NCBI GenBank assembly: GCA_027082825.1
Contig: JALWTO010000045.1
Coordinates: 1-48,963, forward strand
DNA from: Acidilobaceae archaeon
GTDB taxonomy: Archaea > Thermoproteota > Thermoprotei_A > Sulfolobales > Acidilobaceae
Length of the DNA: 48,963 bases
Direction of reading: 5' to 3'
Positions within the stretch are counted from its first letter, which is position 1, and each line of letters begins with the position of its first letter. A program made the position numbers and the translations under genes. The notes under the pieces were generated by a model. The model made no database searches. It was not told the origin of the DNA and saw only the letters and a program-made list of their open reading frames with translations. Of this stretch, positions 1 through 48,963 are shown one piece after another.

Positions 1-26
1 TCATGTCAATATAGACTTGCTTTACT
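1..26 (-). CDS. possible 5' end of a PIN-domain toxin gene, cut by the left edge
   Basis: Directly after the antitoxin stop the minus strand reads A-V-K-Q-V-Y-I-D-M in a frame that stays open to the edge. V-Y-I-D is how many PIN (VapC) toxins begin, with the Asp as first acidic metal ligand, and AF2212-type antitoxins usually precede such toxins. A GAGGAGGA Shine-Dalgarno-like run lies just upstream inside the antitoxin. No standard start codon is visible in this frame, so start and identity are unproven. The toxin assignment is inference from nine codons and the neighbour. Confidence 0.3.
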
Positions 27-27
27 G

Positions 28-219
28 CTAATGGGCTTCCTCCTCGAACTCCAATAGTTCCTTAATCGAGGATTTCCCGAGAATTCCTCGGTACTTCTCT
101 AATACTTTTCTCACATCACGCCTAATTGTGATCAGAGCCTCTTTTCCCTCTTCCAGGTCTACTGGTTCAAGAGGCTTCAACACACCATTCTCACATCTAG
201 CTCTAATAACCTTTGACAA
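28..219 (-). CDS. AF2212-like (DUF104) antitoxin, VapB-type
   Basis: A complete 63-residue protein. The N-terminal half, with a beta-strand, then C-E-N-G-V-L-K-P-L-E and E-E-G-K-E, is the hallmark of the AF2212/DUF104 antitoxins of archaea. These are short DNA-binding proteins that neutralise a PIN-domain RNase. The acidic, helical C-terminal half (about residues 35-63) is the usual toxin-binding tail. The length is normal for the family. The cognate toxin would lie immediately downstream, left of the window edge, where a frame compatible with a PIN start is visible. Such pairs normally repress their own promoter, but no clear operator was found in the 190 bases upstream. Confidence 0.75.
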   Translation of the reverse strand: MSKVIRARCENGVLKPLEPVDLEEGKEALITIRRDVRKVLEKYRGILGKSSIKELLEFEEEAH

Positions 220-411
220 CTCTTACATCCACCTAATCTTATATCGGCAGTGAACCAGTTAGCTTTTCTTACAGGAAGTTTCTAGGCTATCATGATTGAG
301 GGGCAGTTCTCATGTGATCCTAATAAACAATCAAGGCACCAGAATGATTGACCCAGTACATCCTGGCTTGTTCTGATTGTATATTAGCTTTAATGCATTA
401 GTATCCAAGCG

Positions 412-2169
412 GTGCTAGGGAGTGTGCAAAAAGGCTACATATCACAGCTAATCAGACTACTAGGTTATCTAAAAGGATGGAAATGGCATTTCGTAGGAGC
501 TATAACACTAATCATATTCATGTCCTATACCAACAGTATAATACCTGTCCTGGTCAGAGAGGCTATTGACAAAGGAATAATGATTAAGAATGTCAGAGAG
601 GCGGTCAAGTATGGACTTTTAATAGTACTAGCTGGAGTGTTAAATGGTGCTTTCAGCTTCTCTGGGCGTATGTTACAGGTAAAGGCTACACAAGGAGCAG
701 TTTACAGGCTTAGGCTTGATGCATTTTGCTCTATACTAAGACATGATATGGAATTCTTTAATAAAACCTTAGTAGGGCAGCTCATATCGAGAGTTACTAA
801 TGATGCTGAGAGGATAACCTCTTTTCTTTCGTTCAGATTTAGAATGTTAGTCTACTCCTCTTTTCTCATATTAATAAGCCTCTACTATATGCTGAAAATG
901 AATAAGCTCCTTACACTAATAGCGTTAGGCACCATAGTTGTAGTTATGTTTATTAACGTTATATATGCAAAAAAGGTGAGACCTGTATATGATAGGATCC
1001 GACATCAGACTGGTGCCCTAGCTGGAATATCAACTAGCATAATAGCTGGTATAAAAACTGTTAAGGCTCTTGTTGCAGAGAATCATCTTTATAACTCATT
1101 TGAACATGAGAACAGAGAGCTTTATAGACTTAATGTTGAGGCCACTAAGATTAGTAGCATATACGGGAATGCTCCTTTTCTTGTCCTGGGTCTATCCATG
1201 AGCGGGATACTTTTTATAGGAAGCCATCTCATAATTGGTAATCTCTTAAGTGTTGGTGAACTTGCAGCATTTTTAATGTACATGCTTACGCTCATGTGGC
1301 CTCTTAGGGCATTAGGTTTTACAATAGGAAACATACAAAGAACTTTGGCTGCAGCAACAAGGCTCTTTGACATAATAGATTCTGCTCCGAAGGTCCTTGA
1401 TGCCCCAGATGCCATAGAAATTGGGAACCCTAAGGGTGAGATAGAATTTAAGGATGTCTGGTTCAGGTATACTACAGGTAAGGTTGTGCTACGTGGAATT
1501 TCATTCCATATAAAGCCTAAAGAGAAGGTGCTTATTACAGGCCCTCCAGGAAGCGGAAAAAGCACAATACTTAAGCTAATTTTGAGGCTCTATGAGCCTC
1601 AGAGAGGCCAAATATTGCTGGATGGAATTGATATCAGTAAAATTAAGCTACATTCTCTCAGAAAGATTGTAGCATATGTTCCGCAAGAACCTTTCATCTT
1701 TAACAGGAGCTTTAAGGAAAACATAGCCATAGGCAAACCAGAGGCAGGTTTTGATGAGATAGTTAGTGTTGCCAAGATTGCGAAAATTCATGACTTTATA
1801 GCAAAGCTTCCAAGAGGTTATGATGCCATTGTTGGAGAAAAGGGAGTCACATTAAGTGGTGGACAGAGACAGAGGATAGCAATTGCAAGAGCCATATTGT
1901 CAAACCCCAAAGTACTACTTCTTGATGATCCAGTGTCAAATCTTGATGCTAATACTGAAAGAACTCTTATAGGAGATTTAAGAGAGATAATAAAGGACAC
2001 TACGACAGTTATAGTATCTCAGAGGTTAAGTCTTGCAAGTCTTGTTGATCGAGTGATAGTACTTGAAGATGGAAGAATAGTAGAGGAAGGAACACCAAGA
2101 GAACTGCTAAGAAGAAAGGGAAGGTTTTATGAAATGTATCTGAGTATGGGGATGAGTATTGGACAGTGA
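412..2169 (+). CDS. ABC exporter half-transporter with degenerate ATP site
   Basis: A 585-residue type IV ABC exporter subunit of the MdlA/MsbA/multidrug class. A six-helix membrane domain occupies roughly residues 20-310 and a nucleotide-binding domain follows. Walker A GPPGSGKS is at 377-384 and the signature LSGGQ at 481-485. In Walker B the catalytic Glu is Asp (D505-D506), and the switch His is Gln (Q537, in V-S-Q-R-L), so its own ATP site should be slow or dead. The stop overlaps the start of the next gene by 11 bases, and that partner has intact Glu and His. The pair therefore fits a heterodimeric exporter such as TM287/288. The start is GTG at 412; another GTG at 424 is possible. The substrate is unknown. 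Confidence 0.9.
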   Translation: MLGSVQKGYISQLIRLLGYLKGWKWHFVGAITLIIFMSYTNSIIPVLVREAIDKGIMIKNVREAVKYGLLIVLAGVLNGAFSFSGRMLQVKATQGAVYRLRLDAFCSILRHDMEFFNKTLVGQLISRVTNDAERITSFLSFRFRMLVYSSFLILISLYYMLKMNKLLTLIALGTIVVVMFINVIYAKKVRPVYDRIRHQTGALAGISTSIIAGIKTVKALVAENHLYNSFEHENRELYRLNVEATKISSIYGNAPFLVLGLSMSGILFIGSHLIIGNLLSVGELAAFLMYMLTLMWPLRALGFTIGNIQRTLAAATRLFDIIDSAPKVLDAPDAIEIGNPKGEIEFKDVWFRYTTGKVVLRGISFHIKPKEKVLITGPPGSGKSTILKLILRLYEPQRGQILLDGIDISKIKLHSLRKIVAYVPQEPFIFNRSFKENIAIGKPEAGFDEIVSVAKIAKIHDFIAKLPRGYDAIVGEKGVTLSGGQRQRIAIARAILSNPKVLLLDDPVSNLDANTERTLIGDLREIIKDTTTVIVSQRLSLASLVDRVIVLEDGRIVEEGTPRELLRRKGRFYEMYLSMGMSIGQ

Positions 2170-3913
2170 AAGTTCCGTTAAGATAACACTGCGCTTTATA
2201 AGAGAAACATTTAAACACAAACGCCTTCTGATTCTAATAATATTATCAATAGTAGGCTCTAGTCTTTCTACATTAGCATCGCCTTATCTTCTTGCTGTAG
2301 CTATTGACAAATATATAATTCCTCGACGCCTAGGAGGTCTTCCAAAAATAGCAGGTTTATATCTAATAGCCCTTGTGGGTCAGTGGTTCTTCACAACATT
2401 ACAGATGTGGTATGTTGAAATTTTTGGTCAACGGGTTCTCCAAGACTTAAGAAGTAAGCTTCAGCTTAAGATACTTAGGAGCAGTCTTAGCTTTTTCAAA
2501 GACAAGAAGACTGGAGACTTAGTATCTAGAATAATCAACGACACAAATATGATAAATGATGTACTTATAAGTGGCCTTATCGGTGGGCTTGCGAGTCTAA
2601 TAAGCCTCGTAGGCATCATAATAGCTATGGCTCTTTTAGAACCTCGCCTCACACTTGCAGTACTTGTTAGTATACCATTAATGACATATACAGCAAAGCG
2701 ATTTGGAGGCCAAATAAGAGGCGCATATAGAGAGACCAGAAGAAAGATAGCCAGTATTAGCAACGTTGTGGAGGAGAGTGTGAGTGGAATAGAAACCATA
2801 AAGGCGTTCAGAAGAGAGCGGGCTGTTCTTAGGGAATTCGAACAGGCCGCATTAAAGACCGTGAAAGCTTACATGAAGGTAGCGTTTTACATGGGTATCT
2901 TCTGGCCTCTTATGAGCATCTCAAGTCTTCTAAGTGTGGTTATAGTAATAGCGTATGGAGGTTATCTTGCCTATATTGGTACGACCAATATAGGGATTGT
3001 TGTGGCCTTCATACAGTATGCCCAGAGGTTCCGTGGCCCTATTAATAATATAGTAAGCATGTATGACAGCCTTCAGGGTGCCCTTGCCGCTCTCGAAAGA
3101 ATCTATGAAATTCTTGACTCTGAAGAGGAGAAGGAGGAAGGAGCTGAAATAGAGAAACTTGAAGGTAATGTAGTTCTAGAGAATGTATGGTTTGAATATG
3201 AGAGGGGTATTTCTGTTCTCCGTAATATAAATCTTGTAATACCAGCTGGCACGAGGTTAGCATTAGTTGGAAGGACAGGAGCTGGAAAAACCACCTTAGT
3301 AGGCTTGATAATGCGCTTCTATGATCCTACTAGAGGAAGGATCCTTTATGACAATATTGATGGAAGAACCATAAGGAGAAGTAGTTTACGTAGAAGGATA
3401 GCTTATGTGCCTCAGGAAACATATTTGTTTACTGGAACTATATTAGAGAACATCCTAGTTGCAAAGCCTAATGCATCAAGAGAAGAGGTGGAAGCTGTAT
3501 GTAAGGAGTTGGGGATACATGAATTCATCATGCATCTCCCTAAAGGATATGACACACCTACAGGCGAGGCTGGAAAGCTTCTAAGTGTTGGTGAGAAACA
3601 ACTAATAAGTATAGCAAGGGCAATGTTGAAGAACCCAGATATAGTGATTTTGGATGAAGCCCTCTCAAGCGTTGATCCCAAGACAGAGGGTATAGTGCAA
3701 CGAGCTCTCCTCCATCTTATGAAAGGTAGGACAAGCATTATAGTTGCACATAGGCTTTCGATAACACGTCATACCGATAGAATAGTAGTACTTGAGAACG
3801 GAAGAATAGTAGAAGAAGGAAGTTTCCAGGAACTCCTCTCAAGAAGAGGTAAGTTCTATACCTTGTATATGTCACAGATGAAAGAGTCTGTCGCTTCAAT
3901 TTTCTATAAATAG
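2159..3913 (+). CDS. ABC exporter half-transporter, catalytic partner
   Basis: A 584-residue membrane-plus-ATPase fusion. Six transmembrane helices lie within about residues 20-310. Walker A GRTGAGKT is at 371-378 and Walker B I-L-D-E at 497-500 with catalytic Glu500. The switch His531 is in V-A-H-R-L. Its signature is the altered LSVGE (475-479) instead of LSGGQ. Combined with the upstream subunit, this gives one consensus site (this Walker A/B/His with the partner's LSGGQ) and one degenerate site, the textbook asymmetry of heterodimeric exporters. The TTG start at 2159 lies inside the upstream gene, so translational coupling is likely. Drug, lipid or peptide export are all possible. Confidence 0.9.
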   Translation: MDSESSVKITLRFIRETFKHKRLLILIILSIVGSSLSTLASPYLLAVAIDKYIIPRRLGGLPKIAGLYLIALVGQWFFTTLQMWYVEIFGQRVLQDLRSKLQLKILRSSLSFFKDKKTGDLVSRIINDTNMINDVLISGLIGGLASLISLVGIIIAMALLEPRLTLAVLVSIPLMTYTAKRFGGQIRGAYRETRRKIASISNVVEESVSGIETIKAFRRERAVLREFEQAALKTVKAYMKVAFYMGIFWPLMSISSLLSVVIVIAYGGYLAYIGTTNIGIVVAFIQYAQRFRGPINNIVSMYDSLQGALAALERIYEILDSEEEKEEGAEIEKLEGNVVLENVWFEYERGISVLRNINLVIPAGTRLALVGRTGAGKTTLVGLIMRFYDPTRGRILYDNIDGRTIRRSSLRRRIAYVPQETYLFTGTILENILVAKPNASREEVEAVCKELGIHEFIMHLPKGYDTPTGEAGKLLSVGEKQLISIARAMLKNPDIVILDEALSSVDPKTEGIVQRALLHLMKGRTSIIVAHRLSITRHTDRIVVLENGRIVEEGSFQELLSRRGKFYTLYMSQMKESVASIFYK

Positions 3914-3978
3914 AAAGATAAAATATAAGCAAAAAGAATTCATTTAAACTGAGCCTGTATGAATCAATAGGCGTAATC

Positions 3979-4206
3979 TTAGGCAAGGGCCTTCACTCTC
4001 TGAATGCCTACGACTTTCCTGTTTAGCAGCTCTTTTTTCTCCTCCTCTGAGAGGGTCTCAAGATATAACTCTATAGCCTCTCGGATATTCTTGATAGCTG
4101 CCTCGCGAGCTTGTAAATGGACTCCCTCTGCCATATAACATCCATAAGGCGATAATGCCATTGTACAAAGGTGCTGAATCCTATATTCATTCCATGCTTC
4201 ACCCAT
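3979..4206 (-). pseudogene. HicB-like antitoxin C-terminal remnant
   Basis: The 75-codon frame has an atypical first third, then G-V-H-L-Q-A-R-E followed by the helix N-I-R-E-A-I-E-L-Y-L-E-T-L and a tail ending V-G-I-Q-R-V-K. That back half matches the C-terminal part of HicB/UPF0150 antitoxins, where Q-G-x-T-x-E-E-A-L-x-N-I-x-E-A-I-x-L-Y-L-E is standard. The usual HicB N-terminal strands are missing. The first codons overlap the end of the decayed matrixin gene, so this looks like a fusion of two remnants. It could still be expressed as a small protein. No HicA-like gene is adjacent. Confidence 0.45.
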
Positions 4207-4660
4207 TATATAGGAGCATCCTACTATGTCCTAATCCAAGAGCATGTCCTAATTCGTGAACAGCCACAGCTGTATACCAGTCCTTATCAGACATGCAGTT
4301 CCGGATCCCCAGAGCCACTTCAGCATGGACAATATATTTTTCCGGTTATCTGTATATACTGCTATCCATCCTCCGCAAATGTCTGAGTCATATGTTATAT
4401 TAATTTTAGCCGAGCTCGAATCACCTGTTAAGGTAAAATGTACTATCCCTAAGCTATTCCATAAATCCCTTGCTCTATAAACGGATCCTTACTACAGAGG
4501 AGGGCACGGTACTATCTATATAGACATAAAGAGAGGATACATCGCTATTTCTCCATTTAGGTCTATAAGAAGCATAAGCATATACATATATTGTGTTTCC
4601 AATCACGATCATTATTAAAAGAAGCGATAAATCATATAGAGAAATTTTCCACAGTGTTAT
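4194..4660 (-). pseudogene. matrixin/metzincin-like zinc metalloprotease, frame-shifted remnant
   Basis: No long frame is open here, but three successive minus-strand frames give a coherent secreted metalloprotease. Segment 1 has a hydrophobic leader, then W-R-N-S-D-V-S-S-L-Y-V-Y-I-D. Segment 2 has A-R-D-L-W-N-S-L-G-I and D-I-C-G-G-W-I-A-V-Y. Segment 3 has A-V-A-V-H-E-L-G-H-A-L-G-L-G-H-S, the complete metzincin zinc motif HExGHxxGxxH, at 4226-4258. Frame changes fall near 4475-4490 and 4333-4350, and a stop follows the zinc motif within eight codons. GGAGGTGA at the end of the upstream gene would be its ribosome site, but no in-frame start follows. Sequencing error at both shifts is the alternative to true decay. 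Confidence 0.65.
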
Positions 4661-4667
4661 TCAGGCT

Positions 4668-5576
4668 TCACCTCCTTGTTATTTCTGAAATGAAGTTTTC
4701 TAACGGTTCACCATTAACACTTAGTTTTTGTGTTGCTATTTCTCTAAGCTTTTCATAGGGATAGGGTTTCCAGTGTATATACGGGCTTTTGAATAATTTT
4801 GTGGGATCTAGGCTCACATTGGTTGGAGGCCTAATGTAGTTGAGGCTATATACTTTTCCATCTTGTATTAGGTATGCCCATGGGCCCCAGACGAAGTCGT
4901 AGTAGACGTGAATCCCATCTAGCTCGGGTTTTAGGAATACTAGATACTGATGTTCTGGTTCTAACAAAGGAAATGGAGATGCTATATCTTTGATTGTTAG
5001 GTTGGTCTTATTGATAGAGTCTTTAGCTATGAAAGCGCGTACTGACAGCTCAATTGTACTACCTTCCTTAATTGTGGATATTAAATTGTTGATAACTTTA
5101 CTCTGATTCTTAGCTAACTCACATAACTCTGGAGACTTAATACATTCTACTTCAGGAGGAATAGTTATAGGGTTAACCGGTTTAACAACCACTTTGTCGA
5201 TCCTAACATTGTAGACAACATAGGCAGAGATGTCGTGGTAGCGGTGGACGTTTTTAATCGATGTAATGGTTACAATAGCTACTCCAACTCCTCTATCCAC
5301 TAGGTCTTGGAAGGGATTCTGAGAATTAGCCTGAGGCCATCGCAGGTCGCTAAATAAAATAGCGGCCCCATTAACGGTTTTCACATACTCATCTAAAGGA
5401 GTAACCATACTCTCAACTCCTTTCCAACCACTATACTCCTTTAATTCAATGAATCTGGTGGTCGAGGTAGTACCTCCGTTAATGTTTCCAGGAGATGGCA
5501 CTAGAAAATATGCTAGAAGAGGCACTGATATAGCAAGTACAGCGATTAATAATATGGATATAACGAGTTTTCTCAA
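4668..5576 (-). CDS. membrane-anchored extracytoplasmic protein, unknown function
   Basis: I do not recognise this 302-residue protein. It starts with MRKL and an uncleaved-looking or signal helix (residues 4-27, I-L-L-I-A-V-L-A-I). A Ser/Thr/Gly linker and a long soluble domain outside the membrane follow. Residues about 95-210 read as alternating beta strands, with V-A-I-V-T-I-T-S-I, Y-V-V-Y-N-V-R-I-D-K-V-V-V and Y-L-V-F-L-K-P. That resembles bacterial surface domains with a secretion-exposed beta fold, but no family is claimed. N-x-S/T sequons are frequent in the exposed part. The gene ends with GGAGGTGA directly before the matrixin remnant, so the two formed an operon. Confidence 0.75.
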   Translation of the reverse strand: MRKLVISILLIAVLAISVPLLAYFLVPSPGNINGGTTSTTRFIELKEYSGWKGVESMVTPLDEYVKTVNGAAILFSDLRWPQANSQNPFQDLVDRGVGVAIVTITSIKNVHRYHDISAYVVYNVRIDKVVVKPVNPITIPPEVECIKSPELCELAKNQSKVINNLISTIKEGSTIELSVRAFIAKDSINKTNLTIKDIASPFPLLEPEHQYLVFLKPELDGIHVYYDFVWGPWAYLIQDGKVYSLNYIRPPTNVSLDPTKLFKSPYIHWKPYPYEKLREIATQKLSVNGEPLENFISEITRR

Positions 5577-5669
5577 AAGGTACCCCTTATATGACGCGTA
5601 GCATATGAGATTTATTAACCTGTCGTATAGGTTTAAACCTCTAGCTTGGCCCTGAAGGTGGACATTCTC

Positions 5670-7043
5670 TTAAGCTGAGACTATTCTGTGAGAGGCCACA
5701 TCTTTCCACCTAATGCTATTTCTGCCTTTGGATGTATAAGAAACTATTGCAATGATTTTAATTAAGGCTAAAAACGGTATGAATAGCGTGACGAAAATTG
5801 GAGTGTAAGCCATATATCTTGAGTTATCAAATGTCTTAAGTGAAAGAGCCAAGGTAAACGTACCTGTTGTTATAGAGCATATAAAGGCCGAGGCCAGAAT
5901 TATAAGTGATGTATAAGACAATGTCAAGACTGAGTACAATAAGGATATATAACCTATAAACTGCAATATGGGTAATACGTACTCTTCAACAATATATAGC
6001 ATCATGTTTCTAGAATATGCTCTCCAGACTCTGTTCTCTTTATCTCTCAAGCCTTTAACTATTTCCTTGAAGTACTTCAATATTATCGAAAAACCTCCAA
6101 CAAACCATCTGAGTTGTTGATGATATAGATCTCTCCATGTAAATGGAGCATCTGTAAGTGCTTTTGCTCTTTTTGAGTATGTTGTCATCCAGCCTTTACG
6201 TGCAGTTAATAGGGTTAGTTCAAAGTCTTCAGCAGTATTCGATTCGACATTATTCAATACACTTTCTAGGACCTCTCTTTTATATGCTGAAAATGCTCCT
6301 GAAAGGATAATTAAAGGTCTTCCCAGATATGCATCTACTTCTCTTCCTAAGTTTAGGCCCATAATATACATGATCTTCTGTAAATAACAGACTAGCCTTT
6401 TCCCACATATAGGTTCAAAATTACCTAAAACTCCTCCTGTATCTTTATCCTGAAGCTTTAAAACAAAGTCATAGAGACTATTAATGTTAACATCTAAAAT
6501 TGTATCAGCGTCAAGAAATAACACTATATTGCCTTTAGAGACTCTAAATCCTTGTTTCAATGCATTCAATCTACCTAGGCTTTTAATGTTTCTTATTAGT
6601 TTGAAATTTCTGATCTGTTCTCTATGAGTATTTACTGCCTTCGTAAGCATGGTCATGGATTCATCTGTAGATCCATCATCAATAACAATGATCTCTATGT
6701 TGTCTGATGGAAATGGTTGCTTTGCTATACTCTCTATGACTTTAAATACAACATCCATCTTATTTCTCATTGGTATGATTATCGATATAAAGGGTAGCTT
6801 CTTTATCTTAATATTATTGTTACTATTGATATTTTTGATCTTAATTCTAATTCCAAGTCTCATAGCATAAACTATTACAGTTCCTCCACCCATCATTACG
6901 TAGGGAAGAATAATCAAGTAACTTAATTTATATATATCCATTCTACCATTAAAGAGCAGGAAAGCAATGAGGACAGAAAGGATGTATCCGAAGATACCTA
7001 TTGATATTCCTACTAACAATCCAAACTTTTTCACGTTTTTCAA
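5670..7043 (-). CDS. family 2 glycosyltransferase, membrane-bound processive type
   Basis: A 457-residue protein. Two N-terminal membrane helices (about 7-33 and 38-60) precede a cytoplasmic GT-A domain, and several helices lie in the last 110 residues. The GT2 motifs are present in order: I-I-V-I-D-D-G-S-T-D (nucleotide-sugar binding), F-L-D-A-D-T (DxD, metal), E-D-F-E-L-T (catalytic ED) and Q-Q-L-R-W (QxxRW). The last motif marks processive synthases such as hyaluronan, cellulose or poly-GlcNAc synthase. The expected role is polymerising or exporting a cell-surface polysaccharide. It stands alone, with no other polysaccharide genes next to it. The sugar is not predictable. Confidence 0.9.
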   Translation of the reverse strand: MKNVKKFGLLVGISIGIFGYILSVLIAFLLFNGRMDIYKLSYLIILPYVMMGGGTVIVYAMRLGIRIKIKNINSNNNIKIKKLPFISIIIPMRNKMDVVFKVIESIAKQPFPSDNIEIIVIDDGSTDESMTMLTKAVNTHREQIRNFKLIRNIKSLGRLNALKQGFRVSKGNIVLFLDADTILDVNINSLYDFVLKLQDKDTGGVLGNFEPICGKRLVCYLQKIMYIMGLNLGREVDAYLGRPLIILSGAFSAYKREVLESVLNNVESNTAEDFELTLLTARKGWMTTYSKRAKALTDAPFTWRDLYHQQLRWFVGGFSIILKYFKEIVKGLRDKENRVWRAYSRNMMLYIVEEYVLPILQFIGYISLLYSVLTLSYTSLIILASAFICSITTGTFTLALSLKTFDNSRYMAYTPIFVTLFIPFLALIKIIAIVSYTSKGRNSIRWKDVASHRIVSA

Positions 7044-7339
7044 TGCGCATACTCTCTTAGTCTGTATTAAAATATCTAGGTTAATACTTAAAAAAGCTTA
7101 TCTTTTTTGGAGACCTTTTTATGAAATATGTTAAAAATTGTTGAGAGAGCAATTTGTTCTCTCATTTCGATGTAGATAGTTTTTTGCAACTGAACTGGCT
7201 GAGATTTTTGTCGATCCTTATTGGTTATTATCAATAATTCTTTATAAGTTTGAAAATACAATAGAATTTGAAGAGAGCTTGAAAGAATATGAAACAGAAA
7301 CCTACATAACCTTAGCAACAAGCTTTTAATAAAGATCCC
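7044..7339. other. intergenic stretch with two weak inverted repeats
   Basis: About 295 AT-rich bases separate divergent genes. A GAGAGA/TCTCTC hairpin sits at about 7141-7165 and a TTATTG/CAATAA repeat around 7220-7240. A minus-strand reading frame spanning the region has no family resemblance and is taken as chance. Promoters for both flanking genes must lie here, but I could not fix a TATA box. Confidence 0.4.
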
Positions 7340-7363
7340 TTGCTAAAGTTACTTTTGGTGATA

Positions 7364-7849
7364 ATGTCTTTGCCAGAGGGTCCACCTCCTATAAGAGGTG
7401 TTCCTCCGAGTGGGCCTTTAGACTTCAGTCTGGCCGAGAAAGCTATCGAGCTTGTTAGGAATGCTCTGCCGTTTCTTAACATAGGCCCACCATTAGTAGA
7501 CTATGGTCCCAGGGGGGAGGTTCATGTCGATGTTCCACTTATATATCAGGGTTTTGCTCTTGATAGGATTCATTATGATCCTCAGTTAAGAGCCCCATCA
7601 CCTAAAGGGAGGCCTGTGAGGGTATGGGGAGTAAGGGTCAGGGAGGAGGATGTAGTTAAAGTTATGGAAAATATTATTAAGGAGGCTATCGTGGTTGAGG
7701 CTGTAGAGTACAGAGACCCCGAGCTTGCCTGGATAGTTCCTTTATCATGGAAAAAGCTTATAATAGCACATATAAAGGTATCTAACAATGCCGATGAGAT
7801 TATTCCAGATTATGGTCTCACTGAAGAAATAAGGAGGCGTACTTTATAA
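7364..7849 (+). CDS. conserved-looking hypothetical protein
   Basis: About 161 residues, unrecognised. The N-terminus is rich in Pro and Gly (P-E-G-P-P-P-I-R-G-V-P-P-S-G-P). The body alternates strands and helices, with V-H-V-D-V-P-L-I-Y-Q-G-F-A-L-D-R-I-H-Y and V-W-G-V-R-V-R-E-E-D-V. It is soluble, with no membrane segment. I prefer the ATG at 7364, close behind GGTGAT, over the TTG at 7340, because the extra eight residues (L-K-L-L-L-V-I) look like untranslated leader. An AAGGAGGCG Shine-Dalgarno for the permease gene lies inside its last codons, so the two are probably co-transcribed. No function is proposed. Confidence 0.7.
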   Translation: MSLPEGPPPIRGVPPSGPLDFSLAEKAIELVRNALPFLNIGPPLVDYGPRGEVHVDVPLIYQGFALDRIHYDPQLRAPSPKGRPVRVWGVRVREEDVVKVMENIIKEAIVVEAVEYRDPELAWIVPLSWKKLIIAHIKVSNNADEIIPDYGLTEEIRRRTL

Positions 7850-7850
7850 G

Positions 7851-8957
7851 TTGAAAATATTGAAAAATATAGTGACTTTCTTAAAAAGAGAAAAACTGTT
7901 GACAATACTATTGGTGTTCTATTTCATAATAGTCATGTTAAGTAAAGGTGATGTTCTGAATCTTAAGAAATATGTCGATTGGAAATCTATCTCAATGATA
8001 ATTTCACTACTTCTTGTTTCGAGAGGTATGGAACTTTCAGGAGCGTTTGCAAGGGTTTCTGAAAGACTTTTAAGCTTAAGCAAAAACTCTTGTAAAAGAC
8101 TATTGATATTGATTATTTTTACTTCAGCCATTTCAGCCATGGTACTTATGAATGATGCTAGCCTATTTGTCTATGTTCCTATAATCTTAATTGTTTCAAA
8201 GATATCTTCAATAAGTGTCCCTATATTTATAACAATTGTTAGTATCTCGGCAAACATAGGCTCTGCATTAACACCCATAGGAAACCCTCAGAACATAATA
8301 ATATGGCAGCACTATAGTGTAGGATTTATAAGCTTTATTAAGGCAATAATCCCATTCTTCATAATATCCATCTTGTTGCTTTTGGCTTACTCTCTATTTT
8401 TAATTAGAAAAGAAAAAGGATCTCTGATAATAGCCAAACCTCCTAAAATAATATTGAATAAAGAACTATTTATTTCATCGTTACTATTGCTTATTGCAGA
8501 TATCATACTAGAAGAAAAAGGATTTCATTATTTTCCACTGTTCTTAACAATTGTGGTATTTGCATTAATAAGAAGAGAAGTAGTCTTGGGTGCTGATTAC
8601 GCTTTGATAATGATATTTATTCTAATGTTTGCTGATTTCAGAGGACTTTCTAGAGTTATGGCCCTTCATAATATGATTCCTCATATTTCTTCTAAGATTT
8701 CAATTCTTTACTGGGGGGTTCTTTTAAGCCAGGTTATGAGCAATGTCCCAGCTACAATATTTCTTATAGACAATGTTACTAACTGGAAAGTTCTTGCTAT
8801 AGCCGTTAATCTAGGAGGGGTTGGCCTAATAATAGGATCCTTGGCAAACATAATAGCAATTAGGCTTGGAAAAATAAAGATAAAGGAATTCCACAAATAT
8901 TCATTACCATACTTTCTGATGTTACTTATTATATTTACTTTGATTTTTCTTCATTAG
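7851..8957 (+). CDS. ArsB/NhaD/SLC13-type (IT superfamily) anion permease
   Basis: A 368-residue integral membrane protein with about 10 hydrophobic segments. The key evidence is the S-A-N-I-G-S-A-L-T-P-I-G-N-P-Q-N motif (around residues 135-150). T-P-x-G-N-P-Q-N is the hallmark of the ArsB/citrate-transporter (IT) superfamily, and M-N-D-A-S-L-F precedes it as expected for the substrate-site helix. It is a little shorter than typical ArsB (about 420). Arsenite, citrate or another anion are all possible, and no ArsR or ArsA gene is adjacent. The TTG start at 7851 follows the previous stop by one base, with AAGGAGGCG 12 bases upstream. Confidence 0.8.
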   Translation: MKILKNIVTFLKREKLLTILLVFYFIIVMLSKGDVLNLKKYVDWKSISMIISLLLVSRGMELSGAFARVSERLLSLSKNSCKRLLILIIFTSAISAMVLMNDASLFVYVPIILIVSKISSISVPIFITIVSISANIGSALTPIGNPQNIIIWQHYSVGFISFIKAIIPFFIISILLLLAYSLFLIRKEKGSLIIAKPPKIILNKELFISSLLLLIADIILEEKGFHYFPLFLTIVVFALIRREVVLGADYALIMIFILMFADFRGLSRVMALHNMIPHISSKISILYWGVLLSQVMSNVPATIFLIDNVTNWKVLAIAVNLGGVGLIIGSLANIIAIRLGKIKIKEFHKYSLPYFLMLLIIFTLIFLH

Positions 8958-8974
8958 CTTATGAATTAAAAATC

Positions 8975-10228
8975 TTATACTTTTTTAGTAATATAATGAA
9001 ATATAGTCTCTATGTCAGATATTATGTAGCTAAGCTTTGTATATTCATTCGGTTGATGCGCTGTCTCCTCACATGTCATCCAAACAATAGCAGGATACCC
9101 TTTCTTTCTAAGATATCTAGCAACAGTTCCTCCACCTATTCCTATAGGCTTCACTCCAATATTTCTTGTCTCCTTAATTGCCTCTGAGAAACTTTTAACG
9201 AAAAGATTGTCAGGTTCTGTAGGCTTTCCAGCATCATCCTCTCCCAGAAACTCAATAGAGGCTTCGGCTCCTATTGATGCCGAGAAATTATAGGATACTG
9301 TCTTAATGAAGTTCTTAATCGACTGAATCTTATATCGTGGAAGGATTCTACAGTCCCAGTAAACCACATCTGTGCCAGGGATGGTATTGAGATTCTCTAC
9401 GTTAGTCTCTTTCTTTGTAGGTTCACATGTTGTAACAGGCGGTTCATAGAGACTGTCATATTCTGAAAAATTCTCATGAAGAACTTCGTCGAGCATGAGA
9501 TTAAACATCATTCCGAGCCTATGGGCGTTTAATCCTTGATGAGGAGTGCTTGCATGTGCCTGCTTACCTTTAACCATTACCTTAAAGTGAAGTATATGCT
9601 TCTCAGCGATAATCATCTTTGAGCCATCAGGACTTCCAGCATCTGGAATCAGAAAGTAACCTGTTCCATATTCATTGAATGCCTTTCTCTCTAAGAGATG
9701 AAGAAGACCATATCTGCTCCCAACCTCTTCATCGCTTACTAAGGCTATTCCTAGGTTTATCTTAGGTCTTGTGTCATTGTCTATAAGACGCTTTGCTAGA
9801 CCCATAGCAATAACTATTGCTTGGCCATCATCTTCAACACCTCTTCCGTAGATGTAATCTTTTTCTATGGTCACCTGATAGGGAGGGTACTTCCAGAGAG
9901 TCAAATCCCCTTCAGGCACGGTATCTATATGACCGACTATCCATAAAGTCCTGGAAGGATCTTCTCCTTCGAGAACTGCCAAAATATTTGGTCTAACTCC
10001 ACTCTTTACTCTTTTATCTGACGCATCAAATCTTCTAGGTTTAAGTCCTAAGGCCGTAAGTTCTTTTTCGAGGACACTGGCTCTATCGGCTTCACCATCT
10101 CCGCCAAACTCTGGGGCTAAGGCTTTTACAGGAATGAACTTTTTATAAAGATCTATAATATATTTTCTAAGTTCTTCTCTGTTGTAATAAGAAACTGTGA
10201 CCAAAACAAGAACACCTCTAGTCCTCAC
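8975..10228 (-). CDS. M20 family zinc peptidase / amidohydrolase (ArgE/DapE/CPG2-like)
   Basis: A 417-residue co-catalytic zinc hydrolase. Metal and catalytic residues in order are G-H100-I-D102-T-V-P, D134 in V-E-D-D-G-Q, the E-E pair in V-S-D-E-E-V-G-S, D in I-P-D-A-G-S-P-D, and a late His in E-T-A-H-Q-P-N-E. The lid-domain His is in A-H-A-S-T-P-H. It likely cleaves a dipeptide or N-acyl amino acid. Several upstream GTG/TTG codons make the start uncertain: the GTG at 10228 adds a Val/Leu-rich stretch, and the true N-terminus may be nearer S-Y-Y-N-R-E-E-L. It converges tail-to-tail with the permease. Confidence 0.9.
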   Translation of the reverse strand: MRTRGVLVLVTVSYYNREELRKYIIDLYKKFIPVKALAPEFGGDGEADRASVLEKELTALGLKPRRFDASDKRVKSGVRPNILAVLEGEDPSRTLWIVGHIDTVPEGDLTLWKYPPYQVTIEKDYIYGRGVEDDGQAIVIAMGLAKRLIDNDTRPKINLGIALVSDEEVGSRYGLLHLLERKAFNEYGTGYFLIPDAGSPDGSKMIIAEKHILHFKVMVKGKQAHASTPHQGLNAHRLGMMFNLMLDEVLHENFSEYDSLYEPPVTTCEPTKKETNVENLNTIPGTDVVYWDCRILPRYKIQSIKNFIKTVSYNFSASIGAEASIEFLGEDDAGKPTEPDNLFVKSFSEAIKETRNIGVKPIGIGGGTVARYLRKKGYPAIVWMTCEETAHQPNEYTKLSYIISDIETIFHYITKKV

Positions 10229-10231
10229 TTA

Positions 10232-10489
10232 GGTGTTGATGCACTACTCTTAGATAAAAGGTTTTTATTTAACAAGGTAGCAACTAATCCATCCAGCTCA
10301 TGTCCTGAAGTTATTGTAAAGTCTGAAGAAGTAAATACCTCAATATATTTAAAAGTTGAAACTAAAAGTGATCATAGCGGAACAATTCCAGAGACTAAGG
10401 CCTATGAATATGTTGGTCTCCTAGCCTTTATAGAGAGGCTATGCCAGGACATCAAGGTGTTAAGGTGTGATATTTGTCTTGCCATATAA
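10232..10489 (+). CDS. unannotated reading frame without a start; KEOPS Pcc1-like at best
   Basis: One frame stays open from within the M20 gene to TAA at 10487-10489 and reads V-D-A-L-L-L-D-K-R-F-L-F-N-K-V, then P-E-V-I-V-K-S-E-E-V-N-T-S-I-Y-L-K-V-E, then G-L-L-A-F-I-E-R-L-C-Q-D-I. This strand-strand-helix layout recalls the small KEOPS subunit Pcc1, but no residue pattern is decisive. It overlaps the K+ channel start by 23 bases, as operon genes often do. There is no ATG, GTG or TTG in frame, while GTG-TTG-ATG occurs in the neighbouring frame at 10234 and stops after six codons. A frameshift or decay near 10235-10255 is possible. Confidence 0.35.
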   Translation, partial: GVDALLLDKRFLFNKVATNPSSSCPEVIVKSEEVNTSIYLKVETKSDHSGTIPETKAYEYVGLLAFIERLCQDIKVLRCDICLAI

Positions 10490-11420
10490 AATAAGAAGAA
10501 TCCTTTCAAAACTTGCAAGAAGGAGAGTTCTTCTCCTTGCAATAATTTTTGTCTTTTTTTGGTTTTTAGGAGCATTTCTCTTTTACATTACTGAAACGCC
10601 TAAGGTGAGTATTGGAGAAAGCCTCTACTGGGCACTAATAACTATGTCAACAGTTGGTTATGGAGACATAGTTCCTTCAAATTCATCAGCAAGGGCCGTT
10701 GCTGCTGCAACTTCAGTCTTCGGTATAGCAACCTACACATTACTAATATCCACTCTGGCAGATTTCTTTTTAGGGGCTACGGTGAAAGCTGCCATGGGTA
10801 TGGGAAGACTTAAGGGTAAAAGGTTTCTCGTTGTAGGAGAAGGACCTGCATGTGAGGAAGCGATAAAGGAGCTCTTGGCTAATGGCTATTCCGATGAAAC
10901 AGGGTGGATAAGGGAGTCCCAACCAAAGGGGGATCCTGGAGTAGACTTCATCATTGGGGATCTCTCAGAGGATACTTTAAAGAGAGCTGGAGCAGATAAA
11001 GTAGGTCATGTAATTATATGTTATGACGATGATTCCAAGAACCTCCATGCTGCTGCACTTTCCAGAAGGCTTAATCCTAGCGCTTCTATTGTAACTTTGG
11101 CTAAGGATGCGCTTATGGTTGAGATACTCAAGGAGATAGGTGTCAAGTCTATAGTTCCGCTTTCTGTTTTAGGAAGACTTCTTGCGAGTAGCGCCTTTGA
11201 GCCAGCTGTGGCTACATTTATTGCCGATGCAACTACTGCTCGTAGCGGAGTTGACCTTATAGAGGTTGAGGCTCCAGGAAAGTTTGTCAAGGATGTTGAA
11301 AATGAAATGAATGCCAGGGCAGTTGCAGTTATTGATTCTAATAGAGAGATTGAGATAGCCAGGGCAGAGAGAAGGCTTTTGTCAGGAGAGAAGCTTGTCA
11401 TGTTGAGAAAGGTTAAATAA
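10467..11420 (+). CDS. two-helix potassium channel with RCK (TrkA-N) domain
   Basis: A 317-residue protein. TM1 is at about 21-42. A pore loop with the K+ selectivity filter T-V-G-Y-G-D is at 62-67, TM2 at about 75-100, and a cytoplasmic Rossmann-type RCK domain runs from about 116. The architecture equals MthK-type ligand-gated channels. The dinucleotide-binding loop is altered (V-V-G-E-G-P-A instead of GxGxxG), and a Ca-type or nucleotide ligand cannot be predicted. After the first RCK strand-helix units, I-I-G-D-L-S-E-D-T-L and I-I-C-Y-D-D-D-S follow, typical of TrkA-N. The GTG start at 10467 lies inside the preceding frame. No second Trk subunit is nearby. Confidence 0.92.
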   Translation: MIFVLPYKIRRILSKLARRRVLLLAIIFVFFWFLGAFLFYITETPKVSIGESLYWALITMSTVGYGDIVPSNSSARAVAAATSVFGIATYTLLISTLADFFLGATVKAAMGMGRLKGKRFLVVGEGPACEEAIKELLANGYSDETGWIRESQPKGDPGVDFIIGDLSEDTLKRAGADKVGHVIICYDDDSKNLHAAALSRRLNPSASIVTLAKDALMVEILKEIGVKSIVPLSVLGRLLASSAFEPAVATFIADATTARSGVDLIEVEAPGKFVKDVENEMNARAVAVIDSNREIEIARAERRLLSGEKLVMLRKVK

Positions 11421-11626
11421 TGTCATAATTTGGTGATTTTGTATCTCTATCCTAGGTGAAGTAGGAAACAGTTAAAAATAAAACACAGGCTTATATGTTT
11501 GTTAGAATATCACTTCTTCAAAGGTCTCTTTATTATAATTTAGATTTATGGGCTGAGAAAACCTGGTCTATGACTGAAGTTTAAGCATAGGTCATGCATA
11601 GAATTGTATTCGGTTAATGTAAATAG

Positions 11627-12577
11627 CTAACTATCAATTTTCTTCTGTTTATAATAATTTACGGTTATTTCTAGTCCTTTTTCAAGACTGGTTCTAGGAC
11701 TCCACATGAGCTTTTCCTTAGCTAGTGATATATCAGCCCTTGATCTTCTTACATCCCCAAGTCTTGGAGGAGCTCTCAAAGGACTTACATTCGATTCTAT
11801 AAGCTTATTTATTAGATAGAAGAGTTTATTGATGCTTGTTTCATTTCCACTACCAATGTTAAGGGCACCTACATAATTACTCTTGAGTGCACTTAAGTTT
11901 GCACTAGCGACATCATCTACAAATATGAAGTCTCTTGTCTGATTCCCATCGCCATATATTATAGGAGACCTGCTCTTCAGCAGTGATATGATAAATTTAT
12001 ATACCACACCGGCATAAGGTCCAGGCTTCATTCTAGGTCCATATACATTAAAATATCTTAGTGCTATTGGTCTTAAGCCATAGAGGTCTCTGTAAAGCCA
12101 GAGAAGTCTCTCGCCATATAGCTTTGTAAGGCCATAGAGATTTGTTGGTCTTTTTGGATGATCCTCATTTACTGGCAATCTTTTAGGTTCTCCATAGACT
12201 GCCACACTTGATGCATAAACAATTCTTTCTATATCATATTTCCTTGCAAGTTCAAGCATATTAAGAGTCCCAATTACGTTAACTTCTAAAGATCTCTGAG
12301 GATTTTTTGTAACCTCCTCAAGGTTTATCATAGCTGCAAGATGAATTATGCCAGAGGAATCCTTTATTACACCTTTAGCTCTGTCTTTAACATCATTAAA
12401 ATTTGATATATCAACTTTAATCAGAATACCTTTCTTAAGTTTTAATATTTTTGAGATATTATCTAAAGAGCCAGAGTAAAGATTATCAAGTACTATGGGA
12501 AAATAGCCTTCAGAAACTAGGAGCTCTGATGTTGTGCTTCCAATAAATCCAGCCCCTCCTGTAATTATTACTTTCAA
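11627..12577 (-). CDS. NAD-dependent sugar-nucleotide epimerase, GalE-like
   Basis: A 316-residue extended short-chain dehydrogenase. The Rossmann motif G-G-A-G-F-I-G is at 7-13. S-S-V-A-V-Y-G is at 123-129 and the catalytic Y148-x-x-x-K152 in Y-G-L-T-K. R-Y-F-N-V-Y-G-P is the NTP-sugar epimerase signature, and G-x-G-x-Q-T-R-D-F-I-F-V-D-D-V is typical of UDP-glucose 4-epimerase relatives. It would interconvert UDP-hexoses in the cytoplasm for surface glycans or glycoproteins. The length matches short archaeal GalE. The TTG start at 12577 lies 12 bases after the stop of the upstream membrane-protein gene, so the two form an operon. Confidence 0.88.
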   Translation of the reverse strand: MKVIITGGAGFIGSTTSELLVSEGYFPIVLDNLYSGSLDNISKILKLKKGILIKVDISNFNDVKDRAKGVIKDSSGIIHLAAMINLEEVTKNPQRSLEVNVIGTLNMLELARKYDIERIVYASSVAVYGEPKRLPVNEDHPKRPTNLYGLTKLYGERLLWLYRDLYGLRPIALRYFNVYGPRMKPGPYAGVVYKFIISLLKSRSPIIYGDGNQTRDFIFVDDVASANLSALKSNYVGALNIGSGNETSINKLFYLINKLIESNVSPLRAPPRLGDVRRSRADISLAKEKLMWSPRTSLEKGLEITVNYYKQKKIDS

Positions 12578-12589
12578 AGATTATGCACC

Positions 12590-13198
12590 TCAATGAGATA
12601 TAAATAGATTTGATGAAGAAGAAATTTTCGATAGTATCTTTTCGATCTCAGTTGAGTGTTGACAGTAATATATATAAACATAAAGAAAAGACCTGGCTGT
12701 TTCTGGAAGTTTAGGAACCTTGACTTCTTTTGCTGTTACATTAAATGGAACCATAACACTCCTGAAACTGAACTTTCCAAAGACCATCAGGTTGGCTATG
12801 GCATATCCAGAGATATATATACTAACATTTTCCCCACGATAGAAAGTTTCTGCAAGAGAACAGGAAAGTCTGTTTAAGTCAAAGGATGTGACCAACCTTA
12901 ATGTATTGTTTCCAGGACTAAGGACTACATAGGGTTTGAATCCCTCACCAGAAAAAAGACCATTAATGTAGATATTATACCACAGGTCTCTAATAACAAC
13001 TTTGCTATGAGACGGATTGAGTACTTTAAGGTCAATAGAAACTCTAAGGGTTGTTGGTGGTTCTACTGAAATCTCTGGAGTTCTTTGAAGATTTACAGAC
13101 CAATTTCCTCTGCTTGTGTATAAATCTAGAGCATAAACGACTATGCCAGATATAACAATTAGGTAGAACATGACCTTAATTGCTGTAAGTATCTTCAA
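12590..13198 (-). CDS. membrane-anchored WHy/LEA14-like domain protein
   Basis: A 202-residue protein. One N-terminal helix (about 6-24) leaves the rest outside or at the membrane. The body (about 45-165) has the LEA14/WHy beta pattern: V-S-I-D-L-K-V-L-N-P-S-H-S-K-V-V-I, then L-W-Y-N-I-Y-I-N-G-L-F-S-G-E-G, then a hydrophobic strand set. An N-P followed by N-Y-x-x-Y/F-x-N-G is the common core of this family, tied to desiccation or stress tolerance and found in many archaea. The C-terminus has a Tyr-rich segment and a hydrophilic tail. TTG start with GGTAGGT upstream. The domain call is by pattern and moderately sure. Confidence 0.6.
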   Translation of the reverse strand: MKILTAIKVMFYLIVISGIVVYALDLYTSRGNWSVNLQRTPEISVEPPTTLRVSIDLKVLNPSHSKVVIRDLWYNIYINGLFSGEGFKPYVVLSPGNNTLRLVTSFDLNRLSCSLAETFYRGENVSIYISGYAIANLMVFGKFSFRSVMVPFNVTAKEVKVPKLPETARSFLYVYIYYCQHSTEIEKILSKISSSSNLFISH

Positions 13199-13249
13199 AG
13201 TTTACCTACCTTTCCTAAAAGGTTTTCAACATGTATTAATTTTTAACTG

Positions 13250-13828
13250 GTGACAAAAATGGGTCTAAAAAAGGGTCTATGGATTTCAGGTTATATAGCT
13301 ATAGTTGTTGCTTGGATAACAATAGGAATATCTTGGTTCATAAATAGGACATGGTTCAGGTTCCTTGGCAACGCATTTAGCGATCTTGGAGGAAGCAGAG
13401 CACTGCATCCACAAGTCTATAACCTGGGACTTATTATAACAGGTACGGTTATCATAATCTATTCTATATATTTGTATCTAGTATCTGACCATAAAATGGA
13501 AACCATTGGTTCGGCATTTGCTTTTATAGCAGGAATATTTTTGATGTTTATAGGAATATTTCATGAGGGAACAAAGCCTCATGTCTTTGTATCTTCTTGG
13601 TTTTTTGCTCAAATGGATCTCTCGATAATAGCCGTCGGATCAGGAATGATACTAAGAGGTCTTAACATTGGAAAAGCCATTTTGAGTATAGGAATCCTTG
13701 CACCAATAATATTTATAATTATAAACCTCACCATTGGTTGGCCATCTGTTGCCTCTGGAGAAGCCTTTGGAATAGTAGCCATTGATCTCTCTGTAATACT
13801 TGAGGTTGAAAAATATAGAAGATTATGA
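13250..13828 (+). CDS. DUF998-like multipass membrane protein
   Basis: A 192-residue protein with about six hydrophobic helices. Three features are common to the DUF998 family: F-S-D-L-G in loop 1 followed by a P-x-V-Y-N-L-G helix, the stretch I-G-I-F-H-E-G between helices, and a final helix pair. The function of the family is unknown. Start GTG at 13250, or ATG at 13259 after M-T-K. It is divergent from the WHy-like gene (51-base gap) and converges on the two small genes that follow. Confidence 0.7.
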   Translation: MTKMGLKKGLWISGYIAIVVAWITIGISWFINRTWFRFLGNAFSDLGGSRALHPQVYNLGLIITGTVIIIYSIYLYLVSDHKMETIGSAFAFIAGIFLMFIGIFHEGTKPHVFVSSWFFAQMDLSIIAVGSGMILRGLNIGKAILSIGILAPIIFIIINLTIGWPSVASGEAFGIVAIDLSVILEVEKYRRL

Positions 13829-14107
13829 AGTCTCAAAAAGTTTCATTGAAAGAGGGCCTTCAACTCTAATTTTCACATTAAACTTTTTTGACATAATGTC
13901 TAACAGATCTTTTAATGATATAGTTTCTTCTTTTCTAATTATTCCTTTTAGTAGAGAGCCTGCTGTTAACTTTATCTTAAGTTCTCTGTCCGTTATTTTA
14001 AAAGTTCCAGAGTAGCCATTTATTTTCCAACATCCTTTTAATTCTAGGGAAGACTCAGTGTCAAATTTTTTATTATTTATAAAGATTTTTAAAGTAGATC
14101 TGATCAA
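13823..14107 (-). CDS. hypothetical 94-residue protein
   Basis: Unrecognised. Beta-rich N-terminal half (L-K-I-F-I-N-N, S-L-E-L-K-G-C-W-K-I-N-G) and a charged C-terminal half (I-S-L-K-D-L-L-D-I-M). Basic overall, no membrane helix. It begins five bases after the stop of the 69-codon gene upstream and overlaps the end of the convergent membrane gene by a few bases, so it is part of a two-gene unit. The two small proteins may act together, but nothing shows in what. Confidence 0.6.
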   Translation of the reverse strand: MIRSTLKIFINNKKFDTESSLELKGCWKINGYSGTFKITDRELKIKLTAGSLLKGIIRKEETISLKDLLDIMSKKFNVKIRVEGPLSMKLFETS

Positions 14108-14112
14108 GTTTT

Positions 14113-14319
14113 CTACTTCTCCTCCTTCTCCTCTTCAGTAAGGATCCTTGCAGTTAACTTACCTCCAACATCCGAGACCTCAACCTGTATAACTCTTGGA
14201 ACCTGAAGAGGGACCTTTGAGGCAGTTTCTCCTACATCGCTTACCTTAAGTCCTTCAAGTATCTTAGAGAGAACTTCATCATTTATTTCGGCCTCTATAC
14301 TGACCTTGATATTTGCCAT
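14113..14319 (-). CDS. hypothetical 68-residue acidic protein
   Basis: Unrecognised. The sequence begins M-A-N-I-K-V-S-I-E-A-E-I and ends L-T-E-E-E-K-E-E-K, giving strand-helix-strand with an acidic tail. I choose the ATG at 14319 because GAGGTGA lies five bases upstream; the GTG at 14328 is part of that Shine-Dalgarno. The middle, V-P-R-V-I-Q-V-E-V-S-D-V-G-G-K-L-T-A-R-I-L, suggests a small beta domain. It leads the two-gene unit with the 94-residue protein. Confidence 0.65.
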   Translation of the reverse strand: MANIKVSIEAEINDEVLSKILEGLKVSDVGETASKVPLQVPRVIQVEVSDVGGKLTARILTEEEKEEK

Positions 14320-14453
14320 AAAAATCACCTCATACTATATTTTATACTTGGTTGTAAGACATTTAAATCATTTTGCATCTACTTTTCAAATGAAGGATTT
14401 GGGTAAAACAGCAAACTAAAAAGTCTGTGAGTTCTGATAAGGGTGTCATAATC

Positions 14454-15053
14454 ATGTTAAGAAGAAAGTATTGGACTTGGCACCAGAGGGCCATTGAGAA
14501 TGAGCTTATCTCGTGGATAATAGGTCTTATAGCAGTAACTATAGCCTGGATGGGTATTAAGATATTTTATCCCAGTAGTTGGGGTTCTTGGGAAACTTGG
14601 AGCTTGATAGGTATAGTATCGGCATTTCTAATTCATGAATCTGCCCATAGGATTATTGCCTCAATAGGAGGTTTTAGATCAAGGTTTATAATATCTCCTC
14701 CTTGGCTTTTAGTTACACTAATCTCGGCATTTCTTCCGATAAGGGTCATAGCTCCTGGATATGTTGAGGTTAGCGGATTCTCTCCAGTAAACCCATTAAG
14801 ATTTAAATGGCTTCTTTATTCAGTTGTAGGAGGACCAGCCTCGAATATAGCTCTAGCGCTAATAACATTTTCCCTTTTTAAACTAGTTCCTGGTCTCCTT
14901 GCTGTCGCATCAATAAATGCTTATGTGGCTTTCTTCAATCTATTACCAATACCTCCTCTTGACGGAAGCAAGATATTTAGTACTAGCAAGAGTCTCTGGG
15001 CCCTACTCTTTATTGCCTCTGCAGCTCTCTTGGCTGCTTGTTACTGGATATAA
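14454..15053 (+). CDS. M50 family intramembrane zinc metalloprotease (site-2 protease-like)
   Basis: About 199 residues from the ATG at 14454 (a GTG at 14427 is also possible). Five or so membrane helices. The zinc motif H-E-S-A-H (HExxH) is at residues 61-65 within a helix, the third zinc ligand Asp is in P-I-P-P-L-D-G (D170), and a conserved G-G-P-A-S-N helix lies between. That is the minimal M50/S2P core with no PDZ domain. It would cleave substrate proteins inside the membrane. H-R follows the motif where most members have another pattern, which is unremarkable. The neighbours give no substrate. Confidence 0.85.
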   Translation: MLRRKYWTWHQRAIENELISWIIGLIAVTIAWMGIKIFYPSSWGSWETWSLIGIVSAFLIHESAHRIIASIGGFRSRFIISPPWLLVTLISAFLPIRVIAPGYVEVSGFSPVNPLRFKWLLYSVVGGPASNIALALITFSLFKLVPGLLAVASINAYVAFFNLLPIPPLDGSKIFSTSKSLWALLFIASAALLAACYWI

Positions 15054-15200
15054 TAAAATGCTAAGAACCGAATAAAAAGGAACATCTTACAAAACATGGG
15101 CAAACATTAGGCTCTGATTATGCATAATCTGCATCTTTTCTATGCCAAAAAGTGATCAAATGACTGAGACTTTTAAGCTTACGATAATTATTATTGCCAA

Positions 15201-16313
15201 TCAGAATGTAGTGAATGTTATGCTAAAGACTTTGTCTAATCTGTTTTCATCAGGCTCTACACCAAATCCTGATCCTGATTCTAAAAGTATTCTGTCAATG
15301 GATCTCTTTATTGGTTTTATTACAGGCTGACTTTCTAGAGTTATATCTGAATCTAAATCCACATATCTAAATGCTCCTGTTGAAGCTACTAAATGAGAAG
15401 CTATTGCTATCCCTAGAGAGGATTCTATCATACAGCCTATCATGAGCTCCTTTCCAAAGGCCTTAGCCATTTCTATCATCCTGGATGCTTCAATAAGTCC
15501 TCCAGCCTTTGATAACTTTATATTAACACCATCTATTGCATCAGACTCTATAAAAAGTTTCAAATTTCTCAGATTGTGAATAGCCTCATCTGCTATGATT
15601 GGTATTTCGCTTCTGTCCCTGACATACTTAAGTCCCTTAAGGTCATAAGCTTTAACAGGTTGTTCTATCATCTCAATGTCATATCTCTCTAACGCTCTCG
15701 ATATTCTTATCGCCTCCTTAGGACTCCAAGCTTGATTTGCATCAACTCTTATCCTGATATGAGAACCAACGGCGTCTCTAATTCTCTTAACCCTTTCTAT
15801 ATCAAGGTTCTCAGGCCCACCGAGCTTAACCTTTAGAATTTTGAAGCCCTTCTCGATCCAATTTATTGAATCGTTAACCATAGTGTCTGGTTTATCAAGA
15901 CCTATTGTGATATCTGTTAGGACTTCATTAATAGGTTCTCCATAACCTAAAACTCTTAGAGGAGAAAGGTTTAAGCTTTTTGACAGAGCTTCGATAATCG
16001 AGTTTATTAAACCATTTAGAGCCGCTGAGTTGTTCTTAAGCTTATTTCTAAGCATTTTGTCAATTCCATTGATATTATCAATATTCATTTTCTTGATAAA
16101 ACTTGAAAGATATTTTACAGAACCTATAATGGTCTCTACTGAATCTCCTGTAATTTCTGGCGCTGGAGGTGCTTCACCCCAACCTATGCTTCCATTGTCA
16201 AGAACAGTCTTTATAAAGACTGTATCTACGGACTTCCACTCTCCATAGGAAATTCTGAAGACCTTTGCGAGTTCAAGTTTTCCTCTAAAAACTTCAATCT
16301 TTTTAATTTTCAA
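15201..16313 (-). CDS. enolase superfamily dipeptide epimerase-like enzyme
   Basis: A 370-residue mandelate racemase/muconate lactonizing enzyme. In 373-residue numbering from the GTG at 16322, the catalytic K164-x-K166 is in L-K-V-K-L-G. Metal ligands are D194 (D-A-N), E220 (E-Q-P) and D245 (A-D-E), and the second base is K269 (N-I-K-L). C-M-I-E300-S-S precedes D-L-D-S-D, whose D-x-D is a trait of L-Ala-D/L-Glu epimerases. So a dipeptide (or other amino-acid) racemisation is the first guess, with o-succinylbenzoate synthase or muconate cycloisomerase as alternatives. I choose the TTG at 16313, six bases behind GAGGTG. The gene stands alone. Confidence 0.85.
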   Translation of the reverse strand: MKIKKIEVFRGKLELAKVFRISYGEWKSVDTVFIKTVLDNGSIGWGEAPPAPEITGDSVETIIGSVKYLSSFIKKMNIDNINGIDKMLRNKLKNNSAALNGLINSIIEALSKSLNLSPLRVLGYGEPINEVLTDITIGLDKPDTMVNDSINWIEKGFKILKVKLGGPENLDIERVKRIRDAVGSHIRIRVDANQAWSPKEAIRISRALERYDIEMIEQPVKAYDLKGLKYVRDRSEIPIIADEAIHNLRNLKLFIESDAIDGVNIKLSKAGGLIEASRMIEMAKAFGKELMIGCMIESSLGIAIASHLVASTGAFRYVDLDSDITLESQPVIKPIKRSIDRILLESGSGFGVEPDENRLDKVFSITFTTF

Positions 16314-16560
16314 ATTCTCCACCTCACTTCTATAACTAATGGTCCCTGGCCTAAAGCATCTTCATACCTCTGAAGAGGTCAGTAGAGGCCGTAGCCTGTC
16401 ATCCCAGTAAGTTAATTAAGAAAATATACCTATTTATAATTGGTCTTCTTTGAGAAACTCACTGCTAAGAAGCTACATTAATCTAAGGTCAATAAAATTA
16501 ATGTCAAGTCTTGAAGAAGAACACCAAGATAATAGAGGCATATAATTCTCTTTTCTAAAT

Positions 16561-16577
16561 GGCGTCTGAGAGACGCC
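16561..16577 (+). other. 7-bp perfect hairpin ahead of the mini-ORF
   Basis: GGCGTCT-GAG-AGACGCC forms a seven-base-pair, GC-rich stem with a three-base loop, 13 bases before the mini-ORF start. In an AT-rich genome this is conspicuous. It could be a leader structure, part of a small RNA, or a transcription signal. Confidence 0.5.
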
Positions 16578-16590
16578 GAGGACAGGGAAC

Positions 16591-16665
16591 ATGGCAAAAA
16601 GAAGAAGAAGAAGAAGAAAAGAGAAGAAGGAACAAGAGAAGAAAAAAGAAGAAATTAAACCTTAA
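16591..16665 (+). CDS. 24-residue Arg/Lys-rich mini-protein
   Basis: ATG opens a frame reading MAKRRRRRRKEKKEQEKKKE followed by E-I-K-P and TAA. Six consecutive AGA Arg codons are followed by alternating Lys/Glu. It recalls the tiny basic eukaryotic/archaeal L41e ribosomal proteins in size and charge, but the acidic residues do not fit L41e and I do not assign it. A purine-rich GAGGACAGGG lies six to ten bases upstream. A simple-repeat tract of GAA units could also be non-coding. Confidence 0.35.
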   Translation: MAKRRRRRRKEKKEQEKKKEEIKP

Positions 16666-16759
16666 ACAAGATCCGATAGATAAAGCCTAAAATTTACTAT
16701 AGTTTTTTTGCTGTCTTTATTTCAATAAAGATCTATATGGTTACAGAGGGATAAAATTT

Positions 16760-17467
16760 ATGAATGAGATGGCTGAAAAACATCTAAAATCCAGAGTCAT
16801 AAAGATATTAACAATTTTAAAACGTTTTTACTCTCTTCGAGAGCTTCAGGAAATGCTTGGGATACCTTTTCAAGCTCTCTGGAAATATATTAATCTCTCC
16901 AGCCTTCCTGAGCAAGAGACCGCAGAAAAAATATTAAAAAAGATTAGAGAAAAAATGCTTATAGAAAAAACCCTTGAGATGTTTATGAAAGAGGCAAAAA
17001 AGGAACCACTTCTTCTAATGTTAAAACCGAATTTCATAAGTTTTTTCTCATTTCTTGCAATAACTGAGATGAACAAAGAGAAGTTTGATCTGATAATACC
17101 CTTTTCTATAGCAAGCATCCCTCACGCAACAGCAGTAGCCCTTGAGACTGGGGCATTAGTTTGTCCTATTCTTAAAGAACAGCCATTAATTGAAAGAGGG
17201 GTTCTAACATTTCAGGTTTACAACTCTGTCAATAACCTTTTGGAAATTTATACCATTCCAAAAAGTTGTTTTAAACAAAAGCCTAAGGTATTAATTATGG
17301 ACCTAATTCTAAATGACTATTATAAGGTCAGGTCTTTTGTAAAGGAAATAGCCGAAGGTAGGGTCTTTACGATACATGTGCTAGCCTTAAAGATTAGCCA
17401 GGAAATTAAATTTTTTCTCAAAGAAAACGAAATAAATTACAAGGAAGTTATCAAGAATGAGATCTAG
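16760..17467 (+). CDS. HTH-PRTase fusion regulator (GfcR-like)
   Basis: A 235-residue protein. The N-terminal helix-turn-helix (about 12-50) contains S-L-R-E-L-Q-E-M-L-G-I-P-F-Q-A-L-W-K-Y. A phosphoribosyltransferase-like fold follows: F-D-L-I-I-P-F-S-I-A-S-I-P-H-A-T-A-V-A-L-E-T-G-A and V-L-I-M-D-L-I-L-N-D-Y, the degenerate counterpart of the PRPP loop VVDDxxxTG. Archaeal HTH-PRTase proteins (GfcR class) regulate purine or sugar genes by sensing a nucleotide ligand. The altered PRPP loop suggests binding without catalysis. Start ATG at 16760. It stands alone on its transcript. Confidence 0.7.
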   Translation: MNEMAEKHLKSRVIKILTILKRFYSLRELQEMLGIPFQALWKYINLSSLPEQETAEKILKKIREKMLIEKTLEMFMKEAKKEPLLLMLKPNFISFFSFLAITEMNKEKFDLIIPFSIASIPHATAVALETGALVCPILKEQPLIERGVLTFQVYNSVNNLLEIYTIPKSCFKQKPKVLIMDLILNDYYKVRSFVKEIAEGRVFTIHVLALKISQEIKFFLKENEINYKEVIKNEI

Positions 17468-17568
17468 AAGTTTTATCAATAACATTACATAACGTAAGGT
17501 TCGTTTTTTAAAATCTTTGTGAGCAAAACCTTTTCAGCTACTCTTACCATAAAAACTTATAACCTTAG

Positions 17569-17586
17569 ATATATCTATAGATATAT
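17569..17586. promoter_or_regulatory. 18-bp perfect palindrome, probable PadR operator
   Basis: ATATATCTATAGATATAT is its own reverse complement and lies 12 bases before the PadR start, just downstream of a CTTATAA TATA-like element at 17556-17562. Binding there would block transcription initiation of the PadR-DrrA-DrrB operon, as expected for autorepression. No second copy was noticed in the window. Confidence 0.6.
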
Positions 17587-17598
17587 TTGGTGTAACTA

Positions 17599-18063
17599 TT
17601 GAAAACCTTTGACTATAGAGGTGCGCTGAGGTTATTGATACTTTATTCTTTGAAGAAAGGCTCTAAACACGGATACGAAATAATGAAAGAATTGGAAAGC
17701 CTTTTTGGACGAGCACCAGGTCCTGGAGCACTATATCCTCAGCTAAGATACTTAAGACAAAAAAAGCTTGTAAGTGTAAATGAAACAGAGAGAGGAGCTA
17801 AGAAGATAAAGATATATAACATTACAAAAGAGGGATTAGATTTTTTAAACAAGAACAGAGAAGAACTCGAAAGAATTCTTATACATATTCAAAGTGCGAA
17901 GACACTTCTTGACATGGGACTTAAGAGATTTGGAGAAGATATAGCTAAGACAATAGATATTTTGCCAAAGATAAATGAAAGTGACAGAAAAAATATCGCT
18001 GAGATACTAGATAGGGCATCCAAAGATCTTGAAATTATATTATCGAAGTATTCTCAGAGGTGA
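17599..18063 (+). CDS. PadR-family transcriptional regulator
   Basis: A 154-residue protein. The winged helix (about 8-80) has the PadR pattern L-L-I-L-Y-S-L-K-K-G-S-K-H-G-Y-E-I, then G-P-G-A-L-Y-P-Q-L-R-Y-L at the recognition helix, then a wing with R-G-A-K-K-I-K-I-Y-N-I-T. The C-terminal half is helical, as in dimerising PadR proteins. TTG start at 17599, 12 bases past a palindrome taken as its own operator. Its end overlaps the leader of an exporter operon, so it most likely represses that drug/lipid export system until an inducer binds. Confidence 0.9.
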   Translation: MKTFDYRGALRLLILYSLKKGSKHGYEIMKELESLFGRAPGPGALYPQLRYLRQKKLVSVNETERGAKKIKIYNITKEGLDFLNKNREELERILIHIQSAKTLLDMGLKRFGEDIAKTIDILPKINESDRKNIAEILDRASKDLEIILSKYSQR

Positions 18064-18070
18064 ACGCTCT

Positions 18071-19063
18071 ATGAACTATACTGTGATAGCTGATAATTTG
18101 GTTAAAAAATTTGGAGATATAGTTGCAGTGAATGGAGTTACATTTAAGGTAAAAAGAAGTGAAATATTTGGCTTCCTTGGTCCGAATGGTGCAGGAAAGA
18201 CAACAACTATCCATATACTTTCAACCCTCCTGAAGCCAACATCTGGAGAGGCACTTGTTGATGGAAAAAACGTTGTAAAAGAGCCTGCAAATGTGAGAAA
18301 GGTTATAGGAATAGTTTTCCAAGATCCTAGTGTTGACGATCAATTAACCGCTTATGAAAATCTCTATATTCATGGAAGGATATATGGGCTTAAGGGAAAA
18401 GAACTTGAAGAGAGAATAGATGAGGCCCTTAAATTTATCGATCTTTATGGATTTAAGAACAAGCAGGTCAGGACATTTTCTGGAGGTATGAGGAGAAGGC
18501 TTGAAATAGCCAGGGCGCTTATTCATGAACCTAAGGTTCTCTTTCTTGATGAGCCAACATTAGGTTTAGATCCACAGACAAGAGCTAAGATCTGGGACTA
18601 TATTAGAATGATAAGAAGAGAGAAAAATGTGACAATATTCTTAACTACTCACTATATGGATGAGGCAGAAGAGCTTGCTGATAGAATAGCAATAATAGAT
18701 CATGGAAAAATAATAGCTGAAGGGCCTCCGGATGAACTTAGATCCTTGGCAGGGAATGAGGTTATTTATATAAAATTTGAGAACATAAATGGAAAGAATA
18801 TCCCTTGCGAAGATGATAACTTTATTGAAGAGTGCAAGGTCTTAGGCCAAGATTCTATAATGTTGAAGGTTAGGAAAGCATCTGAGGTTTTACCAATAAT
18901 CTTTGAGAAATTTAACTCCAGAGGATATAAGATCGGGAAAATAGAATATAAAAGACCTACACTCAACGATGCATTTCTTTATCTAACTGGGAAGGAGATA
19001 AGAGAGGAAGAAGGCAATGACCTTGAAAGACTTAGGACTATAGTCAGAAGGAGGTGGAGATAA
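18071..19063 (+). CDS. ABC-2 exporter ATPase, DrrA-like
   Basis: About 330 residues from the ATG at 18071, chosen because GAGGTGA lies seven to twelve bases upstream; the longer frame from 18029 would overlap PadR. Walker A G-P-N-G-A-G-K-T is at 37-44. Q-loop F-Q-D-P, signature F-S-G-G-M-R-R-R and Walker B L-F-L-D-E-P-T-L-G-L-D follow, with switch His in T-T-H-Y-M-D-E-A. The 100-residue C-terminal extension is the DrrA/daunorubicin-resistance type. It powers the permease encoded next; the TAA overlaps the permease ATG as TAATG. Confidence 0.92.
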   Translation: MNYTVIADNLVKKFGDIVAVNGVTFKVKRSEIFGFLGPNGAGKTTTIHILSTLLKPTSGEALVDGKNVVKEPANVRKVIGIVFQDPSVDDQLTAYENLYIHGRIYGLKGKELEERIDEALKFIDLYGFKNKQVRTFSGGMRRRLEIARALIHEPKVLFLDEPTLGLDPQTRAKIWDYIRMIRREKNVTIFLTTHYMDEAEELADRIAIIDHGKIIAEGPPDELRSLAGNEVIYIKFENINGKNIPCEDDNFIEECKVLGQDSIMLKVRKASEVLPIIFEKFNSRGYKIGKIEYKRPTLNDAFLYLTGKEIREEEGNDLERLRTIVRRRWR

Positions 19064-19836
19064 TGAGCTGGAGTGATCCTCTTATAGTCATGACGTATAG
19101 AGAGCTTAAGAGGTTTATAAGAGCAAAGTCAAGACTGATAGGTTCTATAATTAATCCCCTGATATGGGCTATATTCTTTGGATTAGGTTGGTCAAGTGCG
19201 TTTAACTTTCCTCAGGCAAAAATGATATTTGGTGGTTTTGACTATATGACTTACCTAACTCCTGGAATAGTAATGATGACCATTTTTACAGCAAGCTTTA
19301 TATCAGGTGTCACTGTTCTCTGGGACAAACAGTTCGGCTTTCTTAAAGAAGTCCTTGTGGCACCAACTCCAAGAGAACCGGCAATAATAGGAAGGTCTCT
19401 TGGAGGGTCTTTAACAGCATTATTTCAGGGTCTTATAGTACTTGCAGTTCTGGCACCTATGATAAGCAATATAAGACTTTTTGGAGTAATACCTGTGATC
19501 CTTATTGGTCTTCTTGTTGGTCTTTCTTTCTCTGCAGTAGGAATAACCTTAGCAACAAAAATGACCAGCATGGAAGGTTTTCATATAATATCGAGTTTCA
19601 TAATGATGCCTACAATATTTCTTTCAGGAGCTTTCTATCCTATAAGCACGATGCCTGAGTGGATGAAAATTTTGGCTTATGCAAATCCTCTAACATATGG
19701 AGTCGATCTTGCAAGGCATTACCTCTTAGGAACAGGTGATTTAGGAGTGGTTACTGACTTTCTTGTTCTAGTAGCACTTACTGTTGTAACCTTAACTGTA
19801 GCCTCAACAGTTTTCAGAAATGCATCAATAGAATGA
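19063..19836 (+). CDS. ABC-2 exporter permease, DrrB-like
   Basis: About 257 residues with six hydrophobic helices. Typical ABC-2 features are P-L-I-W-A-I-F-F-G-L-G near the first helix, an amphipathic V-L-V-A-P-T-P-R-E segment, G-L-S-F-S-A-V-G-I-T-L-A, and L-S-G-A-F-Y-P-I near the end. The start ATG at 19063 sits seven bases after GGAGGTG and overlaps the ATPase stop. The substrate is unknown; drugs, lipids or polysaccharides are all handled by this class. Control by PadR and co-expression with the ATPase are strongly implied. Confidence 0.9.
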   Translation: MSWSDPLIVMTYRELKRFIRAKSRLIGSIINPLIWAIFFGLGWSSAFNFPQAKMIFGGFDYMTYLTPGIVMMTIFTASFISGVTVLWDKQFGFLKEVLVAPTPREPAIIGRSLGGSLTALFQGLIVLAVLAPMISNIRLFGVIPVILIGLLVGLSFSAVGITLATKMTSMEGFHIISSFIMMPTIFLSGAFYPISTMPEWMKILAYANPLTYGVDLARHYLLGTGDLGVVTDFLVLVALTVVTLTVASTVFRNASIE

Positions 19837-19848
19837 CCTTAGCTTTAG

Positions 19849-20712
19849 CTAGTTTTCTAAAGATAACTGAGGAGCCAACTCTTTCTCTCTCTTTAATTCT
19901 CTGGCCTTTTTTGCCTTTGCTCCCATCTTAGCTGCCAGTACTATTGCTCCAAACATTGCAGATCCTATTGCGACCATTCCAAGACCGCTAGGATCAGGAC
20001 TTATTATAGCACCAACAACCATGGAGGCAAAGAGAATATATTTTAGATTTTCTCCTTTGAAGTATTTATCGTCAATGACTCCAGCTGAGATAAGTAGATA
20101 TATTATGAGAGGTATCTCAAATGAAGCCCCAGTAGCCAGGCTAAGAAGAACTATCGTATCAAAAAGCTTCTCAATGTCAGCAAATGCTATCAGTTTACTT
20201 CCAGAAATAGCCGCTGTTGTTATAAACATTATCTTAAATGCCCATGGTATTACGATATAGTATGCAAAGAGAATACCACCTAAAAATGAGAGTACGGCCA
20301 TTCCAGATAGAGTTTTAAGAGCTTTCTTTTCATGGGGATAAAGAGCAGGGACTATATACTCATATATTTCCTTAACTATGATCGGACTTGCTCCTATGAG
20401 CCCTAGAATTATTGCAGATTCAATGATAAGGTTAAAACCTGCAAAGGGGCTATGTTGTGTTATAGCAACATTATAGACATGGCCTCTCCATGTTATTTGT
20501 CTTGGAAGCGTATGATTTATAAGAATATGAGGAAAATATGCAATGAGAGGTACATATCCTTCTCTGCTTACTGGAACAAAAGAAAGTATACCTGCCGAAA
20601 TAAGCATAGCTATAAATATCCTTCTTAATCTGATTGAAAGCTCTATTATATGTTCCTTTAGAGGCCTCTCTTCATCTACATATGAGATCTTCTTATTTCT
20701 ATAATCATTCAT
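19849..20712 (-). CDS. tatC: Sec-independent protein translocase TatC
   Basis: A 287-residue protein with six membrane helices. TatC family traits are present: F-A-G-F-N-L-I-I-E at the second helix, P-A-L-Y-P-H-E-K-K after it, F-L-G-G-I-L-F-A-Y-Y-I-V-I-P-W-A, and G-A-S-F-E-I-P-L-I-I-Y-L-L in the fourth. The N-terminal cytoplasmic stretch P-L-K-E-H-I-I-E-L-S-I-R-L-R-R carries the conserved E/H-L-R-R element. It binds twin-arginine signal peptides. It lies downstream of tatA, same strand, 75-base gap. The 240-290 tail is basic. Confidence 0.95.
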   Translation of the reverse strand: MNDYRNKKISYVDEERPLKEHIIELSIRLRRIFIAMLISAGILSFVPVSREGYVPLIAYFPHILINHTLPRQITWRGHVYNVAITQHSPFAGFNLIIESAIILGLIGASPIIVKEIYEYIVPALYPHEKKALKTLSGMAVLSFLGGILFAYYIVIPWAFKIMFITTAAISGSKLIAFADIEKLFDTIVLLSLATGASFEIPLIIYLLISAGVIDDKYFKGENLKYILFASMVVGAIISPDPSGLGMVAIGSAMFGAIVLAAKMGAKAKKARELKREKELAPQLSLEN

Positions 20713-20787
20713 ATCCGTTCCCTTCCAAATCTCTCTTATAGTACAGAATTCTACTGAAGATTGTTGATAGGTACAAACGTTTTTATC

Positions 20788-21132
20788 TTAGATTATCCCT
20801 TTCTCCTTAGCCTTTGATACTATCTCTCTTATAACCTCTTCATTAGACTTATTCTTAAAGCTAATACCTAGTTTCTCGGCAAGCTTCTTTATAGTCTCCA
20901 GATCTATATCCTCTTTCTTAGGGGTTTGTGTTGTAGAAACCATAGTTCTTATGCTCTTTTTTTCACTCTCGCTTAAATCTGATGTTGCTTTCTTGAACTC
21001 TCTTATAGCCTGTCCCACTCCTCTTGCCAATTCAGGAAGCTTCGTAGGGCCTAGGATAAGCAGTATTGCTAATAATATTAATATCCATATCTCATTGCCC
21101 TGTAGAAACTCTGGCAAGCCCAGTCCCTCCAT
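20788..21132 (-). CDS. tatA: Tat translocase pore subunit TatA/B
   Basis: A 114-residue protein. One helix (about 13-29, I-W-I-L-I-L-L-A-I-L-L-I-L-G-P) ends in G-P-T-K-L-P-E-L, and an amphipathic helix A-R-G-V-G-Q-A-I-R-E-F-K-K-A follows, as in every TatA/TatB. The extra 65 residues, rich in Lys/Glu, form a longer soluble tail than bacterial TatA. ATG at 21132, promoter shared with the divergent ModE-like gene 66 bases away. Only one TatA-type protein is visible here. Confidence 0.93.
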   Translation of the reverse strand: MEGLGLPEFLQGNEIWILILLAILLILGPTKLPELARGVGQAIREFKKATSDLSESEKKSIRTMVSTTQTPKKEDIDLETIKKLAEKLGISFKNKSNEEVIREIVSKAKEKGII

Positions 21133-21198
21133 TTCCTCCTTTTGGCATTCAGAATATATAAATTAATTTTACAAGATTTTCCTGGAGGTAGGTGATTT

Positions 21199-22263
21199 TT
21201 GGTTAAGGGTATTAAAAGTAGGCTTGAAGTTAAATTGGTTAGCATAGATAATGAAGTAATCATGGATGAAGAACTAGCTTCACTTTTATTTTTGATTAAG
21301 AAAGAGGGATCTCTTCTGAGAGCGTCGAAAAAACTTGGGATGACATATTCAAGAGCTTGGGACAAAATTTCAAGGACTGAGAAAATCCTTGGTATCAAAC
21401 TACTTTTGAGTAAAAGAGGTGTTAGGGGAGGAGCCTCATTAACTAAGGAAGCCCTCAAGCTTCTATCTACTTATCTTTATGAGTATGAAAGGTTTACTGG
21501 AAGAAAGTTTAAGATTTATTCAGAAGATTTGACAACAATGAAATCCTTAGAAGGTCTTATAGTAGCTGGTAGCCATGATATAGCCTTAGCATATCTAATT
21601 TCTGACCTTAAAGAAAAAGGATCCTTAATTGAAGCCTATTGGATAGGATCCTTAAACGGAATAGCTTCTATAATGCTTAGAGAAGGGGATATCGCTGGAG
21701 TTCATCTTATAGACGAAGACAACAATTTATATAATATTACCTATTTTAAGAAATTGGACCTGGCTTCAATAGCTAATCTCGTAAAAGGTTATGAAAGAGT
21801 TTTAGGTTTCGTAAGCAAGGAAAAGAGTAATCTGGAGTCTATTCTTAATGGGCTTGTTTCTGGCGAGCTTAAATTAGTTAATAGGCAAGTTGGATCAGGC
21901 ACAAGAAAAGTTTTGGAGTGGTTACTAAAAGATTATGCAAAAAGTAAGGGTTATAACTATAATAAATTAAAAAGAAAGATAAGAGGGTATAAGTTTGAGG
22001 TCAATACACATGTAGATGTAGGTAATAGTATAGTTAATGGAGAGGCTGATGTTGGCCTTGCCATAAAACAGATTGCCAATGCATTTGCCTTGAACTTCGT
22101 TCCCGTTATATGGGAGAGTTTTGATTTTGTAATAGCTAAGAGAAGTTTTAAGAAGAGTATCACAAAAGAGTTTTTGGATGAGCTAAAGGTTAGAATACCA
22201 AAAATTGCTAAGAGATTAGAGGGATATAGGATCCCTGAGGATATAGGAAAGATTTTGATCTAA
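21199..22263 (+). CDS. ModE-like regulator with periplasmic-binding-like effector domain
   Basis: A 354-residue fusion. The N-terminal ModE/LysR-type winged helix (about 20-85) includes E-E-L-A-S-L-L-F-L-I-K-K-E-G-S-L, A-S-K-K-L-G-M-T-Y-S-R-A-W-D-K-I and R-G-V-R-G-G-A-S-L-T. A type 2 periplasmic-binding-like domain (about 115-345) carries V-A-G-S-H-D-I-A-L and H-V-D-V-G-N-S-I-V-N-G-E-A-D-V-G. Archaeal proteins of this build (COG1910) sense molybdate or tungstate. The TTG start follows GGAGGTAGGTGA. It lies directly before a W/Mo importer operon and a palindrome, so it is the likely regulator. Confidence 0.88.
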   Translation: MVKGIKSRLEVKLVSIDNEVIMDEELASLLFLIKKEGSLLRASKKLGMTYSRAWDKISRTEKILGIKLLLSKRGVRGGASLTKEALKLLSTYLYEYERFTGRKFKIYSEDLTTMKSLEGLIVAGSHDIALAYLISDLKEKGSLIEAYWIGSLNGIASIMLREGDIAGVHLIDEDNNLYNITYFKKLDLASIANLVKGYERVLGFVSKEKSNLESILNGLVSGELKLVNRQVGSGTRKVLEWLLKDYAKSKGYNYNKLKRKIRGYKFEVNTHVDVGNSIVNGEADVGLAIKQIANAFALNFVPVIWESFDFVIAKRSFKKSITKEFLDELKVRIPKIAKRLEGYRIPEDIGKILI

Positions 22264-22267
22264 ATCT

Positions 22268-22294
22268 TTTATCTTTTATCTGATAAAAGATAAA
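22268..22294. promoter_or_regulatory. 27-base inverted repeat before the tungstate importer
   Basis: Two 12-base arms (22268-22279 and 22283-22294) with a CTG spacer form a perfect inverted repeat, five bases after the regulator stop and about 30 before the importer start. It contains the only TATA-like run in that gap. An operator for the ModE-like protein is the first reading, and a stem-loop terminator/processing signal the alternative. Confidence 0.55.
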
Positions 22295-22324
22295 TAGAAC
22301 ATTTAATGTCTTCTTTTCACAAGG

Positions 22325-23386
22325 GTGGATACCTTGAGAAGAAGTTTCATAGCTGTTATAATAATTATTATAGTAGCAGTATCCCTAGGAGGTTATTTAA
22401 GCTACAGATCAGAGAAAAAAACAACTATGCAAGGCCCTCTAAGAATATGTAGTGCTGGCTCTCTAGGAATACCTCTTACCCAGCTCTCTCAGATTTTTGA
22501 AAATAAATATCATATCAAGGTTGATCTTTTGACAGCTGGAAGCGTTAGTGTTATCAGGAGGGTTACAGAACTTCATTATCCATGCGATCTAGTTTTTGTT
22601 GCTGATTATAGACTAATACCTAAGCTTATGGTTCCAAACTTTACTAAGTGGTACATAGCATTTGCTACAAATCAACTTGTTGTAGTCTTTACTAATGTTT
22701 CAAAATACCACACTCTAGTCGAGAACGATCCTAGTATTGTATTTCAGATATTCAATAGAAGTGATGTAACATATGGTTTCTCAAACCCTAATATGGACCC
22801 ATGCGGTTATAGGTCAGTAGGAGCTATAGCTCTTGCAAGCCTTTACTATCATAACCTTTCTATATTAAAAGACTTAGTGTTGAGCAAAATGACTAATGTA
22901 AAAGTGATTAAATACAAAAATGGAACCATGGCCATATACATTCCAGCTTCATTTAAGGTTAGTGGGAATTTGGTTATGAGAGATAAGAGTGTCGATCTCA
23001 TAGCCTTAGTAGAGAGCGGATCTTTAGATTATGCCTTTGAATATAAAAGTGTTGCTGTTCAACATCACTTAAACTATGTCACATTGCCTTCTCAGATAAA
23101 TCTAGGAAATCCACAATATTCAAGTTTCTACTCAAAAGTAATAGTCTATATCTTGGCTGGAACTAAGGATGAAAGAGCTTTACCAATGGCTCCAATAATA
23201 TATGGGATCACAATTCCTTCCACAGCACAGCATAAAGAGTTAGCACTTAAGTTTCTTGAAATGCTTTTAGGTCAAACAGGAAGAAAGATATTTGAGAGAA
23301 ACGGTCAAAGCTTCCTTCCACAGCCTCTAGGCTATGGGAAGATACCAGGTGACCTTATTGGCTATGTCAAGGCCGCTAAAGGGTGA
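22325..23386 (+). CDS. wtpA: tungstate/molybdate-binding protein, WtpA/ModA-like
   Basis: A 353-residue binding protein. N-terminal membrane anchor or signal helix (about 8-26), no lipobox Cys. The mature part begins L-R-I-C-S-A-G-S-L, the oxyanion-binding start of WtpA/ModA. F-E-N-K-Y-H-I-K-V-D-L-L-T-A-G-S-V and C-D-L-V-F-V-A-D-Y follow, as in archaeal WtpA. It captures tungstate (or molybdate) outside the cell for the permease encoded next. Start GTG at 22325 or TTG at 22334. The operon runs WtpA-WtpB-WtpC behind the ModE-like gene. Confidence 0.88.
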   Translation: MDTLRRSFIAVIIIIIVAVSLGGYLSYRSEKKTTMQGPLRICSAGSLGIPLTQLSQIFENKYHIKVDLLTAGSVSVIRRVTELHYPCDLVFVADYRLIPKLMVPNFTKWYIAFATNQLVVVFTNVSKYHTLVENDPSIVFQIFNRSDVTYGFSNPNMDPCGYRSVGAIALASLYYHNLSILKDLVLSKMTNVKVIKYKNGTMAIYIPASFKVSGNLVMRDKSVDLIALVESGSLDYAFEYKSVAVQHHLNYVTLPSQINLGNPQYSSFYSKVIVYILAGTKDERALPMAPIIYGITIPSTAQHKELALKFLEMLLGQTGRKIFERNGQSFLPQPLGYGKIPGDLIGYVKAAKG

Positions 23387-24170
23387 ACCATTCCTGGTTA
23401 TGACTCTAGGTGTACTTTCCCTTTTTGTCATAGTACTTTTGTTGCCGATGATCTCAATATTTTTGTTTTTAAAGCCATCAGTAGTTGAAAAGGTCTTTAT
23501 CTCATCGGAGCTTGCAAGTGAGGTAAGGAGTGCTCTAGCAACAACATTAGAAGCCTCTATAACTTCAACCCTAATTCTTGCTCTATTAGGTATTCCCTCA
23601 GCATATTATTTAACAAGAAGAGAGTTCAAGGGAAAAGCGACTCTTGAAGGACTTCTGGATATTCCTCTAGCAGTACCGCACACAATCGCAGGGATTATGA
23701 TATTAACAGGTTTTGGAAGAAGGGGTCTTTTAGGACCTCTCACGACATCTTTAGGTATAAGAATAAGTGATTCGTTTTGGGGAATAGTCGCAGCAATGCT
23801 TTTTGTGTCTTCTCCTTTAATGCTCGATACCGCTAAGGCTGGCTTCCATTCAGTGGACCCGATGCTTGAGGCAGTATCGAGGAGTCTAGGAGCTGGGGCC
23901 TTAAGAACATTTACTAGAATAACACTTCCGCTTAGTTGGAGAAATATAGTAGCAGGAACTATACTTGCTTGGGCTAGGGCCCTCAGCGAAGTAGGTTCAA
24001 TATTGGTTGTAGCATACTTTCCAAAGACTATGAATATCTTAATTCTTGAGTTCCTTAATGAGTTTGGACTTCCTTATGCAATAGCCCTTGCGGTTCCCTA
24101 TCTTTTATTGACATTGGTACTCTTCATTCTTCTGAGGCTCTTCATAGGTCAGAAGTTCATGTCATGGTGA
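23364..24170 (+). CDS. wtpB: tungstate/molybdate ABC permease, WtpB/ModB-like
   Basis: About 268 residues from the ATG at 23364 (M-S-R-P-L-K); the frame opens earlier inside wtpA. Six helices with the permease EAA-loop motif E-A-V-S-R-S-L-G-A-G-A-L-R-T-F-T-R-I-T-L-P, preceded by P-L-A-V-P-H-T-I-A-G. These are the standard features of molybdate/tungstate/sulfate permeases. It forms the membrane channel with a WtpC dimer. The start overlaps wtpA by about 20 bases, so it is translationally coupled. Confidence 0.92.
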   Translation: MSRPLKGEPFLVMTLGVLSLFVIVLLLPMISIFLFLKPSVVEKVFISSELASEVRSALATTLEASITSTLILALLGIPSAYYLTRREFKGKATLEGLLDIPLAVPHTIAGIMILTGFGRRGLLGPLTTSLGIRISDSFWGIVAAMLFVSSPLMLDTAKAGFHSVDPMLEAVSRSLGAGALRTFTRITLPLSWRNIVAGTILAWARALSEVGSILVVAYFPKTMNILILEFLNEFGLPYAIALAVPYLLLTLVLFILLRLFIGQKFMSW

Positions 24171-24901
24171 GGGGTAGGGATTTGATAGAGATTAAGGGCC
24201 TCAAGGCTAAACTGGGAAGTTTTGTTCTTGAAATAGAGAACCTTAAAATTGAGAAAGGAGAATACTTTGTTGTTCTAGGACCTAGTGGAGTAGGAAAAAC
24301 TGTACTGATAGATGTAATTGGTGGAATTATTGTTCCCCAAAAAGGTAAAATTCTTATCGATGGGAAAGATGTTACTAAACTTCCTCCAGAGAAAAGAGGT
24401 ATAGCTATAGTTCCCCAAGACTACGCATTATTTCCTCATATGAGTGCTTATGACAACATAGCCTATGGCTTAAGAATAAGAGGGCTATCTGAAGATTTAA
24501 TAAAGGACAAGGTTTTGGGGCTTGCTAAAATATTTGAAATAGAAAGAATACTCAGTAAAAAACCATCAAGCCTATCTGGAGGAGAAAGACAGAGAGTTGC
24601 ACTTGCCAGAGCTCTTATCGTGAATCCCAAGGCCATACTTCTAGATGAACCCCTAGCAAGCTTAGACCCTAGACTTAGAATGAAAGCAAGAAGCTTTATT
24701 AAAGGACTTCATAAGGACCTTAAGTTTACGGCAATACATGTTACCCATAACATAGCTGATGCTGCAGCACTTTCGAGAAGAATAGGCTATATGGAAGAGG
24801 GCAAGCTAATTTTTATTGGAACGTTTGAGAAATTTGTTAGATCAAGGTATGCAGTTCCATATATAAATGAGATTAAGGAGATTATAAACAAGATTAGATA
24901 A
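24164..24901 (+). CDS. wtpC: tungstate/molybdate ABC ATPase, WtpC/ModC-like
   Basis: A 245-residue ATPase. Walker A G-P-S-G-V-G-K-T is at 39-46, Q-loop V-P-Q-D-Y-A-L-F, signature L-S-G-G-E-R-Q-R, Walker B I-L-L-D-E-P-L-A-S-L-D, and switch His in V-T-H-N. It lacks the C-terminal TOBE domain of larger ModC proteins, consistent with regulation by the separate ModE-like protein. The ATG overlaps the permease stop by seven bases. It drives uptake of the oxyanion used for tungsto- or molybdopterin enzymes. Confidence 0.92.
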   Translation: MVRGRDLIEIKGLKAKLGSFVLEIENLKIEKGEYFVVLGPSGVGKTVLIDVIGGIIVPQKGKILIDGKDVTKLPPEKRGIAIVPQDYALFPHMSAYDNIAYGLRIRGLSEDLIKDKVLGLAKIFEIERILSKKPSSLSGGERQRVALARALIVNPKAILLDEPLASLDPRLRMKARSFIKGLHKDLKFTAIHVTHNIADAAALSRRIGYMEEGKLIFIGTFEKFVRSRYAVPYINEIKEIINKIR

Positions 24902-25349
24902 TATCTGTTTCGATTTCTAATCTGGCTTCGGATTCTCTGTAATAGATACTGGGTATTCCTAAGATTCTTAATCTCCTTCTAAGTTCTCTGTCACTTGTTG
25001 CAACTAAGACATACTTTCTGGATGACTTAAGATCTAGTGCTAGAGCTTGAACAGCATCATCAGCCTTCATAGAGGCATATTTTCCATCCAAAAACTCAAC
25101 TCCTATTTTCTCTGCAATTTCTAATGCCTTTTCCGCAAGTCTTCTCATACTAGACTTTGGACTTTTTTCCGCAAGTCTTTTCAGCTCAATCTTGATAGCA
25201 ACGGGAGAGATAAAGGCATATGATATTTCTAAAACTTCAGAAACCATTGAGGGAGCTATTAGACCTTTCGCCATCATTATAAGAAAGTTCGTGTCTACAA
25301 TAACAATTGCCCTTACTCTTTTACTATTCCCCAGCCTATCAATCTCCAC
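24894..25349 (-). CDS. PIN-domain protein, partner gene of aIF2-gamma
   Basis: A 151-residue Fcf1/Nob1-like archaeal PIN protein (COG1412 type). The first acidic residue is in V-I-V-D-T-N-F-L-I (D19), the middle acids in [10 protein letters not shown], and the late one in [12 protein letters not shown]. Four acidic residues would coordinate metal for endoribonuclease activity. Its GTG start lies 37 bases inside the aIF2-gamma gene, and this order is widely conserved in archaea, so it is probably a house-keeping rRNA or mRNA processing factor and not a toxin. It ends against the wtpC gene with an eight-base overlap. Confidence 0.85.
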
Positions 25350-26593
25350 TTTCCTAGCACCCTTCTGCTTATAGCAACCCTAGCGCCATTCCAAGCGACA
25401 ACAGGCCTCTTGAGCTTTATCTCAACTTCATCTTTACTAACCTTTGAAGTTACACCCAAGGTTATTGCCGTTCCAGCAGTTATCATTAATGGCTCTCTTT
25501 GTCTTAATGGCTCCACCTTAACTTCCTGTTTCAGACCAACAACTCTTTCGAGAAGTTTATACTCAACCCTTAGTACATCAAGAACTGGAGGAAGTTGATC
25601 AGCCTTTCCAACAGTATTTCCAACTAGATTATCAGACTTAGTTAAAGCAGGGTCTAAAGTCGTCCCTATAGCAACTAAGCCTCCAGGTTTTGCCTCATTG
25701 ACTTCTAAAGAACCAAATCTTAAGCTTTCTATGGTCGTATAAAGAGGTTCATATTTTATTTGACCTCCAGGTTTCCTTATTGGAGTCCCAGGCCTTATTT
25801 CTATCTCATCACCAACTTTAAACACTCCTTGAATCATGCCCCCTCCTATAACACCTCCAACAAGCCTCTCTGGAGGAGTCCCAGGCCTGTTTACATCAAA
25901 ACTTCTGGCAATAAACATAAGAGGAGGTTTTGATAGATCTCTATTTGGAGTTGGTATATAACTTTCTATGGCAGCTATTATGGCATCTATATTTGCTCTC
26001 TTAAGAGCACTTACAGGTATTATTGGTGCATTCTCTGCCCAAGTTCCTCTAAGAAAGTTCTTAATTTCCTTGTAACTCTCCTTAGCTCTTTCAGGAGAAA
26101 CTACATCTACCTTATTTTGTATAACAATTAAATCCCTAACACCAATTATGTCAAGGGCTATGAAATGCTCTCTTGTCTGAGGTTGAGGACAAGGCTCGTT
26201 AGCTGCTATAACTAAGAGTGCTCCATCCATTAGGGCTGCTCCAGAGAGCATTGTTGCCATGAGTATTTCATGGCCAGGAGCATCGACATATGAAATCTTC
26301 CTGATCAGCATCGGTTTGGCCTCTGGAGAACATTCACAAACAGGCTCAGGACTATATGCAGAAATACCTTTGCAGTCCTTACAGTACCAATTAGTTCCAT
26401 CTGCATATCCGAGCTTTATTGTCATACCTCTCTTTATCTCTTCAGAATGCCTCATGGTCCAGATGCCTGTGAGTGCCTGAACCAGGGTTGTCTTTCCATG
26501 ATCTACATGACCAACAACTCCTATGTTGACTTCAGGCTGTCTCTCCACAGAGCTCCCCAAAACTCTACCACCAACAATCAAGGGAACTATCAA
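25313..26593 (-). CDS. eif2g: translation initiation factor aIF2 subunit gamma
   Basis: A 426-residue GTPase that carries initiator Met-tRNA to the small ribosomal subunit. G1 is [11 protein letters not shown]3 is D-A-P-G-H-E and G4 is N-K-V-D. The family-specific zinc knuckle is W-Y-C-K-D-C plus C-E-C. Three beta-barrel domains fill the rest. The frame opens with TTG at 26593, but about 15 residues more than usual precede E-R-Q-P-E-V-N-I-G, so a GTG before E-R-Q is a likely true start. The PIN gene follows with overlap. Alpha and beta subunits are not in this window. Confidence 0.97.
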
Positions 26594-26804
26594 TGAATAA
26601 AAGGGTTATGAAGATTTTAGAAGAGAGATAGAGGGTCATGCCGAGAGTAACTTCGAACTCATCTCCTCTAAAGCGCTTCTCAATTCCAAATGATAGGATT
26701 TGTTAAAGTTTATGTTCTATAAGTTTTCAAGAGACATATGAGAGAAAGTCCTAGGATAAGGTTATAAAAAGCAGTATACTTTTAACTTCAAGGGGGGAAT
26801 AGAA

Positions 26805-27065
26805 GTGCCAAAAGAAACCAAGGGTAGGGGCTCTAAGGAATTTAGCATTATAGAGGAAATAGGCTATCCTGCTGAAGTAATACAAATAATAGGCAAAACT
26901 GGGGTTTCTGGTGAAGTAACCCAAGTTAGAGTAAGGATTCTTGAAGGTAGAGATAAAGGAAGAATAATAACTAGAAACGTTATGGGACCTGTCAGGATAG
27001 GAGACATATTGATACTCAGAGAAACTGAAAGAGAGGCAAGAAAGCTAAGCGGTCGTCGGAGATAA
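26805..27065 (+). CDS. rps28e: 30S ribosomal protein S28e
   Basis: An 86-residue S1-like OB-fold protein. The family core [29 protein letters not shown] is followed by T-R-N-V-M-G-P-V-R-x-G-D-I-L, both diagnostic. The C-terminus [11 protein letters not shown] is basic, as usual. GTG start with GGGGGGAA upstream. In many archaea S28e sits beside L7Ae and L24e. Here an MBL-fold gene on the other strand separates it from L24e, and L7Ae is absent. Confidence 0.96.
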
Positions 27066-27070
27066 ATAGA

Positions 27071-27979
27071 TCATGAAACAAGAGCTCTAACTTTCCAGGG
27101 GCTGGGGTTTCTATCAACCTCTATAAGCTTCATTCTCTCTAAGACCTCTATATATCCAACAAGGCTTCTAGTTGCGATGTATATAGTAAATTTGTCTAAT
27201 CCTTTATACAGTTCCAGGAGAAGGGTTTTAAGATCAATCCAGTCTTTACCAACAAATAATGAGAGGTTTGATATCCTTCTTATTTTGCCTGAGATTTCAT
27301 CGTGAAGTGCTTCTCCTAACTCGCTTCTTGAAAGTTCATATTTTCCATGTCCTGGATGGGCCAATTTCCAAGATGGGTCCGAGAGTATCATAAATGCTGT
27401 TTTCATATATGATTGAACATTTCTAAGAGCAACAGAACCCTCAGGAACGACATTGTCTCCTATGAAGAAGTGCTCTCCTATTAGAAAACAGGCATGATCA
27501 TCACTATGACCAGGGCATTCATAAACTGTTGCCTTAACTTCCTTAAGTCCAGGACACTCCCTTAAATCATATATGTTAACTCTCTTTAAGGCTTCACCTA
27601 TCCTTTCATAAAATGTCAGATAAATCTTAAATATTTTCATTACATCCTCATCAAGAGAGAACCCTACGGCCCTTCCTATATATTTCATTCTGTCTATAAA
27701 AACATCAGGATTTGTGAGTTCGATAGTTTTCTTACTTGCACATATGGGGATTCCCTTCTTTGAGAGATTTACAATTCCTCTTATATGATCCCAATGAAAG
27801 TGGGTTAAAATCACATAATCTGCTCTAAATGCCTCTCTAAAAGGATTCTCTTTAGGTCCAGCATCTATCAGAAGTTTCACAACATTAGTTTCAACCAGAT
27901 AATAGTTAGCAGGCCTGTCGAGACTTATCTCAGTAGAGCTGAAAGGTATTACTTTCATTTCGTTGAAATTCTCCCCCAT
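27071..27979 (-). CDS. metallo-beta-lactamase fold hydrolase with C-terminal helical domain
   Basis: A 302-residue protein. Metal-site motif H60-F-H62-W-D64-H65, then the zinc His and Asp in P-G-H-S-D-D-H and F-I-G-D-N-V, and a final His in A-H-P-G-H-G. The last 90 residues form a helical or winged extension (R-R-I-S-N-L to the end). The layout resembles glyoxalase-II/LACTB2-like hydrolases, including nuclease or thioesterase activities, and no substrate can be told from the sequence. It lies between S28e and L24e but on the opposite strand. The start at 27979 has M-G-E-N-F; a later Met (M-K-V-I-P) is an alternative. Confidence 0.9.
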   Translation of the reverse strand: MGENFNEMKVIPFSSTEISLDRPANYYLVETNVVKLLIDAGPKENPFREAFRADYVILTHFHWDHIRGIVNLSKKGIPICASKKTIELTNPDVFIDRMKYIGRAVGFSLDEDVMKIFKIYLTFYERIGEALKRVNIYDLRECPGLKEVKATVYECPGHSDDHACFLIGEHFFIGDNVVPEGSVALRNVQSYMKTAFMILSDPSWKLAHPGHGKYELSRSELGEALHDEISGKIRRISNLSLFVGKDWIDLKTLLLELYKGLDKFTIYIATRSLVGYIEVLERMKLIEVDRNPSPWKVRALVS

Positions 27980-28077
27980 TTTTAGATCGCCACCACCTCT
28001 ATAGTTTTGCTAGGGTTAAAGATTTTAGACTCCCCTAAGAATGTGCATCAATAGGAGATAGATGGAGGGTTATAAAA

Positions 28078-28263
28078 ATGCCTAAGATGAAGACATGTGC
28101 ATTCTGCGGAAGAACAATAGAGCCTGGAACAGGTATGATGTATGTTACTAAAAGGGGAGAAATACTCTGGTTCTGCAGTAGTAAATGCTTTAAGAATTAC
28201 ATAAAGTTAAAGAGAAAGAAAGCAAAAATAACATGGGCTAGAAAGAGGATGGAATTAGCTTGA
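28078..28263 (+). CDS. rpl24e: 50S ribosomal protein L24e
   Basis: A 61-residue zinc-ribbon protein. C-A-F-C-G-R-T-I-E-P-G-T-G supplies the first Cys pair and F-C-S-S-K-C-F-K-N-Y the second, the complete L24e finger. The Lys/Arg-rich tail is normal. ATG at 28078, with GGAGGGT eight bases upstream. Monocistronic by appearance: a long AT-rich gap follows. Confidence 0.97.
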   Translation: MPKMKTCAFCGRTIEPGTGMMYVTKRGEILWFCSSKCFKNYIKLKRKKAKITWARKRMELA

Positions 28264-28344
28264 TTGTTATCTTAAGTTTTAAAATAAGTTCAAAGTTTAT
28301 ATTAGATTTTATAAAATAATAAAGCATCTCCTGGAGAATATTTT

Positions 28345-29091
28345 TCATTTCTCCTTCAACTCATTATCTATTAAAATCATCTTAGAATTAAGAGCTTTTG
28401 GAACCATAAGTCCTGAAATCTGAAGCAAGAACCCCATTTCCCAAAAGGCTGTCAGAATAGATGCGTAGGAAGTATGACCTAAAGATGCAAGGATTAATAT
28501 TGATGACAAAGATATTAATGTCCCAGTACTGGCAAGGCTTGGTTCTTTAGAGAATAGGCATCTTTTTTCAGGCCAAGAAAATATTATAAATAAAAGTCCA
28601 GCTGCTATGCTTGACATAAGCATTCCCCAATATCTGAAGTCAATAAATATAAACAATGGTATAGAAAGGAGGAGAAGGAATGCATGAAGTCTTTTAGTTA
28701 TCTTCATTGACACAAATGAAACTGTTACCATAATTACCGATATTAATATAATTCTTTCTAACGTATTTAGGCTAGCAACCAATGGGAGGAAAAGAAGCGA
28801 GTATATACACTTATAATTTTTGGTCATAGTGCATGAAGTTATCATAAAAACTATAGCAAGAGTTGCAGATATGTAATAGTCTCTAGTCATGAAGAATAGT
28901 ATTGAGGCAAAGGCTAATATCAACGTAAGAACCTTCTGGCTATCTTTGTTACCGAAAATTAATGGAAGAAGAAGTAATAGAAGAATTACATCGGCTAAAA
29001 CATTTATACTTCTAGCAATCAGAATGGGAAGAGCTATTGCACCGGCAAGGGCTAATGATATACATGCCAAGGTACCTTTATCATCATTCAA
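28345..29091 (-). CDS. multipass membrane protein of the heme O synthase operon
   Basis: Unrecognised 248-residue protein with eight or more hydrophobic stretches and few charges, ending in a short charged tail. Its start is two bases past the stop of the heme O synthase gene, so it is almost certainly co-expressed and may act in heme transport or oxidase assembly. It does not show the His pairs of a CtaA heme A synthase, which would be the obvious expectation, so no function is claimed. Confidence 0.7.
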   Translation of the reverse strand: MNDDKGTLACISLALAGAIALPILIARSINVLADVILLLLLLPLIFGNKDSQKVLTLILAFASILFFMTRDYYISATLAIVFMITSCTMTKNYKCIYSLLFLPLVASLNTLERIILISVIMVTVSFVSMKITKRLHAFLLLLSIPLFIFIDFRYWGMLMSSIAAGLLFIIFSWPEKRCLFSKEPSLASTGTLISLSSILILASLGHTSYASILTAFWEMGFLLQISGLMVPKALNSKMILIDNELKEK

Positions 29092-29092
29092 A

Positions 29093-29986
29093 TCAGATCA
29101 CCAATGTTTTTAGTATAAGAAGTCTGAAATCTATTGGAAGTAATAAGAAAACAGTTGCAATAATAGGGCTTGCGAACTTGAACATTTCTCTGGCCATCTT
29201 CTTCGTAGGTCTTTTTTCCCAGTTGTTAACCTTCTTGATGGCCATCAGAACGAGGATTGAGGTTACAATCGCAGATATAAAACCATAACCTCTTAGAATA
29301 AGGAATCCCCAAGCAAGACCTGCCATCAGTCCTAAAGATATTTTTATTAAAGTGGCTACATTTTTTATACTAAGAACTGTAGGTGCCATAGGAACTCCAG
29401 CTTTTACATAATCTTCCTTATAATAATAACTTATAAACCATATGTGCATAGGAATCCATGCCATAACTATTGCTGAAAGAAGGACTCCTGCAAGATCAAA
29501 GATTCCTCTTCCAGCTGCCCATCCTCCTAGTGCTGGCATACCTCCAGCTATACCTCCCAGAAGTATATTAGTCACTGTTCTTCTCTTTGCTATTTCTGTA
29601 TACATTATTATATCAGAATAAAGCCCTATGAGAACTGAGAGAGCTACATACTTATTTATTGCTATTGCAGAGAGTAATCCTATTGACATTAGAAGAATTA
29701 TTCCTAGTAAAGCTTCTCCTCTACTGAGGCTCTTCACAACAAGAGGTCTATTTTTTGTCCTTTCCATAATTGAATCAATATCTGTTTCTAGATACATGTT
29801 AAGGGCCGTAACCCCTCCAATAGCACCAATAGCTGTTAGTGTAAGAAATAGAAGGATTTCTAAAGATAATAACCTTGTTGAGGCTAGATATGCACCATAC
29901 ATGGTTATAGATAAAAGTATAAGCTGCATAGGCTTGGTCATGGTTATAATATCCTTAATTTTTCTCGATGTTCCCCTAATTATCAA
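29093..29986 (-). CDS. ctaB: protoheme IX farnesyltransferase (heme O synthase)
   Basis: A 297-residue UbiA-superfamily prenyltransferase with eight or nine helices. The first Asp-rich motif reads N-M-Y-L-E-T-D-I-D-S-I-M-E-R-T-K-N-R-P-L, the exact CtaB/CyoE signature (NxxxDxxxD with R-T-x-x-R-P). The second region has Y-Y-K-E-D-Y-V-K-A-G-V-P-M, also standard. It adds a farnesyl group to heme B for a heme-copper oxidase, implying aerobic or microaerobic respiration in this organism. TTG start. A membrane gene follows. Confidence 0.94.
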   Translation of the reverse strand: MIIRGTSRKIKDIITMTKPMQLILLSITMYGAYLASTRLLSLEILLFLTLTAIGAIGGVTALNMYLETDIDSIMERTKNRPLVVKSLSRGEALLGIILLMSIGLLSAIAINKYVALSVLIGLYSDIIMYTEIAKRRTVTNILLGGIAGGMPALGGWAAGRGIFDLAGVLLSAIVMAWIPMHIWFISYYYKEDYVKAGVPMAPTVLSIKNVATLIKISLGLMAGLAWGFLILRGYGFISAIVTSILVLMAIKKVNNWEKRPTKKMAREMFKFASPIIATVFLLLPIDFRLLILKTLVI

Positions 29987-30073
29987 CTCTCTTATCCTAA
30001 TCAGGAAAGAAATAAGTAAAGACTAATAACTCTTGAGCTTTACTAAATGGGGTTTCATAAATATCATATATAT

Positions 30074-30817
30074 TTAATAGGAAAGAAATCCCAGTTCCAG
30101 GCTTTTAAGTTTTGGAATGGATGTTCCAAGAATAAGAGGTCTTTTCATTCTTTTTATTTTAATGAAGTCATTCTCGTCAACAAATCCCATTCTAAGCATG
30201 TAAGATACACAGCTATCGGTTGCTGCAGCTCCAGCTAGGCCTCCATTTACTAGAAACTCTAATGTACTCTTGATATCAGCAACAGAAAGTCCGCAGGAAC
30301 CATGAGGATGTGTGTGATAAATTACCTTCGAAAACCATACAGCTGGCAGGGAGACTCTGAAATGTTCTCCTTCAAATATTGCCACAGAGCCTGTCTTAAG
30401 ATACATGATCATAAATTCTATTCCATCCCTTGATGTCTTTAGAGCCAAAGATCTGATCATAGTTGAGTCTAGACTCACAGGAGCTAGAGAGGTCTTGATA
30501 TAAAGATCTCTTAAGCTTCGTCCATCTTCAAACCTCATCTCAGGATCTCCAAAAACCTCTACGTTAACATCAATATCGTCTATGTATTCATCTCTGATCA
30601 ATCCTCTCTCAGGAACTCCTATACTGACCTTAAGACTTCCGCCAGAAAGGCGATCAATCTTGGAAAGGACATCCCAAGGATCTCCAAGCCACCAAGGTAC
30701 ATCCACTGAAAGCATTTCAAAGCTCTCATCCCAAACATCTTCAACAGCTGCTATAACACTGGAGATAACTGCTATGTATTTTGAGGCTCTTGTAACTATG
30801 AGCTCCTGTTTCTTCAA
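30074..30817 (-). CDS. JAMM/MPN-motif protein with unknown N-terminal domain
   Basis: A 247-residue protein. The back half carries I-Y-H168-T-H170-P-x6-S178-V-A-D181-I, exactly the JAMM (MPN+) zinc-protease signature HxHPx6SxxD, with E134 in G-I-E-F-M as candidate catalytic Glu. JAMM proteins remove ubiquitin-like modifiers or cleave isopeptide bonds. The first 120 residues are unlike any family I know and contain W-D-E-S and V-P-W-W-L-G-D-P-W. TTG start at 30817. Divergent from the methyltransferase gene, with a short gap that must hold both promoters. No SAMP- or E1-like genes are adjacent. Confidence 0.75.
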   Translation of the reverse strand: MKKQELIVTRASKYIAVISSVIAAVEDVWDESFEMLSVDVPWWLGDPWDVLSKIDRLSGGSLKVSIGVPERGLIRDEYIDDIDVNVEVFGDPEMRFEDGRSLRDLYIKTSLAPVSLDSTMIRSLALKTSRDGIEFMIMYLKTGSVAIFEGEHFRVSLPAVWFSKVIYHTHPHGSCGLSVADIKSTLEFLVNGGLAGAAATDSCVSYMLRMGFVDENDFIKIKRMKRPLILGTSIPKLKSLELGFLSY

Positions 30818-30892
30818 CTATCCATTCCCTTAGAAAAATCTTAAGAAGCATCACTTATAACTGGTAACGCAACTAGAAGTTTGGGAGCCTAA

Positions 30893-31630
30893 TTGAACAA
30901 GCTATGGAAAGAAGTTATCTCAAGCATAGAGAAGCTTTCAGAAACCGGATGTTACGAGAGAATAAATAGGTTCATGAGCTTTCTTACAGTAGATTATCTT
31001 AGAAAAAAGCTAGTTAGTAATGTTAGAGGAGAGGTAATTATTGATGCTGGAAGTGGCCCAGGAAATCTTTCTTCAGTGGCATGTAGAAGAGCTTCAAACT
31101 TGAAAAAATTGGTATTAATTGATCCATCAGGGCCTATGGTAATGCAAGCATTAAAAACACTTAGAAGAACTTGTTCCAGACGTGATATGGACATTATAGC
31201 TATTCTAGGGATTTTTGAGAGTCTTCCTCTAAAGGATTCTAGTGTTGATTCAATAATTACTTCATTTGCGTTTAGAGATGCCATTAACTATTCCATTGCT
31301 CTTAATGAATTCTGGAGAATCTTGAAGCCCAATGGAATATTAGGTATATTGGATCTTTATAGACCGTCAAATAATATTTTAGGGTTTGTTGTTAGGAGCT
31401 ATCTAACTGTGATTCCTCCATTAGGATCTCTGATTTTGGGTTGTCCAAAAATGATAAAAGCTTACTGGCTTTTAAAAAAGACCATAGACAATATGCTCAC
31501 AGAAGTTCAACTGATAAAGATGCTCAAAGAGAGATTTGAGGTGGTTAAATTTAAGAGTTTCTATCCTGGAGTAGGTCTTTGGATTGCCACTTCAAAGAGG
31601 AGTGAGTTTTGTCAAAAAGAGTCTCATTAG
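30893..31630 (+). CDS. SAM-dependent methyltransferase, UbiE/MenG-like
   Basis: A 245-residue class I methyltransferase. SAM motif I is V-I-I-D-A-G-S-G-P-G-N-L, motif II L-V-L-I-D-P-S, and motif III L-P-L-K-D-S-S-V-D-S-I-I-T-S-F-A-F-R-D. F-x-F-R-D/N is typical for UbiE/MenG quinone C-methylases, as is the downstream W-R-I-L-K-P-N-G-I-L-G-I-L-D. A role in menaquinone or related quinone methylation fits the respiratory genes nearby, but other small-molecule substrates are possible. TTG start. Its last codons overlap the NfeD-like gene, so they are co-translated. Confidence 0.8.
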   Translation: MNKLWKEVISSIEKLSETGCYERINRFMSFLTVDYLRKKLVSNVRGEVIIDAGSGPGNLSSVACRRASNLKKLVLIDPSGPMVMQALKTLRRTCSRRDMDIIAILGIFESLPLKDSSVDSIITSFAFRDAINYSIALNEFWRILKPNGILGILDLYRPSNNILGFVVRSYLTVIPPLGSLILGCPKMIKAYWLLKKTIDNMLTEVQLIKMLKERFEVVKFKSFYPGVGLWIATSKRSEFCQKESH

Positions 31631-32007
31631 AGATATATGTAGCTCTCCTCGATGAGTTTATAATAGCCTTAGCAATTTCAATTATAATAATGATTGTACT
31701 CAGAGGTTATGGTATTGTGAGCTGGAAACTCTTTGCATCTATTACAGCTACAATAGTTATTGTAGGAACTCTCTTATTCCTGGCTATAGTTAAGGTCTAC
31801 AAAAGAGGTCCTCAGGTAGGAAGAGAGGCCATAATAGGTGCTTTAGGAGAAGCTCTTACCGATATCAAGAATGAGGGCTTTGTTCTTGTTGAAGGAGAGA
31901 TTTGGAGAGCAAGGTCCAAAGACCTTGAAGTTATCATTAAGAAAGGAGAGAAAGTGAAAGTAATTTCATTAGACGGTTTAACTCTGATTGTTGAAAAAGT
32001 TGAGTGA
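31609..32007 (+). CDS. small NfeD-like membrane protein
   Basis: A 132-residue protein with two adjacent helices (about 15-32 and 40-61) followed by an OB-fold (about 70-132). That fold carries the NfeD C-terminal pattern: G-x-x-G-E-A-L-T-D-I, G-F-V-L-V-E-G-E-I-W-R-A-R-S, I-K-K-G-E-K-V-K-V and D-G-L-T-L-I-V. These proteins act with stomatin-like SPFH proteins in membrane quality control. No SPFH gene is adjacent. The TTG start lies inside the methyltransferase gene (22-base overlap). Confidence 0.78.
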   Translation: MSKRVSLEIYVALLDEFIIALAISIIIMIVLRGYGIVSWKLFASITATIVIVGTLLFLAIVKVYKRGPQVGREAIIGALGEALTDIKNEGFVLVEGEIWRARSKDLEVIIKKGEKVKVISLDGLTLIVEKVE

Positions 32008-32008
32008 A

Positions 32009-32302
32009 CTATCCAAACTTATACCAGACTCCATAACCTCCAGGAGGATATTCCCAAGAGACAGCTCCATAGGGACATATCAGCCTACAGGTTCCACATT
32101 CTAGACAGCCCTCATATATAAACACTAATTTTCCGTTCTCATCAAGCTGGTAAAGACCAGCAGGACATGCATATATACATGGTTTTTCTTCACATTTTTC
32201 ACATTTACTTGTATCAACAATTATATGGGGCTCTTTATATATGTTGAACTTTGTTAGGGTGAGTCTTCTTTCAATCGAAATTATCTCCTTTGATTTAGAC
32301 AT
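32009..32302 (-). CDS. fixX: FixX/EtfX-type ferredoxin
   Basis: A 97-residue protein. Two cysteine sets are present: C-E-K-C-x4-C-x3-C-P and C-L-E-C-x2-C-x3-C-P. The tail S-W-E-Y-P-P-G-G-Y-G-V-W-Y-K-F-G is nearly universal in FixX. It passes electrons between FixAB/FixC and quinone. The start overlaps the fixC stop as TAATG. Last gene of the acyl-CoA dehydrogenase operon. Confidence 0.95.
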   Translation of the reverse strand: MSKSKEIISIERRLTLTKFNIYKEPHIIVDTSKCEKCEEKPCIYACPAGLYQLDENGKLVFIYEGCLECGTCRLICPYGAVSWEYPPGGYGVWYKFG

Positions 32303-33594
32303 TATATTGCACCTCTTGCCTTAATGATATCTGAGAGCAGGGTTATGATGTTTATTCCATGGTTTTTCATAGATTCTTTAAGAGCTGGATATATTCTTTT
32401 TGTCCTTTCTTCTGTGGTATATGCAACGGAAAGAACATCACAAACTACCTCTGGATAATCTTTGTATAATCTTTCATTTTCAAGAAATTCTGGAAGTTTT
32501 GAGAACTCCTTTAGATTCTTAATTATAGTGCTATCGTCAAGCAACTCTTTATAATAAGAAAGAGTCTTTTCGTCTCTTTTTCCTGTTTCATGTGCTTTAG
32601 CTATTGCCTCAGCCGCAATTCTTCCTGATTCAATGGCCATATCAACACCTCTGATAGTGAAGCCCGTATTTAGGAGAAAACCAGCGGCGTCTCCAACTAT
32701 CACATATCCATTTCCATAAGGCTTCTTTACAACGTCTAAAAAACCTCCTTCTCTTGTTAGATGAGCCGAGTATTCTATGAGGGTTCCATCTCTAACAAGA
32801 TCTCTAATCGCTGGATGGATTCTGAGGAGTTCTGCTAAATCTTTCATTGCAATCTTCTTTTCTCTGATCGCAGAAAGTCTAACAACAGCTCCAAGAGTTA
32901 TGTATTCCTTCATAGTATATAGAAATCCTCCCCCAGCGACTCCTAAAAGAGGATATCCTAATATGAACTCTGCGACACCTTCCCAATCATTAACATTAAA
33001 TCTTTCATTTATAATCTCTTTTTTAACTCTTATCACTTCTTTGACTCCTAAAGCTGTGGTTGAAAGTCTAGGTTCATTTCTGAGTTTATGTCTTTCACTC
33101 AACAATGTATTTATTCCTTCAGCTATGACTACATAATCAGAATAAAGTTCCTCTCCTCCAGTTCTAACTCCGCTAGCATATTCGTCTTTAAACAATATTT
33201 CATCTACTTTAGTACTAGTTAGAACCATTGCTCCTTCTTCCTCCGCCTTTTCAGCAAGCCATGCAACGAACTTGCTTAGGAAGGCTGTAAAGCTATCATA
33301 TCTACCATCTTCTGATCTGTATGGCCTAAACTCTATTGTAACGGTAGAGTCTTTGCATGAGATTGCCAGCCTCTCTCTTCGAACCCATCTCTCTACTGGT
33401 GCTTCTTTTCTCCATCCAGGAAAATGTCTATCTAACACATAAGAGTAAATTCTTCCTCCAAAGACATTTTTCGATCCAGACTCAGGGCCTCTTTCAAGTA
33501 CGACAGTTTCTATTCCTTTCTTCGCAAGAAAGTATGCTGTACTAAGACCAGCTGGTCCTCCTCCAATTACTATAACATCGAATTTTTCTGACAA
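32302..33594 (-). CDS. fixC: FixC/EtfC-type ETF:quinone oxidoreductase
   Basis: A 430-residue FAD protein. The dinucleotide motif I-G-G-G-P-A-G-L-S-T-A-Y is at the N-terminus and L-E-R-G-P-E-S-G follows. G-D-A-A-G-F-L-L-N-T-G is the FAD-binding GD box. It accepts electrons from the EtfAB flavoprotein and, with FixX, hands them to the membrane quinone. Four bases separate it from fixB and it overlaps fixX. The length matches FixC (about 430). Confidence 0.95.
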   Translation of the reverse strand: MSEKFDVIVIGGGPAGLSTAYFLAKKGIETVVLERGPESGSKNVFGGRIYSYVLDRHFPGWRKEAPVERWVRRERLAISCKDSTVTIEFRPYRSEDGRYDSFTAFLSKFVAWLAEKAEEEGAMVLTSTKVDEILFKDEYASGVRTGGEELYSDYVVIAEGINTLLSERHKLRNEPRLSTTALGVKEVIRVKKEIINERFNVNDWEGVAEFILGYPLLGVAGGGFLYTMKEYITLGAVVRLSAIREKKIAMKDLAELLRIHPAIRDLVRDGTLIEYSAHLTREGGFLDVVKKPYGNGYVIVGDAAGFLLNTGFTIRGVDMAIESGRIAAEAIAKAHETGKRDEKTLSYYKELLDDSTIIKNLKEFSKLPEFLENERLYKDYPEVVCDVLSVAYTTEERTKRIYPALKESMKNHGINIITLLSDIIKARGAI

Positions 33595-33598
33595 TATC

Positions 33599-34504
33599 CT
33601 ATCTACCTCTCTGTTCTTTAAGCTTTCTTATAAGCACTGGCAGGACTTTATAAAGATCTCCAACAACTCCATAGTCTGATTCCTCAAAAATAGGGGCAGA
33701 CTCATCATTATTTATAGCAACTATGGTTTTTGAACCTCTCACACCCATCATATGATGAGGTTGTCCTGAGATGCCAACAGCTATATAAACCTTAGGATTT
33801 ATTATGAGTCCAGAAATTCCTATCCAATTGTCTGTCCAACTATAGTCAGCAGCAAGAGGCCTGGTAACACTCCAAGCTCCACCAAGTATTTCTGCGAGTT
33901 CCTTTACTAGATTCAAATCTTCCTTTTTCTTTATCCCTCTTCCGGCACCAACTACTATTTCTGCTTTTTCAGGCGAGACTCCTTCCATTTTTCTAGGTTC
34001 AAAATCAACTTCTAGTTCAGCTTTAGGAACCTCTAATTCCTTGACTTCGCCAACCTCACCAGCTTCAGCTTCTTTAAATGATCCAGCAGCTATACAGATA
34101 ATAAAAGGCAACTCTATCTCGATGTCAACTTTTGCATTGCCTCCAAATGTTAGTTTGGTTAACATGAACTTCTTTCCAGACTTAGATATTCCTATTACAT
34201 CAGTTATAGGTATAAGACCAAGCTTACCTGCAATAAGGCCAGATAGCATCCTGCCTTTATTAGTACAAGGGAATACGAAGACATTGGGTTTTTCTTCAGA
34301 TAATACTTTCTCTATGACTTTGCTTATGCTTAACGGTTCGAAAACCTTAACCTTAATTACATAAACCTTCTTGTAATATCTAGAAAATTCCTTTGTCTCT
34401 TTTGCAGTTGTAGTTATCAGGACAGCATTGCCAAATAGCTTAGAGGCAGAGGCTAATTGTTTTGCCCATGAAATATCCTCAGCATAAACCATTGCATCAA
34501 CCAT
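33599..34504 (-). CDS. fixB: electron transfer flavoprotein alpha subunit (EtfA/FixB)
   Basis: A 301-residue protein. The FAD-binding C-terminal half contains V-G-A-G-R-G-I-K-K-K-E-D, S-V-T-R-P, Y-I-A-V-G-I-S-G-Q-P-H-H and I-V-A-I-N-N-D-E-S-A-P-I-F, the ETF-alpha signature. It binds the FAD that takes electrons from acyl-CoA dehydrogenase. It is slightly shorter than bacterial FixB (about 310-330). Single-base spacing from fixA indicates tight coupling. Confidence 0.95.
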   Translation of the reverse strand: MVDAMVYAEDISWAKQLASASKLFGNAVLITTTAKETKEFSRYYKKVYVIKVKVFEPLSISKVIEKVLSEEKPNVFVFPCTNKGRMLSGLIAGKLGLIPITDVIGISKSGKKFMLTKLTFGGNAKVDIEIELPFIICIAAGSFKEAEAGEVGEVKELEVPKAELEVDFEPRKMEGVSPEKAEIVVGAGRGIKKKEDLNLVKELAEILGGAWSVTRPLAADYSWTDNWIGISGLIINPKVYIAVGISGQPHHMMGVRGSKTIVAINNDESAPIFEESDYGVVGDLYKVLPVLIRKLKEQRGR

Positions 34505-34505
34505 T

Positions 34506-35273
34506 TTAGATCACCCCTTCTTCTCTAAGCATTTTTAAAAGTCTATCAACAGCTTCCTCTACGTTTTCAGTAGCATCTATCTTAATCCTCTTTCTAGGAA
34601 CTACATATCTTGTTAAGTTCTTTAATGTTAGTTCTTTGGTTTTCACGTCTAAGTTCTCAAGACTAATTTCGTCTATAGGTTTTCTTTTAGATCTAAGTAT
34701 GTCCTTTATTGTTGGTATTCTAGGTTCATTTGCCTCACTAGTAACTGTAATGATGACTGGGGGATTAGTTGCAATTTTATATTGGCCATCTTCAAGTGTT
34801 GAAATAACAATAAACTTCCCATCTTCAAATAATATCTTATCTGAATTAGCTAATAGCTTGTATCCAAGAATAGAGGCCAGCATAGGACCTATAACTGATG
34901 AATGGGTATCGCTTGCTCCCGATCCAACAAAAATGACATCAAAAGGTCCAAGTTTGTTGTTAAGTGAGGCTATAATCTTAGCTATAGTCAAAGAATCAAG
35001 CCTCTCGGGGTTTTCGGTCCTAACAATTACCGACTTATCAACGCCCATAGCATAAGCATCTCTTAATATCCTATAGTGCTCCTTGGAGGATCCTATAGTA
35101 ACTGCCATGATTTCTGCACCTGCTTTCTTCTTTAATCTCACAGCTTCCTCTACAGCACATTTATCAGCCTCACCCATAACCTTAGGACATGAATCGAGAA
35201 TAGGAGTTCCATCTCTCTCAAATTTTATTTGATTCACGTCGTATGTAAGCTTTATTGCCACTAAGGCCTTCAA
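34506..35273 (-). CDS. fixA: electron transfer flavoprotein beta subunit (EtfB/FixA)
   Basis: A 255-residue protein with the ETF-beta nucleotide-binding pattern: E-A-V-R-L-K-K-K-A-G-A-E-I-M-A-V-T-I-G, then L-D-S-L-T-I-A-K-I-I-A-S, then G-S-G-A-S-D-T-H-S-S-V-I-G-P-M-L-A-S-I-L-G and P-P-V-I-I-T-V-T. It carries the AMP/FAD site and forms a dimer with EtfA. In the EtfABCX group this site can bifurcate electrons; whether it does here cannot be told. It is 80 bases downstream of the acyl-CoA dehydrogenase gene. Confidence 0.95.
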   Translation of the reverse strand: MKALVAIKLTYDVNQIKFERDGTPILDSCPKVMGEADKCAVEEAVRLKKKAGAEIMAVTIGSSKEHYRILRDAYAMGVDKSVIVRTENPERLDSLTIAKIIASLNNKLGPFDVIFVGSGASDTHSSVIGPMLASILGYKLLANSDKILFEDGKFIVISTLEDGQYKIATNPPVIITVTSEANEPRIPTIKDILRSKRKPIDEISLENLDVKTKELTLKNLTRYVVPRKRIKIDATENVEEAVDRLLKMLREEGVI

Positions 35274-35353
35274 TTTCTATCCCCCTTTCTAAAAAGAAAA
35301 AGTTTGCTTTATTAAAAACAAAGGTTTAGAAAAAATCGAGATCTAATTTTACC

Positions 35354-36610
35354 TTACTCTTCTTCTTTAACCCATACATTTCTCACAGCTTCACTACCTA
35401 GTACATCTCTGGCAATTATATATCTCATTATATTCTGTGCACCTTCAGCCCCAATTGTATAAGAGAATGTGCCTAACCAACCTCTATAGAGGTTACAATC
35501 CTTGGTATAGGCATAAGCTCCGAACCATTTGAGAACCTCTTCATAGATTCTTGTTGTAGTCTCTGGAGCTTTCAGTTTAGCCATGGCAACAGGTAAGTTA
35601 AGGTCATAAGGTTTAAACTTAGGATCTTTGGTCAGATATGTATTATCAATCATCCAGGCTGCTTTATAGACAAAGTATCTTGCTGCCTCAAGCTCAGTGT
35701 ATAACTCAGCAAACTTGAAACTTATTCCCTCAAAGCTGGCTATAGGTCTTCCTTGAAAGAGTTTTCTAGTCGTTAGCCATTCCTTGGCTCTATCAAGAGC
35801 CCAACGTGCACTGCCAATTGTTGCTGCAGCAACAAGCGTTCTTGCTATGTTAAAGCCTTGAAGTACAAGGTAGAACCCTTTGTTTTCATCCCCAATCCTA
35901 TATTTATCTTCTATCTCAAAGTTCTCAAGCGTAAAGCCCCCAGTAGATATTCCATGTCTTCCAATTTCATCGTATATAGTTGGCTTCCAGCCAGGTTTGA
36001 GTTTTCCATTCCACTTAGGTATAAGTGCAAACGTTGTTATTTTTTTATGGCTCCATACAGCCTTCTCTGTCTTGGCAACTAAGAAGAAGCCTCCGCCTTC
36101 GGGAAGTTCTTGGACTTCTCTAACTCCACTTATGAAGCTTTTCTCTCCGTTAACAATCCATTTATTTCCCATTTTCTTAGCAACAGTCTTTGTACCAGCG
36201 ACATCGCTACCTCCTTGTGGTTCTGTTGATGCTATTCCAAAGAAGGCATCTCCGCTAGCAACCTTAGGAAGTATCTCTAGTTTTGCATCTTCTTGACCGA
36301 AGAGAGCAAGAGCCAAAGGCCAACCATTGTTCAGGAGAGCATAGACAGCTACAGCTACAGAAGGGTCATAGTAAGCTATTTCTTCTACGGCAATAGCAGC
36401 CATGACCATGGTTCCGCCCATTCCGTCATACTCCTCAGGAACTGGTATCGCAAAGAGGCCTTGATCTCCCATTCTCTTTATCAGGTCTAAAGGAATCTTT
36501 CCCTTGTTGTCTATTTCAATCCATCTCGGTTCTATATATCTCTTTGCAAACTCCCTTACACTATCTCTAAACCTAATCTCATCCTCGGAAAACTCATAGT
36601 TTACCATCAA
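35354..36610 (-). CDS. acyl-CoA dehydrogenase
   Basis: A 418-residue flavoenzyme. Motifs include G-I-A-S-T-E-P-Q-G-G-S-D-V-A-G-T (first signature), V-N-G-E-K-S-F-I-S-G-V, F-K-F-A-E-L-Y-T-E-L-E-A-A-R, and A-E-G-A-Q-N-I-M-R-Y-I-I-A-R-D-V-L-G near the C-terminus, where the Glu-Gly pair holds the usual catalytic base. It oxidises an acyl-CoA to the enoyl-CoA, and the adjacent ETF genes show where the electrons go. The chain length is not predictable. It starts at ATG 36610, or slightly inside (M-V-N-Y-E). Tandem repeats precede it. Confidence 0.95.
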   Translation of the reverse strand: MMVNYEFSEDEIRFRDSVREFAKRYIEPRWIEIDNKGKIPLDLIKRMGDQGLFAIPVPEEYDGMGGTMVMAAIAVEEIAYYDPSVAVAVYALLNNGWPLALALFGQEDAKLEILPKVASGDAFFGIASTEPQGGSDVAGTKTVAKKMGNKWIVNGEKSFISGVREVQELPEGGGFFLVAKTEKAVWSHKKITTFALIPKWNGKLKPGWKPTIYDEIGRHGISTGGFTLENFEIEDKYRIGDENKGFYLVLQGFNIARTLVAAATIGSARWALDRAKEWLTTRKLFQGRPIASFEGISFKFAELYTELEAARYFVYKAAWMIDNTYLTKDPKFKPYDLNLPVAMAKLKAPETTTRIYEEVLKWFGAYAYTKDCNLYRGWLGTFSYTIGAEGAQNIMRYIIARDVLGSEAVRNVWVKEEE

Positions 36611-36685
36611 TATTCCCCCAAAGCAAGATGCCGAGAAAATGTTTATATTTTGAAGATAAAAATGTTTTCAAACAAAGCGTTAAGG

Positions 36686-36734
36686 TTTAATTATTAAAAT
36701 TATTTTATACAAAATTTAATTATTAAAATTATTT
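36686..36734. repeat. tandem 20-base AT-rich repeat upstream of acyl-CoA dehydrogenase
   Basis: TTTAATTATTAAAATTATTT occurs at 36686-36705 and again at 36715-36734, identical, with a nine-base spacer. The pair sits 76 or more bases before the dehydrogenase start. It is a plausible regulator binding pair for the acyl-CoA/ETF operon. In AT-rich DNA, low complexity is the alternative. Confidence 0.45.
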
Positions 36735-36740
36735 ATAGAT

Positions 36741-37460
36741 TCAGGACTTCTTCTCTCTGCTTTCGTAGACTATAGAGACATTAAGTTGTGCTAGAGCAGT
36801 TTTTCTTCTTTCGCCTCTTGGGTCAGGAACAGCTCTTCCTCTCACAAGCTTTCTTTTCCTTTCACCTTTTTCATTTGGATGAAAGCCTGGAGGGCCAGAT
36901 AAAAGCATCTTTTTCTTTCCAGCTCCAGGAACTCCAGGATGCATTGGTATTCCTGTAGCATCGCTTCCTCCTCTTATTCTTAGTCTTAATCCTTCATAAC
37001 CTATTAGCATTCCATCAAATACGTCATTTATCTCAAGCCCAGCAAGTCTAACTGCTACATCTTCAGGAACAGCTATCTGCCAGGTTTTTGTTCTGAAAGC
37101 TTCAGCTTCAGCTTCAAGGTTTCCGATAACTTCACCGAGTAGCTCCATATTAATTTCAACTTCGTTCTCACTGAGCTTATTACTAACTTCAACTTTGAAT
37201 GGTATATTTTTTCTCCCTTGCTCACTTCTGAACCTTAAAGTCATAGTTCCGACTTCGTTTAACTTTAGTTTATCATACAGTTCTTTGCTAACTCTGGCTA
37301 TTGGAAGCTTTGTTCTCTCCTTTTCCTTGGTCTTTCTCATATCATCAGTATATTCAATATCATCAACTCCCTTTACCTTAACTTTAACTATCTTATTTCC
37401 AGCTCTGGGATCTGATATCACTATCCTCAGTGGTGGTCTCTCCTCACTCAAGGTCTTCAC
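36741..37460 (-). CDS. rps6e: 30S ribosomal protein S6e, crenarchaeal long form
   Basis: A 239-residue protein. The S6e strand I-V-I-S-D-P-R-A-G opens it and the diagnostic block F-D-G-M-L-I-G-Y-E-G-L-R-L-R-I-R-G-G-S-D-A-T-G-I-P-M is at about 148-173. L-L-S-G-P-P-G-F-H-P-N-E-K-G-E-R-K-R-K follows. Between the first strand and that block lies a ~110-residue insertion, as in Sulfolobus-type S6e, which supports a crenarchaeal host. GTG start. Divergent from aIF5B across a 94-base gap containing CCTATAAATGG, a TATA element for aIF5B. Confidence 0.96.
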   Translation of the reverse strand: MKTLSEERPPLRIVISDPRAGNKIVKVKVKGVDDIEYTDDMRKTKEKERTKLPIARVSKELYDKLKLNEVGTMTLRFRSEQGRKNIPFKVEVSNKLSENEVEINMELLGEVIGNLEAEAEAFRTKTWQIAVPEDVAVRLAGLEINDVFDGMLIGYEGLRLRIRGGSDATGIPMHPGVPGAGKKKMLLSGPPGFHPNEKGERKRKLVRGRAVPDPRGERRKTALAQLNVSIVYESREKKS

Positions 37461-37554
37461 TCCCCAGCTTTCCCGGGGGCCACATAAAACAGCTCGACCC
37501 GAGCCTATAAATGGACTACTGATTCTTAGAACTTATGGAGAAGGGGTGATCTAA

Positions 37555-39405
37555 ATGGGACAAAAGGCCGCAACAGCAGAAAAAAGGCTCAGACAGCCAA
37601 TAGTTGTGGTATTGGGTCATGTAGATCATGGGAAGACCACACTTCTTGACAGAATCAGGAAGACAGCGGTGGCAGCAAATGAAGCCGGAGGAATAACTCA
37701 GCATATTGGAGCTAGCATAGTTCCAGCTGAGGTTATAGAGAAAATTGCTGCTCCATTAAAGAGGACTATACCAATAAAGCTCAGGATACCAGGTCTTCTT
37801 TTTATAGATACTCCAGGTCATGAACTCTTCACTAATTTAAGAAAAAGAGGTGGAAGTGTAGCTGATTTTGCCATATTAGTTGTTGATATAATGGAGGGCT
37901 TTCAACCACAGACCTATGAGGCCCTTGAAATATTAAAAGAGAGAAAAGTTCCCTTCCTAGTTGCTGTGAACAAGATAGACAGAATTCATGGATGGAAGGC
38001 TAATCCTGATGAACCTTATATCTTTACCATAAAGAAACAGAATCCTAGAGTTCTTTCTGAATTAGAAAGAAGGATTTATGATATAATAGGAAAGCTTTAT
38101 GAAGAGAGCATCCCAGCAGAGATTTTCATTCGGATAAAGGATTTTACAAAGGCTGTTGCTGTAGTTCCTATCTCCGCTAGGACTGGAGAAGGGATATCAG
38201 AGCTTCTTGCAGTTCTTGCTGGACTTACACAACAATATCTTAAAAAGAGACTTAGATATGCTGAAGGTCCAGCCAGGGGAGTTATTCTTGAAGTGAAAGA
38301 ACATTTTGGTCTTGGAACCACTTTGGATGCAATAATATATGATGGCATAATAAGGGTCGGGGATAGGATAGTTGTTGGTGGAAAGAATGGTCCTATAGTA
38401 ACCTCTGTAAGGGCTCTTCTAATGCCCAGACCTCTCCAAGAATTAAGGCATAAAGGTACTCAATTTATAAATGTAGATAAAGTTCATGCAGCTGCTGGAG
38501 TTAGAATAGCAGCACCTGATCTTGGGGAAGTCCTTGCTGGTTCACCAATAATAGTTGTTAATAGTGAGAACGAAGTTGAGAAGGTCAAGAAAAGCATTAA
38601 GGCTGAGATAGAAGAAATTATGGTTAGAACAGACAAGATCGGTGTTATAGTTAAGGCAGATACTCTAGGAACACTCGAAGCCTTAGTTACAGCATTAAGA
38701 AGAAGAAATATCCCCGTAAGGATAGCAGATATAGGACCGGTTAGTAAAATTGATGTAATAGAGGCTGGAGCAGTTAAGAAAAGTGATGTTTACCTGGGAG
38801 TAATTCTAGCCTTTAATGTTAAGATTCTTCCTGAGGCTAGAGAAGTTTCGGCATCCTCAGACATTAAGATATTTGAGGGAAATGTAATATACAGGCTTAT
38901 AGAAGAGTACGAGGAATGGGTTAAGAAACAGAAAGAGGCGGAGAGAAGAAAGAAGTTAGATCAGCTCATCAGACCGGGCAAGTTTAGGATACTTCCTGGA
39001 TATGTGTTTAGAAGAAGTGGACCTGCAATTGTAGGTATTGAGGTGATCGGAGGTATAGTAAAGCCGAAATATCCAGTAATAAACGATAAAGGTAGAAGAC
39101 TTGGGACGATAAAAGCGATAAAGGATAGAGACAAAAGTCTTAATGAAGCAAGACCTGGAATGGCCGTGGCTGTATCTATTGAAGGAAGGATCCTCATTGG
39201 CAGGCATGTGAATGAAGGTGATGTCATTTATGTAGATGTTCCTGCAGATCATGCCTTAAAGCTTCTCACAGAATTCAAAGATCTCATAAGCAACGATGAA
39301 ATAGATGTACTAAAAGATATCGTTGAAATAAAAAGGACAAAGGCAGGAGACAAATCATATAATCTTGTGGCATTAAGGTTAAAGAAGATTAAGAAAAAGA
39401 GTTGA
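37555..39405 (+). CDS. infB: translation initiation factor aIF5B (archaeal IF-2)
   Basis: A 616-residue GTPase that drives ribosomal subunit joining. G1 is [14 protein letters not shown], switch II D-T-P-G-H-E and G4 N-K-I-D-R. Then come domain II, the IF2-specific region with V-K-A-D-T-L-G-T-L-E, and domain IV, V-I-E-A-G-A-V-K-K-S-D through P-G-K-F-R-I-L-P-G-Y-V-F-R. It lacks the long N-terminal extension of eukaryotic eIF5B, which is normal for archaea. ATG with GGGGTGATC just upstream. No intein is visible. Confidence 0.97.
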   Translation: MGQKAATAEKRLRQPIVVVLGHVDHGKTTLLDRIRKTAVAANEAGGITQHIGASIVPAEVIEKIAAPLKRTIPIKLRIPGLLFIDTPGHELFTNLRKRGGSVADFAILVVDIMEGFQPQTYEALEILKERKVPFLVAVNKIDRIHGWKANPDEPYIFTIKKQNPRVLSELERRIYDIIGKLYEESIPAEIFIRIKDFTKAVAVVPISARTGEGISELLAVLAGLTQQYLKKRLRYAEGPARGVILEVKEHFGLGTTLDAIIYDGIIRVGDRIVVGGKNGPIVTSVRALLMPRPLQELRHKGTQFINVDKVHAAAGVRIAAPDLGEVLAGSPIIVVNSENEVEKVKKSIKAEIEEIMVRTDKIGVIVKADTLGTLEALVTALRRRNIPVRIADIGPVSKIDVIEAGAVKKSDVYLGVILAFNVKILPEAREVSASSDIKIFEGNVIYRLIEEYEEWVKKQKEAERRKKLDQLIRPGKFRILPGYVFRRSGPAIVGIEVIGGIVKPKYPVINDKGRRLGTIKAIKDRDKSLNEARPGMAVAVSIEGRILIGRHVNEGDVIYVDVPADHALKLLTEFKDLISNDEIDVLKDIVEIKRTKAGDKSYNLVALRLKKIKKKS

Positions 39406-39420
39406 CCTACAAGCTGGTAT

Positions 39421-39849
39421 CTAATAGTCTCCGACTATCTCATTCTCATTAAAAAGAATACGATACTCTCTTTCAAAGCTTTCCTTCGAATCACTTGCAT
39501 GAACAACATTCTCCTGTATTGAAAGAGCGAAGTCTCCTCTTATAGTCCCGGGTTGTGCTTTTCTTCCGTCAGTCAAGCCTATCATGATCCTTGCAACAGA
39601 TATAGCCTCATCACCCTCTATTATCATAGCTACTATTGGCCCACTTGTGACGAAGCTAACTAAATCATTGAAGAAAGGCTTATCCTTATGGACCGAGTAA
39701 AATCTTTCAGCTTGTTCTTTGCCTATCCATAACATTTTCAGGGCTTTTATTTTAAACCCTTTTCTTTCAAATCTAGTTATTATTTCACCAATAAGACCTC
39801 TCTTGACTCCATCAGGTTTTACTACTATTAGTGTCCTCTCTACAGCCAT
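39421..39849 (-). CDS. ndk: nucleoside diphosphate kinase
   Basis: A 142-residue protein, the usual size. [15 protein letters not shown] opens it and the active-site N-V-V-H-A-S-D-S holds the phosphorylated His near residue 115. G-D-F-A-L-S precedes it. It equilibrates nucleoside tri- and diphosphates. Convergent with aIF5B (15-base gap), as these genes often neighbour each other in archaea. Confidence 0.97.
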
Positions 39850-40138
39850 ATTACCTCACCAATGATTAAACCTAAAATATAGAGAATTTTAACCGCTATG
39901 TGGCCTTTAGTGCTATTATATTTCTTTAGCTTTATGTTTTCTCGATAAACTAAAAAGGAGAAAGAACAGACTCAAATTCTGCATGCGATATCTGTCATAT
40001 CTAATGATGCCAAGGCATCTTAAATATTATTGCTTCAGGAACAGCAATGAAAAGATTATTTAAAAAAAGCTTGCTCTTAACTCTAGAGCTTAGGGCTAGA
40101 GAATTTTTGATCTAAATTCAAAGAACATTTCTCTTAGC

Positions 40139-40437
40139 TCAAATGTCCAGTATTTCCCTGCATTCATCCAAGCACTTTGCAAGCCTTCTTCCTCTCTCAG
40201 TAAGCCTCAATGTTTTTGTTCTCGTGCCAGAGACCTCCTCGACAACAAGCCCTGCCTTTTCCATTCTGTCCTTGACCCTTACGAAGAACTCTGACCTGCT
40301 AACTCCAGAACTCTCTATTATCTCCTCGAAGCTTGAACACCCTCCTTTCCTTCCACAATCGAGAAGTGTGAGGAGGATCCTTGCTAGATGACCAAAGCGA
40401 AGCTCCTCAAGGGGTCTCTGCCCCCCCCCCCCGACAT
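40139..40437 (-). pseudogene. winged-helix regulator gene with a 12-G tract breaking the 5' frame
   Basis: The minus strand encodes a typical MarR/PadR-like winged helix. It runs R-P-L-E-E-L-R-F-G-H-L-A-R-I-L-L-T-L-L, S-S-F-E-E-I-I-E-S-S-G-V-S-R-S-E-F-F-V-R-V-K, A-G-L-V-V-E-E-V-S-G-T-R-T-K-T-L-R-L-T-E-R-G, with stop at 40139. The frame contains no start of its own. ATG at 40437 (or 40457, behind or inside GGAGGTG) precedes a run of exactly 12 G (minus strand, 40421-40432), which puts both starts out of frame. With 10 or 13 G the 40437 ATG reads through; with 11 or 14 the 40457 ATG does. Phase-variable switching, real decay or a homopolymer sequencing error are the options. Confidence 0.65.
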
Positions 40438-40440
40438 GAT

Positions 40441-41076
40441 TGACAGAACACCTCCATAGATTTATGTTTAGAGTTCGCGGTTAAGATATTTTACCCTACA
40501 TATTTTCCATTTTCATGTGCCATATAGGGGATGTGACGCTTAAAGATAATTACAACTTCTACACAACAACCTGTCTGACAAGATTCTTGAGAAAAAAAAC
40601 AAAACAATAATAATCAGTTATTAAGGATTTGACATAAGAGTAGCCGCCTCTTTATAAAGATGTTTGAAAGTCTTTATGGCTTTATCGAACCTGGGCTCCT
40701 CATGAGCTCTTAAACCTATAGTGGTACTTTCAATGACCTTCTTATTTGAAGCAATACCATGTTTCGTTCTCAAAGAACATGCTTAACTTTCTTTGAAAAA
40801 TACTGCTATTTATAGATCAGTATCACTTCGATTTTGTATATCAGATAACGCTAAAGCTTGATTCTAGGTTTGAGAACCTACTAGTAATCCAATACTTAGT
40901 TTTATAATTAAACTTAAATTTAATGATACTACAGAATATTAAAATATTAGTACTATATCTTTTTTATGAATTGTTTTAATTACTAAGTTTTATTTAAAAC
41001 TACCAAGATTGAGCATTTACAATAAATATTTAAGAAGCTTTAAAACAAACCTAAAGATACCTCATGGGTTGCAAAG
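40441..41076. other. AT-rich gap between winged-helix gene and ACR3-like gene
   Basis: It holds the winged-helix promoter region, one unproven 50-codon frame (40621-40773) and, on the right, the promoter area of the transporter with an A/T-only inverted repeat (AATATT-AA-AATATT near 40933-40950). Nothing else can be supported. Confidence 0.4.
40621..40773 (-). CDS. unassigned 50-residue reading frame
   Basis: TTG opens a frame reading R-T-K-H-G-I-A-S-N-K-K-V-I-E-S-T-T-I-G, then A-H-E-E-P-R-F-D-K-A-I-K-T-F-K-H-L-Y-K-E-A-A-T-L-M, ending TAA TAA. Amino-acid use is protein-like and the second half is an amphipathic helix. No family is recognised. It may be the tail of a lost gene, a genuine small protein, or chance. 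No clear ribosome site. Confidence 0.3.
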   Translation of the reverse strand: MRTKHGIASNKKVIESTTIGLRAHEEPRFDKAIKTFKHLYKEAATLMSNP

Positions 41077-42165
41077 ATGACGGCAAACGAAGAAAGCAAG
41101 CTTGTTAGGCTGAGGGATCACTTGGATGAGTTCCTAGCAGTATATGCTGGTATATCTATAGCTTTAGGATTAATCACTGGCTACTACAAGGCTGGATGGG
41201 TGACTATCCATAGACCATTAGTCAAAGAACTGGAGATGGCTGCGATAATGTTAATGATATTTCCAATGATGATAATGCTCGATATAGCATATTTGGGCAA
41301 GGCTTTCAAAAACTGGAAAGCTCTTACAGTTTCTTTGCTAATGAACTTTGGCTGGGGACCTTTGTGGGCAGTAATTTTGGGAGACCTCTTTCTTCATAAT
41401 CAATTACTTAAGCTAGGACTTTTTATAGCATGGCTTGTTCCATGTTCTTCAATGAGCGTAGGATATGTTGGTTTAATGAAAGGAAACATAGAGCTTGCGA
41501 CAGCCCTTGTTGTAGTTTCATTCCTAGTTGCAGTTCCACTAATACCTCTATACATAAAGCTTTATGGAGCCGCATATCATGTTATTGTGCCAACAATGGT
41601 TTTAATTAAAACTATCATCTTGGTGATAATAGCTCCCCTGATTGTTGGAGTGGCAATGCATGAGGCCTTAGTAAAACGTCTGGGCATGGAGAGGTTTAGG
41701 AGAATAAGCCCTCTATTTCCAACGATAACAATGCTAGGTATGTTCATGATAATTTTTGAGATATTCTTCGGAAGCTCAAAGATGATAATTACTTACATAC
41801 ATTCAGTCCTAGGAGTCTTCTACTCTGCCATGGTATTTGGAACAATATCACTAACCTTTCTAACATTATTCTTGAGAAGTATAAGATTTAAGTATAGAGA
41901 TGCCATGGCAACGTTGTTCCCTAGCATAGGGAAGAATGAGGGAACCGCTATAGCAATAGCTGCAACGGCCTTCTCTCCATTGGTAGCTATAGCTCCTGCA
42001 ACACTTCCAGTGTTTCAGGTAGTCTTCTTACTCACCTACATCAAGCTGAGATCAAGGATCATGAGCTTATACAGAGTGGGATCTGAGAAGGTGATCTTTA
42101 AGATAAAGAAGGTAGCACCAAAACCATTCACTCAAGCTATGCCAAATCATATCAGGCACAGTTAG
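41077..42165 (+). CDS. ACR3-like transporter (BASS superfamily, probable arsenite efflux)
   Basis: A 362-residue protein with about ten helices. L-V-P-C-S-S-M at about 125-131 carries the conserved Cys of the ACR3 substrate path. A second conserved region, I-G-K-N-E-G-T-A-I-A-I-A-A-T-A-F-S-P, corresponds to the family's N/E motif. ATG at 41077, shortly after an AATATTTAAG TATA-like box near 41024-41034. Other members of the bile-acid/Na+ superfamily cannot be excluded. An ArsR gene lies 940 bases downstream beyond the tRNA, not in the same transcript. Confidence 0.72.
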   Translation: MTANEESKLVRLRDHLDEFLAVYAGISIALGLITGYYKAGWVTIHRPLVKELEMAAIMLMIFPMMIMLDIAYLGKAFKNWKALTVSLLMNFGWGPLWAVILGDLFLHNQLLKLGLFIAWLVPCSSMSVGYVGLMKGNIELATALVVVSFLVAVPLIPLYIKLYGAAYHVIVPTMVLIKTIILVIIAPLIVGVAMHEALVKRLGMERFRRISPLFPTITMLGMFMIIFEIFFGSSKMIITYIHSVLGVFYSAMVFGTISLTFLTLFLRSIRFKYRDAMATLFPSIGKNEGTAIAIAATAFSPLVAIAPATLPVFQVVFLLTYIKLRSRIMSLYRVGSEKVIFKIKKVAPKPFTQAMPNHIRHS

Positions 42166-42428
42166 GGTTTTTCTAACAGTTTTCGGTTTGCATGCCTTTT
42201 TTAATTCCTTTCTAAGTTCTTCAACGTTCCTTTTGGCTATATCATTAAACAAAAAACTATTATTAATTCATCCTCATCATTTCATCTTGGTGACTCTTAC
42301 GGAGGCCTACAATGACCTAGGACAGAGAACGGTGAATGGTGTCTCCAGTACCTAGCTGATAGTGCTGGTATCCTGCTCAATGTTCAATCGAGAGGAGACG
42401 TATAGCAAGCGTATAACAGATCAAAGTC

Positions 42429-42481
42429 TAGATAATTGAGAAACTGGAGCCGCCGCCGGGATTTGAACCCGGGACCTCCGC
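42429..42481. repeat. 53-base direct repeat, copy 1 (3' half of tRNA-Thr plus flank)
   Basis: This exact sequence recurs at 43521-43573. It covers the 3' part of the tRNA-Thr gene (part of the anticodon stem, variable loop, T arm, acceptor strand, CCA) and about 16 bases beyond. Together with copy 2 it brackets about 1 kb. Direct repeats of tRNA 3' halves are what archaeal integrases leave, but no integrase gene is between them. Confidence 0.85.
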
Positions 42482-42520
42482 CTTACCAGGGCGGCGCTCT
42501 GCCAGCTGAGCTACGGCGGC
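42445..42520 (-). tRNA. trnT: tRNA-Thr (anticodon GGT)
   Basis: A full cloverleaf is readable on the minus strand. The acceptor GCCGCCG pairs with CGGCGGC, and the D arm is GCTC/GAGC. The anticodon stem is CCGCC/GGCGG around the seven-base loop CTGGTAA (anticodon GGT, Thr codon ACC). The T arm is CCGGG-TTCAAAT-CCCGG. Discriminator U and an encoded CCA end it. No intron. The whole right part of the gene (42482-42520) is unique, while the 3' part is duplicated at 43521. Confidence 0.95.
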
Positions 42521-42703
42521 ACAAGTTCCATAAAAGTCTCCATATAAAGCAAGATTTAAGAGTTTTTTCTTTGGATGTCCGTTTATTTGAAGAGCCTGAT
42601 TAACTGTGGTACATAACTTTCTGCATCGCCCTGTTGAGTGAAAAGTGTAGTCCAAGGAGCCTAGGGTGAGTAGTTTGGTTCTGAGAGAAACGTTTATATA
42701 TAG

Positions 42704-42721
42704 GGTAAATAACTATTTACC
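42704..42721. promoter_or_regulatory. inverted-repeat operator of the ArsR module
   Basis: GGTAAATA-AC-TATTTACC is a perfect 8+8 inverted repeat one base after a TTTATATATA TATA box (42693-42702), with a further GGTAAA half-site at 42724. The position covers the transcription start region of the small-membrane-protein/ArsR pair, so autorepression by the ArsR protein is likely. Confidence 0.65.
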
Positions 42722-42758
42722 TGGGTAAAAATATGTATAAAGGGAGGTGAGTCTTGAC

Positions 42759-43016
42759 ATGCCACCACCGCCTCTTGAATTAACAGGATGGATAGACTTC
42801 ATAATATGGGGAGCCGTGCTCCTCATAGTTGTTATTATTGCTATAGTACTTGCTGAATACATGTTTAAATGGCTAAGAGGTCTACAGTCAACACAGGCAA
42901 GGCTTCAGTCAACCTCAATAAACTCTTACGAGAATAAGGGCTATGAAGAGTTGCTACAGGAGATAAGGGCTTTAAGGAAGGAGATCCGCGAGTTAATGCA
43001 AGAGTTAAAAGAGTAA
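42759..43016 (+). CDS. small membrane protein with coiled-coil tail
   Basis: 85 residues from the ATG at 42759, eight bases after GGGAGGTGA (a GTG at 42747 is part of that signal). M-P-P-P-P-L-E-L then one helix (about 14-35, I-I-W-G-A-V-L-L-I-V-V-I-I-A-I). A Lys/Arg and Gln-rich linker follows, then a heptad-patterned acidic/basic helix to the end (L-L-Q-E-I-R-A-L-R-K-E-I-R-E-L-M-Q-E-L-K). Not recognised. It precedes the ArsR gene behind a shared operator, so the regulator likely controls it. Confidence 0.75.
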   Translation: MPPPPLELTGWIDFIIWGAVLLIVVIIAIVLAEYMFKWLRGLQSTQARLQSTSINSYENKGYEELLQEIRALRKEIRELMQELKE

Positions 43017-43104
43017 CTAGTTACCTAGAGACGAAATCAAGAACTTTTCTTAAAGTTATGAAATCTCTCCGTATCATATGAGGAGTTGTTGAGATGATGT
43101 AGCT

Positions 43105-43422
43105 TTGACAGAAAACAATGATACTAAAACCCTCGAAGACCTAGCCTTGGTGTTTAAAGCATTTGCTAATCCCACCCGACTTAAGATACTCGCACTATGT
43201 TCTTTACGAGAGATGAGCAGCAGGGAGTTGAGGGAGGCCCTAGGTATTTCGAAGCCCCTGCTTATAGCACATATACGCATCCTACTTAGAGCTGGCTTGC
43301 TCACTTACAAAGTTAAGGTGGATGAGGTAAGAGGAGTAGTAAGGAAATATTACAGAACAGCTAACTTTCACATATGTATGAGTAGAGAGTACTTAAGCAG
43401 ATTTCGTATGAGAACGAGATGA
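43105..43422 (+). CDS. ArsR-family transcriptional regulator
   Basis: A 105-residue winged helix. L-A-L-V-F-K-A-F-A-N-P-T-R-L-K-I-L is the ArsR opening. S-S-R-E-L-R-E-A-L-G-I-S-K-P-L-L-I-A-H-I-R-I-L-L-R-A-G-L is the recognition pair, and a wing follows with V-V-R-K-Y-Y-R. The ArsR metal motif (ELCVCDL) is replaced by L-C-S-L-R-E-M-S-S, so it is probably not a classical metal sensor. The C-terminus has one Cys (H-I-C-M). TTG start at 43105. Likely autorepressor at the 42704 palindrome. Confidence 0.88.
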   Translation: MTENNDTKTLEDLALVFKAFANPTRLKILALCSLREMSSRELREALGISKPLLIAHIRILLRAGLLTYKVKVDEVRGVVRKYYRTANFHICMSREYLSRFRMRTR

Positions 43423-43520
43423 GCCAACTCTATTTGTGCTGGTAGAATTCTTTAGGTATTTTGCTCCTGATTCTTTTCCTAACACCTTCATCGCCTTGAA
43501 CAAGTGCGAATCCATAGATT

Positions 43521-43573
43521 TAGATAATTGAGAAACTGGAGCCGCCGCCGGGATTTGAACCCGGGACCTCCGC
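43521..43573. repeat. 53-base direct repeat, copy 2 (tRNA-Thr 3' half alone)
   Basis: Identical to 42429-42481, same orientation. Unlike copy 1 it is not continued by the tRNA-Thr 5' half, so it is a partial tRNA. It marks the right edge of the ArsR module. Confidence 0.85.
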
Positions 43574-43650
43574 TCCCATAGGCCTCCAAACGACCTCAGG
43601 TATCAAGACCGTATGAGTCCGGCGCTTCTCCAGTAATTCCAAAGGGTCTA
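43574..43650 (-). other. tRNA-like degenerate sequence joined to the tRNA-Thr 3' half
   Basis: Read on the minus strand, a stretch containing AGCGCCGGACTCATA (at 43611-43625) precedes the duplicated Thr 3' half. In sense it resembles the D-arm-to-anticodon part of an elongator tRNA-Met (anticodon CAT), but no matching acceptor 5' strand or full anticodon stem follows, and about 35 unexplained bases lie in between. It may be a decayed or chimeric tRNA, a tRNA with an odd intron, or a half-gene. I cannot fold a functional tRNA from it. Confidence 0.35.
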
Positions 43651-43717
43651 TAAGATTTAAGGATTTTCCTTTTAACATCATTGAACTAAATAAAAGCTAG
43701 AAGCTTGCTAAAAAAGG

Positions 43718-44728
43718 TTATTTTTTCATATAAAGCCAACAGGCGACAAAATGACCTTTTTCTGCCATTACAAGTGGTGGTTCTTTCTTTCTACAAACTT
43801 CCATTGCATATTGACATCTTGGATGGAATCTGCATCCAGGAGGAGGATTGATGGGTGAGGGTGGTTCTCCAATGACCTCAACTTTAGGCTTCTTCTTAGC
43901 TTCAAACGGATCCGGAACAGGCATAGAGGCAAAGAGCATCTTTGTATAAGGATGTAAGGGCTTCTCAAACACTTCTTCTGCAGGTCCTAACTCGACTATC
44001 TTCCCCAAGTACATCACTGCTATGTAGTCACTCATATACCTAACAACACCAAGATCATGACTTATAAATAGATATGTAATGTTTCTCTTGGACTGAAGGT
44101 TCTTTAACATGTTTAATATCTGAGCCTGGACAGAAACATCTAGGGCACTTGTAGGTTCATCGAGTACTATAAACTCAGGCTCTAAGGCTAAGACTCTTGC
44201 AATTGCTATCCTCTGTCTCTGTCCACCACTAAACTCATGGGGATATCTGTAAAGGTGAGTTTCGTTTAGGCCAACCTCATAGAGGATATTTACAACAAAC
44301 TTCTGAGGATCATCTATCTTTATCCTATGAGCCTTTACAGGCTCCATTATTGTGTCGAATACCGTCATCCTTGGATCAAGGCTCATGTAAGGGTCTTGAA
44401 AGACCATCTGAGCCTTCCTTCTGAAGGCCATAAGCTTCTTTCCCCTAAGTCTGAATACATTATTTCCTTCGAAGTAAACATGACCTGACGTGGGTTCTAT
44501 AAGCCTAAGTACGAGTCTTCCTGTCGTAGTTTTACCACATCCACTTTCACCAACAAGACCTAATGTTTTTCCTTTAGGAACTATAAAAGATATACCATCA
44601 ACTGCTCTAACATATCCTGCAGTTCTAAAGATTCCTTTGACTGGAAAGTATTTCTTCAGATCAGCTACTTCAATCACAGGCTTTCCAAAAGTTGAGGTCA
44701 TATAGTTAATCAGCTCTTTAGCGTTCAT
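43718..44728 (-). CDS. oligopeptide/dipeptide ABC transporter ATPase, DppF-like
   Basis: A 336-residue ATPase. Walker A G-E-S-G-C-G-K-T-T, signature S-G-G-Q-R-Q-R and Walker B F-I-V-L-D-E-P-T-S-A-L-D, then switch His in F-I-S-H-D-L-G-V. The C-terminal oligopeptide-specific C-R-F-H-P-R-C-Q-Y-A-M-E-V-C can hold an iron-sulfur cluster. It pairs with the DppD ATPase encoded just upstream (overlap of four bases) to energise the DppB/DppC channel. The terminal position in the operon is usual. Confidence 0.95.
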   Translation of the reverse strand: MNAKELINYMTSTFGKPVIEVADLKKYFPVKGIFRTAGYVRAVDGISFIVPKGKTLGLVGESGCGKTTTGRLVLRLIEPTSGHVYFEGNNVFRLRGKKLMAFRRKAQMVFQDPYMSLDPRMTVFDTIMEPVKAHRIKIDDPQKFVVNILYEVGLNETHLYRYPHEFSGGQRQRIAIARVLALEPEFIVLDEPTSALDVSVQAQILNMLKNLQSKRNITYLFISHDLGVVRYMSDYIAVMYLGKIVELGPAEEVFEKPLHPYTKMLFASMPVPDPFEAKKKPKVEVIGEPPSPINPPPGCRFHPRCQYAMEVCRKKEPPLVMAEKGHFVACWLYMKK

Positions 44729-45735
44729 TTCCTTTCACCTCCTTTCTTAGTATAGAGCCAGCATGCCACCTTGTGGTTCTTCTCTATCTCAATCAGGGGA
44801 GGTCTTTTTTTGTCACAAGGATCAAATCTGTAAGGGCATCTTGGATGGAATCTGCATCCAGGAGGAGGAAAGATGAGGTTTGGAACGGTTCCGGGTATAG
44901 ATTCTAATGTGACATTCTTTCCTACATGTTTAGGAACAGCCCTCATAAGTCCTCTTGTGTAAGGGTGAAGAGGATTCTTAAAAAGCACCTCAACAGGTGC
45001 TTCTTCGACTATCTCTCCGGCATACATGACTGCAACTGTATCGCACATCTCAGCCACAAGCCCCATGTTATGGGTTATAAGAAGAAGGGTCAGATTCTCC
45101 TTCTTCTTAAGCTCCTTGAGGAAATCCATTATCTGAGCCTGAATAGTTACATCAAGAGCTGTAGTTGGTTCATCAGCTATTAACATCTTAGGTCTATTGG
45201 CAAGGCTCATTCCTATAACTCCTCTCTGTTTCATCCCTCCACTAAGCTCATGAGGGAACGCCCTAACTCTTGATTCTGGATCTGGCATCTTTGCTATTTT
45301 TAAGACATCTGCAGCCTTCTTTATTCCCTCCTTTATACTCTGAACAACCCCATGAAATGACATGGTCTCGGCAACATGATAACCTAAAGTATAAAGAGGG
45401 TCAAGAGCCGCACTTGGATCTTGAAATATATATGCCACATCATAACCTCTTATTCTTCTTACTTCGTCATCATTCAGCTTCATGATATCTATTCTCTTTC
45501 CAGGTTCTGGATAGAAGTATATCTCACCTTTTTCTATTCTTCCAGGAGACTTTATGAGCTTCGTTAGGGCTCTTGAGGTCACGGACTTTCCACAGCCAGT
45601 CTCTCCCACTAAACAATAAGTTTCTCCCCTACATATATCAAATGAAACTCCATTTATTGCCCTTACAACACCAGCATATGTATAAAAGTTTATATAAAGA
45701 TCCCTAACAACTATTATAGGATCTTTACATCTCAC
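44725..45735 (-). CDS. oligopeptide/dipeptide ABC transporter ATPase, DppD-like
   Basis: A 336-residue ATPase. Walker A G-E-T-G-C-G-K-S, Q-loop F-Q-D-P-S-A-A-L-D-P, signature L-S-G-G-M-K-Q-R, Walker B M-L-I-A-D-E-P-T-T-A-L-D, and the C-terminal C-R-F-H-P-R-C-P-Y-R-F-D-P-C. It is the first of the paired peptide-importer ATPases and overlaps the DppC stop and DppF start by four bases each. Confidence 0.95.
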   Translation of the reverse strand: MRCKDPIIVVRDLYINFYTYAGVVRAINGVSFDICRGETYCLVGETGCGKSVTSRALTKLIKSPGRIEKGEIYFYPEPGKRIDIMKLNDDEVRRIRGYDVAYIFQDPSAALDPLYTLGYHVAETMSFHGVVQSIKEGIKKAADVLKIAKMPDPESRVRAFPHELSGGMKQRGVIGMSLANRPKMLIADEPTTALDVTIQAQIMDFLKELKKKENLTLLLITHNMGLVAEMCDTVAVMYAGEIVEEAPVEVLFKNPLHPYTRGLMRAVPKHVGKNVTLESIPGTVPNLIFPPPGCRFHPRCPYRFDPCDKKRPPLIEIEKNHKVACWLYTKKGGERK

Positions 45736-46928
45736 TCTTCCTCACCCTCTTTTTTAGCTTTGGGTTTCTTCTTGAGTCTGAACTCTATGCTTCTTCTTGT
45801 CCTTGGATCTAAGATGTCTCTGAGAGTATCTCCAAGCAAGTTGAACCCTAATACTGTGAGCAGTATTGCTAGTCCTGGGAAGAACACCAGCCACCAGGCG
45901 GTTGGAAAATACTGTGAACCATCGTAGATTATTCTACCCCAGTCGGCTATTGGAGGAACTGCTCCAACTCCCAAAAAGCTTAAGCCTGCTTCAGTAAGTA
46001 TGACTCCTCCAGAGTCAAGCGATAGATATACCAATATAGGACCGAGTATATTTGGCAATATATGTCTGAAAAGTATGGAACCTGTTGAAATGCCTAAGGC
46101 TCTTGCAGCCTCAACATAAGTGTTCTCTTTTTCTGAAAGAACCATTCCTCTGACAAGCCTTGCGTAGCCTGGCCACCAAACTATCCAAAGAGCTATAATA
46201 ACTGACACTAAACTAGCTAAGGCACCTCTTTCTGATGGATGAAGCGCAAATATATGCAAGAAGAACGAATCTACCCAAGGATGAGTCTTGAGAAACAGAG
46301 ATATTCTAGACGGTAACACTGCTGAAAATGCAATTGCTAGGATTAAACCTGGAAATACCAGGAACATATCAGTTATTCTCATTATTGTTTCATCAGTGGC
46401 CCCACCATAGTAACCAGAGATTAGGCCAAGAGCCACTCCTATCCATGGACCTACCATGAGAACTAGTATCATAACCACAAAGCTTGTTCTTGCACCAAAA
46501 AGTATTCTACTCCATAGATCTCTGCCAAAACTATCTCCGCCAAGTATAAGTCTATAAGTTCCTGGTTTTACGCCTAAAGCCTCACAGCCATGAGGAATTT
46601 TAACTGTAGTTCCTGGAGGAGCTAGGTAAGCAGTATGATTACACAATGAAAGAGGAGTTCCATAACTAAATGGAGCTATCCATGGACCTACTATTGCGAT
46701 GATAATGAATATAGCTACTAAAACTGCTCCAGCCATACCTATAGGGCTTCTGTTAAATGCATAAAACATTAATTTCCATTCATCTATTCTTGCTTGGTTT
46801 CTTACCTTCCATCCTGGTCTTATTTTCTCAAATAAGTTGGCTAGAGCATCCAGAAATGCATCAGATACTCTATCGAGAACCTTCTTTTCATAAACCTCCT
46901 CGGCCTCTTTCGTAGCCATAACCTTCAC
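45732..46928 (-). CDS. oligopeptide/dipeptide ABC transporter permease, DppC-like
   Basis: A 398-residue permease, longer than most DppC (about 300). An N-terminal segment and a ~50-residue loop after the first helix (including C-N-H-T-A-Y-L-A-P-P-G and C-E-A-L-G) form an exposed insert seen in archaeal members. Helices 2-6 carry V-E-A-A-R-A-L-G-I-S-T-G-S-I-L-F-R-H-I-L-P-N, the EAA loop. The last 30 residues are a Lys/Glu-rich tail. It is followed by DppD with an ATGA-type overlap. Confidence 0.93.
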   Translation of the reverse strand: MKVMATKEAEEVYEKKVLDRVSDAFLDALANLFEKIRPGWKVRNQARIDEWKLMFYAFNRSPIGMAGAVLVAIFIIIAIVGPWIAPFSYGTPLSLCNHTAYLAPPGTTVKIPHGCEALGVKPGTYRLILGGDSFGRDLWSRILFGARTSFVVMILVLMVGPWIGVALGLISGYYGGATDETIMRITDMFLVFPGLILAIAFSAVLPSRISLFLKTHPWVDSFFLHIFALHPSERGALASLVSVIIALWIVWWPGYARLVRGMVLSEKENTYVEAARALGISTGSILFRHILPNILGPILVYLSLDSGGVILTEAGLSFLGVGAVPPIADWGRIIYDGSQYFPTAWWLVFFPGLAILLTVLGFNLLGDTLRDILDPRTRRSIEFRLKKKPKAKKEGEEE

Positions 46929-46929
46929 C

Positions 46930-47940
46930 TCAATATCTAACTCTAGGATCTATAACGGCATAGAGTATATCCACTATTAGGTTAACAGTCATATATATAA
47001 GTGCTATTACAAACACCCCACCAACCATGCTCAAGTAATCGGAGCTGTAAATGCTGGTGAGCATGAACCGACCCAAACCTGGAAGACCAAATATTGTTTC
47101 AGTAATGGGAGCTCCTCCTAGAAGGCCTCCAAATTGTAGACCAAGAACGGTAACTATTGGAACCATTGCATTTTTAAGTACATGCCTATACATCTGATTT
47201 CTAGGAAGACCTCTAGCATCAACATAATCTACGAAGTCGGATCCTAATGCATCTAAGAATGTATTTCTAACAAGCCTTGCAATTACACCTATTCCTGGAT
47301 ATGCTAATACAAGCGATGGGAGCCAATATCTCTTAATTACCTCAAGAAAAGTCCTTCCATCAAGTTTTAAGATAGAGTCTATAAGAGGTATACCAGTTAT
47401 GCTATAAGGAGGTGTCGGTGTCCCTGATAATGTTATCCAACCCAGTTTAGTGAAAAAGAGGAATATGAGAAGGTATGCTAACCAGAAAATTGGTACAGAA
47501 ACTCCAAGTAATGCTATGACTCTTATTGTAGCATCAATCCAAGTATCTTTTTTTAGAGCTGAAATTATTCCTAAAGGTATTCCAATAAGAGCTATAAATG
47601 TAAATGATATGAGGGTAAGTTGTATAGTTACTGGCATGTAAACTTTAATCTCATGCCAAACCTTATAGCTAGTAACAGGACTTACCATGGTATTCTCCAG
47701 AAAGCCTTTCATAAAGTAATAATATTGTATATAGAAAGGTTGGTCTAGATGATACTCCTTTATAAGCATTGCAACAACATGTTGGTTTGCTTTCTCTCCT
47801 CCTGCCCAGAGCCTTGCAGGATTCGCTGGAACAACAGCAGCTATGAGATATACAATAAAGGTAACTCCTATTAGGGTGGGTATAAATGTCAAGAGCCTCC
47901 TGATAAGAAACCTTTTCAATTCAGCCAATGGATGCCCCAC
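46930..47940 (-). CDS. oligopeptide/dipeptide ABC transporter permease, DppB-like
   Basis: A 336-residue protein with six helices. L-I-R-R-L-L-T-F-I-P-T-L-I-G-V-T-F-I-V opens it, the EAA-loop-like D-Y-V-D-A-R-G-L-P-R-N-Q-M-Y-R-H-V-L-K-N lies in the second half, and P-R-V-R-Y ends it, standard for DppB. It starts the permease part of the operon, 188 bases after the binding-protein gene and one base before DppC. Confidence 0.95.
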   Translation of the reverse strand: MGHPLAELKRFLIRRLLTFIPTLIGVTFIVYLIAAVVPANPARLWAGGEKANQHVVAMLIKEYHLDQPFYIQYYYFMKGFLENTMVSPVTSYKVWHEIKVYMPVTIQLTLISFTFIALIGIPLGIISALKKDTWIDATIRVIALLGVSVPIFWLAYLLIFLFFTKLGWITLSGTPTPPYSITGIPLIDSILKLDGRTFLEVIKRYWLPSLVLAYPGIGVIARLVRNTFLDALGSDFVDYVDARGLPRNQMYRHVLKNAMVPIVTVLGLQFGGLLGGAPITETIFGLPGLGRFMLTSIYSSDYLSMVGGVFVIALIYMTVNLIVDILYAVIDPRVRY

Positions 47941-48128
47941 CTTTTAAACGATCTTTAAAGGCTAATGCCCTGGGACATTCGCTCATCCCTCTGTTCAGGC
48001 TCCTAAACTGGTTTCGAAGTTTAAAAGTTTGATAAAACATGAGCCATAAAACATGAGCCTAGGCTATGTGATTTCAAAAAGAAAGTAAAAAATTTTATTT
48101 AAAAACAAAAAAATTAGATTAATTTTCT

Positions 48129-48963
48129 TTAGCTGCTTAGGAACTGCTGTGCTGCAGTTATGCTAGTAAACACATTCCACTGCAATACGCTGAACTTCGT
48201 TCCTCCATAGAATAGAGGTCCTGCATAGTCATCAGGGTCTATATAATCTGGAGCCCAACCTATTATATATGCATCAAATGTAGGCTTTAGAGTCTCTTCT
48301 AACAGTGTTGGCCATGAGAGTGACTTAACTGTTACAGTAAAGCCTAATTCCTTCCAAGTCGATTGTAATAATGTTGCAATTTTCATTCTCTCAGAGTTTC
48401 CACTGTTATACCATATCTGGATGCTGTATTCGCTTGGATTTATTCCAGACTTCTTTATTAGTTCCATGGCCTTTGTCATGTTAAAGTTGTATTTGAATGG
48501 GACTATGTAATCGTTATGGCCAATAAATCCTGCTGGAAGAACTCCATAAAGGTGAGCCATGTAGCCAGCGTATACTATCTGGTATATTTGCTGATAAGGT
48601 GTGGCATATGCTAAAGCCTCTCTGACCAATGAATTATTAAATGGTGACTTAGCAGCATTAAACACAATATATGCTATTGTTGGATCCAATCCTATCTTCT
48701 GAACTATTATCTTATAGTTAGTTCCTGGATACTGATAGCCCTCAACATCTTTAAGCCTGTCTAGAGGCAATGCCCCATAGTCTGCCTGGCCTCTCTTAAG
48801 TATCTCAATTCTAGTGACAGCATCGTTGTTAAGCAGGAATATCATTAACTTATGCTGTGGTGCATTCTGTCCATACAGCTTCTGCCAAAGTGTTGCATTC
48901 CAGTAATATGGGTTGTAGTGAAGGACTATGTAGCTGTTCTCCTTGTATTCTTTAATATAATAT
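48129..48963 (-). CDS. peptide-binding protein (SBP_bac_5/DppA family), 3' part only
   Basis: The gene runs off the right edge: upstream of the internal ATG at 48845 the frame stays open and family-like (L-H-Y-N-P-Y-Y-W-N-A-T-L-W). The domain shows K-R-G-Q-A-D-Y-G-A-L-P-L, F-N-A-A-K-S-P-F-N-N-S-L-V-R-E-A-L-A-Y-A-T and I-G-W-A-P-D-Y-I-D-P-D-D-Y. The last should be followed by about 100 more residues, but the protein ends 34 residues after D-P-D-D, at F-L-S-S. It is the likely peptide receptor of the downstream DppBCDF genes; its truncation is odd. An AT-rich, T-run-containing 188-base gap follows. Confidence 0.85.
   Translation of the reverse strand, partial: YYIKEYKENSYIVLHYNPYYWNATLWQKLYGQNAPQHKLMIFLLNNDAVTRIEILKRGQADYGALPLDRLKDVEGYQYPGTNYKIIVQKIGLDPTIAYIVFNAAKSPFNNSLVREALAYATPYQQIYQIVYAGYMAHLYGVLPAGFIGHNDYIVPFKYNFNMTKAMELIKKSGINPSEYSIQIWYNSGNSERMKIATLLQSTWKELGFTVTVKSLSWPTLLEETLKPTFDAYIIGWAPDYIDPDDYAGPLFYGGTKFSVLQWNVFTSITAAQQFLSS

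Follow-up and report, generated by a model that had tools for sequence, protein, structure and literature searches.

Sequence comparison within one archaeal genome showed that a solitary 53-bp copy of a tRNA-Thr 3' half is the end of an apparently dead, chimeric tRNA gene, a three-part mosaic. On the reading favoured, the two copies of the repeat do not represent paired att ends of a single element. On balance the relic is probably a by-product of an integron-like system that Desulfurococcales-type archaea would carry. The system would consist of tRNA-anchored, tandem and re-orderable 0.6-1.5-kb cassettes that have no integrase of their own and are mostly toxin-antitoxin pairs. Each would end in a family-specific three-site arm and a tRNA 3' half, and tyrosine integrases that target tRNA genes would mobilise them in trans.

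The window analysed was contig JALWTO010000045.1 (forward strand, positions 1 to 48,963; 48,963 nucleotides) of the Acidilobaceae archaeon assembly GCA_027082825.1, referred to as G000. The assembly (56 contigs, 1.30 Mb, 84% complete) was taken to be a MAG. Comparison genomes referred to by name are G001, of the same genus as G000, and G015, another member of the family.

Table 1. Features of the window and solitary tRNA 3' halves found elsewhere in G000.
Feature	Location	Strand	Evidence or content
SBF-family symporter	41077-42165	+	In G001 on another contig without tRNA
Repeat copy 1, tRNA-Thr 3' half plus 16 bases of 3' flank	42429-42481	-	
Intact tRNA-Thr(GGT)	42445-42520	-	ARAGORN; Rfam tRNA, 72.9 bits
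tRNA-Thr 5' flank (promoter side), conserved with G001	42521-42592	-	42445-42592 versus L064 8140-8287, 94%
ORF1, 89 aa, one apparent membrane span and charged helix	42747-43016	+	
ArsR-family regulator, 105 aa	43105-43422	+	HTH_5, E=8e-10
Repeat copy 2, end of chimeric pseudogene: solitary Thr-type 3' half with 16 bases of flank as in copy 1	43521-43573	-	
16-base block, intron 3' edge of two tRNA-Lys genes of G000	43569-43584	-	16/16 identical
tRNA-Met(CAT)-derived part: D-loop, D-stem 3' strand, anticodon arm, intron	43580-43633	-	51/54 bases identical
Oligopeptide/dipeptide-type ABC transporter genes (two ATPases, two permeases), conserved neighbour	43718-47940	-	
Four solitary halves, tRNA-Thr(TGT)	C38 (L165)		UPF0175 with DUF3368, PIN, TumE (Pfam)
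Two solitary halves	C42 (L166)		AF2212-like with PIN (Pfam)
Two solitary halves	C1 (L171)		ParE (Pfam)
Solitary halves, Arg	C26 (L167) and C48		C26: AF2212-like with PIN, PIN (Pfam); C48: DUF5678 and aspartyl protease
Solitary half, Arg	C31 (L169)		AF2212-like with PIN (Pfam); chimeric at C31:14878, Thr anticodon arm and Arg acceptor
Solitary half, Arg	C44 (L174)		UPF0175 with DUF3368 (Pfam)
Solitary half, Pro	C18 (L173)		PIN (Pfam)
Solitary half	C20		Chimeric at C20:21578, Arg with Thr
Solitary half	C3		

The repeat had been predicted from the sequence of the window, and both copies were recovered, exact and at the predicted positions (Table 1). An exact repeat of 53 bases far exceeds chance expectation. 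The copies are 1092 bp apart, start to start, within the spacing of about 0.6-1.5 kb of the toxin-antitoxin cassettes described below. Copy 1 lies, as predicted, inside an intact tRNA-Thr recognised by ARAGORN and Rfam, and neither program called a tRNA at copy 2. Copy 2 had been described simply as lacking its 5' half, but the adjoining positions 43574-43633 derive from tRNA-Met and tRNA-Lys genes of G000. The predicted reversed geometry, with the solitary copy on the 5' side of the intact tRNA-Thr, was found as well.

The relic occupies positions 43633-43521 of the minus strand and is composed of a tRNA-Met part, a 16-base tRNA-Lys-type block and the tRNA-Thr 3' half. The parent of the first part is the intron-containing tRNA-Met(CAT) gene of G000. 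The block (GGCCTATGGGAGCGGA) was restricted to G000 among the 21 genomes searched. The remainder (43573-43521) matches the tRNA-Thr 3' half, the discriminator base and 16 bases of the Thr flank at 53 of 53 positions. The relic is thus built from contiguous pieces of tRNA-Met, tRNA-Lys and tRNA-Thr genes of one genome, as expected of a chimeric tRNA pseudogene. No cloverleaf with acceptor and D stems was detected by ARAGORN or Rfam, and a functional or split tRNA was rejected for this reason. The tRNA-Met intron of G001 differs and the relic carries the G000 variant, from which it follows that the relic arose in the G000 lineage. That 3 of 54 bases are substituted relative to the live tRNA-Met argues against a misjoin of reads from that gene. 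The 3' halves of tRNA-Met and tRNA-Thr have an identical stretch of about 33 bp in common, so that one Met/Thr exchange explains most of the relic; the Lys block requires a second event. Around the intact tRNA-Met gene (C19), the genome-wide T-loop search revealed no other solitary half.

The predicted gene content of the block, a membrane-type ORF and an ArsR gene without integrase, was confirmed; by profile search, no integrase was found in the block or anywhere on the window contig. ORF1 had no Pfam family above the cut-off and matches in 3 of 60 genomes searched, G000 counted. Between the 53-bp copies, no toxin-antitoxin genes were found with Pfam. Two further repeated sequences were observed next to the block. 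A sequence of about 30 bases at 42302-42335 (CTACRATGACCTAGGAC core) recurs at G000 C33, C6 and C30 and at G001 C91, was absent from the rest of the 21 genomes, and is followed on its right side by diverging sequence. A stretch of 49 bases at 42176-42224 recurs with 94% identity at G000:C28:15208-15256, apparently intergenic at both places.

In G001 and G015, tRNA-Thr(GGT) adjoins the same ABC operon on the opposite strand, with the tRNA 3' end toward the operon. No ORF1, ArsR or relic was found at this locus in either genome, and the ORF1 and ArsR genes are missing from both genomes altogether. Clear ArsR relatives are present in G044, G056, G014 and G017, accompanied in G044 and G017 by an ORF1-like gene; no tRNA pieces were found near these ArsR relatives. 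In the comparison with relatives suggested with the original prediction, the block is missing in G001 and G015, but there is no clean empty site because their tRNA-Thr has the opposite orientation. The absence of the block genes together with the reversed tRNA-Thr strand in relatives marks the locus as a lineage-specific rearrangement.

The search for further copies of the core was productive. About 15 more solitary tRNA 3' halves were identified in G000 by T-loop search and site reading (Table 1), most of them at 0.7-2.4 kb from either another half or a full tRNA gene. In contrast to the window, halves with a full tRNA in the vicinity are on the 3' side of that tRNA. Several halves are chimeric between two tRNAs. 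The intervals between halves contain mainly toxin-antitoxin cassettes as classified by Pfam, with C48 and the last C38 interval as exceptions. The idea that tRNA 3' halves mark small inserts without integrase therefore holds elsewhere in G000, at other tRNA genes. Some tRNA-like sequences of G000 were noted separately. An isolated tRNA-Gln-type 3' half at about 3900-4010 of L172 (G000:C3:20900-21000) has neither arm sites nor a tRNA in its vicinity. It could represent the 3' portion of a tRNA-Gln(CTG) gene, otherwise not found in G000, that is split or rich in introns. A tRNA-Thr(TGT) (L019 763-850) and a probable tRNA-Arg(TCT) (L033 503-568) contain apparent extra D-arm sequence (noncanonical introns), apparently misread by tRNA finders.

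Many halves are preceded by a word of 6-8 bases at about -123 and about -70 and, inverted, at about -47, counted from the T-loop. The word varies by family (GTTTCA, GTTTCC, GTTGCA, TGTCCC), and the spacing is much the same. In a fixed-geometry test, 11 of 19 halves of G000 and G001 reached p<0.04 with a clear word; the G000 half C38:7031 also reached p<0.04, but with an AT-only word. Intact-tRNA sites had at least three mismatches in 58 of 60 cases. With five mismatches (p=0.93) in the same test, the window relic has no recognisable three-site arm. A search for arms on the cassettes' far (P') side gave no consistent pattern (13 seen versus 7 expected), and such sites were rejected.

About 85,000 species genomes were scanned with a pattern comprising only the two inner sites and the T-loop, resulting in 58 loci. 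Desulfurococcales-type or other Thermoproteota genomes accounted for 33 matches, 32 of them with complementary inner sites, and in 27 of these 32 the third site, which was outside the scan pattern, was present between -121 and -126 with no more than one mismatch. Most bacterial matches were to intact tRNA genes, and complementary inner sites were seen in about half. Desulfurococcales-type genomes thus show strong enrichment of the arm plus half signature. Among 68 ORFs upstream of the scan halves, Pfam assigned PIN (9), AF2212-like (8), HicA (2), HicB-like (2), TumE (1) and archaeal phage integrase (1); the 25 families listed for 58 ORFs located beyond 2.5 kb included no toxin-antitoxin family. 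Viral contigs gave two pattern matches, neither with complementary arm sites, and no relatives of two integrases were found in them.

Movement of the cassettes is indicated by three tRNA-Thr(TGT) loci. The order is tRNA, UPF0175/DUF3368, half, PIN, half, TumE and half in G000 (L165, C38), tRNA, TumE, half and UPF0175/DUF3368 in G001 (L276, C22), and tRNA, a different two-gene cassette, half and UPF0175/DUF3368 in a third genome (L224). The genomes share the UPF0175/DUF3368 segment at 89% identity, beginning from a point inside the tRNA 3' half. At the resolution of the tRNA gene, the loci represent filled and empty sites, and the position of the TumE cassette has changed. At tRNA-Pro(TGG), the flank past the G000 solitary half is 96% identical over 57 bp to the flank past the intact G001 tRNA. 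The filled and empty pairs and the re-ordered cassettes of sister genomes show cassette insertion at tRNA 3' ends. A Phage_integr_3 integrase is located directly behind tRNA-Arg(CCG) in G001:C178 (L273 719-2194), with TGTCCC repeats between them, and an Arg-type half on G001 C57 has arms made of the same word. Another integrase of the Phage_integr_3 family adjoins a half with GTTTCC arms (L205). From these associations we infer that the cassettes may be mobilised in trans by tRNA-targeting tyrosine integrases. A tyrosine integrase of 467 aa with an N-terminal helix-turn-helix was also observed directly behind tRNA-Val(CAC) (L158 5247-6815, G000:C28); it is likely part of an autonomous integrated element.

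For the window, the reading slightly favoured is a chimeric tRNA pseudogene produced by recombination in common tRNA 3' halves at a rearranged locus. Recombination, either homologous or catalysed by a tRNA-targeting tyrosine integrase, would have taken place inside the stretch common to tRNA-Met and tRNA-Thr. The chimera would be a product of this exchange, which would also have left direct copies of the tRNA-Thr 3' half on both sides of the acquired ORF1-ArsR pair. The wider cause is plausibly the tRNA-targeting recombination that put toxin-antitoxin cassettes behind many other tRNA genes of G000. The presence of tyrosine integrases in G000 and the chimeric nature of other solitary halves argue for this reading. 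Against it stand the missing arm sites at the relic, the lack of a further half near the tRNA-Met locus, the fragmented and incomplete assembly, and the Met/Lys joint, which lies on a 5-base shared word and is hard to explain by site-specific recombination. Among the earlier readings of the block, the best fit is with an odd tRNA duplication. Neither a minimal mobilised cassette nor the scar of an excised element is supported for this block, given the absence of arm sites, integrase and toxin-antitoxin genes and the solitary copy on the wrong side. A simple att pair was likewise rejected on geometry, missing arms and missing integrase; in SSV/pNOB8-type insertions the tRNA is followed on its 3' side by the element, with an integrase within it, and then by the solitary half, whereas copy 2 is 5' of tRNA-Thr. 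Tandem duplication would put the solitary half 3' of the intact gene. After an inversion by Met/Thr exchange in inverted orientation the chimera would face the other way, and the layout is not explained by inversion alone.

It is unlikely that the ORF1-ArsR pair is a site-specific cassette with the 53 bp as attP core, integrated beside tRNA-Thr, with the arm sites of the relic since decayed. The span of about 1 kb and the antisense gene orientation are those of most toxin-antitoxin cassettes, the pair is missing in relatives, and other solitary halves are chimeric too; yet with the solitary copy 5' of the tRNA, excision would remove the intact tRNA-Thr, and the pair occurs in G044 and G017 without tRNA pieces. 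Since arms and toxin-antitoxin genes are absent and the geometry is wrong, the block was not classed with the toxin-antitoxin cassettes, which it resembles in size and gene orientation only. Microhomology-driven template switching, at replication or reverse transcription, in which the relic was copied from Thr to Lys to Met (genes or precursor RNAs), would account for joints at the 5-base shared words GGCCT and GCGGA and for a copy that begins in the Thr 3' trailer and contains unspliced intron sequence. It is nevertheless rather improbable: a profile search of the incomplete MAG gave no RVT_1 reverse transcriptase, and a simpler account is a two-parent Met/Thr exchange within the 33 bases in common, together with a small conversion. 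A MAG misjoin at tRNA repeats might be suspected of a short exact repeat in a fragmented assembly, but the three substitutions in the Met-derived part indicate distinct DNA and the contig of 49 kb has ordinary genes on both sides of the block, which makes an artefact very improbable. An AT-rich promoter-like box (CTTAAATCTT) upstream of the relic, present upstream of tRNA-Thr too, would suit a split, permuted or regulatory tRNA-derived RNA with its own promoter. Such a function is hardly credible, with no acceptor or D-stem partner strand, broken anticodon arm pairs, and intact tRNA-Met and tRNA-Thr genes in existence.

Integrative elements of archaea leave tRNA gene fragments (van der Gulik, 2023, PMC9897764), and partial tRNAs are known in Aeropyrum pernix (Chan, 2011, PMC3218864). 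Like these, the relic is a 3' fragment near an intact tRNA in a hyperthermophilic archaeon; unlike them, it is a three-tRNA chimera located 5' of the intact gene, and neither an element nor an integrase separates the two. The tRNA-Thr(GGU) of Caldiarchaeum is disrupted by a pNOB8-type element (Sugahara, 2012, PMC3293823); the tRNA species is the same, fragment and intact tRNA form a direct repeat, and introns were captured by recombination, but there a recombinase gene lies between and the fragment is a 5' piece, whereas in the window no such gene separates the copies and the fragment is a 3' piece joined to tRNA-Met sequence. The pTN3 integrase was demonstrated to drive inversions at tRNA genes in Thermococcales (Cossu, 2017, PMC5495485), with tRNA genes at the rearrangement endpoints and exchange between different tRNA genes; for the window, such an exchange is a proposal. 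In Sulfolobus islandicus, vapBC and tRNA integration sites are associated with variable regions (PMC3718332). The G000 cassettes resemble integron arrays in being tandem and short, with a recombination site per end, a fixed anchor and re-ordering. Their sites, however, take the form of tRNA 3' halves with three-site arms where integrons have attC hairpins, their anchors are tRNA genes, and no integron integrase was identified for them with general integrase profiles. A search of the open-access literature yielded no account of arrays of toxin-antitoxin cassettes with tRNA halves as their boundaries.

The lesson of the window itself is of modest value: a repeated tRNA half need not be an att pair. 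The chimeric halves offer a natural route to the breaking, fusing and intron gain of tRNA genes. Hyperthermophilic archaea have very large numbers of toxin-antitoxin genes, whose spread there is, to our knowledge, poorly explained. Small tRNA-anchored cassettes with a common recombination signature would be a concrete, testable vehicle for it.
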